Shown here piece by piece: positions 1 to 64,000 of a stretch of 64,000 nucleotides of DNA; the stretch's first letter is position 1; every line of letters begins with the position of its first letter. The notes under the pieces are model-generated. The model did no database searches. It saw only the letters and a program-made list of their open reading frames with translations, and was not told where the DNA came from. The stretch comes from Lancefieldella sp. Marseille-Q7238. GTDB lineage: Bacteria; Actinomycetota; Coriobacteriia; Coriobacteriales; Atopobiaceae. Location of the stretch: positions 1,244,530 to 1,308,529 of the forward strand of contig NZ_OX424407.1 of assembly GCF_949152215.1 (NCBI RefSeq). The letters run 5' to 3'. Made by a program: the position numbers and the translations under genes.

Positions 1-63
1 GAAGTTCAGACCGTTTTTGCAAAAGCGGTCCGTATCTGCCTTGAGTGTGTGGGTATCGGGTAG
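1..63 (+). CDS. CD1871A-family CXXC peptide, C-terminal end only
   Basis: Frame 1 is open from the window edge to a TAG at 61-63. It ends in the residues KAVRICLECVGIG. A CLEC-[IV]-GIG tail is the hallmark of the short CD1871A-family proteins, which carry one membrane helix and a CxxC pair and usually sit beside a polyferredoxin and a TlpA-like protein. That is exactly the context here. The N-terminal helix lies outside the window. The role is presumed to be in extracytoplasmic thiol or methionine-sulfoxide repair; this is inference from neighbours. Confidence 0.7.
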   Translation, partial: EVQTVFAKAVRICLECVGIG

Positions 64-71
64 GTGCGCTC

Positions 72-1097
72 GTGAATAAGGTAGTTACCGGAGCGTGTAC
101 TCTTGGAAAGCGGGTATGGTCAGTTATCAGCAGGAGAGGAGTTGTGCAGGCATGCGCGGCCTTTCTTACGAATCCCCATATTCCCAATTTCATCAAAGGG
201 ACTATTTACACCGGCTCGGCAAAATCGGTCTGTGTACCTGGACTTAATTGCTATTCTTGTCCGGCGGCAACAGGGGCCTGTCCTATCGGAGCGTTTCAGG
301 CAGTAGTCGGCTCCTCCAAGTTCAGTTTTTCCTACTACATTACGGGTATTTTGATCTTGATTGGAACCCTTCTGGGGAGGTTTGTCTGCGGTTTTCTCTG
401 CCCCTTTGGCTGGGTGCAGGATCTGCTCAACAAAATCCCGTTTCCCAAGAAGTTTGGTACTAAAAAGCTCAAATGGCTGCGCTATCTGAAATACGTCATT
501 TTAATCGTGATGGTGTGGGCACTTCCGGCTTTGCTTCAAAACGCCGTAGGAATGGGTGACCCCTATTTTTGCAAGTACATCTGCCCGCAAGGCATACTTG
601 AGGGAGCGATTCCCCTCTCGCTTGCAGATGAGAGCATCAAAGCGGCTCTCGGCACGCTTTTTACGATGAAATTCAGTATCTTGGCGACAATCGTGCTTTT
701 GAGCGTTATGTTTTACCGCCCGTTCTGCAAATGGATCTGTCCTTTGGGGGCCTTCTATTCGCTGTTCAACCGGATTTCTATTTTGCAGTATCGCGTTGAT
801 ACGGACGCCTGTATCAAGTGTGGAAAATGTGCCCGTACGTGCAAGATGGATGTGGATATAACCAAGAACAACGCTGCGCTTGAATGTATCCGCTGCGGAG
901 AATGCATTAAAGCATGTCCGGTACACGCGATTGATTCAAAACTCATGTTGATGAACCGTGAGATTGCAGCGTCAAAGAAGGTTGCGGCGGCAAAGACCGC
1001 GGCAGCAAAGGCAGCAAGGAGCACGAAGACCGCGGCAGCAAGGAGCACGGCAGCGAAAGCTTCAAAACAAAAGGCCGCTGCAAAAGCGGCACGATAG
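72..1097 (+). CDS. Membrane polyferredoxin (NapH/CcoG-like 4Fe-4S protein)
   Basis: This is a multi-spanning membrane protein that probably passes electrons across the membrane to thiol-redox partners outside. Two CxxxCP segments (FVCGFLCPFGW near residue 115 and FCKWICPLGA near residue 230) follow transmembrane helices. They are followed by two classical ferredoxin motifs, CIKCGKCARTC and CIRCGECIKACP. The last 45 residues are an Ala/Lys-rich low-complexity tail that is unusual for the family. I prefer the GTG at 72, which has GGTAGG upstream and gives an N-terminus of family-like length; a GTG at 45 is in frame but has no ribosome site. It overlaps or abuts the CD1871A peptide and is followed by a TlpA-like lipoprotein. 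Confidence 0.85.
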   Translation: MNKVVTGACTLGKRVWSVISRRGVVQACAAFLTNPHIPNFIKGTIYTGSAKSVCVPGLNCYSCPAATGACPIGAFQAVVGSSKFSFSYYITGILILIGTLLGRFVCGFLCPFGWVQDLLNKIPFPKKFGTKKLKWLRYLKYVILIVMVWALPALLQNAVGMGDPYFCKYICPQGILEGAIPLSLADESIKAALGTLFTMKFSILATIVLLSVMFYRPFCKWICPLGAFYSLFNRISILQYRVDTDACIKCGKCARTCKMDVDITKNNAALECIRCGECIKACPVHAIDSKLMLMNREIAASKKVAAAKTAAAKAARSTKTAAARSTAAKASKQKAAAKAAR

Positions 1098-1248
1098 TAA
1101 AGCGAGAAGCGCTCTTGCGCTCTTATGAGGCGTGCGCCTCTTTGTAAAGGTATGAACCGTCCGACAGGTCGGAAATCATATGCAGGAAGTGTTACGAATA
1201 CGCAGGATGCGTACTACGTAGAAAGAAAGCGTCAGAAAGGAACCTGGT

Positions 1249-1893
1249 ATGAAAAAGTTCGCAATGAAACCACTGGTGTATGTTTTGGGAGTACTGATGG
1301 CATTCGCCCTGGTAGGCTGCAATGCAAATGCGAAAAAGGACACGGGATCAACGCCGTCAGCCTCAACCGCTGAGCAGCAGTCAAGCTCGTCCGATGTGCC
1401 GCCCGAGGCAGCTTCTAAACTTCACCTGAAGGACGGCGATACGTTCCCCACGCTCAAGGCGACCGACATTACTTCGGGAGAGACGTATGACAACGAGATG
1501 TTCAAGAAGAACAAGGTTACTGTTTTGTCATTCTGGTTCAACGGCTGCACAGGCTGCATAAAGGAAATGCCTTTGCTCCAGGAGCTCGCCGATAGGTACA
1601 AGGATAAGGGCGTCAATGTCTTAGGCGTAAACGCTGAAGCAGCGTATACTGACGACGCAAAGAAGGAAGCTCAGAATATCCTTACGAAGCAGGGTGTGAC
1701 CTATGGAAACATCGCTCTTGACCCCAAGAGTGACGCCGGTAAGGTCATTGAGGGCCTGACGGCATTCCCCACAACGATGGTTATCGATCAGAACGGCAAA
1801 CTCGTAGGTGATCCTATTACCGGCGGCGCTGAAAAACTCGACGGCAGCGAGCTCCAAAAGCGCGTTGAGCAGGCGCTCTCTCAGAGCAAGTAA
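1249..1893 (+). CDS. TlpA/ResA-like thioredoxin-fold lipoprotein
   Basis: The signal peptide ends in the lipobox LVGC, with the lipidated cysteine at residue 24. A Ser/Thr-rich linker and an AhpC-TSA/Redoxin fold follow. The active site is WFNGCTGCIKEMP with the redox pair Cys100/Cys103, and the cis-proline loop is AFPTTMVID. It should act outside the membrane as a disulfide reductase fed by the polyferredoxin upstream. This pairing is known from clusters that supply reducing power to extracellular methionine sulfoxide reductases, though no msr gene is visible in this window. The ribosome site AGAAAGGA precedes the ATG. Confidence 0.88.
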   Translation: MKKFAMKPLVYVLGVLMAFALVGCNANAKKDTGSTPSASTAEQQSSSSDVPPEAASKLHLKDGDTFPTLKATDITSGETYDNEMFKKNKVTVLSFWFNGCTGCIKEMPLLQELADRYKDKGVNVLGVNAEAAYTDDAKKEAQNILTKQGVTYGNIALDPKSDAGKVIEGLTAFPTTMVIDQNGKLVGDPITGGAEKLDGSELQKRVEQALSQSK

Positions 1894-1979
1894 ACCGTAT
1901 GTATATGCCGCAAGCGACTTGGCATGCTCGTCGGCATACTCTGTAATCGGTTAGGCTAGTATGTGAAAAAGGCTGTAAG

Positions 1980-2026
1980 GACCGCGTCCGAGTCAGGTGC
2001 CAGAAGGCCTGACTCGCGGCGCGGTC
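1980..2026 (+). other. Large two-part stem-loop between tlpA-like gene and response regulator
   Basis: GACCGCG (1980-1986) pairs with CGCGGTC (2020-2026), and CGAGTCAGG (1989-1997) pairs with CCTGACTCG (2008-2016), enclosing a 10-nt loop. No T-run follows, so it is not a classical intrinsic terminator. It could be a processing or attenuation structure that separates expression of the redox genes from the two-component genes. Both arms are exact in the sequence; the function is inference. Confidence 0.5.
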
Positions 2027-2090
2027 TGAGCAGCATCAGTAATGACGACATCACCTGTGTGCAGTGCGGTCAATGTGTGGAGGTTCGGAT

Positions 2091-2777
2091 TTGAAGATCC
2101 TTGTGGTAGAAGATGAGCGCGAACTTCTTACGTCTATCAGAGAAGGACTTGAGATTGACGGCTATTACGTTGACCTTCTCGACAACGGAACCGAAGCGCT
2201 TGAGATGGCCCAGATTGAGCAGTACGACCTCATTTTGCTCGACCTCAATCTTCCCGGCGTTGACGGCTTGGACCTTCTGCGCACGCTTCGAGAGCAGCAT
2301 TCTGAAACCAAGGTATTGATTCTTTCCGCCCGCTCATCGGTAAACGACCGTATCATCGGCTTGGATGCGGGGGCCGACGACTATCTGGTAAAGCCGTTTG
2401 CCTTTGGCGAGCTTGAGGCTCGTATCCGCAATCTTTTGCGGCGCGAATATACTCACGGAGAAACGTCGCTTGTATCGGGAGAACTTTGTCTTGATACGGC
2501 TGCCCGGCAGGTCTTTGTCAAGGGCGTCAAGGTAAACCTCACTAAAAAGGAATTGGCGATACTGGAATATCTTATGCGCCACGCAGGCACTGTAGTAAGC
2601 AGCGAAGAACTGCTGTCACATGCTTGGGATAGCAATGTAGATCCGTTCAGCAATTCCGTGCGAGTCCATATTTTTTCTGTAAGAAAAAAATTGCGAGAAG
2701 TGCTTGGATATGACCCGATTTTAAACAAAGTGGGAGAGGGCTATTACCTCAAGGAGGAGAGCGATGATACAGATTAG
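2091..2777 (+). CDS. OmpR-family response regulator
   Basis: The receiver domain has the acidic pair in VVEDE, phospho-acceptor Asp51 in LILLDLNLP, SAR at the switch position and LVKPF with the conserved lysine. It is followed by a winged-helix trans_reg_C domain. I chose TTG at 2091 because GGAGG at 2079-2083 lies 7 nt upstream and the protein then starts directly at the first strand (LKILVVEDE). It overlaps the histidine kinase by 14 nt, so the pair is translationally coupled. Its place after a thiol-redox cluster suggests control of envelope redox stress, but the regulon cannot be read from the sequence. Confidence 0.92.
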   Translation: MKILVVEDERELLTSIREGLEIDGYYVDLLDNGTEALEMAQIEQYDLILLDLNLPGVDGLDLLRTLREQHSETKVLILSARSSVNDRIIGLDAGADDYLVKPFAFGELEARIRNLLRREYTHGETSLVSGELCLDTAARQVFVKGVKVNLTKKELAILEYLMRHAGTVVSSEELLSHAWDSNVDPFSNSVRVHIFSVRKKLREVLGYDPILNKVGEGYYLKEESDDTD

Positions 2778-4014
2778 TGAGAAAATCACGAAGCCAATGC
2801 GATCGGTGCGTGCACGGCTCACCCTTCTTATGGTGGCTCTTCTCGTGTGTTGCTGCGCTGTGTTGACCTGGCTTGTATACCATTCAACCGCGCAGCTATT
2901 GGAAGTTGCCGCGGCAAACTCACTGCGGCGAGGAGACCTCTCCATTGTTTTGGATGTTGCTGGAATCGAACAGACGATTTTATCTGAGGCCTTACTCATT
3001 CTGGTGTTTGTGATTATCGTTGGAAGCTGCGCCTCATACGTTTTAGCAGGGCGCTATACCAAGCCTGTCAAACAACTTTCAGCCCACATGCGCGAAATTG
3101 TTCCGAACAGCCTTTCTCGCCCCATTGAAGTTGATGGAGGTGGCGAGGAGATCCAGGAGCTTGTGAAGTCGTTTAACCAGATGACAGAGCAGCTCGGTGA
3201 GGCGTTTGCCATGCAAAGCCGTTTTTCGGTCAGTGCGGCGCATGAGTTGAGAACCCCGCTTGCGGTACTTCGCACTCGGCTTGACGTGTTCAAGAAAAAG
3301 AAGCGCGAACAGAAAGAATACGATGAGCTCGTGAATACGATGGAGACCTACGTAGACCGTCTTTCCTCTCTCATTTCCAGCCTTTTGGAGCTTACGGCCA
3401 CCGGAGAGCTGTCTGATGTCGAAGACATCTCGCTTGACACAATGATTGAGACTGTTGTCTCTGATCTTGAGCCGATTGCGCAGGAGCATTCCGTTCGGGT
3501 CCAGACTCATGTGCAGCCTCTCGCGGTAAAAGGAAACGTCGATCTTTTGTATCGTGCGCTCTACAATCTTGTGGAAAATGCCATTCGATACAATCGCGAT
3601 GAAGGAACGGTGGATGTTGACCTTACGGCACAGGAGGATACGGCTGTAATCCGCATTGCCGATACGGGAGTAGGCATTGACCCTGAGGCGAGAGACCTCA
3701 TATTTGAGCCGTTCTATCGGGTAAACAAGTCTCGCTCGCGAGCCTTCGGAGGCGCCGGCATCGGTCTTTCTTTGGTCAAGGCTATTCTCAAGAGACATGA
3801 CGCTCACATTGCGGTGGATGGGAACGAGCCTCAAGGAACGGTGTTTACGGTTACATTTTCCAAGGACAAAATGGCTGGTGAAGCTGAGGAAGCAGTAGAT
3901 GAGCTTGCGACAGGCGAGTCTGAGATGACAGCAGATGTTCCCGAGATGACAAATGAAGTTGAGACAGCGGTAACAAATGAGCCAGGTGCGGCAGACGAGC
4001 CTTCGTCTGAGTAA
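2764..4014 (+). CDS. Sensor histidine kinase
   Basis: Two transmembrane helices (about residues 18-40 and 78-98) flank a short extracytoplasmic loop of under 40 residues. A HAMP linker, a HisKA helix with phospho-acceptor His160 (AAHELRTPLAVLR) and an HATPase_c domain follow, with N box NLVENAIRYN, G1 box DTGVGIDPE and G2 box GGAGIGLSLV. The loop is too small for a large ligand domain, so sensing is probably intramembrane. About 40 acidic residues rich in Glu, Thr and Met extend beyond the ATPase domain, which is unusual. It is the partner of the overlapping response regulator and ends 2 bp from the convergent GH32 gene. Confidence 0.92.
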   Translation: MIQISEKITKPMRSVRARLTLLMVALLVCCCAVLTWLVYHSTAQLLEVAAANSLRRGDLSIVLDVAGIEQTILSEALLILVFVIIVGSCASYVLAGRYTKPVKQLSAHMREIVPNSLSRPIEVDGGGEEIQELVKSFNQMTEQLGEAFAMQSRFSVSAAHELRTPLAVLRTRLDVFKKKKREQKEYDELVNTMETYVDRLSSLISSLLELTATGELSDVEDISLDTMIETVVSDLEPIAQEHSVRVQTHVQPLAVKGNVDLLYRALYNLVENAIRYNRDEGTVDVDLTAQEDTAVIRIADTGVGIDPEARDLIFEPFYRVNKSRSRAFGGAGIGLSLVKAILKRHDAHIAVDGNEPQGTVFTVTFSKDKMAGEAEEAVDELATGESEMTADVPEMTNEVETAVTNEPGAADEPSSE

Positions 4015-4016
4015 AC

Positions 4017-5468
4017 CTAAGCTTCAAGTGGGTAAACTGAAGCGCTCATGACATCAAAGTTTGAACGAATCCGTAGTTTGTTTTCTGATGGGAACCAGCG
4101 GGTGGAAAATACCTCAGCGCCATCGTTGGCGTAGACCTCAACACAGCTTGCATCAATAACGATACGAATATTGCGTAGGTCATCAAGGCGGATCCAGCGT
4201 TCGCTCCTGCCGGCTGAGGCGTCTCTACCCGCGTCAGTATCGGCAAAATGAATGCCAAAGGTACCACGCTCAAAAGAAATGCTCAATATATCGTTGAGCA
4301 TGAGACGGCCTGCGGTCGTACGAATTCCCTTCAGTTCGATATCAGCGCAAAGTCCGTCCAGCTCAAGGGTGGTGTCGTTTTTGAGGGACAGTGCGGCGCC
4401 GCGACGTTTTTTCAACTCACGCACAGGCACCTGATGCAGGACACCCGCGTCATCCGCGCTGATTTCGCGGGGGAGCGTCATGACATGGCAGCGGTCCATA
4501 CCTTCAGGAGCGCTTGTGTAACTTTCGTCGAACGTGCCCATCCAGCCAATGGAGATAGTGCGGCCGCTTTCGTCTTCGAAAATCTGTGGCGCGTAAAAAT
4601 CAAAGCCGTAATCCCATTCAACAAAGCTGTCAACGTTGACGGTTGTGGCATCAGCGACCTTCTCGCCTTGCGGAAGAGGGAAGTACCCCGCCTGCCACAT
4701 GTTATGCCAGCGGAACGTTTTTGAGGGGAGTCCCTGCGGACATACGGCGAGAAACTCATAGCCGTTCAACCGGCAGAGATTGGGGCACTCCCACATATAT
4801 CCGAAGGGTCGAGAAGAACCTTTGGTGTCAACGGGGCGAATGACCGTGCGCAGCTTCCAGTTTTCGCCTGAATCGGCGGAGTCATATACCAGCACGCAGC
4901 CGAAATCGCCACGCTCATCAACGTTGGGCGTATTGTGTTCGCCGCGCTCACGGGCCCCGAGCAGCATGTGAAGCAAACCGTCTTGCTCCCAAACCTTGGG
5001 ATCACGGACGTGCAGGGTACAGTTTTGGGGATAGTCAATATTGCGCAGAAGCACGTTTTTCTCGGAGAAATGAATACCATCTTCGCTGGTGACCATAATC
5101 TCGTTGGCTTCCCGGCCTTCATCGATATACTCGCCGATAGACGTATCGATGACGTTGCCCGTGTAGAAGACGCGCATGAGATCTCCGCCGTCAGGAGCGG
5201 CGCCGCGGTCGACCCATGCTGAACCTGAGAACACGCCGTCGCGGTCCTCGGCAATATCGGGTGAGAGTGCGATGCCCTGATCGGCCCAGCTGAGGAGGTC
5301 TTTGCTGACGCAGTGGCCCCAATATTTGAGCTCGTCTTCAGGCCACTTGGGGGCGTATTGATAAAAGGCGTGATACAGGCCTCTGAACTCGCAAAGACCA
5401 TTGGGATCGTTGAGCCAACCATTTCGAGGCTGAAGGTGCAATTGAGGATTCCAAAATAACTTGGACAT
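4017..5468 (-). CDS. Glycoside hydrolase family 32 (sucrose-6-phosphate hydrolase/fructosidase), copy B
   Basis: The enzyme should cleave the fructosyl bond of sucrose-6-phosphate or short fructans in the cytoplasm; no signal peptide is visible. It has the N-terminal GH32 five-blade propeller motifs WLNDPNG (nucleophile Asp), RDPKVW (transition-state Asp) and MWECPN (acid/base Glu), then a C-terminal beta-sandwich. I chose the ATG at 5468, preceded by AAAGGAG; in-frame codons further upstream add 33 residues without homology. It is the last gene of the scrA-scrK-GH32-GH32 array. Which of the two paralogues acts on sucrose-6-phosphate cannot be decided here. Confidence 0.92.
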   Translation of the reverse strand: MSKLFWNPQLHLQPRNGWLNDPNGLCEFRGLYHAFYQYAPKWPEDELKYWGHCVSKDLLSWADQGIALSPDIAEDRDGVFSGSAWVDRGAAPDGGDLMRVFYTGNVIDTSIGEYIDEGREANEIMVTSEDGIHFSEKNVLLRNIDYPQNCTLHVRDPKVWEQDGLLHMLLGARERGEHNTPNVDERGDFGCVLVYDSADSGENWKLRTVIRPVDTKGSSRPFGYMWECPNLCRLNGYEFLAVCPQGLPSKTFRWHNMWQAGYFPLPQGEKVADATTVNVDSFVEWDYGFDFYAPQIFEDESGRTISIGWMGTFDESYTSAPEGMDRCHVMTLPREISADDAGVLHQVPVRELKKRRGAALSLKNDTTLELDGLCADIELKGIRTTAGRLMLNDILSISFERGTFGIHFADTDAGRDASAGRSERWIRLDDLRNIRIVIDASCVEVYANDGAEVFSTRWFPSENKLRIRSNFDVMSASVYPLEA

Positions 5469-5570
5469 CGTGCTCCTTTGGATGGTGACAGCATGTCGAA
5501 CACAGCATATTAGCGAATGTCGCGACAGATGCAATAAGCAGATGCGTTTTGCGCAAAATCTCTGCACAAA

Positions 5571-5605
5571 CGTGCCACGACTGACGCAGGTCAGACCGTG
5601 GCACG
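5571..5605 (-). terminator. Stem-loop between the two GH32 genes
   Basis: CGTGCCACG (5571-5579) pairs with CGTGGCACG (5597-5605), and CTGAC pairs with GTCAG inside. On the minus strand it follows the stop codon of the GH32 gene at 5622 and is followed only by TTTG. It may be a weak terminator or an mRNA-stabilising hairpin that sets the ratio of the two hydrolases. Confidence 0.45.
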
Positions 5606-5621
5606 CTGAATAAAAAAGCTC

Positions 5622-7139
5622 TTAGCAATTCTGGAACGTGTAGCCGCCCATCTCATAGCCGCTGTGCTGTGCCGAGAAGGTCGATGTCACATGAAGCGTA
5701 TCGATATCCATGGGGAACCAGCGGGTAGTAAGCGTTACTTCTCCACCGTTGACAAACAGCTCGACAACGGAAGTGTCGACCATAAGGCGCATGCTTTCAA
5801 TCTTGCCCGCAGAAAGCGCGGAAAGCGGGAGCCGACGCAGGGTGCGGAAACGGCCCGCAGGTCCCAAAAAGACAAGCTCGGCGGTATCTCCGCGTACCAC
5901 GAACTCAAGATCTGCGTTGAGCAGGAGACGCCCTTCGCCCTGGATGTTGTCAATCGAAACGTCGCAGGTGCCTCCAGCGAAGGTAGCGCCAAGAGCGCCG
6001 TCCATGACAAACATATCGTAGCTGGATGATCCTACAAAGCCTGAAGCGCCGTGCGCGGCCTCAGGAGTAAAGGATACCGCCTTACCGCGGAGCGCGTTCA
6101 TTTCTTCTACCGGCCACTGGCAGACGCGGCCCGCCTCGTTAAGTGAAAGGACGCGCGGCATCGTAACAGTGTGAGCCCATTCACGCGTGGGAACGTCATA
6201 CTGGAATTCGATGTCAGGTACGCCAACCCAGCCGATAAGCAGAGAACGGCCCGTAGCATCCTCAAAGACTTGAGGAGCGTAAAAGTCAAAGCCGTAGTCA
6301 AGTTCAACAAAGCCACGCTCATCGATGCAGCGATAGGGAGCCTTCGCGTTCATGAGGTCCTTGTCGCCAGCCATTAAATCAATGAGCTTGGTATCGAGGG
6401 CAAAATAGCCTGAGTTGTAAATATTTTGGAACCGCAGATCTTCCTTCGATTTGCCTTGAGGACAGACAAAAAGGAACTCGCGCCCGTCAAGCGTGACAAG
6501 GTTCGGGCATTCCCACATGTAGCCGAACGCCCTGTCCGAAAGCGAGGTGCAGGTGCCCTCCAGCGTCCATGCGCGACCGTCTTCAGAGCGGTACAGCAAA
6601 ACGCAGCCGCGGTCGTCCATAGTGCGGGCGCCCAGCAGCATATGGAGCGCTCCGTCCTGTTCCCAAACCTTGGGGTCGCGAACGTGGTTGGAGCAATATG
6701 CGGGATAGCCATCATTGCCGAGCACCAGCTCTTTTGGACCAAAGTTCAGACCGTCTTCGGTGATAGTCAGCGTTTCGTTGGCGCGCCGACCGGAATAGTC
6801 GTAGTCGTGGTCACCTTCCTCCAGGAAGTTGCCCGTGTAGTAGCACCACATCTGGTTGTTTTTGATGATGGCGCTTCCCGAATAGGATCCGTTTGCGTCG
6901 AGCTCGCAGTCGGGCATGATGGCGCCACCGCAAAAGGTCCATGTGATGAGATCGGGGCTTGTCCAATGGCCCCAGCCGTGACCGCGCTTGGGCCAGCGGG
7001 GAACATATTGGTGAAAGACGTGATAGAGACCCTTAAAATAGCAGAGTCCGTTGGGATCGGTTATGTTACCGTTGGGCGCCTGCAGATGATATTTCAGACG
7101 CCAGTTATGCTTTGCTTCAAGGTTGATAAGCATTGCCAT
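5622..7139 (-). CDS. Glycoside hydrolase family 32 (sucrose-6-phosphate hydrolase/fructosidase), copy A
   Basis: This is a second GH32 enzyme of 505 residues with NITDPNG as the nucleophile motif, RDPKVWEQ and MWECPNLV. It lacks a signal peptide and is therefore likely cytoplasmic. It shares the motif order of the downstream copy but is clearly diverged (NITDPNG versus WLNDPNG at the active site), so substrate range probably differs, for example sucrose-6-phosphate versus kestose or inulin oligomers. The start at 7139 has GAGGAG seven bases upstream. It follows fructokinase after a 128-bp spacer holding two direct TGTTTAC repeats, which could bind a regulator. Confidence 0.92.
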   Translation of the reverse strand: MAMLINLEAKHNWRLKYHLQAPNGNITDPNGLCYFKGLYHVFHQYVPRWPKRGHGWGHWTSPDLITWTFCGGAIMPDCELDANGSYSGSAIIKNNQMWCYYTGNFLEEGDHDYDYSGRRANETLTITEDGLNFGPKELVLGNDGYPAYCSNHVRDPKVWEQDGALHMLLGARTMDDRGCVLLYRSEDGRAWTLEGTCTSLSDRAFGYMWECPNLVTLDGREFLFVCPQGKSKEDLRFQNIYNSGYFALDTKLIDLMAGDKDLMNAKAPYRCIDERGFVELDYGFDFYAPQVFEDATGRSLLIGWVGVPDIEFQYDVPTREWAHTVTMPRVLSLNEAGRVCQWPVEEMNALRGKAVSFTPEAAHGASGFVGSSSYDMFVMDGALGATFAGGTCDVSIDNIQGEGRLLLNADLEFVVRGDTAELVFLGPAGRFRTLRRLPLSALSAGKIESMRLMVDTSVVELFVNGGEVTLTTRWFPMDIDTLHVTSTFSAQHSGYEMGGYTFQNC

Positions 7140-7267
7140 GCCTGCACTCCTCTTCTTATTTTATATGGCTACGTTCGATTGTATCGTCGTGCAATCAACC
7201 CAAGGAAAACCGTTGTACGCATTGTTTACATGCTGTTTACGCGGAGTGCTCCTACGCTGGGGCGCCC

Positions 7268-8218
7268 TTACGCGAGGACGCTTTCGACCTCGTCCAGGGT
7301 GGGCATCGCGGGAATGCCGCCACGCCTTCTGACGCAGAGCGACGCCACGGCGTTTCCGAACTTCGCGCACGTTTTGACATCTTCAAGCGTAATGTCCGCC
7401 AGATCGACTCCGCTGTCCAAAAACGCGCAGAGGAAACCGCCCCAGAATGAATCTCCTGCCCCGGTGGTATCGACCGCCTCAACGGTAAAGGCGGGAACCA
7501 CCGCAACGCCCTCTTTGGTGGCCACGAGCACTCCTTCTCCACCGAGCGTTACGCAGACCACCTTCACCCCCTTGGCGAGAAGCGCTTCAGCGGCTTGGGC
7601 AGGGTCATCATGCCCGGTGAGCAAAGTAGTTTCTTCCTCGTTGATTTTAACGAGGTCCATGTACGCGACGACAGACTGCATATGCGTGCTTGCAGTGACC
7701 GGGTCGCTCCAAAGACTTGCGCGATAGTTGGGATCGTACGAAAGAATGCAGCCGGCGTTTTTCGCCACTTTTAGAGCGTCGATGGTAGCGCTGCGCGCCG
7801 GCTCATCGGTGAGAGAGAGCGAGCCTACATGAAAAACACGGCTCTTCTCGATAATATCGGTACGAATCTCTTCAGATGTAAGCTGCGTATCCGCTCCCGG
7901 TTTACGGGCAAAAGAAAACGTCCGCTCGCCCTCTTCGGAAAGGGCGACAAAAGCGAGGGTTGTGAAGTAGTTTGGATCGGAGATGAGGCCGTCACAGTTG
8001 ACATCGGCAGTGACAAGGGTGGCGCGGAGAAAATCTCCATGCATGTCGGTTCCCACTTTGCCGATGAAAGCCGTACTTTTGCCAAGGCGCTCAAGCGCTA
8101 CCAGAACGTTTGCGGGAGCGCCACCGGGATTGCGTTCAAAGAGCTTCTGGCCGGCCGGAGAGATGCCGGCATCGGTAAAGTCAATGAGCAGTTCGCCCAG
8201 TGCCGTGACGGAAAACAT
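7268..8218 (-). CDS. scrK: PfkB-family fructokinase
   Basis: A ribokinase-fold sugar kinase of 316 residues. The N-terminal signature (FSVTALGELLIDF, then NPGGAPANVLVALERLG) and the C-terminal signature DTTGAGDSFWGGFL with catalytic Asp are intact. It would phosphorylate the fructose released when the GH32 enzymes cleave sucrose-6-phosphate, feeding fructose-6-phosphate to glycolysis. AAAGGAG lies 7 nt before the ATG. It sits between scrA and the GH32 genes on the same strand. The gene symbol is by context; enzymes of this family can prefer other sugars. Confidence 0.88.
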   Translation of the reverse strand: MFSVTALGELLIDFTDAGISPAGQKLFERNPGGAPANVLVALERLGKSTAFIGKVGTDMHGDFLRATLVTADVNCDGLISDPNYFTTLAFVALSEEGERTFSFARKPGADTQLTSEEIRTDIIEKSRVFHVGSLSLTDEPARSATIDALKVAKNAGCILSYDPNYRASLWSDPVTASTHMQSVVAYMDLVKINEEETTLLTGHDDPAQAAEALLAKGVKVVCVTLGGEGVLVATKEGVAVVPAFTVEAVDTTGAGDSFWGGFLCAFLDSGVDLADITLEDVKTCAKFGNAVASLCVRRRGGIPAMPTLDEVESVLA

Positions 8219-8259
8219 ATGTTGGCTCCTTTGTCCGTACTTCGTATACAGGATTATAT

Positions 8260-8295
8260 GGGGCGCACCGCAGTGCGTTTCTGCTTGTGCGCCCC
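8260..8295 (-). promoter_or_regulatory. GC-rich hairpin and TATAAT upstream of fructokinase
   Basis: GGGGCGCAC (8260-8268) and GTGCGCCCC (8287-8295) form a 9-bp stem in the scrA-scrK spacer. On the minus strand it is followed immediately by ATATAATCC, so TATAAT could be a -10 element for scrK, though no good -35 is seen. There is no T-run, so a terminator role is weak. It may let fructokinase and the hydrolases be expressed separately from scrA. Confidence 0.35.
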
Positions 8296-8348
8296 GTGTG
8301 ATGGCGTTGTGCTTACGTAATCGCTTATCTCATCGTTTACGCAGGCGG

Positions 8349-10433
8349 TTACTTGACGTTGATAAGCGGGTCTCCGGCTTTGACCTTAGATCCTGTGTGG
8401 CCCTCAACGGAAGCGTATTCATCGGTATTGGTGATGACTACCATGGTTGTGGCGGGAAGGTTAGCAGCCTTGATGGCGCCGAGGTCGACGTCCATAAGTA
8501 GCGTGCCCTTCTTGACCTTATCGCCAGCCTTGCATTTGGCAGTAAAAGGAGCTCCCTTGAGCGTAACGGTATCAATGCCGATGTGGATGAGCACTTCCGT
8601 GCCGCTGTTGGAAAGCAGGCCGATGGCGTGTCCGGTTTCTGCCACCATGGTGATTGAACCGTCAACAGGCGAGAAGACCTTGCCCTCGGTGGGCTCAATA
8701 GCGGCTCCCTTGCCCATAGCCTCGGAAGCGAAGACGGGGTCTGAGACCTCAGTCATTGCAATGGCATCGCCGGACATGGGGGCGACGACGGTATCGGCGC
8801 CAGTGGTCGGAACAACGCCCTGGTTGCTTTCGGCAACCGAAGTAGCGACGGCAGCGGTTTGCTTTGCCGTAGCTGCTGTGGTGGCGACGACCTTCTCGAT
8901 GTTCGGTTTCTGCTCTTCCTTGGGCGTGGTGGCATCTTCAGTGTCTTTGTAGAGCATCCAAGTGATGACAAAAGCGATGATTGCAGCTGTGAGGATGCAG
9001 ATGGCATAGGCAACTGAGTGGCTGGTGGTAATAAGGAAGCCAAAGATGCCGGTGATGCCGTAGGCGATGGAGACAACACCGAGAATAGAAACGAGGGCTC
9101 CGCCAACAGCGCCACCAATCATAGCGGCAATAAACGGCTTCATGCTAGGCAGGTTGACGCCGTAGATGGCGGGCTCAGTGATGCCGAGGAATCCGGAGAT
9201 ACCGGAGGGAAGCGCGAGCTCTTTCTTTTTCATGCTGCGAGTCTTAACGAAGACTGCCAGGCAGGCGGCGCCTTGCGCAACGTTGCAGCAGGAGATGATG
9301 GGGTTGAAGTTGTCGATTCCGGTGTTGGCGATGAGGGTAGCCTCAAGCGCGTTGAACATGTGGTGTACGCCGAGAACAACCGTTGTGGGGTAGATAGCTC
9401 CGACCAGAGCGCCACCAAGACCAAAGGGAATGGCAAGCAGGAACTGGAAGCCGACCATGACGCCGTTCTCAATCCAGGAGAAGAGCGGTCCGATAACGGT
9501 AAGAGTTAGAACGCCGGTTACCAGTACGGTTACCAGGGGAGTTACAAAGAGGTCGAGCATGTCAGGCACATGCTTGTGGAGCCATTTCTCCAGCATGCAC
9601 ATGATGAAAACGGCGATAACTACAGGGATGACGTGTCCTTGATACCCCTGCAGAGTGACGTTATAGAAGCCGAAGAGCTGGACCTGCGGAATGCCACCCG
9701 CGGCCATGATTGCGCCGGCTGTAGCGTGAGCCGCATCCACAGCGCTGCCGGTTACTGAGGTAAGCCAGGCGGCGGCGGATTCGGAACCAACGATCTTATA
9801 GGCGGCATCGCCGAGCTGCTGTACAGCATTGGGGATGCTCCATGCGTTCATGAGGGCGGTGTGATTCATAATCATGCCAATAACGCCGCCGAGGAACTCA
9901 TTGCCACCGAAGACGCGGGCGGCGGAGAAGCCAATCAAAATCTGCAGGAACACAAAGGATGCGTTTGAGAACGTATGAACAAGGATGTACCAGCTGTTGG
10001 TCTCAAGCGCTCCGCCCATGGCACTGTTGATGCCCTCGGTGAGGCCCATGAGCAGGCCGGACGCGACGATAGCAGGGATGATGGGGACAAAGACGTCGCC
10101 CAAAGCTTTGACAGCACGCTGGAATGGGTTGGCCTTTGCCATACCCGCTTCTTTAGCGCTGTCCTTTGACGTGGCTGAGATGTTGCCCTGCTTGATAAAC
10201 TCGTCAAAGACTTTGTTGACGGTGCCGGTTCCGTAGATGATCTGAAGCTGACCGGCCGCCTGGAAGCTGCCTTTGGCTCCCACGGCGTTATCGACCGCTT
10301 CTTTGTCTACTTTGGAGTCGTCTGCGACAACAAGACGAAGACGAGTAGCGCAGTGTGCCGCGGAAACAATGTTGTCCGCGCCGCCTACCGCCTCCAGGAT
10401 TTGCCGTGCCGCCTCTGCGTGATCTAGTGCCAT
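8349..10433 (-). CDS. scrA: Sucrose-type PTS transporter, EIIBCA
   Basis: The transporter imports and phosphorylates a beta-glucoside or sucrose at the membrane. The order is EIIB (residues 1-85, phospho-Cys28 in HCATRLRLVV), EIIC with about ten membrane segments (residues 105-480), an Ala/Thr/Val-rich linker, and EIIA of the glucose type (about 545-694, with phospho-His in LIHIGIDTVTLKG). Having its own EIIA means no partner crr gene is needed. Neighbouring fructokinase and GH32 genes make sucrose the likely substrate. Two LacI-type operators flank the promoter upstream. Confidence 0.93.
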   Translation of the reverse strand: MALDHAEAARQILEAVGGADNIVSAAHCATRLRLVVADDSKVDKEAVDNAVGAKGSFQAAGQLQIIYGTGTVNKVFDEFIKQGNISATSKDSAKEAGMAKANPFQRAVKALGDVFVPIIPAIVASGLLMGLTEGINSAMGGALETNSWYILVHTFSNASFVFLQILIGFSAARVFGGNEFLGGVIGMIMNHTALMNAWSIPNAVQQLGDAAYKIVGSESAAAWLTSVTGSAVDAAHATAGAIMAAGGIPQVQLFGFYNVTLQGYQGHVIPVVIAVFIMCMLEKWLHKHVPDMLDLFVTPLVTVLVTGVLTLTVIGPLFSWIENGVMVGFQFLLAIPFGLGGALVGAIYPTTVVLGVHHMFNALEATLIANTGIDNFNPIISCCNVAQGAACLAVFVKTRSMKKKELALPSGISGFLGITEPAIYGVNLPSMKPFIAAMIGGAVGGALVSILGVVSIAYGITGIFGFLITTSHSVAYAICILTAAIIAFVITWMLYKDTEDATTPKEEQKPNIEKVVATTAATAKQTAAVATSVAESNQGVVPTTGADTVVAPMSGDAIAMTEVSDPVFASEAMGKGAAIEPTEGKVFSPVDGSITMVAETGHAIGLLSNSGTEVLIHIGIDTVTLKGAPFTAKCKAGDKVKKGTLLMDVDLGAIKAANLPATTMVVITNTDEYASVEGHTGSKVKAGDPLINVK

Positions 10434-10458
10434 GCAATCCTCCCTTATCCGAACAATT

Positions 10459-10476
10459 TATGAAATCGTTCCCATA
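10459..10476 (-). promoter_or_regulatory. ScrR operator O1 overlapping the scrA start site
   Basis: ATGAAATCGTTCCCAT is an imperfect palindrome around a central CG, typical of LacI-family operators. The same word recurs at 10526 and near the repressor gene at 11663. It lies just downstream of the predicted scrA -10 hexamer, so bound repressor should block initiation. Confidence 0.75.
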
Positions 10477-10481
10477 GAAAG

Positions 10482-10490
10482 AATATAGCA
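10482..10490 (-). promoter_or_regulatory. Extended -10 promoter element of scrA
   Basis: On the minus strand the sequence reads TGCTATATT: TATATT with a TG one base upstream, an extended -10. It lies between the two operators and places the start site near 10475, inside operator O1. No clear -35 is present, as is common for extended -10 promoters. Confidence 0.5.
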
Positions 10491-10525
10491 AATAATGGTA
10501 GTGTTGGGTAGTGTTTTCTTAAATC

Positions 10526-10543
10526 TATGAAATCGTTCCCACA
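10526..10543 (-). promoter_or_regulatory. ScrR operator O2 upstream of the scrA promoter
   Basis: The sequence TATGAAATCGTTCCCACA matches O1 for 16 of 18 bases or better. Its centre lies 67 bp from that of O1, which would allow looping by a tetrameric LacI-type repressor around the scrA promoter. Confidence 0.72.
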
Positions 10544-10605
10544 CTCAAAAACGACATGCTAAAAGGTTTGATACCGCAATGGAATTAGTGCCTGCAAAAA
10601 GGTGG

Positions 10606-11604
10606 TTACGCCTGTGCGTCTGAACGGGTTGAATTGCGCACAAGAAGTTCATATCCCATGCGAATTTCGCGCACAATGTTGTCTTCGTTATCCATCGCGC
10701 CGATGAGCATCTTCGCCGCCTCCATGCCTGACGTTTTGTAGTGATGATGGATGGTGGTAAGCGAAGGGGTGATAACTTTGGAAAGATCGGAATCGCCGAC
10801 ACCGGTGACCTGTACATCTTCCGGTACGTTTCGACCAAATTCCCTCAGGCAGGTCATGGCTCCGAAGGCAATCGCGTCGCTTGCGCAAACAATCGTGTCG
10901 ACTTCGGGATATACGTCAAGCAGTGTTTCGCAGGCGAGATAGGCTGAATCGACCGAAAAATCGGATTCGATCTGCGCTCGTTCCGGCACCTTAATCTTTT
11001 TCGCATCGCAAGCGTGAGTAAAGCCCATATGCCGGCTTTTACCGGCGGCGATATCACGCTCGGTAACGCCGATGTAAGCGGGTCTTGATCCGTACTTCAG
11101 CGCATGTGAGGTGATGTCGTACAGGGCATGATAGTCATCGTGGTAGACACAGGAGAATCCGTCAAATTCCTGGCCGAGTACGACCAAAGGAATGCGAAGG
11201 TCTTTAAGGACGCGTTCGTGCTCGGGCGTCAGAATGGTTCCGACCAAAATAATGCCGTCAACGCGATCTTTTTCGGTAAAGACGCGCAGATAGTCAATCT
11301 CTTCTTTTTCGTGGTTGTCGGTGTTTGCAAGGAGCATTTGATACTGGGAGTCATTGAACACCGAAGACAGACCGGCGACCATGCGTGACACCGATGCCGA
11401 GTTAATTTTCGGAATAATGACTCCGATAAGATGGGTCTTGCCCGTGCGCAGAATCTTTGCCTGGCGAGAGGGGATATAGCCCGTTTCCTTGATGACGCGC
11501 GCGATAGCTCGGCGCTTCTCGTCAGAGACATATCCATCGTTGAGGTAGCGCGATACCGTAGCGCGAGAAACGCCTGCCAGTTTGGCTACCGTGGTGATGT
11601 TCAT
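10606..11604 (-). CDS. scrR: LacI-family sugar repressor
   Basis: The LacI helix-turn-helix starts at the first residue (MNITTVAKLAGVSRATVSRYL), with a hinge region and a periplasmic-binding-protein-like sensor domain of about 270 residues. The ATG at 11604 has GAGGAG upstream; the open frame extends 58 codons further without family homology. It sits beside scrA in the same orientation, and identical operators occur before both genes. This indicates local control of sucrose uptake and autoregulation. The effector could be sucrose-6-phosphate, fructose or fructose-6-phosphate, as in other ScrR/SacR proteins. Confidence 0.88.
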   Translation of the reverse strand: MNITTVAKLAGVSRATVSRYLNDGYVSDEKRRAIARVIKETGYIPSRQAKILRTGKTHLIGVIIPKINSASVSRMVAGLSSVFNDSQYQMLLANTDNHEKEEIDYLRVFTEKDRVDGIILVGTILTPEHERVLKDLRIPLVVLGQEFDGFSCVYHDDYHALYDITSHALKYGSRPAYIGVTERDIAAGKSRHMGFTHACDAKKIKVPERAQIESDFSVDSAYLACETLLDVYPEVDTIVCASDAIAFGAMTCLREFGRNVPEDVQVTGVGDSDLSKVITPSLTTIHHHYKTSGMEAAKMLIGAMDNEDNIVREIRMGYELLVRNSTRSDAQA

Positions 11605-11662
11605 AGGCTCCTCGCAATCTATACGGTACGACGTGAGCGATGCGGTTGGCGCGGATGCGCGC

Positions 11663-11678
11663 ATGAAATCGTTCTCAT
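11663..11678 (-). promoter_or_regulatory. ScrR operator O3, autoregulatory
   Basis: ATGAAATCGTTCTCAT differs by one base from the scrA operators. It lies 59 bp upstream of the scrR start codon and also upstream of the divergent peptidase T gene, so it probably controls scrR itself. Confidence 0.7.
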
Positions 11679-11832
11679 AGCATAGCCTGACCGTATAGTA
11701 TTGCAAAACCGTTGCGACTCTGAGATCTCTGTCAAATAAAATCGGCGGACGTATTAAGGTAGTAGCGTTACATGACACTCAACGAATGGAGGAACTATAT
11801 CCGGTCAGATACCTGATGTCGTAGAGCGCTTT

Positions 11833-13059
11833 ATGCGGTATGTGCAGATTGACTCTCAGTCAGACCCCGAGCATGACGACGTGACGCCTTCAACGCCTCG
11901 TCAACACGAAATGGCTCGTTATTTGGGGGAGGAACTCAAATCGCTCGGCTGTGCGGACGTTACCGTTGATGAGCACGCCTATGTGACCGGCACGCTTCCC
12001 GCGTCCAAAGGAGCTGAAGACGCTCCTGCGCTTATGCTCTGCTCGCACCTTGATTCTGTCATTGACGCGCCGGCCGCGGGCATCAAACCGCATATCGTCC
12101 ACTACGAGGGCGGCAATCTGGTAGCAGGCGTTGTTGGGGGCGAGAAGGTCGAGACTACGCCGGAGCAGGTTCCCGACCTCGAGAAATTCGTGGGCATGGA
12201 CATCGTTTGCTCTGACGGCACAACGTTGCTTTCGGCCGACGACAAGGCCGGCGTAGCTGAGATATGTGCCCTGCTCAAGCGCCTGTCTGATGACCCTGCG
12301 CTCAAGCATCCGACACTCAAGATAGCCTTTGTTCCGGACGAGGAAATCGGCCACGGCGCGGCCCTTCTCGATCTTGAAAAGCTTGGCGCGGCATATGGCT
12401 ATACGGTAGACGGAGAGGCCCTTGGCGAGTTCAATTACGAGTGCTTTACCGCGTCGCAGGCAGACATTACGATTACGGGTGTGATGGTGCATCCGGGCAG
12501 CGCCAAAGACGTTATGGTCAATGCTATTACCGTGGCATCTGAGTTCCAGCAGATGGTACCCGCGTTTGAGCGCCCCGAGCACACGGAGGGTCGCGAGGGT
12601 TTCTACCATCCCATCAGCATCGAGGGCTCCGCGTCAGAGGTCAGGCTTTCCTATATCATTCGCGATTTTGATGCGGGCATTTTTGACAGGCGCGAGCAGA
12701 CCCTGCGTGATATAGCGGCATTTCTCAACAAACGCTACGGTGAGGATACCGTGCATATTGAGATTCGCCAGCAATACCGCAACATGGCCGAGAAGTTCAA
12801 GGGCTACGAGTTCCTCATTGACGACGCGCTTGCGGCAAATCGTGAAGTTGGCATTGAGCCGAATCCCGTGCCTGCCCGCGGTGGCACCGATGGTGCTCAG
12901 CTGACATTTCGTGGTCTGCCCTGTCCCAACATTGCGACAGGTGGATATAACGCCCACTCTATCCGTGAATTCATTCCCGTGCCGAGCATGGAGCTCACCG
13001 TTGATCTGCTCGTTACGCTGGTAGCGAAGTTTGCTGACCGCGCTTCTCGCCAACGGTAG
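11833..13059 (+). CDS. pepT: Peptidase T-like tripeptidase (M20 metallopeptidase)
   Basis: A di-zinc aminotripeptidase of the cytoplasm. Metal and catalytic motifs are CSHLDSVID (His-x-Asp), SADDKAGVAEI, DEEIGHGA with the catalytic Glu, and TVDGEALGEFNYECF. The first ATG is at 11833, but it has a weak ribosome site. The reading frame is open upstream and encodes ISGQIPDVVERF before it, which fits the usual N-terminus of PepT. GGAGG at 11788-11792 sits 4 bp before an in-frame ATA at 11797. The true start may therefore be the unusual ATA, adding 12 residues. It is transcribed divergently from scrR. Confidence 0.87.
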   Translation: MRYVQIDSQSDPEHDDVTPSTPRQHEMARYLGEELKSLGCADVTVDEHAYVTGTLPASKGAEDAPALMLCSHLDSVIDAPAAGIKPHIVHYEGGNLVAGVVGGEKVETTPEQVPDLEKFVGMDIVCSDGTTLLSADDKAGVAEICALLKRLSDDPALKHPTLKIAFVPDEEIGHGAALLDLEKLGAAYGYTVDGEALGEFNYECFTASQADITITGVMVHPGSAKDVMVNAITVASEFQQMVPAFERPEHTEGREGFYHPISIEGSASEVRLSYIIRDFDAGIFDRREQTLRDIAAFLNKRYGEDTVHIEIRQQYRNMAEKFKGYEFLIDDALAANREVGIEPNPVPARGGTDGAQLTFRGLPCPNIATGGYNAHSIREFIPVPSMELTVDLLVTLVAKFADRASRQR

Positions 13060-13086
13060 CCTGACTGCGCTTCTCGCCAACGGTAG
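13034..13086 (+). repeat. Tandem duplication of the pepT 3' end
   Basis: A 26-base word ending with the pepT stop codon (13034-13059) is repeated at 13061-13086 with one mismatch, giving a 27-bp period. The first copy is coding and the second is downstream and untranslated. This is a recent slippage-type duplication. Confidence 0.8.
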
Positions 13087-13142
13087 TAATTGAGCCGTGA
13101 GCGTGATACGCGCTATCGCTCACAGCGTATTCGGTACCGCTT

Positions 13143-13185
13143 ACGCTCCCGTTCGCCCTGTTCAGACAGAGTGAAGCGGGAGCGT
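13143..13185 (+). terminator. Long stem-loop downstream of pepT
   Basis: ACGCTCCCG pairs with CGGGAGCGT across about 25 nt that can pair further internally (CTG/CAG, TTC/GAA). A second hairpin, GTGAGCG...CGCTCAC, lies just before it at 13097-13123. Neither has a strong T-run, but both fall where pepT transcription should end. Confidence 0.5.
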
Positions 13186-13283
13186 AGCATAATTCTAGGA
13201 AGCGTTTGTTCTTTTTTGTTAACAAATGGGTAGATTAATTCACAAAAGGTAACTGCCCCCGAGAAAAGAAAGGAAGCATTGCC

Positions 13284-13826
13284 GTGCAGACCATAATTCT
13301 TGCGCTCATTATTATTGCAGCACCAATTGTGGCAGCACTTATGGAACGAGTGAGCAATGCGGGCCTTTCGGAGCGGCGGCATAGCCATCATGATACCTAT
13401 GTCGCCCCCGCTTCCCTTACCAGAGCTCTTGTTGTCGACATGGCGCTTATGGCTGGCATGAGTCTGCTTTTGGGAGTCTTTTGCGCAGGCGGGTTCTTCT
13501 CGGCAGATCCGCTGGTGGTGCTTGCTTTCTTCGCGAGCTTTGCGGCGGTGATGTTTGTAGCGTGGTATGTGCTGTCCCGCTACAAGGTTCAACTGTTTGA
13601 TGAAGAGATGATCGTGACCCCGTTTTTTGGCCCCGACATTACCGTTCAGTATTCCGATATTGAACATATGGAGTGGTCGGGCATACGCAGGGGAGCCGGT
13701 TTCAGAAATTTGGTAATTTGGATTGATGGACAGCCGGTGACTACCTTGTCGGGTATCATAGGTTTGGATCAGGTGCTGCTCCGCATCGACCGCTTCGATG
13801 TCTTGGCGCACAGATCCACGCTGTAG
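13284..13826 (+). CDS. Small membrane protein with bPH-like C-terminal domain
   Basis: This 180-residue protein has an N-terminal helix (residues 3-20), two more membrane segments (about 46-66 and 75-95), and a cytoplasmic region rich in beta strand. That region contains VQLFDEEMIVTPFFGPDITVQYSDIEHMEW, resembling bacterial PH-like domains. I cannot name a function. GTG at 13284 is preceded by AGGAAG with 7-nt spacing. It stands alone between pepT and a HAD gene pair. Confidence 0.7.
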   Translation: MQTIILALIIIAAPIVAALMERVSNAGLSERRHSHHDTYVAPASLTRALVVDMALMAGMSLLLGVFCAGGFFSADPLVVLAFFASFAAVMFVAWYVLSRYKVQLFDEEMIVTPFFGPDITVQYSDIEHMEWSGIRRGAGFRNLVIWIDGQPVTTLSGIIGLDQVLLRIDRFDVLAHRSTL

Positions 13827-14008
13827 CCTGCCTTGGCTGTGCGGCCTTGGAGGTGCGCTCTGGGGTGCACCTTGGCAGCGCGCTCTGGTCGGGAGCACCT
13901 TGGGCTGCATCTTAGCCGCATGTACTCTGGTTGCGCACCCCGCCGTGAGCGCCCTGACCGTGCGCCCTGGGTTGCGTGCCCTGACCGGCATTTTGGAGGA
14001 GCCGTTCT
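13827..14008 (+). repeat. Spacer of degenerate GCGC-CTGG repeats
   Basis: The 182 bp between the membrane protein and the HAD gene carry at least six imperfect copies of a short word like TGCGCNCTGGNNTGC, including GTGCGCTCTGG, GCGCGCTCTGG and two GTGCGCCCTG- forms. Open frames cross it but have repetitive Ala/Leu/Arg composition and no ribosome site, so I regard it as non-coding. Confidence 0.5.
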
Positions 14009-14869
14009 GTGATTAAGCTTGTACTTTCCGATATGGACAATACGCTCATTCCCTTTGGCGACAGGCATCCGTCCGCGCGTACAAGAAAGGCAATTCACGA
14101 GCTTCTCGATACAGGCGTGCTTTTTGGACCGGATACCGGCCGTGATTATGTTGAGCTGATGCGCCTGTTTGCTATGGATGAAGCCTGTTTTCAGACGGGC
14201 ATTATCTCTACCGGCAAACGTATTCGAGCTCGCGGGACCTATATTTCGCAGACCAGTATTTCTCACGACCTTCTGACCCGCGTGCATCAGGCGCTTCTCC
14301 CGGAACCCGACAAGTTCCTGGTGTGCTACCCGCTTGACACCAATCTCTTGAACCCCGCGTACGCCATAGGCGATATCAATCCAGATGATTTGGCGTTTTG
14401 CGAGAAGCGCTTCACGTTTAACGGCGCCATTGTGCCCGATGTTCCCGACATTGACTTTGTCGCCGCGACAATTGCCTGCATGGGTGGCGCTCAAGAGATG
14501 GATCGCACGAGGCGTATCATCGCGGAGGCGTGCGCTGACGTTGATCTTGTGAGTCCTGTGCCTAATTGGTTTGACGTGCTGCCGAAGGGCATCTCTAAAG
14601 CGTCGGGCTTGGATGTGCTTCTCAAGGCAACGGGTATAGATTACGATGAAGTTGTCATTTTTGGCGATGCGGAGAATGACCTCGAGATTCTGCGAAAGGT
14701 TCCGTATTCGGTGGCTGTCGCCAACGCGACGCCTGAGGTGCTTCGCACTGCCAACTATGTAGTAGGTGCTTCAAAAGATGATGGAGTGGCGTGTGCACTT
14801 GAGGAAATCACCCGTGCTGTCAGGGCGGGGGAGATGCCTCGGTTTCTAATGGAGGGTGAACATGATTAG
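14009..14869 (+). CDS. HAD-superfamily phosphatase (Cof type)
   Basis: A Cof/type IIB HAD hydrolase of 286 residues that should dephosphorylate small metabolites such as sugar phosphates. Motif I is LSDMDNTLIP (nucleophile and acid Asp), motif III lysine lies in KGISKASGL, and motif IV is GDAENDLEIL. GTG at 14009 has TGGAGGA upstream. It overlaps the following HAD gene by 8 nt, so the two are co-translated. Confidence 0.87.
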   Translation: MIKLVLSDMDNTLIPFGDRHPSARTRKAIHELLDTGVLFGPDTGRDYVELMRLFAMDEACFQTGIISTGKRIRARGTYISQTSISHDLLTRVHQALLPEPDKFLVCYPLDTNLLNPAYAIGDINPDDLAFCEKRFTFNGAIVPDVPDIDFVAATIACMGGAQEMDRTRRIIAEACADVDLVSPVPNWFDVLPKGISKASGLDVLLKATGIDYDEVVIFGDAENDLEILRKVPYSVAVANATPEVLRTANYVVGASKDDGVACALEEITRAVRAGEMPRFLMEGEHD

Positions 14870-15659
14870 ACTTATTGCATCAGACATGGACGGTACGCTC
14901 CTTGACGAGTATGGCAATGTTCCGCCCGAAACGTTCGAGCTCATTCATGCATTGCGCGAGAAGGGCATCTATTTTGTAGCCTCTTCGGGTCGGCGTTATG
15001 ACACGCTTCGATGGATGTTTGAACCTGTCGCCCATGAGATTGATTATGTCGCATCGCTTGGTACACAGGTGTATGCCGAAGATATGATTCTTGACCGCGA
15101 GGTCTTCTCGACAGCCGCCATCAAAAAGCTCTTTGCCTTCTCGCAGGAGTTCGACTGCGTGCACCTGGTGGTATACGATCGCGATCACACCTACCTGCTG
15201 GATGACTATTCCGCCTTCGTCCGTGAGCTGGATAAAGACTTGCCTAATGCTGAGCGCGTGTTCGATCCGCCTTCGCCGGATGTCAGCGTCATCAAAGCTG
15301 CTGTCTGTTGCGATAATCGCGTCAAATCCATGGATATGGCCATGATTCTTGAGCGTGAGCTGGGAGGACGTTTCTCCTTTATGCCTTCAGGTGATACGTG
15401 GATAGACGTTGTGCCGCGCGGCGTCAATAAGGCAACGGGCCTTGAGCAGATTCGGCAGTACTACGGATTCAAGCGAGACGAAATTCTCGCGTTCGGCGAT
15501 TCAATGAACGACTACGCTATGCTGCGCTATGCGGGAACCGCTCTGGTGATGGAGAACGCTCGTTACGCGCTCAAGCAGACTGCGACGCGCGTGATTGGTC
15601 CCAATACCGAGCAGGCCGTGCAGGCTGAGCTGCGCAAGATGCTGGATGACTTGAAGTAA
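14862..15659 (+). CDS. HAD-superfamily phosphatase (Cof type), second copy
   Basis: A paralogue of the preceding gene with motif I ASDMDGTLLDEYG, the motif III region RGVNKATGLEQI and motif IV GDSMNDYAML. I chose ATG 14862 because GGAGGG ends six bases before it; a GTG two codons upstream lies within that site. A phosphatase pair of this kind usually handles phosphorylated sugars or cofactors, but the substrate is not readable from the sequence. A strong stem-loop at 15806 probably ends the operon. Confidence 0.87.
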   Translation: MIRLIASDMDGTLLDEYGNVPPETFELIHALREKGIYFVASSGRRYDTLRWMFEPVAHEIDYVASLGTQVYAEDMILDREVFSTAAIKKLFAFSQEFDCVHLVVYDRDHTYLLDDYSAFVRELDKDLPNAERVFDPPSPDVSVIKAAVCCDNRVKSMDMAMILERELGGRFSFMPSGDTWIDVVPRGVNKATGLEQIRQYYGFKRDEILAFGDSMNDYAMLRYAGTALVMENARYALKQTATRVIGPNTEQAVQAELRKMLDDLK

Positions 15660-15669
15660 CGTACTTGAG

Positions 15670-15745
15670 GTGCGTGTTTGTGGCGCGCACATGAGGCGAC
15701 GCGTGCGTGAGGTGTGTATATGAGTGCGTGTTTGTGGCGCGCACA
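15670..15745 (+). repeat. Direct repeat of a 22-base word in the HAD 3' spacer
   Basis: GTGCGTGTTTGTGGCGCGCA plus CA occurs at 15670-15691 and again at 15724-15745 with no mismatch. Further GCGCGCAC/ACGCGTGCG fragments surround both copies, giving a repetitive GT-rich spacer of about 130 bp. Confidence 0.7.
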
Positions 15746-15805
15746 CGGGGTGGCACGTACAATGAGACGCGCACGCATTAGGTGGTACGTGCATTACGCT
15801 TGTTT

Positions 15806-15840
15806 AACTTGCTCGGTATGCTAAGCATGCCGAGCAAGTT
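15806..15840 (+). terminator. Near-perfect stem-loop terminator
   Basis: AACTTGCTCGGTATGCT pairs with AGCATGCCGAGCAAGTT around a 1- to 3-base turn, with one G-T wobble. It is followed by TTTGCACTT on the plus strand. It is likely the transcription end of the HAD pair. Confidence 0.65.
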
Positions 15841-16016
15841 TGCACTTGAGGTTGCGTTTGCGCAGTTCTTTGGTGAGTTCTTTGGTGGAATCTTGCGCAT
15901 CGAGCAGTGCTTCTCGGCGAGTCTCTCTATGGAGCAGGAAACGACCCTCTTCGCAAGTCTCATCCCTTGCAAGTCTCGCCCCTCTGCACGATTCCAAAAG
16001 TCCTCTCCCTATGTGC

Positions 16017-16143
16017 GATTCCAAAAAAGTGCATGAGTTGTGATATGAAAACTCCTAAAAAAGGCATCAGTTGTGATAAATCCCCTAAAAATGCCATGAG
16101 TTGTGAAGTATTTTTATCACAACTGTGGCACTTTTTTGGAATC
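16017..16143. repeat. Inverted-repeat element with internal AGTTGTGATA tandem units
   Basis: Arms 16017-16045 and 16115-16143 are inverted copies that agree at 26 of 29 bases; each starts GATTCCAAAAAAGTGC. Between them the word AGTTGTGA(TA) occurs at 16036, 16069 and 16099, spaced 33 and 30 bp apart and separated by CCTAAAAA-type linkers. The right arm supplies an inverted fourth copy. An extra GATTCCAAAA lies just upstream at about 15990. Short frames through it encode SQLM(A/P/H)F repeats only and are not credible genes. It looks like a mobile or REP/MITE-type intergenic element. Confidence 0.6.
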
Positions 16144-16417
16144 GAGGCGGAGTGCACGTGTTTTTTGGAAATGGGGGGCGCACAACATAGCGTATGGGTA
16201 GACATAGCGCAGGAAACACGCGCCAATCCCCAAAGGAGCCTCAAAAGAGCCTCAAAAGAACCCAAAAGAAAAAAGCTTGCCATTAATCTCAAAATACAAG
16301 TTCACTATATGGGTTTTTCGCTATACTTGACCGTGTATGTTTGGCACTAAACATCAGCTTAAAGAAGCATAAAGAAACGAGAATTGTAGAGAATTGCAAA
16401 GAAAAAGGAGCCACACT

Positions 16418-19400
16418 ATGAGAGATGACCATAGGACATCGCGTCTTGTTCTCTCGGGTCTGCTTTCGCTTTCACTCGCTACCGCATCCTTTCCGGCAGT
16501 AGCGTTTGGCGAGCAGACCGGCGCAGCAGAAACGCCTGCTGCGGCAGCAAGCACTGAAAGTTCGACAACAGAGGACACACCTGCGCCTTCCACGCCGTCA
16601 GCTGCGGGGACTGCCGCGCCTACGGCAACCACAACAGAGACCACAACAGAGACCACAACGGAAACCTCTCCGATTGCGGGTGCAGAATCGACAGATACCC
16701 AGGGAGTTTCCGCGGTTTCAGCTGCTCCGACAGCGCTTCTCGCCCGCGCTCCGCTTGCCGTCACCGAGCTCTATGTGAACTCCGCAACCGGTGCGGATAC
16801 CAATGACGGCTCTTCTGACGCTCAGGCGTTCAAGACCATTGAGAAGGCCGTTGCCGCAGCAGCAGCCAATTCTGCGGTAACCACGATTCACGTTCAGGGC
16901 GACTTTACTCTGTCATCTCGTCAGACGCTTACCAATGTCACGCTGAACTTCTCGGGTGATACGACCGTCAAGCTCAAAAACGGCGCGGGGTTTGATCTTA
17001 AGGGTACGTCGAAGGTCAATGCGGCCGGCGCAACCGTTACCCTTGACGCTCCCAATGACGGCTATACCTTCCGTCTTTATGACTCCGCTGAAATCAATGA
17101 CGGCCACTTTGTCTTTAAGTATGGCAACAACGGCTTCGCCTTCCACATGCCCGCTGGCAGCAACGGAGCTCTCAAAGGCTCTTCTCGCGACGCTCTTTCC
17201 ATGGACATTACCAACGGTATGTTCATGAACAACTCGCAGGCCAACCTGATTGAGAACGCCAAGATTGACCAGCGCTATACCGGCGACAAGTGGCAGCTCT
17301 ACGAATGGAACGGCTTCAAGTTTGTGAACTCCGATCTCAGCGCAACTCGCCTTCCGTTCTACTTTAAGTCGCCGTTCTCTATGGATAACTCCACGTTTAC
17401 CATTGACGCGGGCGGCTTGAGATGGCAGACCGGCCTGGCTATTCCGGAGGACAGTGCTCCCGGAGAGACGCTCATTACCAACAACTCCAAGCTTACAGTC
17501 AAGAACTTCAATGTGCACTGGCGCGCAAAGGGCATTACGATTGGCAATGCAGGCGTAACGTTCCGCGTTAACAATGGTTCTGTCGTTGACGCTTCTTCCG
17601 ACAGAAACGGCGGTTTGAACGTCAATAGCGGAACCGCCATCTTTGAGGACGGTGGCACATTCCACGGCCAGGACAACTCCGGCGCGCAGGCTGGCGCGCA
17701 GGCTGGCGCGCAGCTCATTTTCAAGGGCGACTCACTCTTTGATACGCTTGCCGGAGAAGAGCAGGACAACGGTCTTGCCGATTCTACCGGCGGTTATGTG
17801 GTCATGGGTGGCACACATCGCGTGAAGTATGACGACGCCTACCAAAGTGGTAAGGCTATTCCTACCACTGACGCTGCTCACGGCAACGAGAAACTCATGC
17901 TCTTCACCCTCGCCGATGCGTCAAAGACTGAACTGACCGCAAAGCCAAAGACGGGCGGCGATTACACCTACAAGGTGAAGTACGCTTCCGCGGACGGCAA
18001 GAAGCACGTTTGGATGCCTTTTGCCAAGGTTACCGTGACGCTCAATAACGATAACGCTACCTTTGCCGATGGTTCGCATGCCGATAAGAACAGCGTTGCC
18101 ATGCGCGGCAACAAGATTGGTGATGCGACGCCTGAGAAGTCCGGCTATGACACCATTACTTCAGATACCTTCGCCAGCCCGACCGACCCCAACGGCATAT
18201 CGTTCCTCGGCTGGTTCTACAAGGATTCAAACGGCGTAGAGAAGCCCTTCTCGGCTGACGCATCTATTGATGAGGACACGGCGGTTTATGCCAAATGGGA
18301 CGCCCACACCATCGTCTACGATAACGGCAACGGCGTAACCTACACTCAGAACATCAAGGCCACCGAGGCAAACGGATCGCTCCAGAGCTACGACGACGTG
18401 GTGACCAACAAGCCCGATTTCAAAATCCCCGGCAAGACCTTTACCGGCTGGACTGTGACGCATGAAGACGGCTCTGTCTACGACGTTGCCGGCAAGCTTT
18501 TCCAGGCAAACGATTCCGTAACCTTTGGCAGCCAGGAGAAGGTCCTTTATGCCAAGGCCAACTACACGCAGGACGAGTACACGGTGCGTTTCTCGGCAAA
18601 CGGCGGTACGTTTGCGGATGCAAGCGTCTTTAAGCAGCATCCCGAGCTCTTTGATATCTCCACCGATGAGCTGGGCGGCGAAGTTGCCACCGTCAAGCAG
18701 AAGGCTCTGTACGACCAGAAGCTTTCTGCGCTTCTCGACAAGACCATCCGCGAGCAGCTTTCTCCCGATGGCATCGCAACGCGTATGGGCTTTATCCCCG
18801 GCGATCGTCTGATGTGGTATGACACGCCGCTCTTCAACACCGGCGGATACAACTTCAAGGATCATACGAGCTGGTTCTGGACTACGCCTGGTGCCGATCC
18901 GGCAATCCAGAAAGACATGACGTTCTACCTCAAGTGGACTGAGGACCCAACGGTTCAGAAGGTTGAAGCAACACTTGATCTTCCTTCCGATCTCTACGGT
19001 CCAAGCCAGGCGGATTCGCCCAATCCCTTTATGATGGACGCCGATGGCTACAAGACCTTCTCGCTGACCGGCCTTATCAATATGAAGTCCGTCCAGGAGA
19101 AGATGCAGGAGATTGAGAACCTGTATCCAAACGATGCGGCACACCCTGAGAACATCAAGCTTTCCGGTACACAGTGCACCTTCAAGGCGGAGCTGACGCT
19201 TCCTGACGGCGTGACGGTTCCCGAGAATGCGGCTGCAAGCGTTCAAGGCCTTGGCGACAAGTTCGAGGTCAAGGAGACCAAGGTCGAGGGACAGAAAGTA
19301 ACCGTGACCTTTGCGCTCAAGGGTGGCGACATTCACAACTACGCCGAGCTCAAGGCAGCCGTTGACTCTATGGGCGATGCCAATGGCGACGTCAAGGCAA

Positions 19401-20476
19401 CTGTTGACGGATTCAAGCTTGATCCCGATAAGGTTTCTAACGGCGATGAGCTCACGGCAGTAGGCAAGGTATCGGGCACCTTTACGTCCTTTGCTCAGAA
19501 TCCTGCCGGCACCACGAAGTTCTTTAACTTTACGTGGAACGGCAAGCAGCGCGATGAGGGTCGCAGCATTCTCTCTACCGACCAGGCCGCCATTGAGCAG
19601 ACCATTGTTGCCAGAAAGGCCGAGCATAAGGACGTTAAGACCGATATGCTTATCAACGGCGACACCACCTCTGATCATGTGTATGAGGCCAAGAAGGGCG
19701 ATACGCTGAAGTTTACCGCCCAACTTGATGCAACGCCGATTCAGGATCAGATGAAGGCCATTGAGCAGAAGTACAACATTGATCCAAGTCGCTACGACCA
19801 GATCAGCATTCATGATCTTGGACCTCAGTGCACCTTCACCACAACGTTTACCGTTCCCGATGCGATGGCCGGCTACCTAACCGACAACGTTGCCGATTAC
19901 AAGCTTACGGGCACGAACGCCTTTGATGTCACAAGTGCAGTGCTTTCCAACGGCGGCAAGACGGTGACGCTGACCATGACGCTTAAGAGCGGGTACACCA
20001 ACTATGCTGAGCTCCGCAAGGCAATCATCGATGAGACGCAGCCCAAGCTTGAGCTTGAACTTCCTGCGTATAAGGTTCCCGAGACTGCCGCAACCGACAC
20101 TAACTACTCGGTTTCCGGTACGGTTTCAGGTACGTTCCTGGCTCACGTGAACCTTGGTAACCACCAGAAGGACTTTGCCTTCACGTGGTCGGGTGTTCAG
20201 GATCCTGCCGGTAAGGACTCCATCCTTGCAGATGGCGACGAGACCATCCAGACAACCTATAAGGTAGCTGCGGATCCAACGACGCCTGAAAATCCGACCA
20301 ACCCCGATCAGCCCAAGCCCAACAAGCCCGGAAAGAAGCCTTCCAAGGGCAAGAAGTCCGCGGTTCCGTACATGGGTGACGCGGCTTCGATGGGCGCTAT
20401 CGCAGCGCTTGCAGCGAGCGGCCTTGCAGCTCTTTCGGCGGCATTTACATCCAAGCGTCGTCGTCATAACGATTAA
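16418..20476 (+). CDS. Large secreted, cell-wall-linked surface protein with InlB-type repeats
   Basis: This 1352-residue protein starts at ATG 16418 (AAAGGAG 7 nt upstream). A signal peptide (to about residue 32) is followed by a Thr/Ala/Pro-rich stalk and a likely parallel beta-helix region (about 115-420). InlB/Listeria-Bacteroides-type repeats follow (about 530-850, with GWFYK, VYAKWD and LKWT motifs). Two homologous domains of about 165 residues then each contain [IV]Q[DE][QK]M[KQ][AE]IE and a QCTF core. The C-terminus has VPYMGD, a hydrophobic helix and KRRRH, a variant sortase-type anchor. A short GAQAGAQAGAQ run comes from a perfect 12-bp DNA repeat. It is probably an adhesin; the binding partner is unknown. 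Confidence 0.85.
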   Translation: MRDDHRTSRLVLSGLLSLSLATASFPAVAFGEQTGAAETPAAAASTESSTTEDTPAPSTPSAAGTAAPTATTTETTTETTTETSPIAGAESTDTQGVSAVSAAPTALLARAPLAVTELYVNSATGADTNDGSSDAQAFKTIEKAVAAAAANSAVTTIHVQGDFTLSSRQTLTNVTLNFSGDTTVKLKNGAGFDLKGTSKVNAAGATVTLDAPNDGYTFRLYDSAEINDGHFVFKYGNNGFAFHMPAGSNGALKGSSRDALSMDITNGMFMNNSQANLIENAKIDQRYTGDKWQLYEWNGFKFVNSDLSATRLPFYFKSPFSMDNSTFTIDAGGLRWQTGLAIPEDSAPGETLITNNSKLTVKNFNVHWRAKGITIGNAGVTFRVNNGSVVDASSDRNGGLNVNSGTAIFEDGGTFHGQDNSGAQAGAQAGAQLIFKGDSLFDTLAGEEQDNGLADSTGGYVVMGGTHRVKYDDAYQSGKAIPTTDAAHGNEKLMLFTLADASKTELTAKPKTGGDYTYKVKYASADGKKHVWMPFAKVTVTLNNDNATFADGSHADKNSVAMRGNKIGDATPEKSGYDTITSDTFASPTDPNGISFLGWFYKDSNGVEKPFSADASIDEDTAVYAKWDAHTIVYDNGNGVTYTQNIKATEANGSLQSYDDVVTNKPDFKIPGKTFTGWTVTHEDGSVYDVAGKLFQANDSVTFGSQEKVLYAKANYTQDEYTVRFSANGGTFADASVFKQHPELFDISTDELGGEVATVKQKALYDQKLSALLDKTIREQLSPDGIATRMGFIPGDRLMWYDTPLFNTGGYNFKDHTSWFWTTPGADPAIQKDMTFYLKWTEDPTVQKVEATLDLPSDLYGPSQADSPNPFMMDADGYKTFSLTGLINMKSVQEKMQEIENLYPNDAAHPENIKLSGTQCTFKAELTLPDGVTVPENAAASVQGLGDKFEVKETKVEGQKVTVTFALKGGDIHNYAELKAAVDSMGDANGDVKATVDGFKLDPDKVSNGDELTAVGKVSGTFTSFAQNPAGTTKFFNFTWNGKQRDEGRSILSTDQAAIEQTIVARKAEHKDVKTDMLINGDTTSDHVYEAKKGDTLKFTAQLDATPIQDQMKAIEQKYNIDPSRYDQISIHDLGPQCTFTTTFTVPDAMAGYLTDNVADYKLTGTNAFDVTSAVLSNGGKTVTLTMTLKSGYTNYAELRKAIIDETQPKLELELPAYKVPETAATDTNYSVSGTVSGTFLAHVNLGNHQKDFAFTWSGVQDPAGKDSILADGDETIQTTYKVAADPTTPENPTNPDQPKPNKPGKKPSKGKKSAVPYMGDAASMGAIAALAASGLAALSAAFTSKRRRHND

Positions 20477-20556
20477 GCGAGAAGTTCTTCTCGTTGTGGT
20501 TGACTTTGTGCGTGTTGCGCGGTATAGTTCTTTCTCGCGCAACACGCGCTTCATAG

Positions 20557-20633
<77 letters not shown>

Positions 20634-20641
20634 AAATTTCA

Positions 20642-20673
20642 TCCCCTGCCCGCGAAAGCGGGTGGGGGATTTT
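20642..20673 (+). terminator. Intrinsic terminator of the tRNA gene
   Basis: TCCCCTGCCCGC and GCGGGTGGGGGA form a 12-bp stem with a GAAA tetraloop, followed by TTTT. It lies nine bases after the tRNA CCA end and is the strongest intrinsic terminator in this part of the window. Confidence 0.9.
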
Positions 20674-20801
20674 GCTAAAGAGCAGCATCCATTGCTGGCG
20701 CTTGCACAGATTTCGAGTTCACTTGACTTTCAAGTGGAGTCTACCAATGCAAAAGGCTTCCTGCTAGCTTCTGCGTGAAGCCGAAGAACAGAGAGAAACC
20801 C

Positions 20802-21113
20802 ATGAAGAACGTGAGCTTAAGGGACGGCGAGGAAGAGGGCCGCGCTATCACGCTGTCAGAGACAGGAAAGATCCTTCACGTCTTGTGCGCCATGGTGCTA
20901 AGGCTCGTCACGAACGGCGAGCTCAAGGTATTTCGCATCAGGAACTCATGGAGGGCGAGCACTACGGCTTGCGAACGGTTTATCGATGAGCAGTTCAAAA
21001 GGCAGGTCGTCATATGTTGCTCCACGGAAACAAGGTGGCTAATCCGGGCGATCCCTTCGCGAGGTCCAATCCCGGACGCTACACGACGCTTGCCCAAGAG
21101 GCTGCGCGCGTGA
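20802..21113 (+). CDS. Excisionase-like HTH protein, possibly degraded
   Basis: Residues 14-65 (LSETGKILHV...NGELKVFRIRNSWRASTTACERFI) follow the MerR-like helix-turn-helix pattern of excisionases and HTH_17 proteins, where GELKAFRIGRSWRIS is typical. The first helix is poorly conserved. The last 40 residues run on into the next gene's frame without homology, so the original stop may have been lost. It is the first gene after the tRNA, as expected for a mobile element. Confidence 0.55.
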   Translation: MKNVSLRDGEEEGRAITLSETGKILHVLCAMVLRLVTNGELKVFRIRNSWRASTTACERFIDEQFKRQVVICCSTETRWLIRAIPSRGPIPDATRRLPKRLRA

Positions 21114-21526
21114 TGGCGCGCCGGCGTATGGGCGCCGACGGCTGGCCCGTGATGCTCGCACTCTGCAACCGCATCTACGCCGATGGAGAGCTCGGCACCT
21201 ACGGGCGCGAGGAAATCAGTACGTTCACCGGCCTCACCTACCGCCAGATTGTGCGTGGCATGAGCGAGCTGAGGGAAAAGGACATCATCGCGCCGGTCAT
21301 CCGCAAGGTGGACGGCTACTGCAGGCTTGACCACTCCATACACGGACATGTCGCGCGCTACTACATCTGCCGCGACATTTTTTGGGCGCTCGTCGAACTC
21401 AAGGAAACGGGAGATCCGCCCTCGGATAGAATTTTCGCGAGCTCCCTCGCGCGGAATGACTGCGTTTCGACAAGTGCTGCAGGGGTCTTGGCATATTGGC
21501 CAGGAGGTCAAAGAACGCATCCGTAA
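21014..21526 (+). CDS. Winged-helix-like accessory-element protein
   Basis: The protein has 170 residues. The central part (WPVMLALCNRIYADGELGTYGREEISTFTGLTYRQIVRGMSEL...) looks like a winged-helix DNA-binding fold, and its second half is repeated in a damaged copy at 22916-23120. The two regions share stretches such as ALVELKETGDPP-DRIFAS and long identical DNA words. I do not recognise a named family. Related genes in mobilizable elements may control replication or transfer. It overlaps the preceding HTH gene by 100 nt in another frame, and the last 30 residues may be junction sequence. Confidence 0.5.
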   Translation: MLLHGNKVANPGDPFARSNPGRYTTLAQEAARVMARRRMGADGWPVMLALCNRIYADGELGTYGREEISTFTGLTYRQIVRGMSELREKDIIAPVIRKVDGYCRLDHSIHGHVARYYICRDIFWALVELKETGDPPSDRIFASSLARNDCVSTSAAGVLAYWPGGQRTHP

Positions 21527-21603
21527 TTCCCACTCTTTGTATGTGTCCAAATTTATAAAATTAGTTTCTGTGTATATAAAAACCGTGAACCTGGGGAGCG
21601 ACT

Positions 21604-22884
21604 GTGGATTCCATCACATCTGAACTCGCGAGCTATCTTTTTGAGGCAGTGTACGAAGATGATCACAAGCGGGTTTTTGATATTTGTACCAACGAAAATT
21701 TTTTAAAAACTGATTATTGTCTTTTACTTTTTTCCGCAAATAACGATGAAAGCTATACGCAGTTTCCAGGCGTGTTTAATGCGCATGAGGGGAATATTCG
21801 AGTAGTAAATATATTTAAGGGAGATAGATTCAAGATCTTGTCTCCTAAAGTCCTAGATGACGTGATAAACAATCCTGCCGGCGAATCTGAAGTTGGCTTA
21901 TGCCTCGATTTTGATGATCAGATTGTGCGAAAAATCACGTCTGCCTACATGACTGGCAAGCACCTAAACGGATTCGAAGAAATCAGAAAGTTTATTTCAA
22001 AGTATGGCTATTGCGGCGAAACATGGCTGCCGCGTCCCTATATGCAAGAGGAATTTTCAAAGGAATGGGTTAAAGAAGAGGTAAAGGAGCAGATTAAGAA
22101 AATATGGTCAGCATGGGGCAGACTCAAAGATCTCAATAAAGCAGAATTCGATTCGCTACATTTTGATGGTTCCGACTGCTTGGATACATTTGGTAGTGCA
22201 GGGGTAGATTTCGTCAAGCCACGTGAAGTATCTATAGCAGCACCAATACAAAACCATTTCGATATAGCTTTTCTGCTTATATTAAGAACAATCAATCTGC
22301 TCATTAATCGCTGCAAGTCCGAAAAAGAAGCTTTAGAAAAGTTGTACAGCTACAGCAGGACAAAGATAAACGTATTGGCAGAGTTAGAAATTCTTGCCTG
22401 TTTTGCAATAATTCGCAACAACCTTAGCAATAAAAAGAAGAAGGGCTTTTTTGGGAAAATTGAAAAAGTTGTTAGCGGAGCAAAGCAAGTATCTCTAGAT
22501 AAAAAGCAATCCTGCCTGGACAATATCGTCCACGAAGCGCGTAATTTGGCATATGACATAACACACTTCAGAATGTGCTTTCTTGAGACAGCGTACGAGT
22601 CTACCCCTGGTGGCAAGGATAAAAAGCCGAGAGCGCTATTCCATTCTCTATTGACCGAGGATCAAGGATTGGCAGATTTAGCGGAATCGCTTCAAGTAAA
22701 AGCTTTCTTATTCTTTCCAGAGTATGAATATTATCCGCTGTTCCAAACTCCACTTGGATTTATGTTGAGAGGATTTGGAATCCAATTGCAAGAGAAAACC
22801 AGTGATCGCATCCCTGATTTTCACGTCTTGGCTGAGTCGGCGATACGAGAAATTTCGGAATCTCTTGATAGTATTGCAGGCTAG
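21604..22884 (+). CDS. Unrecognised 426-residue cargo protein
   Basis: GTG at 21604 with GGGAG five bases upstream. The base composition is clearly more AT-rich than the flanking mobile-element genes, so it has a different origin. No signal peptide is visible. A helical middle section (about 225-300) includes a Lys-rich stretch, NNLSNKKKKGFFGKIEKV. No catalytic motif stands out. It lies alone between two related copies of a mobile-element gene, the position of a swapped-in cargo gene, and this island is rich in defence genes. A defence or stress role is only a guess. Confidence 0.6.
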   Translation: MDSITSELASYLFEAVYEDDHKRVFDICTNENFLKTDYCLLLFSANNDESYTQFPGVFNAHEGNIRVVNIFKGDRFKILSPKVLDDVINNPAGESEVGLCLDFDDQIVRKITSAYMTGKHLNGFEEIRKFISKYGYCGETWLPRPYMQEEFSKEWVKEEVKEQIKKIWSAWGRLKDLNKAEFDSLHFDGSDCLDTFGSAGVDFVKPREVSIAAPIQNHFDIAFLLILRTINLLINRCKSEKEALEKLYSYSRTKINVLAELEILACFAIIRNNLSNKKKKGFFGKIEKVVSGAKQVSLDKKQSCLDNIVHEARNLAYDITHFRMCFLETAYESTPGGKDKKPRALFHSLLTEDQGLADLAESLQVKAFLFFPEYEYYPLFQTPLGFMLRGFGIQLQEKTSDRIPDFHVLAESAIREISESLDSIAG

Positions 22885-22915
22885 ATTCCAGATATATCTA
22901 GTACGCCCATACAGC

Positions 22916-23120
22916 TAGGTGGCGCGGGGTATGAGGGAGCTGCGCGACAAGGGAATCATCATCCCCGTGATCAGGACCAACGCCGAGGGCTACCGCCATC
23001 CAGATCTCTCGAACTATGGGCATGTCGTGCGCTACTGCATCTGCCGTGACATTTGGGCGCTTGTGGAGCTCAAGGAAACGGGAGATCCGCCCCTCGATAG
23101 AATTTTCGCGAGCATCCTCG
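22916..23120 (+). pseudogene. Partial copy of the winged-helix-like element gene
   Basis: The frame RGMRELRDKGIIIPVIR...HVVRYCICRDIWALVELKETGDPPLDRIFAS matches the second half of the gene at 21014. No start with a ribosome site is present, and the frame runs into unrelated sequence after about 23120. The DNA from about 23065 to 23115 is nearly identical to 21401-21450. It is the right-hand half of a duplication flanking the cargo gene. Confidence 0.6.
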
Positions 23121-23334
23121 CGTGGGGGTTCTCAGATGTACGTCGAACCACCGAGAAACGATGTCCAAGGCGTGCGTCAGGGCTTCGGCGGAGCATAACG
23201 AAAAGCCCGTGGCCAAGCGAGGCCACTCTAACTCCGAGCGGGACCCCCCGAATCGAAGGTGGAATCCGCACGAGACCCCTGCAAGCCGCTACCTTCCTGC
23301 CATCCGACCGGGAGGCTGCGGCGACATAGACGTC

Positions 23335-23759
23335 CCAAGCCGCGCTCGGCGTGCACACCGAGGCGACCGATGCGGACGACGGCGATCACGAGGCCGTGGC
23401 CGACGGCTCGGCGACCATCGTGGACACCGTCTCCTACACGGGGCTCACGCCCGGCAAGGAGTACACGCTCACGGGCACGCTCGTGGACAAGGAGACCGGC
23501 AAGCCCGTCCGCTCGGACGGCAAGGTGGTCACCTCCACCGTGGCCTTCGTGACCGATACGGCGAACGGCACACAGGAGGTCACCTTTACCTTTGGCGGCA
23601 TGGAACTCGCAGGGAATGCGCTCGTGACCTTCGAGTCGCTCGCCCTGGAGGGGCAGGAGGTTGCGGCTCCTGGCAGCGGCGGGCTGCGCCGCCACCGTCA
23701 TCGGCCTCGCGCGCAGCATCGGCTCGCGCCGCGAGGAGGACGAGGGAGGGGAGGACTAG
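23335..23759 (+). pseudogene. VaFE-repeat surface protein, C-terminal remnant with frameshift
   Basis: The frame HTEATDADDGDHEAVADGSATIVDTVSYTGLTPGKEY...LVDKETGKPV is a VaFE repeat (isopeptide-type adhesin domain). It is intact to about residue FESLALEGQEV. The matching C-terminal anchor (GCAATVIGLARSIGSRREEDE) then continues in another frame to TAG 23757-23759. The long N-terminal part of the adhesin is missing. It is a leftover of a large surface-anchored protein, deleted down to its last repeat and tail. Confidence 0.65.
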
Positions 23760-23760
23760 C

Positions 23761-23883
23761 ATCGTCGCCTACATAATTGGCTTCCTCTCCGGCTTCGTGA
23801 CGCTCGCCGCCTACGCCTGCTGCAGGGCGTCCGGCGCAGCGTCACGGGCTGAGGAGAGAGCGATAAGCAAGGGTCTTCCTTAG
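23761..23883 (+). CDS. Tiny single-helix membrane protein
   Basis: This frame of about 40 codons encodes IVAYIIGFLSGFVTLAAYACC followed by a charged tail. It resembles the short one-helix proteins often seen in conjugative elements. GGAGGGGAGGA lies just upstream, but no ATG, GTG or TTG begins the frame; the first codon available is ATC. Either an unusual start is used or the start codon was lost. Confidence 0.35.
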   Translation: MVAYIIGFLSGFVTLAAYACCRASGAASRAEERAISKGLP

Positions 23884-23950
23884 TAGGAGGGCCCTTATGT
23901 TCCATATTGTGATATTAGATGCTATTTAGTAGCCGTATAGAAAATCTTCG

Positions 23951-24553
23951 CTACCGTATCCGCTGAAAGTTTACTTTTGCCCAAGTGTCCTTCAACGGTA
24001 TCGAGCGTTCTTTCCAGTTGCCGTCAAATTCCATTAGTTGTGAACGATATAGGCAATCGCGCTCGTCGTAGCAGGATATTCGAATCTCATCGAAGGCAAT
24101 ATCTTGAATGTTCTGTTCCTGTCCGCATGTGAAAAAACAGTTCATCTTCTTTATGGACCTGGGTGGCACTACTAGAGAATAAGACCCGTTCACATCGCCT
24201 AGGGCAAAACTGTCTCTGGATTCAATCTTTCCATTATGCTTGTGCTCGTTATAGATGCCTTGCGTCTGCCGCATGCGTTTTACTTCGATTCCGTCTCGCC
24301 ACAGAGAAAGAGAGACGTCTCGAACGACACGGGTGACATTGCTAGTGTTTTGGCATTCAAGCTCCAGCGGGACAACGAACGTTATCTTTCCGTCTGCTGA
24401 GAAGAATCCCCAGCCTTGCAAGAATGATGAGTTTATACGGCTATAGAAGCTCAGTTTCCCTTTGCGGTCGAGCTCTCTCATTGCAATTTGAACGCCCAGG
24501 CTGGATAGAAAGCCGATTAACCCGCCGATTAAAGTTCCGATATACGTATCCAT
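23951..24553 (-). CDS. Unrecognised membrane-anchored protein, second gene of a pair
   Basis: A 200-residue protein with an N-terminal membrane helix (YIGTLIGGLIGFLSSLGVQI) and a beta-rich remainder. It has paired Cys residues (CFFTCGQEQ, CYDERDC) but no recognised family. It starts 8 bp after the stop codon of the 752-residue gene upstream, so the two form one transcript, although its ribosome site is weak (TCTGGAGC, 11 nt away). It is probably an accessory or immunity partner of that protein; this is inference from gene order alone. Confidence 0.65.
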   Translation of the reverse strand: MDTYIGTLIGGLIGFLSSLGVQIAMRELDRKGKLSFYSRINSSFLQGWGFFSADGKITFVVPLELECQNTSNVTRVVRDVSLSLWRDGIEVKRMRQTQGIYNEHKHNGKIESRDSFALGDVNGSYSLVVPPRSIKKMNCFFTCGQEQNIQDIAFDEIRISCYDERDCLYRSQLMEFDGNWKERSIPLKDTWAKVNFQRIR

Positions 24554-24560
24554 AGCTGTT

Positions 24561-26819
24561 TTATGCTCCAGAAGTATTGTCCACTAGTTTTTGCAGCTCC
24601 TTCGCACACCTCTCTAGATATTTGGCTGCCTTGGTCATCGATTTGATTGACTTCTGGTTGCCCTCTTTGCCCTTCGCCTTTTCCGTCTCAATGTCTTCGA
24701 GGCACTTGTTGCGGACTCGCTCGCTATGGTCTTTCGCGCGAAGCATGAACGCGCTTGTTGAGTCGTCTGCATTAGGGAGCTGTTGGCAGACCGTGAGCAG
24801 CTGCGCGCACTGGCTCAGGGTATATTGCTCTGCATGTTCACCGAGGCTGCTGACAAGCGCGGCACCGCCTGTGGTAGCCATGCCCAGCAGGGCTCCGCCT
24901 CCGGTGATTATCGCCGTGCCGCCCGCCATTCCCAAGCCGCCCGCAGCAAGCGATCCGCCGCCGACAGCGGCAAGGCTCGCGCTGGTGAGGGCCGCGCCAG
25001 ATAGGCCTGCAACTGCCTCTCCGGCAATCACGGGCGCGATGATCGGGGCGAGAACATACGCGACCCCCGCTGTTGCAATGCCAATCGCAACTGTGCCACC
25101 TGCAACAATCGCCGTCTTGGTCCTGCTGCCGGTAAGCAAGCCAGTAAAGCGCTTGTAGGTTTTCTTCACCTCATCGATCTTTTTCTTGTCGATGACGCCC
25201 TGCGTATCGGGGAAGTCTTTCCCTGCGTAGTCGTTCTTGTATTTGACGCCCTCCAGGCGGTCTTTCCAGCCGTCATCGAAGGGATAGTAAGGTTTGAAGA
25301 GACATAGCTCCAGGGCAAGCAGCGTTGGCCACGAGGAGGCGTTCGCGTCGGAAACTTTCTGTATCTCTTCCGCTGCGTCTTTCTCGTCGAGGAAGTACGT
25401 CGCTGCATTGCAGCCCATCTGGTCTGCCTGCCTGGTCTTGAACTCTTCAAGCCAGGTGCTCTTCGCAGCTCTGTGCTTGTCGTTCTTGGTGAGTTCGATG
25501 TCCTTTTTAACGGCGATGACCTGATAGGAGAACAGAAGGTGCGCCTCCCGGTCATTCAGTCTGAACAGAGCGAAGTCCTCCGCAAACGCATTCATCTCCT
25601 CAGCGCGCTTATTGAGATAGTCCTTCAAGTCCTCGACGATGTACTTAGAGTCGCTTGCAATGTCCACCGCCATTCGGCCAATGCCGACGAAATTCAGGTT
25701 GAGCAATACGCCGCCTGCAAACTTCTTGCGATCGCCCTTGGATGTTGCGGCGGCTTTGCCTACAGCAATTCCCAAGTTGGTGAGGACAAACACGGAACTC
25801 GATATGGTGAGCATGCGAATAAGAGAGCGATCGTCGGTTGGAATCACCCTCTTCACGTCTATGCGCTCAAGGTCCTTAAGCGACTGCACGTCGTTACGTG
25901 AGAGCTCGTCCTTCAGGCGGCTTAGGAAGTAATAGCCCCTGACAAGGCACTCGTTCGCTATGACAGATTTTGCCTGTGAAAGCGCCTGGTCGATAACTCC
26001 AAGCTCGGTTCTAAAGTCGATGCGGATGGGGTTGCCGTCTTCGTCGCGAACCAGCGTGCCGTTGAACAGCTTCGAGATCCACTTGGAGAAGGCGTTGTCT
26101 GCACCTTCTTTCTTGAAGACGGGAAGTGCCGAGAGTTCTTTTAGAAATGAAAGGATGGGGCCAGGTATGCCGGTGCCCTCGCCCAATGCCCCGCTCGATC
26201 CCGCCATGTCGCTCACCAGGTGCATCGCCCAGATAATCGCCCCGTAGAACAATTTCTCAGGGAAAGTCTGTCCTATGAGGGCGTCTGCGGGGAGGTCGAG
26301 TATCACGAAGGCACCGTCGGTGTCGGTGCCGTAACCCTTGCCTGTGAACTGGGTGAGTATCGACATGAGAAGGCCAGCAGGTGAGAGGTGGTGGGCAAAG
26401 TCCCTCAGGTGATGCTGGAGACCTCCGCCGAACTCGGGGGTCAGTCTGTCACTTGCAAGAGGAAACATATCCTCAAGAAAACGGATAGCGTCTTTCAGGT
26501 CTTTTCCGTCCGGCTTGAACCCCGCGCCCTTTGCGACATCGAGGACGAAGCTCCCCACCTTGTCCTTGCCCCACGTGTGAGCATCGGACAGGTCGAATTG
26601 CTTCTGCCAGAAAATGTTGAGCACGCCTGTCGAAGCGCCTATGGCCGCAGCGGCGATGTAGTCTGCTCGCTCTGCCTTATCGATATTCTCGTCGAACTCG
26701 ATGCAGATGGGCTCGTCTTGACCTTGAGCGTCGGAATCTTCCATTGTACCAGGTGGAAGTGCTGGCATTTCCTCGAAGGAGAACTGAACTTCGGGTCTGT
26801 CTTCATCGTTAACGTGCAT
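24561..26819 (-). CDS. Unrecognised 752-residue protein with glycine-rich membrane segment
   Basis: The ATG at 26819 follows AGGAG. The N-terminal 60 residues are acidic. Possible membrane-interacting helices follow (about 60-75, 190-210 and 330-355). A long Gly/Ala-rich stretch at about 568-660 (repeats such as GGGSLAAGGLGMAGG) resembles glycine-zipper or pore-forming segments. The C-terminal 90 residues are charged and predicted helical. No ATP-binding or nuclease motif is visible. With its membrane-anchored neighbour it forms a compact two-gene unit inside a defence-rich island. A membrane-damaging defence effector is one possibility, unproven. Confidence 0.65.
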   Translation of the reverse strand: MHVNDEDRPEVQFSFEEMPALPPGTMEDSDAQGQDEPICIEFDENIDKAERADYIAAAAIGASTGVLNIFWQKQFDLSDAHTWGKDKVGSFVLDVAKGAGFKPDGKDLKDAIRFLEDMFPLASDRLTPEFGGGLQHHLRDFAHHLSPAGLLMSILTQFTGKGYGTDTDGAFVILDLPADALIGQTFPEKLFYGAIIWAMHLVSDMAGSSGALGEGTGIPGPILSFLKELSALPVFKKEGADNAFSKWISKLFNGTLVRDEDGNPIRIDFRTELGVIDQALSQAKSVIANECLVRGYYFLSRLKDELSRNDVQSLKDLERIDVKRVIPTDDRSLIRMLTISSSVFVLTNLGIAVGKAAATSKGDRKKFAGGVLLNLNFVGIGRMAVDIASDSKYIVEDLKDYLNKRAEEMNAFAEDFALFRLNDREAHLLFSYQVIAVKKDIELTKNDKHRAAKSTWLEEFKTRQADQMGCNAATYFLDEKDAAEEIQKVSDANASSWPTLLALELCLFKPYYPFDDGWKDRLEGVKYKNDYAGKDFPDTQGVIDKKKIDEVKKTYKRFTGLLTGSRTKTAIVAGGTVAIGIATAGVAYVLAPIIAPVIAGEAVAGLSGAALTSASLAAVGGGSLAAGGLGMAGGTAIITGGGALLGMATTGGAALVSSLGEHAEQYTLSQCAQLLTVCQQLPNADDSTSAFMLRAKDHSERVRNKCLEDIETEKAKGKEGNQKSIKSMTKAAKYLERCAKELQKLVDNTSGA

Positions 26820-26890
26820 GGTGACTCCTGATAGACGTGCTTTGCTTCAGGAGACATTATTGCATTTGTAATGTCAGACTATGCGTACTT

Positions 26891-27465
26891 TTAGGTAGGT
26901 GGATTCTCGCTGAACCTGTCATCAGCATCTTCTTTACCGGCATATGCTATCTCTGATAAATCCTTCACAAGCTCATACGTTGCAGGGTCAAAGCCCATCA
27001 GGCGGCAGATTTCGGCTTCCATATCGACGCCGTCTTCGCCATCGCCTTTGAGTACGCTGAGTGTTCGATGTGCCGAGACCGCCTGAGCAAACAGACCGTC
27101 GGCGATGCGGGAGGCCCAGACGAGGCGGTTGCAGTTCACGAGGCCGTCTCCTATGCGAAGGAGCGCGAGCTCGCCGTCCATCGTCACCATGGAGAGCTGC
27201 GGCACGTCCTCACTGTCCGCCACGACGACGCAGAGCCCGTCGCGCCTGCGGGCTATGGGAGGCCCTCCGGCCCGGCGGGCGCGTCCTGCCCCGGCGCGGG
27301 GTACCAGCGCATGGAGAGGAGCAGCACGCCGCCCTCGCGCATGGGGCCGGAGGGGTCGAGCGATCAGTTGGTGACGACGTTGCCTCGGTACGTGCTCGTG
27401 TCGGTGAGGTTGGCGGTGTCGAACGCGTCCGTGCGCCCGTCCTGGTAGTAGGTCTTCACGATCAT
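26891..27465 (-). pseudogene. Mobile-element hypothetical protein, broken by a stop and a frameshift
   Basis: From ATG 27465 the frame MIVKTYYQDGRTDAFDTANLTDT reads to an in-frame TGA at 27364-27366. It continues as SLDPSGPMREGGVLLLSMRWYPAPGQDAPAG, then shifts frame to ARRRDGLCVVVADSEDVPQL...DRFSENPPT. The joined product would be about 190 residues. It overlaps the 3' end of the relaxase pseudogene by 4 bp, showing it was the next gene of the mobilization operon. Its function is unknown to me. Confidence 0.6.
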
Positions 27466-28650
27466 CGCTGGGTTTCCCTTCCGTCATCGTGCTGGCGTTC
27501 GCGATGGTGCTCACTTGCGTGCTCTACGGTGTTGCTGTGCTGCGCGCTTGCGCCTTGGGTGCGGGAGAAGGACCTCGACGGTCTCGGCGCATGGTGCCGC
27601 CCTGCGCCACCCTCCTCGAGAATGCCGAGTTTATGTACGTAGGCTGCCATCTCGGAGTTGCCTGCGCCCCTGGCGGCGAGGTCCGCTGTCGTGCGAATGC
27701 GGTTGCCCTTGAGCCATGTGAGCGCCTCCGAGAACCTCTCTAGCTCGGAGAGGTCGCTGAGCTCCACGGCGGAGCGCGCGAGCTCCGCGACCCTGCGCTC
27801 GCTCGCGTCTGCGAGATGTCCCGCCGCTCCAAGTGAGAAGCCGTGCATGAGCGACTCGCGACCGTAGCCGAGCCCCAGGCTCTCGCCAGAGACGCGCCAG
27901 GTGGGGTGCCCGGAAAGCGAGAAGACCCAGTCGCGGCGCCGCGCCTTGGCGGAGTTGTCCTCGACCTCCACGCCCAGGCTCCTGAGGAGCCCCTTGAACT
28001 CGTTCTCGCTCCTCGTGACGGAGCGCGTCACGCGGATGTGCGCGCGAATGTCCGCCACCCATGAGTAGCCGCCCTTCTCGGCGATCTCTCGCTCCGCGCG
28101 GCGCACGCGCTCCGCCTGCAGCGTGCGAGGACGCACGCGACCGCGCGCGGATGCCCTCTCCTCGGCGCTGTCGAAGTCCGAGAGACCGCGCTCCTTGGCC
28201 ATGCGCTGCAGGGAGTGCTTGAGCTCCTTGGGGTCGGGGTCCTGGAGGCGCCGTCCCGTGACGATGTTGGTGTTGTTCACGACCACGTGGGCGTGCGGGA
28301 TGCACCCGGCGTTGTCGTCGTGGTAGACGATGTCCACCTCGAAGTCGGCAAAGTGTTCGCGCGCCCAGGCGACCGCGAGCTCGTGGAGGTCGTCCAGGCC
28401 CACGTGGTCCTTGGGGTCTGGCTAGAGCACGTAGTGCTTGTAGGTACGGCAGGGTCTGCCTCCCCAGGGCGTGTCGTTTCGCCAGCGTGAGCGGGTGTCG
28501 TCCATCGCCGCCGCCCAGTCGAAGGCGACGCCCTCGCGCTCAGGAACGTCGAGGTTCAGGTAGTCGGCGGCGAGCCCGTCCGTCCTTGGTGAGGTAGCGG
28601 TAGGCGCTCCTGCAGGACGTGTGGCCGGATATGGGCTTGAGCAGCGGCAT
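27462..28650 (-). pseudogene. Relaxase (mobilization protein), disabled
   Basis: The metal-binding motif HDDNAGCIPHAHVVVNNTN identifies a Rep/Mob-type relaxase that would nick oriT and lead plasmid or IME transfer. The gene starts at ATG 28650 (MPLLKPISGHTSCRSAYRYLTKDG) and shifts frame near 28580. It then reads GLAADYLNLDVPEREGVAFDW to an in-frame TAG at 28422-28424 (KHYVL-stop-PDPKDH) and continues for 313 codons to the end. The last part alone has the motif but lacks the N-terminal catalytic region. It is a remnant unless both lesions are bypassed. Confidence 0.8.
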
Positions 28651-28660
28651 GGGCAGTCAC

Positions 28661-29061
28661 CTAGAGAAAGAGCAGGCGCGACTCCGCCATCTCGCGGACG
28701 GGCGTGGCGAGCTCGTGCGTCCTCTCACGCAGGCGCTCCAGCTGTCGCTCGACCGAGGAGAGCTCCTCCAGGACATCGGATGCGTCCATGGCATCGCGTC
28801 TGAGGTAGTAGGCGATGCGGTTCAGGGCGTAGGTGGCCTGGTTCTGCTGGTAGTCCCACTGGTTGAGCTCGCGGTAGAGGCGGTTTGTGCAGGCGAGGTC
28901 GAGCACCACGTGGCGCTGCGCTGTGACGTCCTACGCCGGCAGCTGCAGGAGCAGCCTCACGAGCGTGGACGTGGTGATGCACAGAGTGTGGCGAGCGTCT
29001 GCGCGCGCTCGACGTCCGCCTCGCTCACACGAACGTGCAGGTGCCTGTCGAATCTCTCCAC
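28661..29061 (-). pseudogene. MobC-like relaxosome accessory protein, disabled
   Basis: GTG 29061 (GGGGGG upstream) opens RFDRHLHVRVSEADVERAQTLA. The frame shifts near 28985 to TTSTLVRLLLQLPA, meets TAG at 28931-28933, and continues DVTAQRHVVLDLACTNRLYRELNQWDYQQNQATYALN to TAG 28661. The coiled-coil C-terminus (LEELSSVERQLERLRERTHEL) and its position 10 bp before the relaxase fit MobC, which binds oriT and helps melt it. Confidence 0.65.
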
Positions 29062-29256
29062 GGTTCCCCCCTAGACGCCGAAAGTCGGCGCGTCTTGCCC
29101 GAACGATCGTCCGGGCTTCCCGGGGGCGCGGGGCATCCTCCGCAGGGAGCGTATCGCGTGCGCACGCGCGCGTGCTCCCGTCGCTCGGCATCCGGGTGGG
29201 GCGACGCGCCATCGAAGCGGCAGCGCGATGGGCGCGGCTCCCGATGCCGACAAGCG

Positions 29257-29285
29257 CTATCTCGTGCGTTGTGCGCACAAGATAG
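29257..29285. other. Inverted repeat, candidate oriT
   Basis: CTATCTCGTGCG (29257-29268) and CGCACAAGATAG (29274-29285) are 12-base arms with one mismatch around a 5-base loop. The repeat lies about 200 bp upstream of mobC, where the nic-proximal inverted repeat of oriT is expected, and is followed by GCTGCTTGC. The surrounding 29062-29389 spacer is GC-rich with no credible gene. Confidence 0.55.
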
Positions 29286-29389
29286 GCTGCTTGCTTAGAG
29301 GGAATGAAATTGGAGATAAACGCTCACGCCGATAAGGTAGGCGATGCGCTTCTTGATAGCTAAAATATCTCTAGGAAGTTAGAGTCGTT

Positions 29390-30997
29390 TTGTTCGGAGT
29401 GCCTGTGTCTAACCATCAAGGTGTTGTTTATACGCGAAGCTGGGTTGCCGAGCTTGTTCTTGATATTGCTGGCTACACAAAAGACAAGCCATTGTGGCGC
29501 CAAATAATTATCGAGCCATCTTGTGGTGGGGGATCATTCCTAAAGCCAATCGTTGAGCGTCTGTCTTACGCGGCTATTCGCGACGACCGCTTTGATGCGG
29601 ATAACTTATATAGCGCATTGTCGAGTTATGACCTTGATGAGAACTCTGTGCGCAAAAGCCGAATGCTTGTCGTTGAAGTGCTTGTTGCAAACGGAATGGA
29701 GCCATTTGATGCACAGGCATTATCAGAGGTATGGATCAAACACGGTGACTATCTATTAGCAGATGGCCTGAAATGTGACTACTGCGTTGGTAATCCGCCA
29801 TATCTAAGAGCTACAAACATAAATCAGAAGTCGCGAGAATTGTATTGCGCACGTTTTTCAACTATGACAAAAGGCTGCGATCTTTTTGTGGCCTTCATTC
29901 AGCATGGACTTGAGGCACTGAATGACGATGGAGCTCTTTGTTTTATATGCGCGGATCGCTGGATGCAAAATCAATATGGACGGAATCTTAGAGGCTTTAT
30001 TTCCCATGGCTACCATTTAGATAAAATTATTCGAATGTACGATGTCGACGCATTTGAGGAAAATGTTTCTGCTTATCCTTCGATTACGCGTATCGATCGA
30101 GGTTCCGGGAATGTTTTATACGCGAACTGCAACCATGAATTTGGGCCACAGAACGTTAAAGAGCTCAAGGAGTGGATGACTTCGCATAAAGATGACTATC
30201 AATGTGCGACATTCAGCGCCACTGCCTTCGAGCCTCTGGGCGATGACTCGATTATTCCGTTGGCGGCGCCTGATCGTATCAAGCTAGTCACCTCCTTGCT
30301 GCGAAAGCTCCCATCACTTGAGGAGACAAACGTAAAGATTGGCATAGGATTGGCGACGGGTAGGGACTCCGTATTTCTTACGGATCAAGAAGGGATTGTT
30401 GAAACCGAGCGGATGCTGCCTGCATTTAATATGCGGGATTGGCGCAGGGGGCGTCGAGAGCGGCGGCTCTGGTTAATCAATCCCTGGGAGAAAGACAATA
30501 GCTTAATTAATTTAGATGAATGGCCTCTTACAAAAGCATATTTTTCACGGCACAAAGCAGAGCTTGATCAGAGGCACATAGCACGCAAAGATCCATCTGC
30601 CTGGTACCGTACGATTGACAAGCCAAACGGAAATCTATTCGGCGAGCCGATGCTTCTCTTTCCGGATATGGCGGCAAAAGCTGAGCCAATCTATAGTGAC
30701 GGGTCAAAATATCCTTGTCATAACTGCTACTGGATAGTTTCTAAATCATGGGACTTGGCTGTACTTGGCGGCCTACTTATGAGCGACATAGCCGAGGCTT
30801 TTGTCGATGCACTAGGCGTCAAAATGAGGGGTGGCACACTTCGATTCCAAGCTCAGTATCTGAGGCTTATTCATGTGCCATGGCCTTCTGAGATTCCGGA
30901 AGAAGTTCAACATCGTCTAAAAGAAGCGTTTATTTCCGGAGACAGAATCCAAGCGAATTCAGCGGCAAGGGCTGCTTATCAGTTAGGAGAGATATGA
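29390..30997 (+). CDS. N6-adenine DNA methyltransferase of a PaeR7I/XhoI-type system
   Basis: A class I adenine methyltransferase of about 530 residues. The SAM-binding motif is IIIEPSCGGGSF (about residue 40) and the catalytic motif is NPPY (about 133), followed by a large target-recognition region. It should methylate and protect the site cut by the restriction enzyme encoded next, with which it overlaps by 4 bp. Start choice is open: TTG 29390 has AGGAAG at long spacing, while GTG 29405 has GGAG five bases upstream. It is more AT-rich than the mobilization genes before it. Confidence 0.87.
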   Translation: MFGVPVSNHQGVVYTRSWVAELVLDIAGYTKDKPLWRQIIIEPSCGGGSFLKPIVERLSYAAIRDDRFDADNLYSALSSYDLDENSVRKSRMLVVEVLVANGMEPFDAQALSEVWIKHGDYLLADGLKCDYCVGNPPYLRATNINQKSRELYCARFSTMTKGCDLFVAFIQHGLEALNDDGALCFICADRWMQNQYGRNLRGFISHGYHLDKIIRMYDVDAFEENVSAYPSITRIDRGSGNVLYANCNHEFGPQNVKELKEWMTSHKDDYQCATFSATAFEPLGDDSIIPLAAPDRIKLVTSLLRKLPSLEETNVKIGIGLATGRDSVFLTDQEGIVETERMLPAFNMRDWRRGRRERRLWLINPWEKDNSLINLDEWPLTKAYFSRHKAELDQRHIARKDPSAWYRTIDKPNGNLFGEPMLLFPDMAAKAEPIYSDGSKYPCHNCYWIVSKSWDLAVLGGLLMSDIAEAFVDALGVKMRGGTLRFQAQYLRLIHVPWPSEIPEEVQHRLKEAFISGDRIQANSAARAAYQLGEI

Positions 30998-31695
30998 GAA
31001 GACGTATGCAAGAGGCTCTCTTAGAAATGTACAGAAACCTTGATTCTGCTGCCGAGCGGCAGGAGTTGCGAGGGGTGCATGATCAAGGAGAGCGAAGTAA
31101 GGTAACTTCAGGACATCATTTGGATGTCGTAGCAGATGCAATAAGGGAAGATTTGATTGCAGAAGGCTACAACCAAAACGAGGTCTATTACAAAGATGGA
31201 TGTTTGCGCGTTCCCGGCTGGTTTCGACCATCAAAAGATTGGGATCTCCTGGCTTTTGATGACGGTGATCTCTTGGGGATTGTTGAGCTCAAGAGTATCA
31301 ACAGTTCATTTGGTAACAATGCAAATAATCGTTCAGAAGAGGTGCTGGGGAGTGCAGTTGACGCTCTGAGCGCAATTAAATATGACCTGATTCCATCCAC
31401 TACCACACCACCAGTGCTTGGATATGTTCTGGTGGTGCGCATGAATGATAAAAGCACTAGTACAACCAGAATCAGAGAGACCGTATATCCCATTGATCAG
31501 ATTTTTGAAAATACGTCCTATTTGCAGCGACTGACGATTCTATGTCATCGCCTTCTTGCGGAACGTCTTTATCAGGCTGTGTGGATAGTGGGTGTGGATC
31601 CCGATTCTGGTGAGATATATGAGCCCGATCGAGATTTAACGTACGAGAAGTTTTTAAGAACGTTAGCCGTTCAGCTCGATATTCATCGCGCTTAG
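30994..31695 (+). CDS. PaeR7I/XhoI-family type II restriction endonuclease
   Basis: The segment VPGWFRPSKDWDLLAFDDGDLLGIVELKSINSSFGNNANNRSEE matches the catalytic core known from PaeR7I and XhoI: PD-(D/E)xK-type Asp, then ELK, then the SFGNN-NNR-EE block. Family members cut CTCGAG, so this enzyme probably does too. At 233 residues the length is near that of PaeR7I. It overlaps the methyltransferase by 4 bp. Both genes appear intact. Confidence 0.88.
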   Translation: MRRRMQEALLEMYRNLDSAAERQELRGVHDQGERSKVTSGHHLDVVADAIREDLIAEGYNQNEVYYKDGCLRVPGWFRPSKDWDLLAFDDGDLLGIVELKSINSSFGNNANNRSEEVLGSAVDALSAIKYDLIPSTTTPPVLGYVLVVRMNDKSTSTTRIRETVYPIDQIFENTSYLQRLTILCHRLLAERLYQAVWIVGVDPDSGEIYEPDRDLTYEKFLRTLAVQLDIHRA

Positions 31696-31776
31696 AAAGT
31701 ACCGAGAAGAGTTTGGCGTCAAGATACGCCTGGTCATAAAATCCGAGCTTTGCTATGGGGCTTGGGCCAAGAATGA

Positions 31777-31912
31777 TGCCCCGAGCCCGAAGGCCGGGGC
31801 AGCCGCTTTAGAACCATCTTCTTTCGTTGAGGGCGTTCTTGCGGTGGCAAAGAATGGCCTTCTCGGGGCCGTCACCAAGAGACACACGATGCCGGTGGTG
31901 TCGTAAAAGATG
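31777..31912. pseudogene. Remnant of a second YraN-like gene plus a shared hairpin word
   Basis: On the minus strand, 31810-31912 encodes DGPEKAILCHRKNALNERRWF after a frame break. This matches the C-terminus of the intact gene at 35792-36145 (GSEKALLRHRKNVLNERR). Directly next to it, 31777-31809 repeats the 33-base hairpin-forming word found at 34994-35026 with one mismatch. This implies a duplication or a recombination between two element copies. Confidence 0.6.
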
Positions 31913-32012
31913 GCGCAATGACTTGAGCCGTTACGGTAGAAGCCAATAGAGTTGGCGTCGCTCAACTATAATAAGAAGCGCTCTCGTATCCACGTATATC
32001 TAAGGATTTAGT

Positions 32013-32951
32013 ATGTACCCAACATCTCAAAATATCGATTCAGCGTGGAGAGAATGGTACCGGCTCAAGCATAGAGACGCCTATATGAGCAATTCCGGCG
32101 AGTCTTTTGAGGCTTATATCTCCGACGTGTTGGAAAAGCTTTATCCAGATTTCATAGACCCTGATCCAATGGGGCGGTTGGGAGATGGAGGCTGTGATGG
32201 TCTCGCCAACAAAGGTCAACTATTTTTTGCATGCTATGGGCAGCGAGCGCAGGCCAATCAAGACGCTAAGTCAAAAGCAAAAATCCAAAGCGACTTCGAA
32301 CATGCAGTGCAAGGCGCATATAACTTCACTGAGTGGTGCTTTATCACCAATGCGCTGATAGGGCCTACCGCCGCGCAACTTGTCATCGAACTGCAACAAC
32401 AGCATGACTCATCAAGCGTTCGTCCGCTGACGATTCGCGTTATCAAATCCGAGAGTCAATTCTGGGATGAGTTCGTCTCTCTATTAACCCCGCACCAGCT
32501 TGACTCCCTATTTCCAGGCGCACCGCATGCGCAGCATGTGGAGCTGGAAGAATTGGTCGGACTAATCGAATCATTGGGAAATCCGGCCCCTAAGCCCACC
32601 GACCTTAAGCCTGTGTCTAGCAAAAAAATGGACTACAACGACATTCCTAAGACCACAAAAATTGAGCTTAATGAGGGCAGAGAGCTATCTCCAAGAATAG
32701 AGCTGTGGTTCTCCGAGCAACCCGATCCTGAATTGCGCGACAGCAAAGCAGAGGTGTTCCACAACATATACGAGGAGGCTAAAAAGGCCACCAGTGATCC
32801 AGCTGGAATAATGGAGAAAATTTACATTGCGATTGGAGGCAGCGATTTCAGGCTCGACCAGAGCAGGGCAAATGCCGTTTATGCAATCGCAAGCTATTTC
32901 TTCGATAGTTGTGACATTTTCGAAGCGGTCCCCGAGGGAGTCGACTCATGA
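32013..32951 (+). CDS. ABC-3C system protein with restriction-endonuclease-like N-terminus (putative effector)
   Basis: This is the first gene of a three-gene ABC-three-component system, a class of predicted phage-defence conflict systems. Residues 28-80 (SGESFEAYISDVLEKLYP...GDGGCDGLANKGQLFFACYGQR) follow the E-then-GD-x-G-x-DG plus beta-strand pattern of restriction-endonuclease folds, with the usual final Gln/Lys position altered (ACYGQ). The C-terminal 100 residues resemble the ABC-3C-specific C-terminal domain that docks to the partners. It ends in an ATGA overlap with the next gene. Nuclease activity is inference. Confidence 0.72.
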   Translation: MYPTSQNIDSAWREWYRLKHRDAYMSNSGESFEAYISDVLEKLYPDFIDPDPMGRLGDGGCDGLANKGQLFFACYGQRAQANQDAKSKAKIQSDFEHAVQGAYNFTEWCFITNALIGPTAAQLVIELQQQHDSSSVRPLTIRVIKSESQFWDEFVSLLTPHQLDSLFPGAPHAQHVELEELVGLIESLGNPAPKPTDLKPVSSKKMDYNDIPKTTKIELNEGRELSPRIELWFSEQPDPELRDSKAEVFHNIYEEAKKATSDPAGIMEKIYIAIGGSDFRLDQSRANAVYAIASYFFDSCDIFEAVPEGVDS

Positions 32952-33196
32952 TTTTGCCTACTAAGGGGATAAGTCCCGAGAGATCCCTCCTCGGAATCGG
33001 CGGGGACGTACTCGGCATTCTCAAGCGCCCTATGTCAGTTTCTGAGGTCTGGACAATATACAAACGGCAGACAAATCGAGGGCGGCGAGACTTCGTCTCA
33101 TTTGATTGGTTCATTCTCGCCCTAGATTTGCTCTACGCCATCGGTGCAGTGTCGTTGAGCTCAAATGGGAGGCTGGTAAAAAATGCCATTTCTTAA
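32948..33196 (+). CDS. ABC-3C system middle component (MC6 type)
   Basis: A small 82-residue protein with ILPTKGISPERSLLGIGGDVL at its start and SFDWFILALDLLYAIGAVSL near its end. That is the signature pattern of middle component 6, thought to connect the effector to the ATPase. It is coupled by overlap on both sides: 4 bp with the effector and 14 bp with the ATPase. It is too small to be an enzyme. Confidence 0.78.
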   Translation: MILPTKGISPERSLLGIGGDVLGILKRPMSVSEVWTIYKRQTNRGRRDFVSFDWFILALDLLYAIGAVSLSSNGRLVKNAIS

Positions 33197-34886
33197 AAGC
33201 CTGGGATCAGATGACCCCAGGTTCAAAAATCTAACCTTCCACAAAGGCATGAACCTGGTGCTCGCCGAAAAGACCCATCATTCAAGCGATACTGATAGCC
33301 GTAATGGCGCAGGAAAAACAAGCGTCGTTCGCTTACTCAGGTATCTATTGGGCGGAAACCGCAACGAGTGGATTAAGTCATTAGCTGAGTACACCGAAGG
33401 CGCATTCTGGACCGACATACAAGGGGCAGCCGGAGACATTCACATAAGTCGAGAAGCCGGCAGCACCTCTGTCTCAGTTGGAGTGTCAACATACAGCAGC
33501 AAAGAATGGCAAAAGAAGAGTGGAGAGCTCATTCTTGGATGGCCCGCAAGCCATGACAAGCCGACGGCGCAGCAGATTTTCTCTCAGCTTCTGCGCACGA
33601 GCTTCGATTCGCCCACGAAGATAGTCCCACAAGAGTCCGATCTCGAAACCGGAACTAGGATTGCCTACTTCTTCGGCATGCCGGATACAACTCTACAGAA
33701 GCCCATACAAGCAGCAAACTTCAAGAAGGACAAGAAGACACTCAAGAAAGCAATTGATCATGGCATTCTTGGCAATATGGCCACCTCAAAAGCCGAGTGT
33801 GAGGCCGAGCTGTTCAGGCTCGAAGACCAACTTCAGAAAAGAAGGTCGGCGCTTGCGGAATTCAAAGTCGACGAGAGTTATGCAGGACATCAGCAGGCCG
33901 CCGACGAGCTAAGCGCTGAGATTGCAGCCCTAAACGACCAAAATATCGCGCTAAAGCGGCGCAAGCGTGACCTTGTCAATACGATGAGCACCGAAATACC
34001 CGTTAAACAAGATAACAGTGAGATGTTGGCTCGCCTAACGCGACTCTATGCAGAAGCTGGGGTAGCGATAGCGACCGATGCTCTAAAACCATTTAACGAT
34101 GTCATCCAATTTCATGAGTCGGTATCCCGCAACCGGAGACACTTTCTTGAAGATGAGCTTGGCAAGGTGACTGAAGCACTAGCGGCCAACGAAGCAAGAA
34201 TTAAGATGTTGGACGATGAGCGCAGTGGCATTATGCGACTTCTCGACAAATCAATGGCACTGGAAACCTTTTCTGAAGCGCAGCAAGACTGCAATGAAAT
34301 TGCCGCACGTATAGAGCGCTTGAAGGATATGCTGCAGGATTACGAACGGCTTGATGACATGGATTCCACGCTGAGAAAAATGGAAGTCGAAGCAAATGAT
34401 GCCATGCGCATAGGCCTTAAAGAGAACAATGACTCAGTTAAATTTGCTTCTCAGATGTACTCAAATCTCTGTTCGGAAGTGTATGCAGACCGTGCTGGCA
34501 GCCTGCTGCTAGAGCTTACTGATGCTGGAGTACTCAAAGCGATGCCGAAAATTGAAGGTGATGCTTCAAGGGGAATAGCGGAAGTTTCAATCTTCCTATT
34601 CGATATCACGTGCGTTGCCGTCGGGATGAAGAATGGAACCGCTCCTGGAATACTGGTTCATGACAGCCAGTTGTTTGACTCGCTGGATGATAGGCAACTT
34701 GCCTCTTGCCTGAACATCGGTGCGAGACTCGCTGAGAAATATGATTTTCAATACATCGTCACTCTCAATACTGACCGTCTTGAGGCTGCGGAAAAAATTG
34801 GATTTGACCGTTCAGATTACCCGATACCAGTGAGTCTCACTGACAACGGGGAATCGGGTGGCTTGTTTGGCTTCAGATTTAACTAA
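33183..34886 (+). CDS. ABC-3C ATPase (SMC-like, DUF2326 type)
   Basis: A 567-residue SMC/Rad50-like ATPase. Walker A is in SRNGAGKTSVVRLLRYLLGG (about residue 42), and a long coiled coil fills residues 195-425. A C-terminal half-site follows with GILVHDSQLFDSLDDRQLA as the Walker B/D-loop region and YIVTLNTDRL. DUF2326-like ATPases power ABC-3C systems and probably sense invading DNA or replication intermediates. It overlaps the middle component by 14 bp. The IS200 element starts about 100 bp downstream and does not interrupt it. Confidence 0.8.
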   Translation: MPFLKSLGSDDPRFKNLTFHKGMNLVLAEKTHHSSDTDSRNGAGKTSVVRLLRYLLGGNRNEWIKSLAEYTEGAFWTDIQGAAGDIHISREAGSTSVSVGVSTYSSKEWQKKSGELILGWPASHDKPTAQQIFSQLLRTSFDSPTKIVPQESDLETGTRIAYFFGMPDTTLQKPIQAANFKKDKKTLKKAIDHGILGNMATSKAECEAELFRLEDQLQKRRSALAEFKVDESYAGHQQAADELSAEIAALNDQNIALKRRKRDLVNTMSTEIPVKQDNSEMLARLTRLYAEAGVAIATDALKPFNDVIQFHESVSRNRRHFLEDELGKVTEALAANEARIKMLDDERSGIMRLLDKSMALETFSEAQQDCNEIAARIERLKDMLQDYERLDDMDSTLRKMEVEANDAMRIGLKENNDSVKFASQMYSNLCSEVYADRAGSLLLELTDAGVLKAMPKIEGDASRGIAEVSIFLFDITCVAVGMKNGTAPGILVHDSQLFDSLDDRQLASCLNIGARLAEKYDFQYIVTLNTDRLEAAEKIGFDRSDYPIPVSLTDNGESGGLFGFRFN

Positions 34887-34993
34887 CAAAGCTCGAATCC
34901 GTAAAGCGTACGACGCTCTAACTAAATAAAGTTATTGCTTCGGAGCGCTCGCTCCGTCATGCTTTCATTATGAGTTGCCCTTATCAAATGCTC

Positions 34994-35790
34994 TGCCCCG
35001 AGCCCGAAGGCCCGGGCAGCCGCTTTCTTGGCTTTGGCCTGCCCTTTGCGCCGCAAGGCGCGAGAGGCTGTAAACCACCCGCTATGCGGGTGGACGGCAA
35101 CTTGCTTTACAAAACCACCCTCCCGCCGGATATTGACGATTGCTCAGGCCGTCAAGAATCCGAGCAAGGAAGGTGGTGGTTGGCTATGGCCCAGAAGGCC
35201 TACAGCCTTTCGCACACGAAGTGGCTGTGCAAGTACCACATCGTGTTCACACCGAAGTATAGGCGCAAAGTCATCTACAACGAGTTGAGAAAGGACGTCG
35301 GGGAGATCCTCAGGAGGTTGTGCGGATACAGGGGGATCGAGGTGATCGAGGGGCATCTGATGCCCGACCACGTCCACATGCTGGTGGCGATCCCGCCGAA
35401 GTACAGCGTGTCGAGCGTGATGGAGTATCTGAAGGGTAAAAGCTCGCTGATGATCTTCGACAAACACGCGAACCTGAAGTACAAGTTCGGCAACAGGAAG
35501 TTCTGGGCGGAGGGCTACTACGTCTCTGCCGTCGGCCTCAACGAGGCGACGATCGCGAAGTACATCAGAGAACAGGAAGCCGCCGATATCGCGCTGGACA
35601 AGCTCAGCGTCAAGGAGTACTCCGACCCGTTCAAGAAGTAGCCCCGGTATGCCGGTTTAACCGGCTCGCCACGGGTCAAAGGTAATGGGGCCTGAACAAA
35701 GTGAAGGTCGGCGCCTTTAGACGCGCGCCGGCCTTCTAAGGGTTATACCCTAAGAGCAAACCACCCGCTATGCGGGTGGTCATGATTGGG
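34994..35790 (+). mobile_element. IS200/IS605-type insertion sequence
   Basis: A single TnpA gene lies between two copies of the hairpin CCACCCGCTATGCGGGTGG, at 35079-35097 and 35761-35779. This is typical of IS200-family subterminal palindromes, which are recognised as single strands. The left boundary is uncertain: it may lie near the hairpin at 35079 or include the GC-rich hairpin word at 34994-35026 that recurs at 31777. The right end abuts the YraN-like gene's last codons. No target duplication is expected for this family. Confidence 0.75.
35186..35641 (+). CDS. tnpA: IS200-family transposase TnpA
   Basis: A Y1-type HUH transposase of 151 residues, full length for the family. The HUH pair is in GHLMPDHVHMLVAIPPK, and the catalytic tyrosine is in EGYYVSAVG. 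The start at ATG 35186 (AQKAYSLSHTKWLCKYHIVFTPKYR) is the normal IS200 N-terminus; the open frame extends upstream through the left-end hairpins only by chance. The gene is intact, so the element may still move. Confidence 0.92.
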   Translation: MAQKAYSLSHTKWLCKYHIVFTPKYRRKVIYNELRKDVGEILRRLCGYRGIEVIEGHLMPDHVHMLVAIPPKYSVSSVMEYLKGKSSLMIFDKHANLKYKFGNRKFWAEGYYVSAVGLNEATIAKYIREQEAADIALDKLSVKEYSDPFKK

Positions 35791-35791
35791 G

Positions 35792-36145
35792 TCACCTCCT
35801 CTCGTTGAGAACGTTCTTGCGGTGGCGAAGGAGCGCCTTCTCGGAGCCGACTACCAGGAGACTCACGATGTCGTAGCGGATGCTGGTGAGTCCCTCCTCC
35901 TCGGACTCGGCGAGGTAGGCCGACGCGATTCGCTCGAAGCGCTCCCGGTCTGGCTCCTCCCGGGGCATGTCGTAGCCGCCGCACTTGGTGGCGGTGTCCA
36001 CGAAGACGAGCTCACCCTCGTCCATGGCGATGAAGCCGATGTCGTCCGAGCCGTGCTCCCAGCTCTCCTCCAGGATCTCGACGCCCCTGTGCCTCAGGTA
36101 CGCGCGGATTGCCTCGTGCAACCTCTCGTAGATGCTCTTTTCCAT
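35792..36145 (-). CDS. YraN/UPF0102-like protein
   Basis: A 117-residue protein whose RHRGVEILEESWEHGSDDIGFIAMDEGELVFVDTATK follows the UPF0102 (YraN) endonuclease-like pattern. The usual VEVKTR with the conserved lysine is VDTATK here, so any catalytic site is altered. ATG 36145 is chosen to match the family start; its ribosome site is poor. The last codons (NERR-stop) lie at the insertion edge of the IS200 element and lost the final WF seen in the remnant copy at 31810. It is probably not a functional housekeeping copy. Confidence 0.6.
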   Translation of the reverse strand: MEKSIYERLHEAIRAYLRHRGVEILEESWEHGSDDIGFIAMDEGELVFVDTATKCGGYDMPREEPDRERFERIASAYLAESEEEGLTSIRYDIVSLLVVGSEKALLRHRKNVLNERR

Positions 36146-36711
36146 GGCTGTCTTCGTCCTCGTGTTGGGCCCCACCCCCTTGGCGCGCCTTGTGGTACGG
36201 ATGGCGCCTGCGGGAAAGCGGCAGTGCAAGGGGGAAAGCGAAACGCGGATGCGCCTGAATTTCCCGAGGGGTGCTTGCGGCTATCGGAAAAGTTTTCGCG
36301 GCCCTTGCGCTAGAGCGACCGTGAGCGAGTCTTCGCTCCCAAGGCGAGACGGGGCAGGGCATGCGTGGAGGCTGCCTGTGGGAATGTGGCGATGAGGTTT
36401 GCTGCGAGGTGCTGTGTTCCTGTGTGCTGGGCGTCTGTTGCTGGCTTCGTTGGATGATGCGGAGGCTCGCATGGACGTTGTGTGTCGCGCGGTGGTCATG
36501 CCCATGAGGTGCCCGGGGTGCTTCGTGCCGTCGCGGCGTGCCCGCTGTGGCGTGTGGAGGCCTCGGCGTCCGTTATGGCATTGTGTCCGGTTGTGGGCTG
36601 GGGAAGTTGCTCCGCTACCACGCTACTCGTCTCGACGGGAGATTGACCCATGCGGCTGTCCCTGTCTTCGGGCTCGGAGTAGGGCGGATTGGTAAGGTGG
36701 GCATAAAGAAG
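36146..36711. other. GC-rich stretch without a recognisable gene
   Basis: About 565 bp between the YraN-like gene and the AbiE operon. Short open frames on both strands have Arg/Cys/Trp-rich shadow compositions and no ribosome sites. I see no conserved protein, so it is most likely decayed mobile-element sequence. Confidence 0.4.
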
Positions 36712-36752
36712 ACCCGCCAGTGTGCATGCTCGAAAGCAGAGGCAAGGCGGGT
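36712..36752 (-). terminator. Terminator of the abiE operon
   Basis: ACCCGCC (36712-36718) pairs with GGCGGGT (36746-36752) about 50 bp after the abiEii stop codon. On the minus strand it is followed by CTTCTTTATG, a modest T-rich tail. Confidence 0.5.
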
Positions 36753-36800
36753 TTACTGGTTACAGTCTATTACATTCCAACAAGTGTGGGGTGGGTCACG

Positions 36801-37728
36801 CTACCTTGGCATCTTCTTGGGATTCTCGACCTTCCAGAGTGTCTCGGGATTTACGGCGGCGGCCTTCGCCATCGTTTCGTCCGGGAAGATAAGCTCTGGG
36901 TGATAGTCTCCACTTGTAAGGTGCTCAAGGTATATCCGCTCTACATCCGTCCTAGGAAGGATCCAGTCTGCTATGAAGCGCTTGGCATCATCCATGAGGG
37001 AACCGAGCGTCGGACGCTTGGCCGATGAGCGCAACATGGGGTAGAGCTGGTCTGCGAGCTCGGAAAGTCTGTCCGCGAAGCGCTGCACCCTGCCCTCGAA
37101 CGGCTTCGGGAAGCATGCGGAGAGCGAGGCGTAGTAGAGCGCGAGCCGGTGTGCCACTTCTTGCTCATCGGGTTCGAACGACTCGTAGACGCTCAGCAGG
37201 TTGGAGACGTCGTAGAGGTCGCGGACCTTCACGCGGTCGAAGAACGCCTTTACCTTGCCGGAGGCAAGCTCGGCGTCCGCGAACGTGCGGACCTTGGTAC
37301 CCGGCCTCACGGGCGTCTCGCGCACGACGGGAGGCAGGATGGGCGAGCGGTTCATGTAGATGCTCGACCTTCACAGGGTCGACTCCCCAGTCTCCACGAT
37401 AGCGAAGGAGAAAAGTGCGCCCAGCATGCCCGCCGGGGTGTGGCTCTACCGCATAGCCCAGCGCTCGTGCTACGGCCTCTATGCCCGCCTCGATACGTGG
37501 CCTGTCGACAAGCATGTCCTCGCGCAAGACGCTTCCGATGTAGGAGACGTCGATGTCCACCGAGAGCCTTGGCACGTCGAGCATGAAGAGGTTGATGGCC
37601 GTGCCGCCGTGGAGCGCCAGCTTGCTCTTGAGGGCGGGGTGACGTTCCATCTCGTCCAGGAGGTCGAGCAGGCGTTCGACCTTGTCCACGGTCCTCGGCT
37701 CGAACTCGTTGGTGCTCATGATGTCCAT
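36801..37728 (-). pseudogene. abiEii: AbiEii nucleotidyltransferase toxin, frameshifted
   Basis: The N-terminal half (from ATG 37728) has the nucleotidyltransferase core LALHGGTAINLFMLDVPRLSVDIDVSYIG, with the GG-T and D-x-D residues intact. Near 37365 the frame changes after DPVKVE. The correct continuation (IYMNRSPILPPVVRETPV...KVRDLYDVSNL...) lies in the other frame and runs to 36801. No slippery sequence is seen, so this looks like a single-base indel. AbiEii toxins are type IV toxins paired with AbiEi in phage abortive infection; this one should be inactive. Confidence 0.82.
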
Positions 37729-38471
37729 GAGAGGACCTCCTCTTCCGTCTCAGGAAGGCAGAGCCTCCAGCGGCTGCTCCAGTCCTTCGTTTCTTTTGCT
37801 TTTGGGTCAAGCCTGTAAGGCCCTTTTCCGAGACGGCCTTCCAGCTCGCTCAGGACATCTTCGTTAACGTTCCAATTCTCACGCTTCGTCTCGAGGAGCC
37901 ATCCTACCCGGGAGAGCGCCGAGGAAGACGCATCCTTTAGGGTTTCGAGCAGCGCTTCCAAGTCGAGGTAGGGGAACGCCGAGCAGGACCGCACGACCTC
38001 CTCCACACCGCCAGCTCTTCCGGGGTGCATCAGGCAGTCAACGAGCGTTTGCTCGCGCGTGGTTACCCTGACTGTGCCATAGGACTTGGAGCGCATAGCC
38101 TGTGTCTGCGGACTATCGTCAGTGTCGTATGGGATGTAGCGGACGCCTCCGTACTCGAATGGTGAGCGTACCTTTGTGGACCTGAAAGCGCACTCGAAGC
38201 CGACGTTGTGGGCGACGCCGTGGGCGACGAGGGCGGAGTGGTACGAGACCACGGCCTTGGGGTCGGCGACCCTGGCAACGAGGAACGGGTCGGGCACCTC
38301 GCCGGTATACTTGCCGGTCTTGGACACGTAGACGCCCCGACGCACGCGCTCGACCTCTCCTGACTTGAGGGCACGCTGCAGCTGCGTCCGCGCCGTCCCC
38401 CAGGTGGCGACCGTGCGAAGGTCGTCCGCGGTGAACACCTGGTGCGATTCTATGTACTCCTTGAACTTCAT
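37716..38471 (-). CDS. abiEi: AbiEi-family type IV antitoxin
   Basis: A 251-residue protein with an N-terminal winged helix (FTADDLRTVATWGTARTQLQRALKSGEVERVRRGVYV) and the AbiEi C-terminal domain (VSYHSALVAHGVAHNV..., TREQTLVDCL). AbiEi represses its own operon by binding upstream inverted repeats and neutralises AbiEii without contacting it. It overlaps the toxin gene by 13 bp and is intact, so it may have outlived its toxin as an orphan regulator. ATG 38471 lies before an AT-rich spacer likely to hold the promoter. Confidence 0.88.
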   Translation of the reverse strand: MKFKEYIESHQVFTADDLRTVATWGTARTQLQRALKSGEVERVRRGVYVSKTGKYTGEVPDPFLVARVADPKAVVSYHSALVAHGVAHNVGFECAFRSTKVRSPFEYGGVRYIPYDTDDSPQTQAMRSKSYGTVRVTTREQTLVDCLMHPGRAGGVEEVVRSCSAFPYLDLEALLETLKDASSSALSRVGWLLETKRENWNVNEDVLSELEGRLGKGPYRLDPKAKETKDWSSRWRLCLPETEEEVLSWTS

Positions 38472-39318
38472 ACTGATGAATTATAGTAGAAGTGCATACA
38501 AATTGTACTCATTTCTATGTGTTTATATCAGTAACTCACAGCATTCCGCTCACATCCATCGCGAGACGGCACGGAAGAGCCGGCGTACGAAGCGCAAGAC
38601 GAGCCTAAAGACGCCCATGTCTAGTCCCTTCTCCTCTGCGGCGGTGAGCGTCCTCATGATCTCGTCCGTCACAGGGTTGGTGTGCGAGAGGGCTGCCTCT
38701 CGTTGGTTGCCGTTTCACTACGCCAAGCTCCCCATAAGCGCTTAAAAACACAGACTGGTAACTACCATTTGACAGAGTTTCAATCGGGCAATTGATATAA
38801 CGACTTTTTTCACGCAATAATGGTTATTAGGATTTTGACAAAAACTGCTAACGACACGTTTCTGTTCTTAGCGTTGCAAGACCAACTGTAATGACACTTT
38901 CAATTCGTAAAAAGTTATTAAACGTCATAATGTGTACATAGCGGTAGTAAAATGAAGGCAGTGGAGTTAAAGATTCCAGAGATGTGTGAAGTAAAATCCA
39001 CAGTTCAATGGTATGCCGCTTGTGTTGTGGATTGACCAGATTTATGGCAAAACGACTTCTAACCCGCTCATAACCAAAAGGTCACAGATCCAAATTTTAT
39101 CCACACAAGTAAAATTCATATCTTAATATACCTGGTATTATCGCCCGCTTGTTGAAGTACTCGAATCCGACTTCAGTAAAGCTGTAGTATAGCGGAAGTT
39201 AGTAATGCATATTGATGCTATATTCAGTGATACTCACTAATGCTTGGCGCACCAACCATCAAGACCAGCTGATACTATAAAGCAACTACGTTTTAGTAAT
39301 GAGTGCTTAGGAGAGAGT
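38472..39318. other. AT-rich spacer with one small remnant
   Basis: Mostly non-coding and AT-rich. On the minus strand 38550-38712 encodes LSHTNPVTDEIMRTLTAAEEKGLDMGVFRLVLRFVRRLFRAVSRWM before a TGA. It has no start codon and stops lie immediately upstream, so it is the tail of a lost gene. The rest (38770-39318) contains nothing I can name except likely promoter sequence for the gene at 39319. Confidence 0.4.
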
Positions 39319-41448
39319 ATGGACAATATCGTCTTTTTCAAACAGACGGCCGAGGCTGTTGAGAGGAGGGAGTATCCATTCTCTCATTCTTCCGAAGAGC
39401 AGAATACGGCAGTGTATTTTTCGGAAAAGGAGGTCAAACACCTCGTCGCCAAACCAGAGAGAATCGTACCGTTCTCAATAGGAGGACGCACTGTTTTTAC
39501 CGTTGAGAACGTCGATTCCTTTGAAGCGGCAAGATCCATGCGCGAGCGATGGCCACAAAGCATCTTCTCGGATTTCAAGGAACCCCTGGTGCTCAACTTT
39601 GCAAATCCCTACACGCCGGGTGGAGGCGTACTGAACGGCGCGAAGGCCCAGGAGGAAGACCTTTGCAGACGGTCAACTCTCTACGGCTCTCTAACCTCGC
39701 CGACGGCATTCGAATTCTATTCAGAGAACAAGGACGCAAACGGCTGCGAGTTCACTGATGCTGCTATCCTCAGCCCTTGCGTCGAAGTGTTTAGGGATTC
39801 AGATGGTAATTTCTTGGACGAGCCGTTCGACGTGGCGGTTCTTACCATGGCTGCTCCATATATGCCTGGCCTTACGAACAGGAAACCTGCAGAGATTTTT
39901 GATCTGTTCAAGTCGAGAATCCTAGGCATGTTTCATATCGCCATCGAGAACGGGTACGAATGCCTGGTGCTCGGAGCATGGGGATGCGGCGCGTTCGGTA
40001 ACGATCCTCAGCTGGTCTCCCGTGTGTTCTTTGAGGCGCTTAAAGAGATTCGCGGCGCATCCCATAATGGGCGCGCTGAAGGCCCGGGCTGCAGTTCCCT
40101 TTTCAGGCACATATGCTTTGCGGTTCTTGATAGATCGCCCGATCAGATGAACTACCTCTCCTTCAAGGGCAGGTTCGACCTGTTTTACAAAGACGAAGAC
40201 GATGCTGAAGTCGCAGAAGTGCAGGAGTGTATCAAGCAGAATGAGAAGTACCTCGGTAAGTATCAAGGTTGCCTACTCGGGGGAGCCGCGGGCGACGCGC
40301 TCGGGTACGCGATCGAGTTCATGTCCGACTCCGAGATTAGAAAACGCTATGGTACGAAGGGCATTCTGAAATACGACCGCGAGTTCTTCGGAGGTGACGC
40401 CCGATTCTCCGACGACACCCAGATGACGCTGTTCACCGCTACGGGGATTCTCTATGGCACAACGAGAGGCGCGCTGCGCGGCATAATGGGACATCCCAGC
40501 ACGTATGTTCACATGGCATACCTCGACTGGCTCAAGACCCAAGAACCGAGCTTCGAGGGGAATCCGAACATAACTTGGCTACTTGCCATCCCGGAATTTC
40601 ATCGCAGGATGGCGCCGGGAAGCACCTGTCTCAGCGCTCTTAGGAGCGGGGATTCGGGGTCGACCGAACACCCGATTAACGACAGCAAAGGATGTGGAGG
40701 GGTGATGCGGGTTGCCCCGGTGGGTCTGTTCTTCGGTGAGAGGCCCGAGTACTGCGTAGAGTGCGCCGCAGAAATCGCCGCGCTCACGCATGGCCATCCC
40801 TTGGGCTATATCTCAGCAGGGGCGTTTGCCTACATCGTTGCGCGCTGTGCCTTTGAGATTGACGAGAAGAGCAAGCATCGCCAACGCGAGCTTAAGAAGA
40901 TTATTGATGACTGCTGCGCCAAGCTGCCCAAATGGTTTCCTGAACACCCCAATGCGGCCAAGTATCAAGCAGAGCTCCTTCAGAAGGCGATGGAACTTGC
41001 AAAATCTGGTGAATGGAGCTGTCGAAATATATGCGAAATCGGCGGCGGATGGGTCGGGGAGGAGGCCCTTGCGATCGCGGTCTACGCGTGTATGAGACAC
41101 GCTAACGACTTCTCTGCTGCCATCAAGGTGGCTGTGAACCACGATGGCGATAGTGATTCGACGGGCGCAATATGCGGCAACATCATGGGGGCGATGCTCG
41201 GGATTGAAAGCATCGACCGCGAATGGGCAGAGGGCCTAGAGATGAACGACCTAGTCCTTGAGGTGGCAAAAGACCTCTGCGATGATTGTCAGATGAAAGA
41301 ATTCGGCCACTATGTCGATGAGAAATGGATAGCAAAGTATAGCGGGTCGTCGATGGGTACCATCGCAATCAACGATTACCTCAGAGGAGAAACGCGCCTT
41401 TCAAATCAAGAGGGCGTGTCTGATCCATTCGACAACCTCATGTCATGA
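39319..41448 (+). CDS. Fusion of PARG-like (TIGR02452) and DraG/ARH-type ADP-ribose hydrolases
   Basis: A 709-residue protein in two parts. Residues 1-270 match the bacterial PARG family TIGR02452, with the signature GGGVLNGAKAQEEDLCRRSTLY. Residues 310-665 are an ADP-ribosylglycohydrolase: GAAGDALGYAIEF, FSDDTQMTL, NDSKGCGGVMRVAPVGL, and the metal-binding NHDGDSDSTGAICGN. Both active sites appear intact. It should remove ADP-ribose from chains and from protein or nucleic acid side groups. ATG 39319 follows AGGAGA. It stands alone with no visible ADP-ribosyltransferase, in a defence-rich island, suggesting reversal of toxin- or phage-driven ADP-ribosylation. Confidence 0.87.
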   Translation: MDNIVFFKQTAEAVERREYPFSHSSEEQNTAVYFSEKEVKHLVAKPERIVPFSIGGRTVFTVENVDSFEAARSMRERWPQSIFSDFKEPLVLNFANPYTPGGGVLNGAKAQEEDLCRRSTLYGSLTSPTAFEFYSENKDANGCEFTDAAILSPCVEVFRDSDGNFLDEPFDVAVLTMAAPYMPGLTNRKPAEIFDLFKSRILGMFHIAIENGYECLVLGAWGCGAFGNDPQLVSRVFFEALKEIRGASHNGRAEGPGCSSLFRHICFAVLDRSPDQMNYLSFKGRFDLFYKDEDDAEVAEVQECIKQNEKYLGKYQGCLLGGAAGDALGYAIEFMSDSEIRKRYGTKGILKYDREFFGGDARFSDDTQMTLFTATGILYGTTRGALRGIMGHPSTYVHMAYLDWLKTQEPSFEGNPNITWLLAIPEFHRRMAPGSTCLSALRSGDSGSTEHPINDSKGCGGVMRVAPVGLFFGERPEYCVECAAEIAALTHGHPLGYISAGAFAYIVARCAFEIDEKSKHRQRELKKIIDDCCAKLPKWFPEHPNAAKYQAELLQKAMELAKSGEWSCRNICEIGGGWVGEEALAIAVYACMRHANDFSAAIKVAVNHDGDSDSTGAICGNIMGAMLGIESIDREWAEGLEMNDLVLEVAKDLCDDCQMKEFGHYVDEKWIAKYSGSSMGTIAINDYLRGETRLSNQEGVSDPFDNLMS

Positions 41449-41769
41449 AGAACTTTATGGGCTGCGCTCGAATGTTCTTTGTTGACGAAGACCCATTCAA
41501 GCACATCAGTAAAGATAGGTTCACTCAAGCGTGTCTTCGAAGCTTGCAATATCTCTGCCAGTGAGCTTACCTTCGAGATGCCAGTAGGTGCTGAGCATGA
41601 GTACTGAGGTTCTTTGACGCGAATTTGCGCTTGGCTTTTAATAATGCTACAGGCGTGGATAGATGAGCTGTGCGCCTTTATGACGTTCGATCCAAAAGAG
41701 ATAACATTGGACAAAAGCACTTGGTAAGGACTCTATTACTATCTATGAGCGATAGGGTCCTAGATGTAG
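41449..41769. other. Spacer after the ADP-ribose hydrolase gene, no gene recognised
   Basis: 321 bp without a supported gene. A minus-strand frame of 104 codons crosses it and overlaps the hydrolase 3' end by 43 bp, but has no ribosome site or known motif. The sequence probably contains the deletion junction that removed the rest of the integrase. Confidence 0.35.
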
Positions 41770-42162
41770 CTAGAGACTTGTCAGCAGCTTGTGCAATTCA
41801 AATTGGTTGAGATAGCGGCTCTTTTTTGGCCTCGGAGCTTTTCCCTTGACTATGGCTTTCCTTGTGGGATCCCTTGAAATAAGCCCTTCGTCAACGGCAT
41901 CAAGTATCGCGCCCTTAAGTAGATGATGAAAATCCATGGTGGTTTGGCGCTCATGGCTTTTTGCATACTGATTCAAAAGATGCTGATAGGCAATTCGATC
42001 TATGTTTCCCAACGTAACATCTGGAGCGAGCCTCTCAACCCATGTTAGAGCGAGAAGGTACTTGTTCATAGTTACCTGTCTAACAGCACCTTCCTTGTAA
42101 ACGGCAATCCATTCTTTGTAATACGTTTTGAAGGCATCGTCTTTTGATAGTTCACTTAACAT
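41770..42162 (-). pseudogene. Site-specific tyrosine integrase, N-terminal part only
   Basis: 130 residues with the arm- and core-binding SAM-like domain of phage-type integrases (TMNKYLLALTWVERLAPDVTLGNIDRIAYQHLLNQYAKSHERQTTMDFHHLLKGAILDA) and the linker LNQFELHKLL. A TAG then ends the frame; the catalytic domain with the R-H-R-Y residues is absent downstream. Recombinases of this kind sit beside duplicated hsdS genes and invert them. Its position next to an hsdS remnant fits that. It should be inactive. Confidence 0.8.
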
Positions 42163-42216
42163 TTGGCGATCATCTCCCTTGTATTTAGGCGGCTCTCGAA
42201 GGGAGACTTAAGAGTA

Positions 42217-42714
42217 TCAGTATAGATAAAGGTATTGCTGTGCATTACGCTGATGAAGGGTGATGAGGGAGTCGAGGTGAGAGAAGAAGACATTGATTTG
42301 GTACTGTTCATCTCGACAGGGGACTCTAAATTCAAATTCGGTCAGCGTCGGAAGGCGAATTGAATCTACTGTTGCTTTGGCTGTATTTTCTAATGCATGC
42401 TTCTTAAAACCATACATCATTGAATACATCGCAAATTTTGCGTCAACATCAACAAAATCAGAAATCTTATAAACTCGCTGGTGATAGTCAAATTTCCCAT
42501 TAATGTAGTGAAATATTTCTCCAAGACGCCCTTCTCCTGGAACGAGAATTGCTTCACCATCAAAAAGATATCGGTTACTTCTTTCAACCTTATCCGAACG
42601 TACAAAAAACGGATATAGTCCGTTTGGCACAGCATCCTGTAGATCACTGTCGCCAGTTTTAATATTTGCCACATCTCCCAACTTACGCTGTTCCCAAGGA
42701 TGAGTTCTGGATTG
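42217..42714 (-). pseudogene. hsdS: HsdS type I specificity subunit, partial
   Basis: In-frame PWEQRKLGDVANIKTGDSDLQ is the usual start of an HsdS target-recognition half-domain. It runs to FRVPCRDEQYQINVFFSHLDSLITLHQRNAQQYLY, the conserved end of that half. A TAG lies just upstream of the PWEQRK block, and the other target-recognition domain is missing, as are hsdM and hsdR. It is a cassette-type half gene left beside a truncated integrase, probably from a phase-variable type I system. Confidence 0.78.
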
Positions 42715-42810
42715 CTATTTTCTCGAATCATGCTGGTAGAATGTCGGAGTTTTCTAGTAAAATGCCATGAAGATACAACGTATTCATACGAACACGAACA
42801 GAGGAGGCCT

Positions 42811-43911
42811 ATGAGTAAGAAACTGTTTACCCGCCGCTCTTTTACCGGATTAGCTGCAGTAACCACTATGAGCTTTCTTACCGGTTGTAATGGTCCAATT
42901 ATGCAGGTTCTTAATGGGCCGGCTTCAGATGAGAATCAAGAGAGCTCTCAAACCAAAAATCAAGATCAGGGGAGCGAACAAGAAAGAGTCCTTGCTGCTT
43001 GGAATGCAACACCGTTTGTAGAGAAGCCGGACAATCCAACACTGGACGGAGATATCAACAAAATTATCGTTGGTGTATGGCAAATTGACACCGCTATCGG
43101 AGCCGGAGACAAAGCTGGTAAAACCTACGATCACGCAGGCATGCTTAACCAGGCATACCATGACGGCACCGTTCCTCACTACATTTTTAAGAGCGATGGC
43201 ACCCATGAGCTGCATCATTTCGACGGCAAAGTAGATCATGGTACATGGACTTCCAAAGGTGATTCAGCCATTTCGTGTGTCTATGAGGAAGATGGAACAA
43301 CGGATGAGTGGAGTTACGATCAAGAAGCACAACGACTCAAGTTTGAAGGTAAATCTGCTATCTCAAGTTATCAAAAACTAAGCGACAATCCCAAAGATAC
43401 CTCCCAAATTGCCTATATTGACGGTAACGTTGTCAACTTTGCTGCAACAATACCAGGCGTATGGGAGCTCATAAGTCTCCATCGTATTAACTCGGATGAA
43501 CCTGATTTAAGTACAGAGGACGTCAAATCTAATATTAAGAAGACCGGAACGAGCTATTTCTTCTCGGTGCATAAAAATGGCTTTTGTGCCCTTTTCTATC
43601 CAAGCGGACGAGTCCTGCCAAGCAGAATTGAAGCAGAGAGCTCCTCTGATGATGGTCTGACTTACCCCATGATTGTTGCGGCATCAGATCAGTTTGAAAA
43701 CGTTGAAGAGGCTTCTCTTCAGGCGCATCCACAGCACCCAACAACTATCTACGTCAAGCTCAAGGATGCAGAACTGCTCTTTCAACATCTCAATCATCGT
43801 GAAGATGACTTTGGCGATATTTCTTATGCTCCAAAAGCGTCGTTCCCGTGGCACCTCGATAAGCTTGGCAAGCCATCATCTAAGTCGGATAGTAGCGATT
43901 CCAATTCTTAA
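42811..43911 (+). CDS. Tat-type lipoprotein of unknown function
   Basis: A 366-residue protein from ATG 42811 (GAGGAGG upstream). The N-terminus FTRRSFTGLAAVTTMSFLTGC combines a twin-arginine motif with a lipobox, so it is probably exported folded and lipid-anchored. After a Gln/Glu/Ser-rich linker come two similar domains, each opening with GVW[EQ]. They have KVDHGTWTSKGDS and similar beta-strand repeats, like small lipocalin-type modules. It lies at the border where the island ends and core genes resume. Function unknown. Confidence 0.75.
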   Translation: MSKKLFTRRSFTGLAAVTTMSFLTGCNGPIMQVLNGPASDENQESSQTKNQDQGSEQERVLAAWNATPFVEKPDNPTLDGDINKIIVGVWQIDTAIGAGDKAGKTYDHAGMLNQAYHDGTVPHYIFKSDGTHELHHFDGKVDHGTWTSKGDSAISCVYEEDGTTDEWSYDQEAQRLKFEGKSAISSYQKLSDNPKDTSQIAYIDGNVVNFAATIPGVWELISLHRINSDEPDLSTEDVKSNIKKTGTSYFFSVHKNGFCALFYPSGRVLPSRIEAESSSDDGLTYPMIVAASDQFENVEEASLQAHPQHPTTIYVKLKDAELLFQHLNHREDDFGDISYAPKASFPWHLDKLGKPSSKSDSSDSNS

Positions 43912-44066
43912 TCTTCGGGCGGTGCAAAAGAAGCATCTTCGGACACAGGGTAGCGTTCGTCTCAGGAAAATTCATCAGAGTGCAGATTTTTGTACTTCTC
44001 AACAATGGAACAATTTCAAAAAGGTCTTTAAAAAGTCTTGCGCTTGTTCCAACAATGGTATTTAAT

Positions 44067-44109
44067 ACTAATAGAAATAGTAATAGTAATCATTACTATT
44101 TCTATTAGT
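44067..44109 (+). promoter_or_regulatory. Nested palindromes, Fur/PerR-type operator
   Basis: The inner site 44082-44100 is a perfect 9-1-9 palindrome, AATAGTAAT-C-ATTACTATT, matching the shape of Fur/PerR/Zur boxes. An outer pair, ACTAATAGAAATAGTAAT (44067-44084) and ATTACTATTTCTATTAGT (44092-44109), is a perfect 18-base inverted repeat overlapping it. It lies about 60 bp before the regulator start and probably autoregulates the regulator-dps operon. Confidence 0.8.
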
Positions 44110-44167
44110 GATGGGACGAAATACACAGGGAGCCATAGGTGGCCCGGAAAGGTATAGAAAGACAATC

Positions 44168-44569
44168 ATGAGGTACAGCAGGCAGCGAGAGGCTATTCGG
44201 TCATATGTGGAAGGTCGTCACGATCATCCGACTGCTGACAGCGTATATGCCGCAGTCCGAGAAGAGCTTCCAAACATTAGTCTTGGCACGGTGTATCGCA
44301 ATCTCATGCAGCTTGTTGATGCTGGAGAGTTGCAAGTGGTCAATACCGGAGATAGTGTTTCTCGCTTTGATCCGATGACGTGCGAGCACGCGCACTTTCG
44401 GTGCCAAAAATGCGGCAAAGTCATGGATGTCAAAGGCCCTGTTCTTGCTGACTTGACAGCTCTTACAAAAGACTCATACGGCAAGATCAACTCATATGCG
44501 CTTTGCTTTACCGGTATCTGCAATGATTGCCTTGCTCATCGTTCCAAATCTTGTGGCAGTAATGACTAA
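44168..44569 (+). CDS. perR: Fur-family regulator, PerR-like
   Basis: A 133-residue metal-dependent repressor. It has the winged helix ADSVYAAVREELPNISLGTVYRNLMQLVDAGEL, the sensing region SRFDPMTCEHAHFRCQKCGKVMDV, and two CxxC pairs (CQKC and CNDC) for structural zinc. An Asp in the RFD position and downstream dps favour PerR over Fur. I start it at ATG 44168, where the family homology begins; an earlier ATG at 44111 would lie at the edge of the operator. The nested palindrome upstream suggests autoregulation. Confidence 0.82.
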   Translation: MRYSRQREAIRSYVEGRHDHPTADSVYAAVREELPNISLGTVYRNLMQLVDAGELQVVNTGDSVSRFDPMTCEHAHFRCQKCGKVMDVKGPVLADLTALTKDSYGKINSYALCFTGICNDCLAHRSKSCGSND

Positions 44570-44587
44570 CCTTTGAAAGGGGTAGCT

Positions 44588-45019
44588 ATGATTAACGAGA
44601 AACTCAACCAGCTTTTGTCCGACTATGCGGTGGAGGCGCATAAAACTCACAATTTCCATTGGTATGTGAAGGGTCCGACGTTTTTCCAAGTGCACACTCT
44701 TCTCGATGATGTGTACGGCGCGATGTATGATCAGATTGATGAGGTAGCTGAGCTCATTCTTATGAATGATGGTACGCCGCTTGCCTCTATGGCGGAATAC
44801 ATTAAGAATTCTCATCTTGAAGAAGCTGCAGATGGCTATAAGGATCCTGCTGAAATTTTCTCTGCCATTCTCGCCGATTATGAGAAGATTCGCAGCTTTG
44901 CCGCGGAGATTAAGAAAGATGCGGATGCAGAGGATAACTATCTAGTTTCTGCTGCAATGGATGAGCATATTGCCGCTCTCTCCAAGACTATCTGGATGAT
45001 TAAACAGTCCCAGAAGTAA
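44588..45019 (+). CDS. dps: Dps-family ferritin-like protein
   Basis: A 143-residue mini-ferritin that oxidises and stores iron and protects DNA against peroxide. Inter-subunit ferroxidase ligands are visible as His24 (NFHWYVKGPTFFQVH), His36, Asp40, Asp51 and Glu55 (DQIDEVAE). ATG 44588 follows AAAGGGG. It begins 18 bp after the PerR-like gene and ends at a hairpin terminator, so the pair is a two-gene operon under the palindromic operator. Control of dps by PerR is well known in Gram-positive bacteria. Confidence 0.9.
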   Translation: MINEKLNQLLSDYAVEAHKTHNFHWYVKGPTFFQVHTLLDDVYGAMYDQIDEVAELILMNDGTPLASMAEYIKNSHLEEAADGYKDPAEIFSAILADYEKIRSFAAEIKKDADAEDNYLVSAAMDEHIAALSKTIWMIKQSQK

Positions 45020-45041
45020 TAAGAGATAAAACGCTATCTTT

Positions 45042-45080
45042 GGGTGTCGTCGGTTTGTCCAGCGACACCCATTTTGTTTT
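45042..45080 (+). terminator. Terminator of the perR-dps operon
   Basis: GGGTGTCG (45042-45049) pairs with CGACACCC (45063-45070) and is followed by ATTTTGTTTT. Confidence 0.85.
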
Positions 45081-45164
45081 AGCCACCCTTTGTGGACGAA
45101 TTGACAAATAGCCGGTTATTAGGAAAAGGCGTTCGAATAAGCTGAGAATACATGTATCGTGGCG

Positions 45165-45467
45165 TTATGCGATTTCAACAGTGCCGGTAGGAAGACTGGC
45201 GATGAGTTTGAGGCTTCCTCCAAGAGCAGCGATGTACTTTCTTAAAGAGTCGATACTCATTGCTCCCATATCGCCATTTTCCATACGAGAAATACGATTC
45301 TGAGAAACTCCAATAGATTCAGCAAGTTCCACTTGGGTCATCTCACTTGCTTTTCGAGCTTCACGAAGATTGAATGCTTCTATGACAGAGAAAGTCTGTT
45401 GGCGAGCAGCAGCCATTTGATCTTTAGTAATACCGCGCTTTGCTATATAGTCTTGTAAGTTAGCCAT
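45165..45467 (-). CDS. higA: HigA-like XRE-family antitoxin
   Basis: A 100-residue helix-turn-helix protein: LREARKASEMTQVELAESIGVSQNRISRMENG is a clear XRE/Cro fold, in the HigA type where the domain sits in the C-terminal half. It overlaps the toxin remnant upstream by 8 bp, the reverse order (toxin first) typical of higBA. The antitoxin frame is complete, whereas the toxin is not. It may act only on its own promoter now. Confidence 0.82.
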   Translation of the reverse strand: MANLQDYIAKRGITKDQMAAARQQTFSVIEAFNLREARKASEMTQVELAESIGVSQNRISRMENGDMGAMSIDSLRKYIAALGGSLKLIASLPTGTVEIA

Positions 45468-45660
45468 TATGCACTCCTATTGTCTTCAGGTGCTCCTGGT
45501 AAATCTGTTCCGCTTTTGGAATGGATACCTTGTACCAGGAGTTCCATATCTTGCTTCCTTTTGATGGACTATATAGCCTATAGGCTATATTTTCAATAGA
45601 TATGTATAGGTACTCTGCTAACAGAAACAATCTCTGTCTATTAAGACGTTTTAAATTCAA
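45460..45660 (-). pseudogene. HigB/RelE-type toxin, internally deleted
   Basis: Only the C-terminal part (GSKIWNSWYKVSIPKAEQIYQEHLKTIG) looks like a HigB/RelE-family toxin. The N-terminal 35 residues do not, and the usual core with the catalytic basic residues and FxHGFxKK-type strand is missing. At 66 residues it is about half normal length. The toxin is therefore probably inactive and its antitoxin an orphan. Confidence 0.55.
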
Positions 45661-45790
45661 AGCGGGGGTGGGAGAAGACAGTATTCATTAAACATGAATA
45701 TATGTGCATACGTTCAGAAAAAGTGCTACACTCAAGTTGCAAAGAAACTCTTGGAACCCTTGTTGCTTTGTGGTTTTGAAAGGAAGCGTT

Positions 45791-47680
45791 ATGGAACGAG
45801 AAGCTAAAGTCAAACTTGGACGTATCATCGCATCGGCAATCATGCTGGTTATCGCCCACATTATCGCTACGGATACACAGCCTCTTTGGCAGCAGCTTCT
45901 CATCTATCTGCCGGCCTATCTGGTCGCCGGTTATGACGTTGTGCTTGAGGCGTTTGAGAGCATTGCGGAAGGCGACGCGTTCAGCGAAGACCTGCTGATG
46001 AGCATTGCTACCATCGGCGCGCTCGTTATCGGCTTTGTGTCCAATGGTACCCCGATGTTTCCCGAGGCTGTCTTTGTCATGCTGTTTTTCCAGGTGGGAG
46101 AGCTGTTTGAGGACATGGCAGAAGACAACAGCCGTCGATCCATTGCCAAGATGATGGATATTCGGCCTGATACCGCAACGGTCATTCGAGACGGCAAAGA
46201 GCTCACAGTTAATCCCGCGGAGCTCGAGCTGGACGAGATTATCGTCATCAAGGCGGGGGACCGGGTACCGGTTGATGCTGAAATTGTTGAAGGATCAACC
46301 AGCCTTGATACTGTTGCTCTGACAGGGGAGAGCGTCCCGCGTACCGCAGGCGTTGGCGACGCTGTTATTTCTGGATGCGTCAATCTATCCGGCGTGGTGT
46401 GCGCTCGCGTGACGCATCTGCTGAGTGAATCCACGGCAACGCGCATTATCAATCTTGTTGAAAACGCCAACGAGAACAAGTCGAGAAGTGAAAGCTTTAT
46501 CAGAAAATTTGCTCGTATATACACGCCTATCGTAGTATTTTCCGCCATTGCACTGGCGTTTCTTCCGCCGCTTGTGACTGGTAATTTCTACAATAACTTT
46601 GCTACATGGCTGGTGCATGCGCTGACATTTCTCATTGTTTCGTGCCCCTGCGCGCTGGTGGTGTCTGTTCCTCTGACATTTTTTGGCGGCATCGGCGCAG
46701 CCTCCAAGCAGGGCGTGCTCATCAAAGGTTCCAACTATATCGACACGCTTGCCGCGCTTAAGACCGTCACGTTTGACAAAACAGGCACGCTTACTGAAGG
46801 TGTCTTTAAGGTCATGGCAGTTCATCCGGATTCTATCGATGAGACGGCTCTTTTGCACCTGGCCGCCCATGTTGAGCGACATTCTACGCATCCTATCGCC
46901 GCTGCTCTGCGCGCTGCCTATCCCAATGAAGACGATGATTGCAAAGTCTCTGAAGCCACTGAAATTGCTGGCAGGGGAGTGACGGCGCAGGTCAACGACA
47001 CAACGGTAGCGGTGGGCAACTGCGCACTCATGCAGGACGTGGGCGCGGTAACGCACGAATGCTCTCATCGCGACATCGGCACCGTCATTCATGTGGCGGT
47101 CGATGGTGAATATATGGGTCACATCGTTATTTCCGACCGAGAAAAAGAGGACGCGCGGGCTTCTGTTGCCACTATCAAGCAGGCAGGCGTTTCTCGTGTC
47201 GTCATGCTGACGGGCGACAGAGAGGAAGTTGCCGCTGATATGGCGCAGCGCCTTGGTATTGACGAGTATCGCTCTGAGCTTTTGCCGCAGGATAAGGTGG
47301 CTGCGGTTGAGACGCTTCTTGCCGAGAAGCCCGCCGGCTCCACGCTGGCGTTTGTCGGTGACGGCATCAATGACGCTCCCGTACTTGCTCGCGCCGACGT
47401 GGGTGTCGCCATGGGTGTCTTGGGGTCCGACGCCGCCATAGAGGCTGCTGATGTCGTGCTTATGGACGACTCGCTCGGAAAAGTCGCGACGGCTATTCGG
47501 CTTGCGCGAAAGACACTTGCCATTGCCCGCCAAAACATCGTCTTTGCCATTGGCGTGAAAGTGGCGATTCTCGTGCTTGCGGCATTTGGTTTGGCTCCGA
47601 TGTGGCTGGCGGTTTTTGGCGATACGGGCGTGCTCATCCTCGCGGTACTCAACGCTTCAAGGGCGCTTCGCATCAAATAA
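45791..47680 (+). CDS. Zn/Cd-type heavy-metal P-type ATPase
   Basis: A 629-residue P1B ATPase that exports divalent metal across the membrane. It has the TGES actuator motif, CPC in the transport helix (SCPCALVVSVP), DKTGTLTEG with the phosphorylated Asp, HPIAAALR in the nucleotide domain, GDGINDAPVLARADVGVAMG, and a final helix DTGVLILAVLNASR. The CPC and the D-x-G-type last helix fit the Zn/Cd/Pb group. No N-terminal metal-binding domain or His-rich tail is present. ATG 45791 follows AAAGGAAG. Nearby PerR/Dps genes would also fit a role in iron or zinc stress. Confidence 0.9.
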   Translation: MEREAKVKLGRIIASAIMLVIAHIIATDTQPLWQQLLIYLPAYLVAGYDVVLEAFESIAEGDAFSEDLLMSIATIGALVIGFVSNGTPMFPEAVFVMLFFQVGELFEDMAEDNSRRSIAKMMDIRPDTATVIRDGKELTVNPAELELDEIIVIKAGDRVPVDAEIVEGSTSLDTVALTGESVPRTAGVGDAVISGCVNLSGVVCARVTHLLSESTATRIINLVENANENKSRSESFIRKFARIYTPIVVFSAIALAFLPPLVTGNFYNNFATWLVHALTFLIVSCPCALVVSVPLTFFGGIGAASKQGVLIKGSNYIDTLAALKTVTFDKTGTLTEGVFKVMAVHPDSIDETALLHLAAHVERHSTHPIAAALRAAYPNEDDDCKVSEATEIAGRGVTAQVNDTTVAVGNCALMQDVGAVTHECSHRDIGTVIHVAVDGEYMGHIVISDREKEDARASVATIKQAGVSRVVMLTGDREEVAADMAQRLGIDEYRSELLPQDKVAAVETLLAEKPAGSTLAFVGDGINDAPVLARADVGVAMGVLGSDAAIEAADVVLMDDSLGKVATAIRLARKTLAIARQNIVFAIGVKVAILVLAAFGLAPMWLAVFGDTGVLILAVLNASRALRIK

Positions 47681-47795
47681 GCTGTTCCAGTGGCCGCGCA
47701 TCGGGGCGTATCAGGCAAGTTGCGCGAGGCACAGTAGGCGCGCGGCTTGTAGCCGCTCGAAGTGCGACTAGTTGCACATTCGGTTGCACTGCTAG

Positions 47796-48635
47796 TTATG
47801 GCTCTTGCGGCACGTTTCGCCAGTGACGATGACCCTTTTTATGCTTGCGGTTGATCATATTCTGGATGGTGCTCTCCATGCCGTGCGGCAGGTATGAGAG
47901 CGATTCAAGATCTTCCGGCAGATAGTCTACAAGGCTGTCATGTTCGGTGGGCAAGAAATGCTCAGGGGCCTCTCCCGGTGTAATGCAAAATCCCAGCACC
48001 TTAGCGCCCTGAGCACCCAGTCGCCTCTCGTATTCTGAAGGGATATCGTCGGAGAATGCTTCCTGGACATCGCGCGTTTGCCACAAAAACCTGTACCCCG
48101 CTGCTTCCACCTGTTCGAGTGAGAAATCGTAGAGCGGCTGACTGTCAGTTTTAAGCCGTACGATGCCGCCTTTTACCAGTACGTTTCTATACTGCATGAG
48201 GCGCTCGGAATTGGTAACACGCAGATGTGCCTGACGTTTGCGCGGAAATGGCGTGGGAAAGTTGATGTAGATGGCGTCAACTTCGGCGGGTGCAAAATAG
48301 GCGTCCAACTTCATGCCGGTTCCGGGGACCACCACCGCATTTGTAAGTCCTGTCTCGTCTATGTGGCCGGCGGCATATACGACACATATGGGTTCGGTAT
48401 CGATAGCGACAAAGAGCGCATCGGGATGAGCCTTGGCCATGGCGCAGGTAAACAGTCCTTTTCCACAGCCTAAGTCAATGCAGACACGGGAGAAGGGCGC
48501 CGCGCCCACAGGCGCGCACGCTTCGGCCCAATGACCTCGCAGAGATTCAGGGTTCTTCTCGATAACGTCGGCGTAGCGTTCAAGACGCTCTTCAAGGTCA
48601 AAGGTTTTTGGCAGGCGGGCGTGCAATCCGTGCAT
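47796..48635 (-). CDS. trmB: tRNA (guanine-46-N7)-methyltransferase
   Basis: A 279-residue SAM-dependent methyltransferase. The SAM site is IDLGCGKGLFTCAMAK, and the TrmB motifs are INFPTPFPRKRQAHLRVTNSERL and VRLKTDSQPLYDFSLE. It modifies G46 in the tRNA variable loop. ATG 48635 is preceded by AGGAT. It is 7 bp downstream of the HD phosphatase gene and likely in one operon with it and the pyrophosphatase. Confidence 0.9.
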   Translation of the reverse strand: MHGLHARLPKTFDLEERLERYADVIEKNPESLRGHWAEACAPVGAAPFSRVCIDLGCGKGLFTCAMAKAHPDALFVAIDTEPICVVYAAGHIDETGLTNAVVVPGTGMKLDAYFAPAEVDAIYINFPTPFPRKRQAHLRVTNSERLMQYRNVLVKGGIVRLKTDSQPLYDFSLEQVEAAGYRFLWQTRDVQEAFSDDIPSEYERRLGAQGAKVLGFCITPGEAPEHFLPTEHDSLVDYLPEDLESLSYLPHGMESTIQNMINRKHKKGHRHWRNVPQEP

Positions 48636-48642
48636 AGAGATC

Positions 48643-49245
48643 CTAAAGCAGCTGATCGAGCGTGTTGCCATAGGGCGGCAAGAATTCGGTCAGGAAGTCT
48701 TGCACCTCAGGCAGCTCCCGTGCCATGTTCTCAACGATGGTGCGCGTAGAAGCCTTGGCGGTTGCGAATTCAGCGTTGCCCGCCTGCGCCTCATCGATGC
48801 ACTTGATGAGGGCAGAGAGTTTGTCCGCCGCCTTGATAAGTTTCAGCAGGTAGGCCTCATCGGCGTCCGCGGGCTGTTGTTGGCTGAGGATCTTCTGATA
48901 CACGGGGCGCAAATCGTCGGGAAGCGTACTCAAAAGCGTTTTTTGCGCGGTATCTTCTACGCGATGATACGCGTCACGAATCTCCGCATTGGCATACTTG
49001 ACTGGCGTTGGCATATCGCCCGTGATAATTTCGGAGGCGTCATGGTAGAGACCGATAAGTGCCGCGCGGTCCGCATCCAAGTGCCTGCCGTAACGGACAT
49101 TTCCCAATGTAGCAAGACAATGGGCAATGAGAGCCACGTCAAGCGCATGCTCCGAAAGGTTTTCGGGGCGAGAATTGCGCATGAGTGCCCATCGCTCGAT
49201 GTAGCGCATGCGAGAGATAATCGCAAAGAAACTCGATGTCTGCAC
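48643..49245 (-). CDS. yfbR: HD-domain 5'-deoxynucleotidase YfbR-like
   Basis: A 200-residue HD-fold hydrolase: RPENLSEHALDVALIAHC and LIGLYHDASEIITGDMPTPVKYAN match YfbR, which dephosphorylates deoxynucleoside 5'-monophosphates. The metal ligands H..HD..D are present. GTG 49245 is the start, 12 bp after the stop codon of the pyrophosphatase gene. Confidence 0.87.
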   Translation of the reverse strand: MQTSSFFAIISRMRYIERWALMRNSRPENLSEHALDVALIAHCLATLGNVRYGRHLDADRAALIGLYHDASEIITGDMPTPVKYANAEIRDAYHRVEDTAQKTLLSTLPDDLRPVYQKILSQQQPADADEAYLLKLIKAADKLSALIKCIDEAQAGNAEFATAKASTRTIVENMARELPEVQDFLTEFLPPYGNTLDQLL

Positions 49246-49257
49246 GATTACAAGCCC

Positions 49258-50919
49258 CTAGTCCTCGTCGGAAATGAACTGCAGCGCCGACATGAGCGAA
49301 GGCACAACCTGCTTTTTGCGGCTGACGACGCCCGGCAGAACCGCAATGCCGCCATCGGGTGTTACGTTAAAGGCGCGTTCAAGCACTTCTTCGGCGCCGG
49401 CGCCGTAATAGAGCATCTCCGTGACCTGGCTTTTAACATCGGTGAACATGTAAAAAATCATGGGCAGCTCTTCGGCTTCTGCAGCGGTCTTGAGGAAGGG
49501 ACCAACCAGCGCTTCTGCGGCTTTCCGGCTATTCTCGGTCATGAACGAGCCCTGTCCAACGCCAAACTTGGCGTTGCCGCGGCTGAAGACCTTGTAATCA
49601 CTGTGGAAGACTTCCTCCGCGGTGCGACCCGTAAGATCTGCGCCCGCGTCAAACATCTTCTCGGAATAGCTCTCAATGTCCTCACCGCAGATGCCAGCGA
49701 GCGCCTTGCCCGCGTTGACATCAATCGGCGTGCAAGTGGGCGAGCGGAACGCCAGCGTGTCGGAAAGAATTGCTGAGAGCATGAGACCGGCGATATTCTT
49801 GGGAATCTCAACGCCGTATTCACGGTAGAGTCCATAGAGGATAGTGCAGGTGCAACCTACAGGGACGTTACGGAATGTGATGGGATTGGTGGTCTCAACC
49901 GAACCAATGCGGTGGTGGTCAACAATCTCCATGATTTCGGCCTGGTCAAGTCCGTTGACCGCCTGAGTGCGCTCATTGTGGTCTACCAGAATAACGTGCT
50001 TTTTACGCACTTTCAAAAGACCCGGCGAGCTGATAAGACCAGCGTAGGCGCCGTTTTCATCCAAGACGGGGAAGAAACGGTGGCGAGACTTCGCCATTGC
50101 CTTGCGAGCGTCATCGATAGAGGTGTTGACACTGAACTTGAGGATGTCATTAGTGAGCATCTTGGACTTTACCGGTACGGCCATAGTCAGTAGCCGAGCG
50201 ACTTCAAACGTGTCGCGCGGCGTGGTAATGACGGCGCATCCCGCTTGCTGGGCTGCAGCAATGACGTCATTATCAACCTTACCATCGCACGATACAATCA
50301 GACAGGACGCGCCCTGTTTGATTGCAAGAAGTTGGTTTTCGTGATTTCCGGCGACTACAACAATATCGCCTTTTCCGACGATTTCCGTCATGCTGAGCGC
50401 ACAGGTGCCTATGCGGATGCTGCCTTGTGAAACATAGTTGTCAGGATCTCCTACCAGCATAGACCCGCTCAAGGTAGAGATGATATTTTTGTAGCTGGTA
50501 TGCGTCTCGGAAAGCATCTTCGATTCCATGAGACCCATATTGGCGTTTGCGATGTCTTTGACAGCAATAAGACCCTCAAGATGGTTGGCATCATCGGTGA
50601 CAACAAGCGTGTCCAACTTGACATCTTGCATGAGGTTCCATGCGTTATAGAGACTCATATTGCCATCCACCTTGGGCTGCTCCTGGATCTCGGCATCTTT
50701 GATCTGCGGAGTTACTGTCGTAATCAGCTGCGGCTCCTCAAAGCCAAAATGCTTGAGGACAAAGGCGGTCTCGCGATTGAGTGTGCCCGCGCGGCGCGCT
50801 TCGTAGATAGGACTGTCAATCTGATTCTTGAGATACGCATAAGAAATGGCCGCGCAAATGCTGTCTGTATCGGGGTTCAGGTGACCAATAACATTAACCT
50901 TACGGATTGCTTCGGGCAT
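49258..50919 (-). CDS. ppaC: Mn-dependent inorganic pyrophosphatase with CBS/DRTGG regulatory insert
   Basis: A family II (DHH) pyrophosphatase of 553 residues, long because CBS domains and a DRTGG-type domain (about 70-290) are inserted in the catalytic domain. DHH-site motifs are GHLNPDTDSICAA, VDHNERTQ, DHHRIGS and a C-terminal DHHA2 domain. CBS-containing enzymes are controlled by adenine nucleotides or diadenosine polyphosphates. ATG 50919 has GGAGGG closely upstream. It is the first gene of the ppaC-yfbR-trmB run. Confidence 0.93.
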   Translation of the reverse strand: MPEAIRKVNVIGHLNPDTDSICAAISYAYLKNQIDSPIYEARRAGTLNRETAFVLKHFGFEEPQLITTVTPQIKDAEIQEQPKVDGNMSLYNAWNLMQDVKLDTLVVTDDANHLEGLIAVKDIANANMGLMESKMLSETHTSYKNIISTLSGSMLVGDPDNYVSQGSIRIGTCALSMTEIVGKGDIVVVAGNHENQLLAIKQGASCLIVSCDGKVDNDVIAAAQQAGCAVITTPRDTFEVARLLTMAVPVKSKMLTNDILKFSVNTSIDDARKAMAKSRHRFFPVLDENGAYAGLISSPGLLKVRKKHVILVDHNERTQAVNGLDQAEIMEIVDHHRIGSVETTNPITFRNVPVGCTCTILYGLYREYGVEIPKNIAGLMLSAILSDTLAFRSPTCTPIDVNAGKALAGICGEDIESYSEKMFDAGADLTGRTAEEVFHSDYKVFSRGNAKFGVGQGSFMTENSRKAAEALVGPFLKTAAEAEELPMIFYMFTDVKSQVTEMLYYGAGAEEVLERAFNVTPDGGIAVLPGVVSRKKQVVPSLMSALQFISDED

Positions 50920-51108
50920 GATCCCTCCTCGGTAAAAGCGTTTTATTTGATATGAGTGTACCCGCTTACCCACGCTCTGTCGCTGATGTATTTAAAAAGG
51001 ATGAAGTAGCTGTGAACTGATACGATGTATATGTCTTTCTGGAATGTATAGACCAATGCAATTGTCTACAATGAGCCTGTAAGTTCATGCGGTTTTAAGC
51101 AGGAGATT

Positions 51109-51621
51109 TTGAGCAAGTCAAAGCGATTTTCAGCAAGCGAGAGAAACGGTCGCCGCATCAGCCGTGCGGTGCAGACTCATGCTGTCGACCAGCCTGCCTT
51201 AGCAGCACCCAAGCGCGCAACAGTGCCCGCTCGGCTGGCGCGCATTGAGACTCGCATTAAAGTTGAGCTTCTTGTGGTAGTACTTCTCGCCATATGCGCG
51301 GCCTACGCCCTGACAATCGCGACAAAGCCCAGCTCAGGGGTGCTTAAGCTCAATGACGGAGCCATTACATACGACGGCGGCCTGCTGCACGGTCGGATGG
51401 ACGGCAACGGCACAATGACGTTTGATAACGGTGATACCTACACAGGAGAATTCAAGGACGGTGCGTTTAACGGATCGGGTACGTTTACCTCCAAAGACGG
51501 CTGGAAGTACGAGGGTAATTTCACCAACGGAGAGCCGGATGGAGAAGGCACGCTTACAACCGAAGACAGCGTAGTCTACCAAGGCACCTTCAAGCAGGGG
51601 ATATATCAAAGTGCGCATTAA
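51109..51621 (+). CDS. Membrane-anchored MORN-repeat protein
   Basis: A 170-residue protein from TTG 51109 (AGGAGA upstream). A basic N-terminus is followed by one membrane helix (about 45-63). Three to four MORN repeats follow (DGGLLHGRMDGNGTMTF, YTGEFKDGAFNGSGTF, YEGNFTNGEPDGEGTL, YQGTFKQG). The repeats should be outside the cell. It overlaps the acyltransferase gene by 11 bp, so it probably helps place or regulate that enzyme. Confidence 0.82.
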   Translation: MSKSKRFSASERNGRRISRAVQTHAVDQPALAAPKRATVPARLARIETRIKVELLVVVLLAICAAYALTIATKPSSGVLKLNDGAITYDGGLLHGRMDGNGTMTFDNGDTYTGEFKDGAFNGSGTFTSKDGWKYEGNFTNGEPDGEGTLTTEDSVVYQGTFKQGIYQSAH

Positions 51622-53419
51622 ATGGTTTTCATTCGTCCGTATAACGGGACTGCTTCTGGTTCTGGTCTATCACTTCTTCAAGCCCGCTTTGCCCGGCGGC
51701 TTTGTGGGTGTCGACGTATTCTTTACATTTTCGGGATACCTTATTACCGCTCTGCTTATCGATGAATTCGCTCGCGAGAAGCGCATAAAATTTGTCGCGT
51801 TTTTACGCAGACGCTTCTACCGCATTGTGCCGCCGCTGGTGGGTATGGTGCTTGTAACTACGCCATTGGCTCTCTTGGTTCGTGATGACTTCGCGGCGGG
51901 TATCGGGCAGCAGGTTGCCGCTGCCGTCGGCTTTGTGACCAACTATTACGAGATTCTTCTGGGCGGCAGCTATGAGACGCAGTTCGCGCCTCACCTGTTC
52001 TTGCATACGTGGAGCCTTGCTGTTGAGATGCACTACTATATCCTTTGGGGAGCGGCTGTTTTCTTGCTGTCAAAGGTCACGAATTCCGCTAAGAGCTTGC
52101 GCGTTCGTATTTTTGTCGTTTCAGCGGCGCTGTTTATTGCCAGCTATCTTGCGATGGCGATTGGCGCTCAGGATTCTACAAACCTTTCCATTCAGTATTT
52201 CTCCACGCAAACGCACATCTTCCCCTTCTTTGTCGGTTCCGCTCTCGCGTGCTTTGCCGGTATCGCTACAACAAGCGCGAGGTTTACCTCCTTTGTTACA
52301 AAATACAATCTCAAACAGGCACTTCTCGCCGCAGCTATCAGCGCGGTAGTACTGTTTGTTCTGGGAGTATTGCTTACGTTTGATGACATCCATACCTACC
52401 GATTCGGTTTTCTGCTGGCGTCTTTGGCGGCCGCGACAATGGTCTTGGCAACGCGTGTGCTGCATGAAAAAACCCCTCAAGTTAAAGAGCCAAAGATTGT
52501 CTCGTATTTTGCGGATACCAGCTATGGCGTATATCTGTTTCACTGGCCACTCTTTAACTTGCTATCAGAGAAGTTTGACCCCGGCACGTCCGCAGCTATA
52601 ACTGTGGCGTTGTCGCTGGCGCTTGCGAGCCTGTCGTTTTATGTCATTGAACCGCTTCTGGCCGGTCGCACGTCGTGCGTTTTGGGTCGTACCATCACAC
52701 TTAAACAGGCCTTGAAACCGCTGAGCGCTGTTGGCGGCCTCTTGTTGGCGGCGACGCTCTATACCTCGGTGACGGCTCCGACAATCAGTTCGTTTCAGCT
52801 GAGCAATCTGAGCAATGGCGCTATTCAGGCGGACAACCACATGTCTGTGACGAGAAAGATGGCCGACAGTGCTCAGGCCAGCAACTATAACGTGACTCCC
52901 GGTGTGACGTATATTGGCGACTCGGTATCTCTGCGCGCCATTTCATATCTGCAAAAGGCGTTTCCGGAAGCTCAGATTGACGCGACGGTCAGCCGCAATG
53001 TGAGCATGGGCGCCGATGTGCTTGAGACCGATATCGCCAACAACGCCGTTATGCAGGATATCGTTGTCGCGTTGGGCACCAACCCTGTCGGCGGGACGGA
53101 AGCTATTGACCGTATCGTTGAGATGCTGCCAAAAGGGCACCGCCTCATTTTCGTAACGCCGCACGACGGTCGCCATAACGATCCTTCCTCGGGCGCGGCG
53201 GCCATTCGCGCCTATGAGCTGCAGCTCGCCGAGAAGTACGACTATATCTACATCGCTGACTGGCATCAAACGGCCGTTGATCACCCGGAGCTCTGGCCTG
53301 GTACTGATAATGTTCACTTTGGCAGCGATTCAGACACCATCAACGCGGGCGGTGAACTTTTTGCCACAACCGTTGCTGACGCGATTGCCAAAGCGGATCA
53401 GGGTCCTGTGAAACCGTAG
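51611..53419 (+). CDS. Acyltransferase-3 / SGNH fusion (OatA/OafA-like)
   Basis: A 602-residue protein with about eleven membrane helices. It begins with RITGLLLVLVYHFF and FVGVDVFFTFSGYLIT (acyltransferase-3 motifs), has HTWSLAVEMHYY further on, and ends in an extracellular SGNH domain with YIGDSVSLRA (Ser) and DNVHFGSDSDT (Asp-His). This layout is that of OatA-type enzymes, which move acetyl groups out and onto peptidoglycan or another glycan. GTG 51611 is coupled to the MORN gene. The acceptor is not certain. Confidence 0.87.
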   Translation: MRIKWFSFVRITGLLLVLVYHFFKPALPGGFVGVDVFFTFSGYLITALLIDEFAREKRIKFVAFLRRRFYRIVPPLVGMVLVTTPLALLVRDDFAAGIGQQVAAAVGFVTNYYEILLGGSYETQFAPHLFLHTWSLAVEMHYYILWGAAVFLLSKVTNSAKSLRVRIFVVSAALFIASYLAMAIGAQDSTNLSIQYFSTQTHIFPFFVGSALACFAGIATTSARFTSFVTKYNLKQALLAAAISAVVLFVLGVLLTFDDIHTYRFGFLLASLAAATMVLATRVLHEKTPQVKEPKIVSYFADTSYGVYLFHWPLFNLLSEKFDPGTSAAITVALSLALASLSFYVIEPLLAGRTSCVLGRTITLKQALKPLSAVGGLLLAATLYTSVTAPTISSFQLSNLSNGAIQADNHMSVTRKMADSAQASNYNVTPGVTYIGDSVSLRAISYLQKAFPEAQIDATVSRNVSMGADVLETDIANNAVMQDIVVALGTNPVGGTEAIDRIVEMLPKGHRLIFVTPHDGRHNDPSSGAAAIRAYELQLAEKYDYIYIADWHQTAVDHPELWPGTDNVHFGSDSDTINAGGELFATTVADAIAKADQGPVKP

Positions 53420-53451
53420 CGGCTTTCGCAGCGGTTTCTTGCGAGGTTTCT

Positions 53452-54618
53452 ATGAGAACGCCTTTCAAAAGACAACTCTCCATTCTTTTAGCCGCTGATT
53501 CCTTCAAAGGTGCGGCTTCAAGCGCTGAAATTGAAGACTATCTTGAAGTGGGCATCCTGCGCGCTTTTCCCGATGCGCGTATACGAAAGGTTCCTATTGC
53601 CGATGGTGGTGAGGGTACGCTCGATGCCTTTATCGCACAAGGCGGCGGACGGCGTGAAACCATATATGTGGAGAATCCCTTTGGCAAACGCATAGCCGCG
53701 CGCTTCGGAGTGCTTTCAGATGACTCCGCTGTGATTGAAATGGCTGAAGCCGCAGGTATCGGGTTTTCTGATCGCAGCTGTGAGGCTGCGCTGCGGGCAT
53801 CGACATATGGGGTAGGACAACTGCTTCATGCCGTACTTGAACAGGGAATACGTCGTGTGTATATAGGCCTTGGTGGAAGTGCGACTACTGACGGCGGAGC
53901 TGGTCTGGCAGAAGCGCTCGGGATACAGCTTCTGGATTCCCACGGCAAGACGGTTCCCCGTGGTCTTCAGGGCTTACGGGAAGTTGTCTCTGTTGATAAA
54001 AGTCTTTTGGATCAGCGCCTGCAAGAGAGTGAAATTATTGCTCTCAGCGACGTTGACACTCCGCTTACCGGTACCTGCGGAGCTGTGTATGTCTTTGGAC
54101 CTCAAAAGGGTCTTTTGGACGCCCGCCTATGCGAATTTGACGCCTGGATGCAGCGCTATGCCAATGTTGTTTTTGCAGATACGGGATATGACGCAAGTCT
54201 TGTGGCAGGTGCAGGAGCGGCAGGCGGTCTTGGTTTTGGGCTTCTTTCATTTTGCGGAGCAACGATAACGTCTGGGGTTGAAGCGCTTCTCGACAGGGTT
54301 CACTTTAATGAATTGCTCCGTGAGACCGATCTGGTCATTACGGGAGAGGGCCGCATGGATAACCAAACGGCGCATGGAAAGGCTCCTGTGGGGATTGCGC
54401 GGCGGGCGGCTTTACAAGGCGTGCCGACCTATGCCGTTGTTGGATCTTGCACGGAAGATCTGTCAGAAGTACATAGAGCCGGCATCCAGCGGGTCTTTGC
54501 GTCAGCCCCTTCTGATCTCTCGCTGGAAGAGTGCATGCGCCGTACATCGGAAGACGTTGCCGCCGCTGCCGAACGTGCCGTGCGATTTTTTATACAAGAT
54601 CAGCAGAGTTTCAAATAA
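53452..54618 (+). CDS. glxK: Glycerate kinase
   Basis: A 388-residue glycerate kinase of the GlxK/GarK type. It contains LAADSFKGAASSAE, PIADGGEGTLDAF, IGLGGSATTDGGAGLAEALG and TGEGRMDNQTAHGKAPVGIA, all family signatures. It makes phosphoglycerate from glycerate and ATP. ATG 53452 follows GCGAGG. It is 32 bp after the acyltransferase gene but is functionally separate from it. Confidence 0.92.
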   Translation: MRTPFKRQLSILLAADSFKGAASSAEIEDYLEVGILRAFPDARIRKVPIADGGEGTLDAFIAQGGGRRETIYVENPFGKRIAARFGVLSDDSAVIEMAEAAGIGFSDRSCEAALRASTYGVGQLLHAVLEQGIRRVYIGLGGSATTDGGAGLAEALGIQLLDSHGKTVPRGLQGLREVVSVDKSLLDQRLQESEIIALSDVDTPLTGTCGAVYVFGPQKGLLDARLCEFDAWMQRYANVVFADTGYDASLVAGAGAAGGLGFGLLSFCGATITSGVEALLDRVHFNELLRETDLVITGEGRMDNQTAHGKAPVGIARRAALQGVPTYAVVGSCTEDLSEVHRAGIQRVFASAPSDLSLEECMRRTSEDVAAAAERAVRFFIQDQQSFK

Positions 54619-54691
54619 ATTGCACGCGTAGAGCATGGTGTGTAGAGCACGGTTACGGGCGGATACGCTGTCGTGCGAGTATGCGTGCGGT

Positions 54692-54716
54692 TAGTCCTTG
54701 TCGCTAGTCCTTGTCG
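54692..54716 (-). repeat. 12-bp tandem duplication at a stop codon
   Basis: TAGTCCTTGTCG occurs at 54692-54703 and 54705-54716 (13-bp period). On the minus strand the upstream copy includes the stop codon of the small membrane gene, and the second copy follows it. Confidence 0.7.
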
Positions 54717-54892
54717 TGGGCAAACGACATAATGATATTGCCGCCGATTAAAAGCACCAGACCAAGGGAAGTCAGCGCTGTTCGTAGCGGATCTGCGATG
54801 AAATCGGAAGGCAGATAGAGGCCGCCTATCAGCAAAAAGATGCTGAAGAGAGCCGCGAGCAGGCCGAACATTTTTTGAGTGGCCTCATTCAT
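54704..54892 (-). CDS. Small two-helix membrane protein
   Basis: 62 residues with two hydrophobic segments (GLLAALFSIFLLIGGLYL and LTSLGLVLLIGGNIIMSF). It overlaps the upstream ABC transporter gene by 8 bp, so it is the last gene of the ECF/ABC operon. I do not recognise a family; it may be a small transporter subunit. Confidence 0.65.
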   Translation of the reverse strand: MNEATQKMFGLLAALFSIFLLIGGLYLPSDFIADPLRTALTSLGLVLLIGGNIIMSFAHDKD

Positions 54893-56720
54893 CTGCCATC
54901 TCCTGTGCTACCTGGCCCTTTATAGGTTTTTCTGCAGGTTCCCGCGTTTCATACATTTGTGTTGAGGACGTATGCCATTCGTGCGATTGAATGTCCACCT
55001 GCACCATATGGCAATACGCGCCATTTCGCGCCATCAGCTCATCGTGAGATCCACATTCGATGATTCTGCCGTCGTCGATGACCGCAATCTTGTCGGCGTT
55101 GCGAATAGTAGGGAGTTTATGGGCAATCACCAGAGTCGTTTTATTGCGGCACAGCTCTGTCATGGCCTGTTGGATATAGCGCTCATTGTCGGCATCGATG
55201 CTGGCAGTCGCTTCATCAAGCACAATAATGGGCGCGTCCTTGAGAATTGCGCGTGCAAGAGAAATACGCTGCGCCTCGCCGCCCGAGAGCGTGGCACCGC
55301 CTTCACCAATCATGGTGTCAAAACCGTACGGCATGCGCATAATAAACTCGTAGCAGCAGGCTTTACGTGCTGCTTCGAACACCTCTTCGCGGGTCGCATT
55401 CGGCTTTCCCATGGCAATATTGTTGTATACCGTATCCTGGAACAAATAGACATGTTGAAACACCATGCTGATATGATCCATGAGCGCTGCCATCGGCAGC
55501 TGACGAACATCAATACCTCGCAGCAGTACACTTCCTTTGGAGACGTCCCAGAAACGGGCTAAAAGATTGGCGATAGTGGTTTTGCCGCTTCCTGATTGTC
55601 CCACCAAAGCAATCATTTGCCCGCGGTCAGCAGAGAAAGAGATATCGGTAAGCACGACCTTCTCGCCGTAGGCAAAAGAAACATGGGAAAATTCGATTTC
55701 GTGTTTGATAGTACCTTCGACATCGTCTGCCTGGGGAACACAGCTGGTGCCTGTGTCGCTCAACTCTTCCTGGGAAAACAGGGCTTCAATGCGGTTGAGA
55801 GCGCTTTCCATAATGATAAGGCGTGTACTCTGCTGGTAAAGGTCTCTGAGCGGTCCAAAGAGCTGGAACAAAAAGAGGGTAATGCCGACAAAGGTACCAA
55901 GTGCCAAGGTGCCTTGTTCGAATTGCCAGACAGCGAGTGCGAGCGCCGCTGCGGAACCCAGACCATATACTATGAGGAGCGCTATTTCAAAAGGAGATTG
56001 CTCGTAAGCAAATTGCAGGCTGGTGTCGCGCATATCGGAGAAACTTTTACGCAAGTCGCACGCGCTTTCTCCGGTCAAATTGTAGCTCTTGACAACGGCA
56101 AGACCCTCCGTATATTCCAGCACAGCATCAGTTACCTGCTCGATAGTCTGCTGGCGGACGCTTGAGTTCCGTCTCGCTTGCGCGAGCATTGGCTGTGCAA
56201 TCAGGATGGCGAGAAGTTCAACCGCCAGTACGGCGATTCCTATCAGGGGGTTCATCGCTAAAAGAAATGCGGTCAGGATAACCTGAGCAAAAACGTCGCT
56301 GACAACGTTTGCAACAATTGACATGCTCTGCTCTTCGATGTAGACCATATCGGCCGAAAGAATCGAGCTGATGCGTCCGATGTTGCCGGCGGTGAAAAAT
56401 CCCATAGGGAGGCGCCGCAGATGATAACCGAGCTCTACGCGTTTCTCGGCAAAAATCTCATAACCTGTTCCTGATTGCATGCGATCAGACAGGTAGTGGA
56501 AGATAGATTGAAGTGCCAGAAGCACCAGCATTCCCGCTGCTAAAAAACAACAGGTCAAAGGGGTTGCTCTGTCGTCAAGCAGCAGGTTTAGTGAAATGAT
56601 CGCCAGCATGAGTGGCATATTTGCGCAAAACGATTTCAGAAATGTGAAGCCATACGCGAGTCTGATGCGTCGCGCATACGAGCCTGAAAAAACAAGAATG
56701 CGGTGGACAAGCCTTAGCAT
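54885..56720 (-). CDS. ABC transporter, permease-ATPase half-transporter
   Basis: A 611-residue exporter-fold half transporter. Six membrane helices fill about residues 15-300, then the ATPase has GQSGSGKTT (Walker A), LSGGEAQR (signature) and IIVLDEATASID. ATG 56720 follows AGGAGG and overlaps the 1112-residue gene by 7 bp, so both are likely made together as a heterodimer with the third ATPase unit of that protein. Exporter-fold pairs of the YbtP/YbtQ type act as siderophore importers, which would suit this ECF/metal context, but drug or lipid export remains possible. Confidence 0.85.
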   Translation of the reverse strand: MLRLVHRILVFSGSYARRIRLAYGFTFLKSFCANMPLMLAIISLNLLLDDRATPLTCCFLAAGMLVLLALQSIFHYLSDRMQSGTGYEIFAEKRVELGYHLRRLPMGFFTAGNIGRISSILSADMVYIEEQSMSIVANVVSDVFAQVILTAFLLAMNPLIGIAVLAVELLAILIAQPMLAQARRNSSVRQQTIEQVTDAVLEYTEGLAVVKSYNLTGESACDLRKSFSDMRDTSLQFAYEQSPFEIALLIVYGLGSAAALALAVWQFEQGTLALGTFVGITLFLFQLFGPLRDLYQQSTRLIIMESALNRIEALFSQEELSDTGTSCVPQADDVEGTIKHEIEFSHVSFAYGEKVVLTDISFSADRGQMIALVGQSGSGKTTIANLLARFWDVSKGSVLLRGIDVRQLPMAALMDHISMVFQHVYLFQDTVYNNIAMGKPNATREEVFEAARKACCYEFIMRMPYGFDTMIGEGGATLSGGEAQRISLARAILKDAPIIVLDEATASIDADNERYIQQAMTELCRNKTTLVIAHKLPTIRNADKIAVIDDGRIIECGSHDELMARNGAYCHMVQVDIQSHEWHTSSTQMYETREPAEKPIKGQVAQEMADE

Positions 56721-59700
56721 GACGCCTCCTTGGTGCCTTTGACTATCTCTTGCGGCATTTCTCGGAGCGTCCAGCCAGAAGTTTCTTCGGCGGCATTCCA
56801 TAGCGTGCGGTATTCCGGGCAGGATGAAATGAGTTCATCCTGCGTTCCCTCTGCGAGAACATGTCCATGATGCAGCATGATGATCTTATCGGCATGCGCT
56901 ATAGAGCGAAGTTTATGAGCAATGACGATTACTGTTTTGCCGACAATGATTTCACTGATAGCACGGTTCATCTTTCGTTCGTTTTCAGGGTCGATAAAGG
57001 CGGTGGCTTCGTCGAGCACTACGATGGGAGCGTCTTTTAGAATGGCTCGTGCAAATGAGATACGCTGGCGCTGGCCGCCCGACAGCTTCAGGCCGGCTGT
57101 GCCAACGTTGGTATCATAGCCATCTTCAAGCGTTCTGATGAACTCATCGCACTGCGCTTTTCGAGCGGCTTCATATACCTCTTCATCGGTTGCTTCGGGT
57201 CGGCCAACACGAATGTTTTCCAAGATGCTTCTATTAAACAGGAACAAATCTTGGGAGACGTAGGATATCTGATTGTTAAGCGTCTGTTGCGACAGACTCT
57301 CAAGGCGTTGTCCTCCTATAGAGATGCTGCCGCTTGCAACGTCATAATGGTGAGCCAAAAGACGGGCAACAGTACTTTTGCCACTGCCGCTTTCTCCCAC
57401 CAAAGCAGTCATCTGATTTTCTCTGGCGGTAAATGAAACTCCCTTGAGTACTTCGCTGTCGCTGTAGGCAAAATGCACATTCTCAAATGAGACATCATGG
57501 CTATAACCTGTGAAATTCTCGTTTCCCGTTTTGAGCGGGGTCTGATCCAACGCCTTTTCAAGCGCCTGAATCTTAAAGCCCACCTGAGGAATTGCTCCGA
57601 TAAATGTCATACAATGCAGCAGAAGTGGTCCTATGCCAAAGCTGAGGCAAAGAACCAGTATGCATTTTGAGAGTGTTATATGGCCGAGAAGTACCATCAG
57701 TACTCCAAAAGGCAGCGTGTACAGCACGATATTTGAAAACAGACTGCCGTACAGAGCCATCCAAGGCCAACAAATCTTATACCAGCCCAAGGCTTGATCG
57801 CGATAAGATGCCACGGAACGTTTGAATCTCTCACCCGAATCTTTTTGGCGATTAAATATGCGTACAACTTCCATGCCGTGTACGTATTCAATGATGGTAT
57901 TGTTGAGACGTTTGGTAGCGGAAAAATAGCTGCCCATTTTATCGATACCCACGTTGTACATCTGTTGGGAGACAATGATACCGAACATCACCACGAGAAC
58001 GGTGAGAAGGGCCATCTGCCAGTCGATGGCGCAAATTGTCAGGAGCACGACCGCAACAACGGAGATATTTGCCGCTCCTTCGGGAATTATATGCGCCAGC
58101 AGAAGCTCAATCGATTCAACGTCATCGGTGAACAGCTTTTTGATAGCGCCGGCTCCCATGTCCTGCACCGTGCCGATAGATTGCGTTTCCAATCGCTCTT
58201 GCAGGAATTCTCTGAGATTTTTAAGGGTATTGAATGCGGCCTTATGCGAGAAGATCAGGCCTGTTGTATAAAGTATCGCATGTATACACTCGCATAGGGC
58301 AACGGCTGCGATAGCAGGAACGGCTGTTGCAACAGTAATGCTTTCACCGGCAAGAGCTGAGGCAATAAGGTTGTAGATGAACAGATAGGGAACAACGCTT
58401 GTTACCGCACCGATGACCATAAAAAGGGCCGCTAGGGCGATACCTTTTTTCTGCTCTCCCGCATACTGCAGGATTTTGCCTATAGCTCTGGTATGACTCC
58501 GTCTTTTGCTGGTGCTTTTGCTGCTGGGGGAGAGAAAATAACTGCGCACACGCACGACGCCTTCATGGTCAAGCGGATAGAACGCTATGGCGCGTCCATC
58601 GCGTATGTGCAGCACATGCGTGCAGCATTGCAAAATCAGTTCGGGATCATGCGTGATGATAACTGAGCATTGGACTTGACCGTGCATGTCTCGTAGAAGG
58701 TCTCCGAAACGTTCCATACCGCGGCGATCGAGGCCGCTTGTAGGCTCATCATAGAACAGAATGTCTTTGCCTGCGCAAAGCGCTGACGCGATAGCTACAC
58801 GTTGTTTTTGTCCTCCGGAAAGTGATGCGGGGTGACGGTTTTTGTAGGCAAGTACACCCAGGCTGTCAAGAATGCGGTCGGCCTCTTCTTCTGAGACGTG
58901 CGCGTTGAGACTGACTTCTTCGGTCACGTCTTCTGCAAATAGTTGGCGGTTGACATCCTGCATGACCATAAAGCTTCTCTTGGAACGAGCCTTTGCTGTT
59001 TCAAAAATGCCGTTAAAGGCAACCGTTCCGCTGGAGGGAGTGACACCGCAAAGTGATTCTGCCAAGGTGCTTTTGCCGCAGCCATTGTCGCCAATCACGG
59101 CAACTACGCTATGCAGAGGGAATGAAATGCGGTTGATATCTAGGATACGTGCACTGCCGCGGTTGCAGGTAAGGTCAATCGCTTCAAGAGCCGAGCGCTT
59201 CTCGGCAGCCTCGTCGGCGGTTGTTGTGGCAGTTGATATGCCCGCAGTCGTCTCGGTGCGTGCTGCGGCAAACTGGCGTTCATTGGCTTGCGCCTTGGTG
59301 AGTCGACGCAAATCGGTGCAGCGCAGACCCAGTTTTGAGAGTTGATCATCATCAAGCAAGCGCATTTCGTGCGCCGAGAAGGTCTTTTCAATACGCCCGT
59401 TTTTGACATAGATAAACTGATCCGCCAGATCCATGAGGTAGTGCAGGCGATGTTCGGACAAGACGATAGTCTTTCCCTCTTCTTTCATCTTTGCCAAGAT
59501 GTCGTGCAAGCGATGTATAGCCTTTTTATCAAGGTTTGATGACGGTTCGTCCATGACGTATATGCGTGGATCAGAAGCATAGACTGAACCGCAGGCAATC
59601 TGCTGTTTTTCTCCTCCAGAGAGCTCAAAGATGTTGCGGTTCATGAGAGCATCAAGTTGCATGTCGGCGCATGTCTTGGCGAGTCTGCGTCGTATTTCAT

Positions 59701-60052
59701 CACGAGGCAGCGCTTGGTTTTCACAGCCGAATACCAATTCACCGGTAGTATCTACATTAAAGAACTGACTTTTAGGATTCTGAAAGACGCTGCCGATATA
59801 GGCGGCAGTATCGTGAAGCTCTGCGGTAGTGACGCAGATATCGTCTACAGAGACGGTGCCCTCCATCTCTCCTTCATAGAAATTGGGGGCGAGGCCATTG
59901 ATAAGACGCGTAAGAGTGGTTTTCCCGCATCCGGATTCGCCGACGAATACCGTGAACGTTCCGTCACCAATGGTCAAATTGATATGATTGACACCGTCAC
60001 CGGTACCGTTTTCACCACCGTAATGGAAACTGACATCTTCAAAGCGAATCAT
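56714..60052 (-). CDS. Triple-ATPase fusion: ECF double ABC ATPase joined to an ABC half-transporter
   Basis: 1112 residues in one frame. Residues 1-255 are an ECF-type ATPase (GESGCGKTT, LSGGEKQQ). Residues 285-505 are a second one (GDNGCGKST, LSGGQKQR). After a Ser/Lys linker, residues 540-830 carry six membrane helices, and residues 860-1090 hold a third ATPase (GESGSGKST, LSGGQRQR, IVVLDEATAFID). Thus the two EcfA-like ATPases and one exporter-fold half transporter, normally separate genes, are fused. It overlaps the T-component gene by 4 bp. The fusion would fix a 1:1 ratio of ECF motor and ABC unit. Confidence 0.85.
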   Translation of the reverse strand: MIRFEDVSFHYGGENGTGDGVNHINLTIGDGTFTVFVGESGCGKTTLTRLINGLAPNFYEGEMEGTVSVDDICVTTAELHDTAAYIGSVFQNPKSQFFNVDTTGELVFGCENQALPRDEIRRRLAKTCADMQLDALMNRNIFELSGGEKQQIACGSVYASDPRIYVMDEPSSNLDKKAIHRLHDILAKMKEEGKTIVLSEHRLHYLMDLADQFIYVKNGRIEKTFSAHEMRLLDDDQLSKLGLRCTDLRRLTKAQANERQFAAARTETTAGISTATTTADEAAEKRSALEAIDLTCNRGSARILDINRISFPLHSVVAVIGDNGCGKSTLAESLCGVTPSSGTVAFNGIFETAKARSKRSFMVMQDVNRQLFAEDVTEEVSLNAHVSEEEADRILDSLGVLAYKNRHPASLSGGQKQRVAIASALCAGKDILFYDEPTSGLDRRGMERFGDLLRDMHGQVQCSVIITHDPELILQCCTHVLHIRDGRAIAFYPLDHEGVVRVRSYFLSPSSKSTSKRRSHTRAIGKILQYAGEQKKGIALAALFMVIGAVTSVVPYLFIYNLIASALAGESITVATAVPAIAAVALCECIHAILYTTGLIFSHKAAFNTLKNLREFLQERLETQSIGTVQDMGAGAIKKLFTDDVESIELLLAHIIPEGAANISVVAVVLLTICAIDWQMALLTVLVVMFGIIVSQQMYNVGIDKMGSYFSATKRLNNTIIEYVHGMEVVRIFNRQKDSGERFKRSVASYRDQALGWYKICWPWMALYGSLFSNIVLYTLPFGVLMVLLGHITLSKCILVLCLSFGIGPLLLHCMTFIGAIPQVGFKIQALEKALDQTPLKTGNENFTGYSHDVSFENVHFAYSDSEVLKGVSFTARENQMTALVGESGSGKSTVARLLAHHYDVASGSISIGGQRLESLSQQTLNNQISYVSQDLFLFNRSILENIRVGRPEATDEEVYEAARKAQCDEFIRTLEDGYDTNVGTAGLKLSGGQRQRISFARAILKDAPIVVLDEATAFIDPENERKMNRAISEIIVGKTVIVIAHKLRSIAHADKIIMLHHGHVLAEGTQDELISSCPEYRTLWNAAEETSGWTLREMPQEIVKGTKEASC

Positions 60053-60801
60053 AGGACACTCATTCCTGATATTCGGGAATAGAGTATCCAGGCCGCGGTG
60101 GTACAGAAAATAATAATGGCAATAACATCGGCAAGGTGAAGTTGTACTTTTTCAAATGAGGTGCGCTCGCGTTTGCTGTCCATGCCCCGAGCCAGCGAAG
60201 CTGCGGCTAGTTCTTCCATGACACCGACGGAAGAAAAAAGCAGCGGAACGAGAATATATTCGATGGTTTGAAACGGTCGACGGAAGATGGTTCCCGGGGT
60301 CATCGAGATGCCGCGGAATGCCATTGCTTTGCGGACGCCGCTCCATTCATTCTGTACGGTTGGAATAAAGCGAAACATGACTGCCAAAGGAATAACAATG
60401 GTCATAGGCAGGTGCATGGCCTGGAATGCCGAGAGAAACTGGCTTATGCGTGTGGTGCGCACAAGCAGGAGGAAAGAGACAAGGATAGGGAAGAAGAATA
60501 TAAAAAGCGATATAAATCCCAGGCACAACGAAGTTATCGCTTCAGCACCCTGTTGTTCCGGCGCCTCGACACAATAACGGATAAACAAAATGACAAGAAG
60601 GCTTGCAAAACACTTGAGCGCCAATGCTCGCTTTCCGTTCAAAGCCAGCATAGCGCATTGCAGAAAACCGATTACCAAGATGGGAACAGTGCCGTGTACC
60701 GAGAGACTTAACAGACAGCTGACAAAAAAGACCAGCAGCTTTGTACGCGGATCAAATCGAACGATCGCTTCTGAGTCATCGCCGTAAAGTTCAAAGTCCA
60801 C
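60049..60801 (-). CDS. ECF transporter T component
   Basis: A 250-residue membrane protein of the CbiQ/EcfT family with about five helices and an N-terminal FDPRTKLLVFF motif typical of T components. The conserved AARGMD-like coupling segment appears as AASLARGMDSKR. It couples the S component to the ATPases of the fusion protein with which it overlaps. It starts directly after the S-component gene. Confidence 0.85.
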   Translation of the reverse strand: MDFELYGDDSEAIVRFDPRTKLLVFFVSCLLSLSVHGTVPILVIGFLQCAMLALNGKRALALKCFASLLVILFIRYCVEAPEQQGAEAITSLCLGFISLFIFFFPILVSFLLLVRTTRISQFLSAFQAMHLPMTIVIPLAVMFRFIPTVQNEWSGVRKAMAFRGISMTPGTIFRRPFQTIEYILVPLLFSSVGVMEELAAASLARGMDSKRERTSFEKVQLHLADVIAIIIFCTTAAWILYSRISGMSVL

Positions 60802-61419
60802 TTAGATAATCCCGGCTTTGTCAAAATGCTTTTTTACGAGCTTGCTTGCGATGAGCGCGCCAATAGCTCCACCGGTAAGCGCAAGAGCGATGGTGAACAC
60901 AAAGAAGCCAGGCCCAAAAAGACTGGCGTATACTTGCGCGCGAGCTTCACCGTAATAGCTCTTTGTGACTTCAAGAGAATCCTGAAGATTAAAGACAAAG
61001 CTCAAAAACGGTGCGGCCATAGTGAGGTTAAAGAATACGTACGAGAGCATGTACATTTTTTTCGAGGTGTATTTTCCGAGATAGATGATAAGTTCAGCGA
61101 GGAGTGAGGCACCGATGACTACTGCCAGTGAATACCACGTTAGGTGCCCGGTTGCCAGAAGAAAAAGAATTCCTAGGATAAGTGCAGCACCAAATTTGCG
61201 AATCTTCATGACATAGAGCATATAGACTGTGCCGGCGACGGCGCCAACGGTGAGTGGTGCTATAAAGTACAGAATGGGAAGAATCATACCGGAACCCATG
61301 ACAACTATGAGCATAACCATGATGTAGAGAGCGCAGAATGCACCTGCATAGATGAGATCTTTTGTATTGAGCTTTTTACTGCTTTTACCGGCGCTCTGAA
61401 CATGAACCTTATTTTCCAC
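60802..61419 (-). CDS. MptD-like ECF S component (Trep_Strep family)
   Basis: A 205-residue membrane protein with six helices, resembling the MptD/Trep_Strep family of putative ECF substrate-binding subunits (LNTKDLIYAGAFCALYIMVMLIV at the start). It is the first gene of the operon and should define the substrate. MptD-type modules are often linked to siderophore-like ABC pairs, which supports metal chelate uptake. The substrate is not known. A good promoter lies upstream at 61499-61527. Confidence 0.82.
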   Translation of the reverse strand: MENKVHVQSAGKSSKKLNTKDLIYAGAFCALYIMVMLIVVMGSGMILPILYFIAPLTVGAVAGTVYMLYVMKIRKFGAALILGILFLLATGHLTWYSLAVVIGASLLAELIIYLGKYTSKKMYMLSYVFFNLTMAAPFLSFVFNLQDSLEVTKSYYGEARAQVYASLFGPGFFVFTIALALTGGAIGALIASKLVKKHFDKAGII

Positions 61420-61476
61420 GACAGCTCCTTTTTTGCTGTAAACACCTACCCTGCACTTTGCTGAGTAAGAGTTTAC

Positions 61477-61527
61477 ATTAGCTAACTAATATAATTAAAC
61501 AATAGATATTCAACGGAGACCTGTCAA
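61477..61527 (-). promoter_or_regulatory. Promoter and palindromic operator of the ECF/ABC operon
   Basis: On the minus strand TTGACA (61522-61527) and TATTGT (61499-61504) are separated by exactly 17 bp, a good sigma-70-type promoter with a start near 61492. Immediately downstream, ATTAG-CTAA-CTAAT (61477-61490) is a palindrome covering the first transcribed bases, a likely repressor site. Its TTAG/CTAA arms recall DtxR-family metal-regulator boxes; assignment is tentative. Confidence 0.6.
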
Positions 61528-61643
61528 CGTTCAAAATGCAGCCTATTGTCATGTCGCATAGTTGTATAGTTGTTTCTGCCGACGACCTTATATCTGGTAA
61601 CCTCAGTACGATATCTTTTATTGCAAGATGAAGGAGCAATTAG

Positions 61644-62732
61644 ATGCATCGTCTTGGAATCTCAGTTTATCCTGAGCACTCAACTCCTGAAGCTGATGAA
61701 GCGTATATGAAGCTTGCTGCCGAGTATGGTTTCTCGCGTATTTTTACCTGTCTGCTCTCAGTCAAAAAAACGCGTGAAGAAACGCTCGAAGAATTTAGCG
61801 CATTTATGAGAAAAGCGCATGAATATGGATTTAAGGTTGCCGTTGATACCAATCCTCTTGTCTTTGAGCATCTTGGGGCCTCAGCAATGGAGATAAAACC
61901 CTTTGCTGATATGGGTGTAGATATCATCCGACTCGACGGACATTTGGGAGATAGAGAGGACATTGCCCTGACTCGAAATCCGTATGGAATATCAATTGAG
62001 TTCAACGCAAGTTCCACGCTTGCTTTGGACGTTCTTATCGAGCGCGGTGCTTCTCGTCACAATATGTGCGTATGCCATAATTTCTATCCTGAGAGATATA
62101 CTGGCCTCAGTGAGCAACGCTTCATCGAATTCTCAAAGCGATATTTTGATTTGGGACTTCCGTCTGCAGCCTTTGTTTCAAGTAGACACACAGAGACGTT
62201 TGGACCATGGCCTGTCTATAACGGTCTTCCTACCTGTGAAGCTGATCGCATCCGTCCCATTGACCTGCAGGCCCGTCACCTCATAGCTACCGGGATGATC
62301 GACGACGTAATCATCGGTAACTGTTTTGCTTCTCTTGAAGAGATTAAAGCGCTCGCTGCAATGGACGTTACAAAAACGACGTTTCATATCAAATTCAATG
62401 AAGGCACAACAGATGTCGAAAAGAATCTCCTCTGGCAGTTTGTCCATGTGACACGCGACGATGCATCGGAGTATTTTCTCCGCTCATCGGTTCCCAGAAT
62501 GTATGGATATTCCACTCCCATTCCGCCGCGTCAGATAAGAGGTGGTATTCACAGGGGAGATGTTCTTGTCGTTAACAGTAACCTCGAACATTATCTTGGC
62601 GAGATCGAAGTTGCCTTGCGAGACTTTGAAGATGACGGCACGCGTAACATTGTGGCCCGGATACCTTTGGAAGAGCAATTCCTTCTCGATTACGTTAAGC
62701 CCGAATATCCGTTCGGATTTATTCGAGAATAA
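61644..62732 (+). CDS. mupG: MupG-like 6-phospho-N-acetylmuramidase (DUF871 family)
   Basis: A 362-residue TIM-barrel protein followed by a small C-terminal domain. Motifs include LGISVYPEHSTPEADEAYM, DIIRLDGHLG, CHNFYPERYTGLSEQRF and GPWPVYNGLPTCEADR. MupG cleaves MurNAc-6-phosphate-GlcNAc imported during peptidoglycan recycling, in the cytoplasm. It is transcribed away from the ECF operon and is not obviously part of it. ATG 61644 has AAGGAG upstream. Confidence 0.85.
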   Translation: MHRLGISVYPEHSTPEADEAYMKLAAEYGFSRIFTCLLSVKKTREETLEEFSAFMRKAHEYGFKVAVDTNPLVFEHLGASAMEIKPFADMGVDIIRLDGHLGDREDIALTRNPYGISIEFNASSTLALDVLIERGASRHNMCVCHNFYPERYTGLSEQRFIEFSKRYFDLGLPSAAFVSSRHTETFGPWPVYNGLPTCEADRIRPIDLQARHLIATGMIDDVIIGNCFASLEEIKALAAMDVTKTTFHIKFNEGTTDVEKNLLWQFVHVTRDDASEYFLRSSVPRMYGYSTPIPPRQIRGGIHRGDVLVVNSNLEHYLGEIEVALRDFEDDGTRNIVARIPLEEQFLLDYVKPEYPFGFIRE

Positions 62733-62896
62733 CTTTGTTCGGAAAGATGCGCTGTTTGAGCTTCTTAGAGATAATCGGTGTTTCTTTATGTGCATGCGTA
62801 TTTTGCGAACCTACGTTAGGGGCGTTTAAGCTAAAATAACAAGCAGACTAGGCGTTACAGTCACAAGGATAGGTTCTGTCAACAGGAGAAAAAGCG

Positions 62897-63958
62897 ATGG
62901 CTGCTCTGAAAAACGTGCAGCAGAAGCATGGCTATGAAGCTCATCATGTTCGAAATATCATTTTGAGCATAGGCTGTGTTGCGCTTCTGTGCATGTTATT
63001 TATTCTGGGTTTGTCCGTGGGACGTATGAGCATTGCCCCGGGAGACGTAGCAGGCATTTTGTCTCAGAAGTTTTTTGGAACCGGGGGCTCATGGTCTCAG
63101 GCAGCAACTAATGTAGTTATAGATATTCGGCTTCCACGCGTGGTTGCTGCGCTTTTAGTGGGAGCGGCGCTTTCTATTTCCGGTGCGTCATATCAGGGAC
63201 TTTTTAAGAACCCCATGGTATCACCTGATATTCTTGGCGCCAGTGCGGGAGCTTCATTTGGTGCGGCGCTGGCGCTGCTTTTCGATGGTTCAAATAGGGT
63301 GGTGCAACTTTGCGCCTTTGGTATGGGATTTATCGCGGTGATGTTGACCTACCTGAGCGCGCGTCGCATTGGACGGGGTTCCAATCAGATTTTGCTGCTT
63401 GTGCTCTGTGGTCTCATCGTAGGTACTCTTTTTCAGGCCTTTGTTTCCGTTATCAAGTACACTGCCGATCCCATGTCAAAGCTGCCGGAAATTACCTATT
63501 GGCTGATGGGCAGCATCGCCAAAGTGATATGGAATGACCTTGCAATCTATATGATTCCCTTTGTGGTGGGCGTGCTGCCAATTCTGGCGTTGCGCTGGAG
63601 ACTCAATATCTTGTCCTTCGGCGATACGGAAGCCGAGTCCCTTGGCATCAATGTCAGCCTTATGCGCGGTATCTATATTTTCTGCGCGACGCTTCTAACT
63701 TCGGCAGTCGTTTCGATTGCAGGAGTTGTGGGCTGGGTTGGTCTTATCATTCCTCATCTCGTCCGCTTTATCTTTGGTCCTGATAACCGTGTGGTGCTTC
63801 CACTGTCGTTAGTTGTTGGGGCTGCTTTTATGATTCTTGTGGATATGGCGTGTCGTACGCTTTTGGCTTCTGAAATTCCCTTAGGCATTCTGACGTCTAT
63901 CATCGGTGCCCCATTCTTCTTTGCAATCCTCCTTCAGACGCAAAGGGGGCAACGCTGA
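62897..63958 (+). CDS. FecCD-family iron(III)-siderophore ABC permease
   Basis: A 353-residue permease with about ten membrane helices and the FecCD signatures LPRVVAALLVGAALSISGASYQGLFKNPMVSPDILGASAGA and VVGWVGLIIPHLVRFIFGPDNR. It imports iron chelates or cobalamin with a binding protein not in this window. ATG 62897 follows AGGAGA. The following ATPase gene starts within its stop codon (ATGA). Confidence 0.92.
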   Translation: MAALKNVQQKHGYEAHHVRNIILSIGCVALLCMLFILGLSVGRMSIAPGDVAGILSQKFFGTGGSWSQAATNVVIDIRLPRVVAALLVGAALSISGASYQGLFKNPMVSPDILGASAGASFGAALALLFDGSNRVVQLCAFGMGFIAVMLTYLSARRIGRGSNQILLLVLCGLIVGTLFQAFVSVIKYTADPMSKLPEITYWLMGSIAKVIWNDLAIYMIPFVVGVLPILALRWRLNILSFGDTEAESLGINVSLMRGIYIFCATLLTSAVVSIAGVVGWVGLIIPHLVRFIFGPDNRVVLPLSLVVGAAFMILVDMACRTLLASEIPLGILTSIIGAPFFFAILLQTQRGQR

Positions 63959-64000
63959 TGAGCGAGAAGAACGTGTTGTTGCAAGCAACCAATATCACCT
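63958..64000 (+). CDS. ABC ATPase of the iron-uptake operon, N-terminus only
   Basis: ATG 63958 overlaps the permease stop codon in ATGA. The 14 visible residues (SEKNVLLQATNIT) are a usual start for a FecE/FhuC-type ATPase. The rest lies outside the window. Confidence 0.65.
   Translation, partial: MSEKNVLLQATNIT

Follow-up and report, generated by a model that had tools for sequence, protein, structure and literature searches.

The region at 16017–16143 of the window (the 64,000-nucleotide stretch of contig NZ_OX424407.1 from Lancefieldella sp. Marseille-Q7238 analyzed here) contains one copy of a dispersed, species-specific repeat with a core at 16019–16141. We propose, with a probability of about two in three, that this repeat is a non-autonomous, immobilised MITE- or ERIC-like palindrome of this species that was mobilised in trans by a putative protein. 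The ordered inverted-repeat structure that the first-pass annotation had described at this position from the letters alone is real, and the comparisons below place it in a family of 17 intergenic copies.

Architecture of the element

Alignment of the 17 + 17 copies found in two strains, together with per-position flank information, defines a 123-bp core (TTCC...GGAA; 16019–16141, plus strand) that in every copy consists of three direct units and one inverted unit; an AGTTGTG heptamer is invariant in all four. On the plus strand, unit 1 forms the left tip (16019–16045; AAAAAAGTGC-ATG-AGTTGTGATA), unit 2 (16052–16078) carries AGTTGTGATA at 16069–16078, and unit 3 (16082–16108) has the degenerate end AGTTGTGAAG at 16099–16108; unit 4 (16115–16141) lies inverted, on the minus strand, and forms the right tip. 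In unit orientation, all four approximate the consensus TCC[A/T]AAAAANGNNNNNAGTTGTGATA. The three spaced direct repeats noted earlier are indeed found at intervals of 33 and 30 bp, but only two of them are exact, since the third ends in AGTTGTGAAG. Exact AGTTGTGATA is present at 16036–16045 and 16069–16078 and, in agreement with the fourth unit proposed for the right arm, inverted at 16115–16124. The inverted arms were also correctly recognized: 16016–16053 and 16107–16144 are 84% complementary across 38 nt, with perfect complementarity at the tips (16019–16032 and 16128–16141) and a 3 × 3 mismatch (ATG/GTG) in the arm interior.

Conservation reaches 1–2 bp beyond the core (GA before, A/T after) and then ends sharply. 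We considered a left-flank target preference, given that CGA precedes 9/17 copies, and rejected it: a clear signal is present at only two bases to the left and one base to the right of the core, so these bases are read as the ends of the element itself. The core has a GC content of 34%, compared to 53% for the window. No credible coding capacity had been seen in the region; open frames cross the element (e.g., 15907–16350), but nothing supporting coding was found.

The element is located in an intergenic region (15660–16417) whose counterpart in the genome of a sister species, G003, is < 200 bp; here it is enlarged by species-specific, repeat-rich DNA. At the window locus and at two further sites with a copy (09 and 12), the intergenic DNA is hundreds of bases longer than in G003, and these enlarged stretches, within which the element is located, are rich in short degenerate tandem repeats.

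Copies within the genome

Counted in the genome and its relatives, the element proved to be multicopy rather than the single copy that would have refuted the first-pass annotation, with 17 copies in the window's genome (G000, 1,599,921 bp; BLAST-type search) and also 17 in a second genome of the species (G069). In G000, 14/17 copies match the aligned part of the 141-base query at 98–100% identity, and three (574659, 1407555 and 1120898) are only 83–89% identical; the layout of three direct units and one inverted unit is kept in all 17. There are 51 occurrences of AGTTGTGATA in the 1.6 Mb versus 2 of a reversed control, and 50 of the 51 fall within copies. The sole exception lies in apparently coding sequence, and the tips are likewise confined to the copies apart from two single matches; these near-tips and the lone AGTTGTGATA were considered as decayed copies and rejected, as they look like coding sequence.

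Most copies have perfect 14-bp tips as terminal inverted repeats (TTCCAAAAAAGTGC/GCACTTTTTTGGAA). The left tip is changed in copies 14 and 15, where AGATTTAGGC replaces AAAAAAGTGC. These two copies (L020 and L021) lie 10 kb apart in opposite orientation, and their flanks are similar by eye, a similarity that fell short of E 1e-3 in BLAST. Copy 16 (L022:1460–1582) has its arm-tip triplets swapped between left and right, as if the interior had been inverted relative to the tips, and the swap is common to both strains.

As far as gene identities can be read from translations, no copy interrupts a recognizable gene at any of the 17 sites, and the neighboring genes of the copies are unrelated to one another. 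The copies are unevenly spread, with 10/17 between 198 and 602 kb and none between 602 and 903 kb.

Distribution in the species and its relatives

The copies of G000 and G069 occupy 17/17 shared sites, with a match for each pair of 3–5 kb flanks, and since the strains do not differ in any insertion, no recent movement is seen. A DNA search did not find the element in 59 other relatives, and 0/138 other family genomes contained it when scanned with a 23-mer at ≤3 mismatches. A looser pattern produced one 2-mismatch match in each of 7/394 other class genomes, and these look like background. The pattern AGTTGTG-N22-27-AGTTGTG was found in 21/396 class genomes, including both genomes of the species; the 19 others were rejected as holding relatives of the element, because they have only 1–3 matches each and a reversed control matches many genomes too.

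The sister species G003 (roughly 76–88% identity in the larger aligned pieces) is without the element at 4/4 examined sites (01, 09, 10 and 12). Its intergenic regions there are shorter, and at site 09 the two flanking genes nearly abut; the insertion sites in G003 are too diverged for a base-exact empty site to be recognized at any of the four. No G003 counterpart was located for the other 13 sites, and the stretches chosen for sites 03 and 17 on presumed synteny were without a match. Given the 17 sites common to both strains and the absence from the sister species at 4/4 sites, the element entered this lineage or originated in it, then spread and became fixed before the two strains diverged. 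Among the matches listed in a literature search, no paper describes such a repeat in Atopobium/Lancefieldella.

Constraint and change among the copies

In the divergent copies 10, 16 and 17, the four AGTTGTG heptamers show 0/84 changes versus 50/285 elsewhere (Fisher 1.8e-6), and across all 34 copies 1/28 heptamer positions ever varies versus 43/95 of the others (p 1e-5); both p-values are optimistic, because the heptamer was picked after the alignment had been seen. This invariance is more suggestive of a protein that binds the sequence specifically than of an RNA fold, since all four sites are invariant even though three of them are alternatives for the same pairing partner. The stems showed no covariation either, with 1 and 0 pairs changed on both sides, no more than in shuffles, and so lend no support to the long structured RNA that the first-pass annotation had offered as one possibility.

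Between G000 and G069, the core differs by 17 substitutions in 2107 positions and 1 gap (2108 columns), compared to 156 substitutions in 8119 positions and 762 gap columns in the 250-bp flanks. This low divergence may be due to constraint or to exchange between copies, to which the swapped arm-tip triplets of copy 16 may also point. In G069, an identical two-base change (TGCC to TGTT, core positions 77–78) is present in copies 01 and 05 (L071 and L063) and is limited to these non-allelic copies of that strain. The shared change suggests gene conversion between dispersed copies, and copy identity could partly stem from this process.

Search for target duplications and a mobilising partner

The flanks gave no sign of target-site duplication: the mean best direct repeat was 3.12, compared to 3.44 in shuffled pairings, with no excess of direct repeats flanking the copies at any length from 2 to 10. 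Comparison of flanks between copies yielded one weak pair only (09L–10L). As the flanks of different copies are otherwise unrelated, insertion probably occurred separately for each copy.

No second element with both tips is present in G000, so this genome holds no autonomous relative with these ends. An exact scan of viral contigs revealed no element with these tips, and distant-mode searches of phages and plasmids found nothing. Our transposase family search covered Y1. G000 has a single Y1 transposase, which is part of a different, IS200-like element with its own distinct end palindromes, and G069 has none while carrying all 17 copies. Mobilisation by a RAYT/IS200 system was therefore rejected, and the suggestion of a REP-type element is not supported. 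The IS200/IS605-like element itself lies in the window at 34945–35785, with the Y1 transposase ORF, the genome's only Y1 match, at 34970–35641 and palindromes (CCACCCGCTATGCGGGTGG) near both ends; neither the second strain nor the sister species has it.

Folding and terminator-like features

On both strands, the predicted fold of the element is far more stable than those of 200 dinucleotide shuffles (z -7.2 and -8.2; 0 shuffles equal). Units 3 and 4 pair into a plus-strand hairpin at 16093–16129, followed after two bases by T6 at 16132–16137, so that 16093–16137 has a terminator-like appearance; the minus strand of the window copy has a matching hairpin and then T5. RNAfold energies for this copy are -16.9 kcal/mol (plus) and -13.8 to -15.6 kcal/mol (minus, depending on the stretch folded). 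A consensus terminator scan reported none at the window copy, its loop limit being 8 and the loop here 10 nt. All 34 copies have the hairpin of units 3 and 4 with T6 on the plus strand and the hairpin with T5 on the minus strand, with energies from -10.5 to -17.0 (plus) and from -8.8 to -16.1 kcal/mol (minus). Four Rfam matches were obtained, all below gathering.

The gene context of the 17 sites, again read from translations, is convergent at 7, tandem at 9 and divergent at 1, and at 16/17 sites one or both neighboring genes turn their 3' end toward the element. Set against the 20–25% seen in the window, 7/17 convergent sites represent a weak excess (p 0.04 to 0.11). At 8/9 tandem sites the element is oriented from unit 1 to unit 4 along transcription (two-sided p 0.039), a bias that may reflect strand bias; pneumococcal repeats mirror coding bias as well, according to the available portion of their description (PMC3049150). 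At sites 01 and 12, further hairpins are found nearby within the same intergenic region. A role as bidirectional terminator is plausible, though unproven, on these predicted features.

Discussion

One alternative is that the copies are host-used bidirectional intrinsic terminators of a SPRITE-like kind, retained since they bring transcription to a stop between genes; in this view unit 4 can pair with any of units 1, 2 and 3, and each unit carries a T run on its exit side. The retention of the hairpin and its T runs in every copy, the adjoining gene 3' ends, the co-orientation with transcription at tandem sites, and a core that has changed and gapped far less than its flanks between the strains are all consistent with this explanation. 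We nevertheless consider it unlikely. A single arm pair would suffice for termination, yet four heptamers are invariant in divergent copies; the arms do not covary, the share of convergent sites is not clearly above expectation, and other hairpins already lie near the element at sites 01 and 12. Moreover, the available part of the pneumococcal account attributes the same convergent bias to IS elements and other mobile repeats (PMC3049150). A reading that combines both functions, in which an array of three direct recognition sites and one inverted site was spread by a putative recombinase without target duplication and its copies were then retained as portable bidirectional terminators, the inverted arm pairing any of three partners, appears less probable still.

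The four AGTTGTGATA sites of each copy might recruit a chromosomal protein of the nucleoid or segregation machinery, mobility being incidental. Such an architectural role would fit four invariant heptamers whose spacing of 33 and 30 bp corresponds to about three turns of the helix and which are gathered into 17 clusters with hardly any free sites, but the uneven placement of the copies and the failure to find any in the sister species make it quite improbable. We give next to no credence to a leader RNA that would regulate the surface-protein gene at 16418 specifically. The element does lie upstream of that gene, as had been pointed out, at ~277 bp from its ATG; however, this is one of 17 unrelated contexts and says nothing special about the gene. 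The 16 further copies adjoin unrelated genes, the element does not precede the G003 orthologue, and the Rfam matches are all sub-gathering.

We favor the mobilised palindrome. In our proposal, the four AGTTGTGATA-type sites per 123 bp, three direct and one inverted, would bind a transposase or another DNA-binding protein acting in trans, and the copying of the element into its 17 sites between genes would predate the split of the two sequenced strains. It is now fixed and, with no partner found, probably no longer mobile. Each copy would also, as a side effect, place a putative bidirectional terminator, made of the hairpin and its T runs, between genes. The species, for which the papers listed in our literature searches describe no repeats, has in it a dispersed element of its own that is useful for typing and masking. 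With its fixed layout of four sites, the element is also a favorable system in which to look for the protein behind the movement of such orphan palindromes and to test whether they end transcription.

In its appearance and presumed working, the element resembles small orphan palindromes known from other bacteria. The MITE proposed by the first-pass annotation fits in part: like prokaryotic MITEs, the element is short, non-coding and intergenic, with terminal inverted repeats and many dispersed copies, and its absence from the sister species at 4/4 sites agrees with insertion. It departs from them in showing no target-site duplication and in the failure of the searches to reveal a partner transposase, and because the duplication was looked for and not encountered, we do not file it as a classical MITE. 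Tn7/Mu-type transposon ends contain several transposase sites, with three spaced sites at one end, which the three direct units resemble; these transposons generate 5-bp duplications, and none with the element's tips was seen. ERIC is a single large imperfect palindrome that, to our knowledge, has no known autonomous partner, and the present element shares this description. We know of no internal direct units in ERIC, in contrast to the element described here. ERIC, the enterobacterial repetitive intergenic consensus or IRU, is about 127 bp long, intergenic and dispersed, according to the part of its description available (PMC2229807). The nearly equal length and the intergenic, dispersed placement make the two alike in description, and their hosts belong to unrelated phyla. 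In the portion of the pneumococcal account at hand, SPRITE, RUP and BOX of Streptococcus pneumoniae are small, species-restricted and intergenic, as is the element here, RUP and SPRITE are AT-rich, and SPRITE in particular is terminator-like and without clear duplication (PMC3049150). By the same partial account (PMC3049150), SPRITE differs in having one 18-bp stem with AAAA/TTTT tips, BOX and RUP cause duplications that the present element is without, and BOX varies in the number of its modules, whereas exactly four units are found in all 17 copies here.
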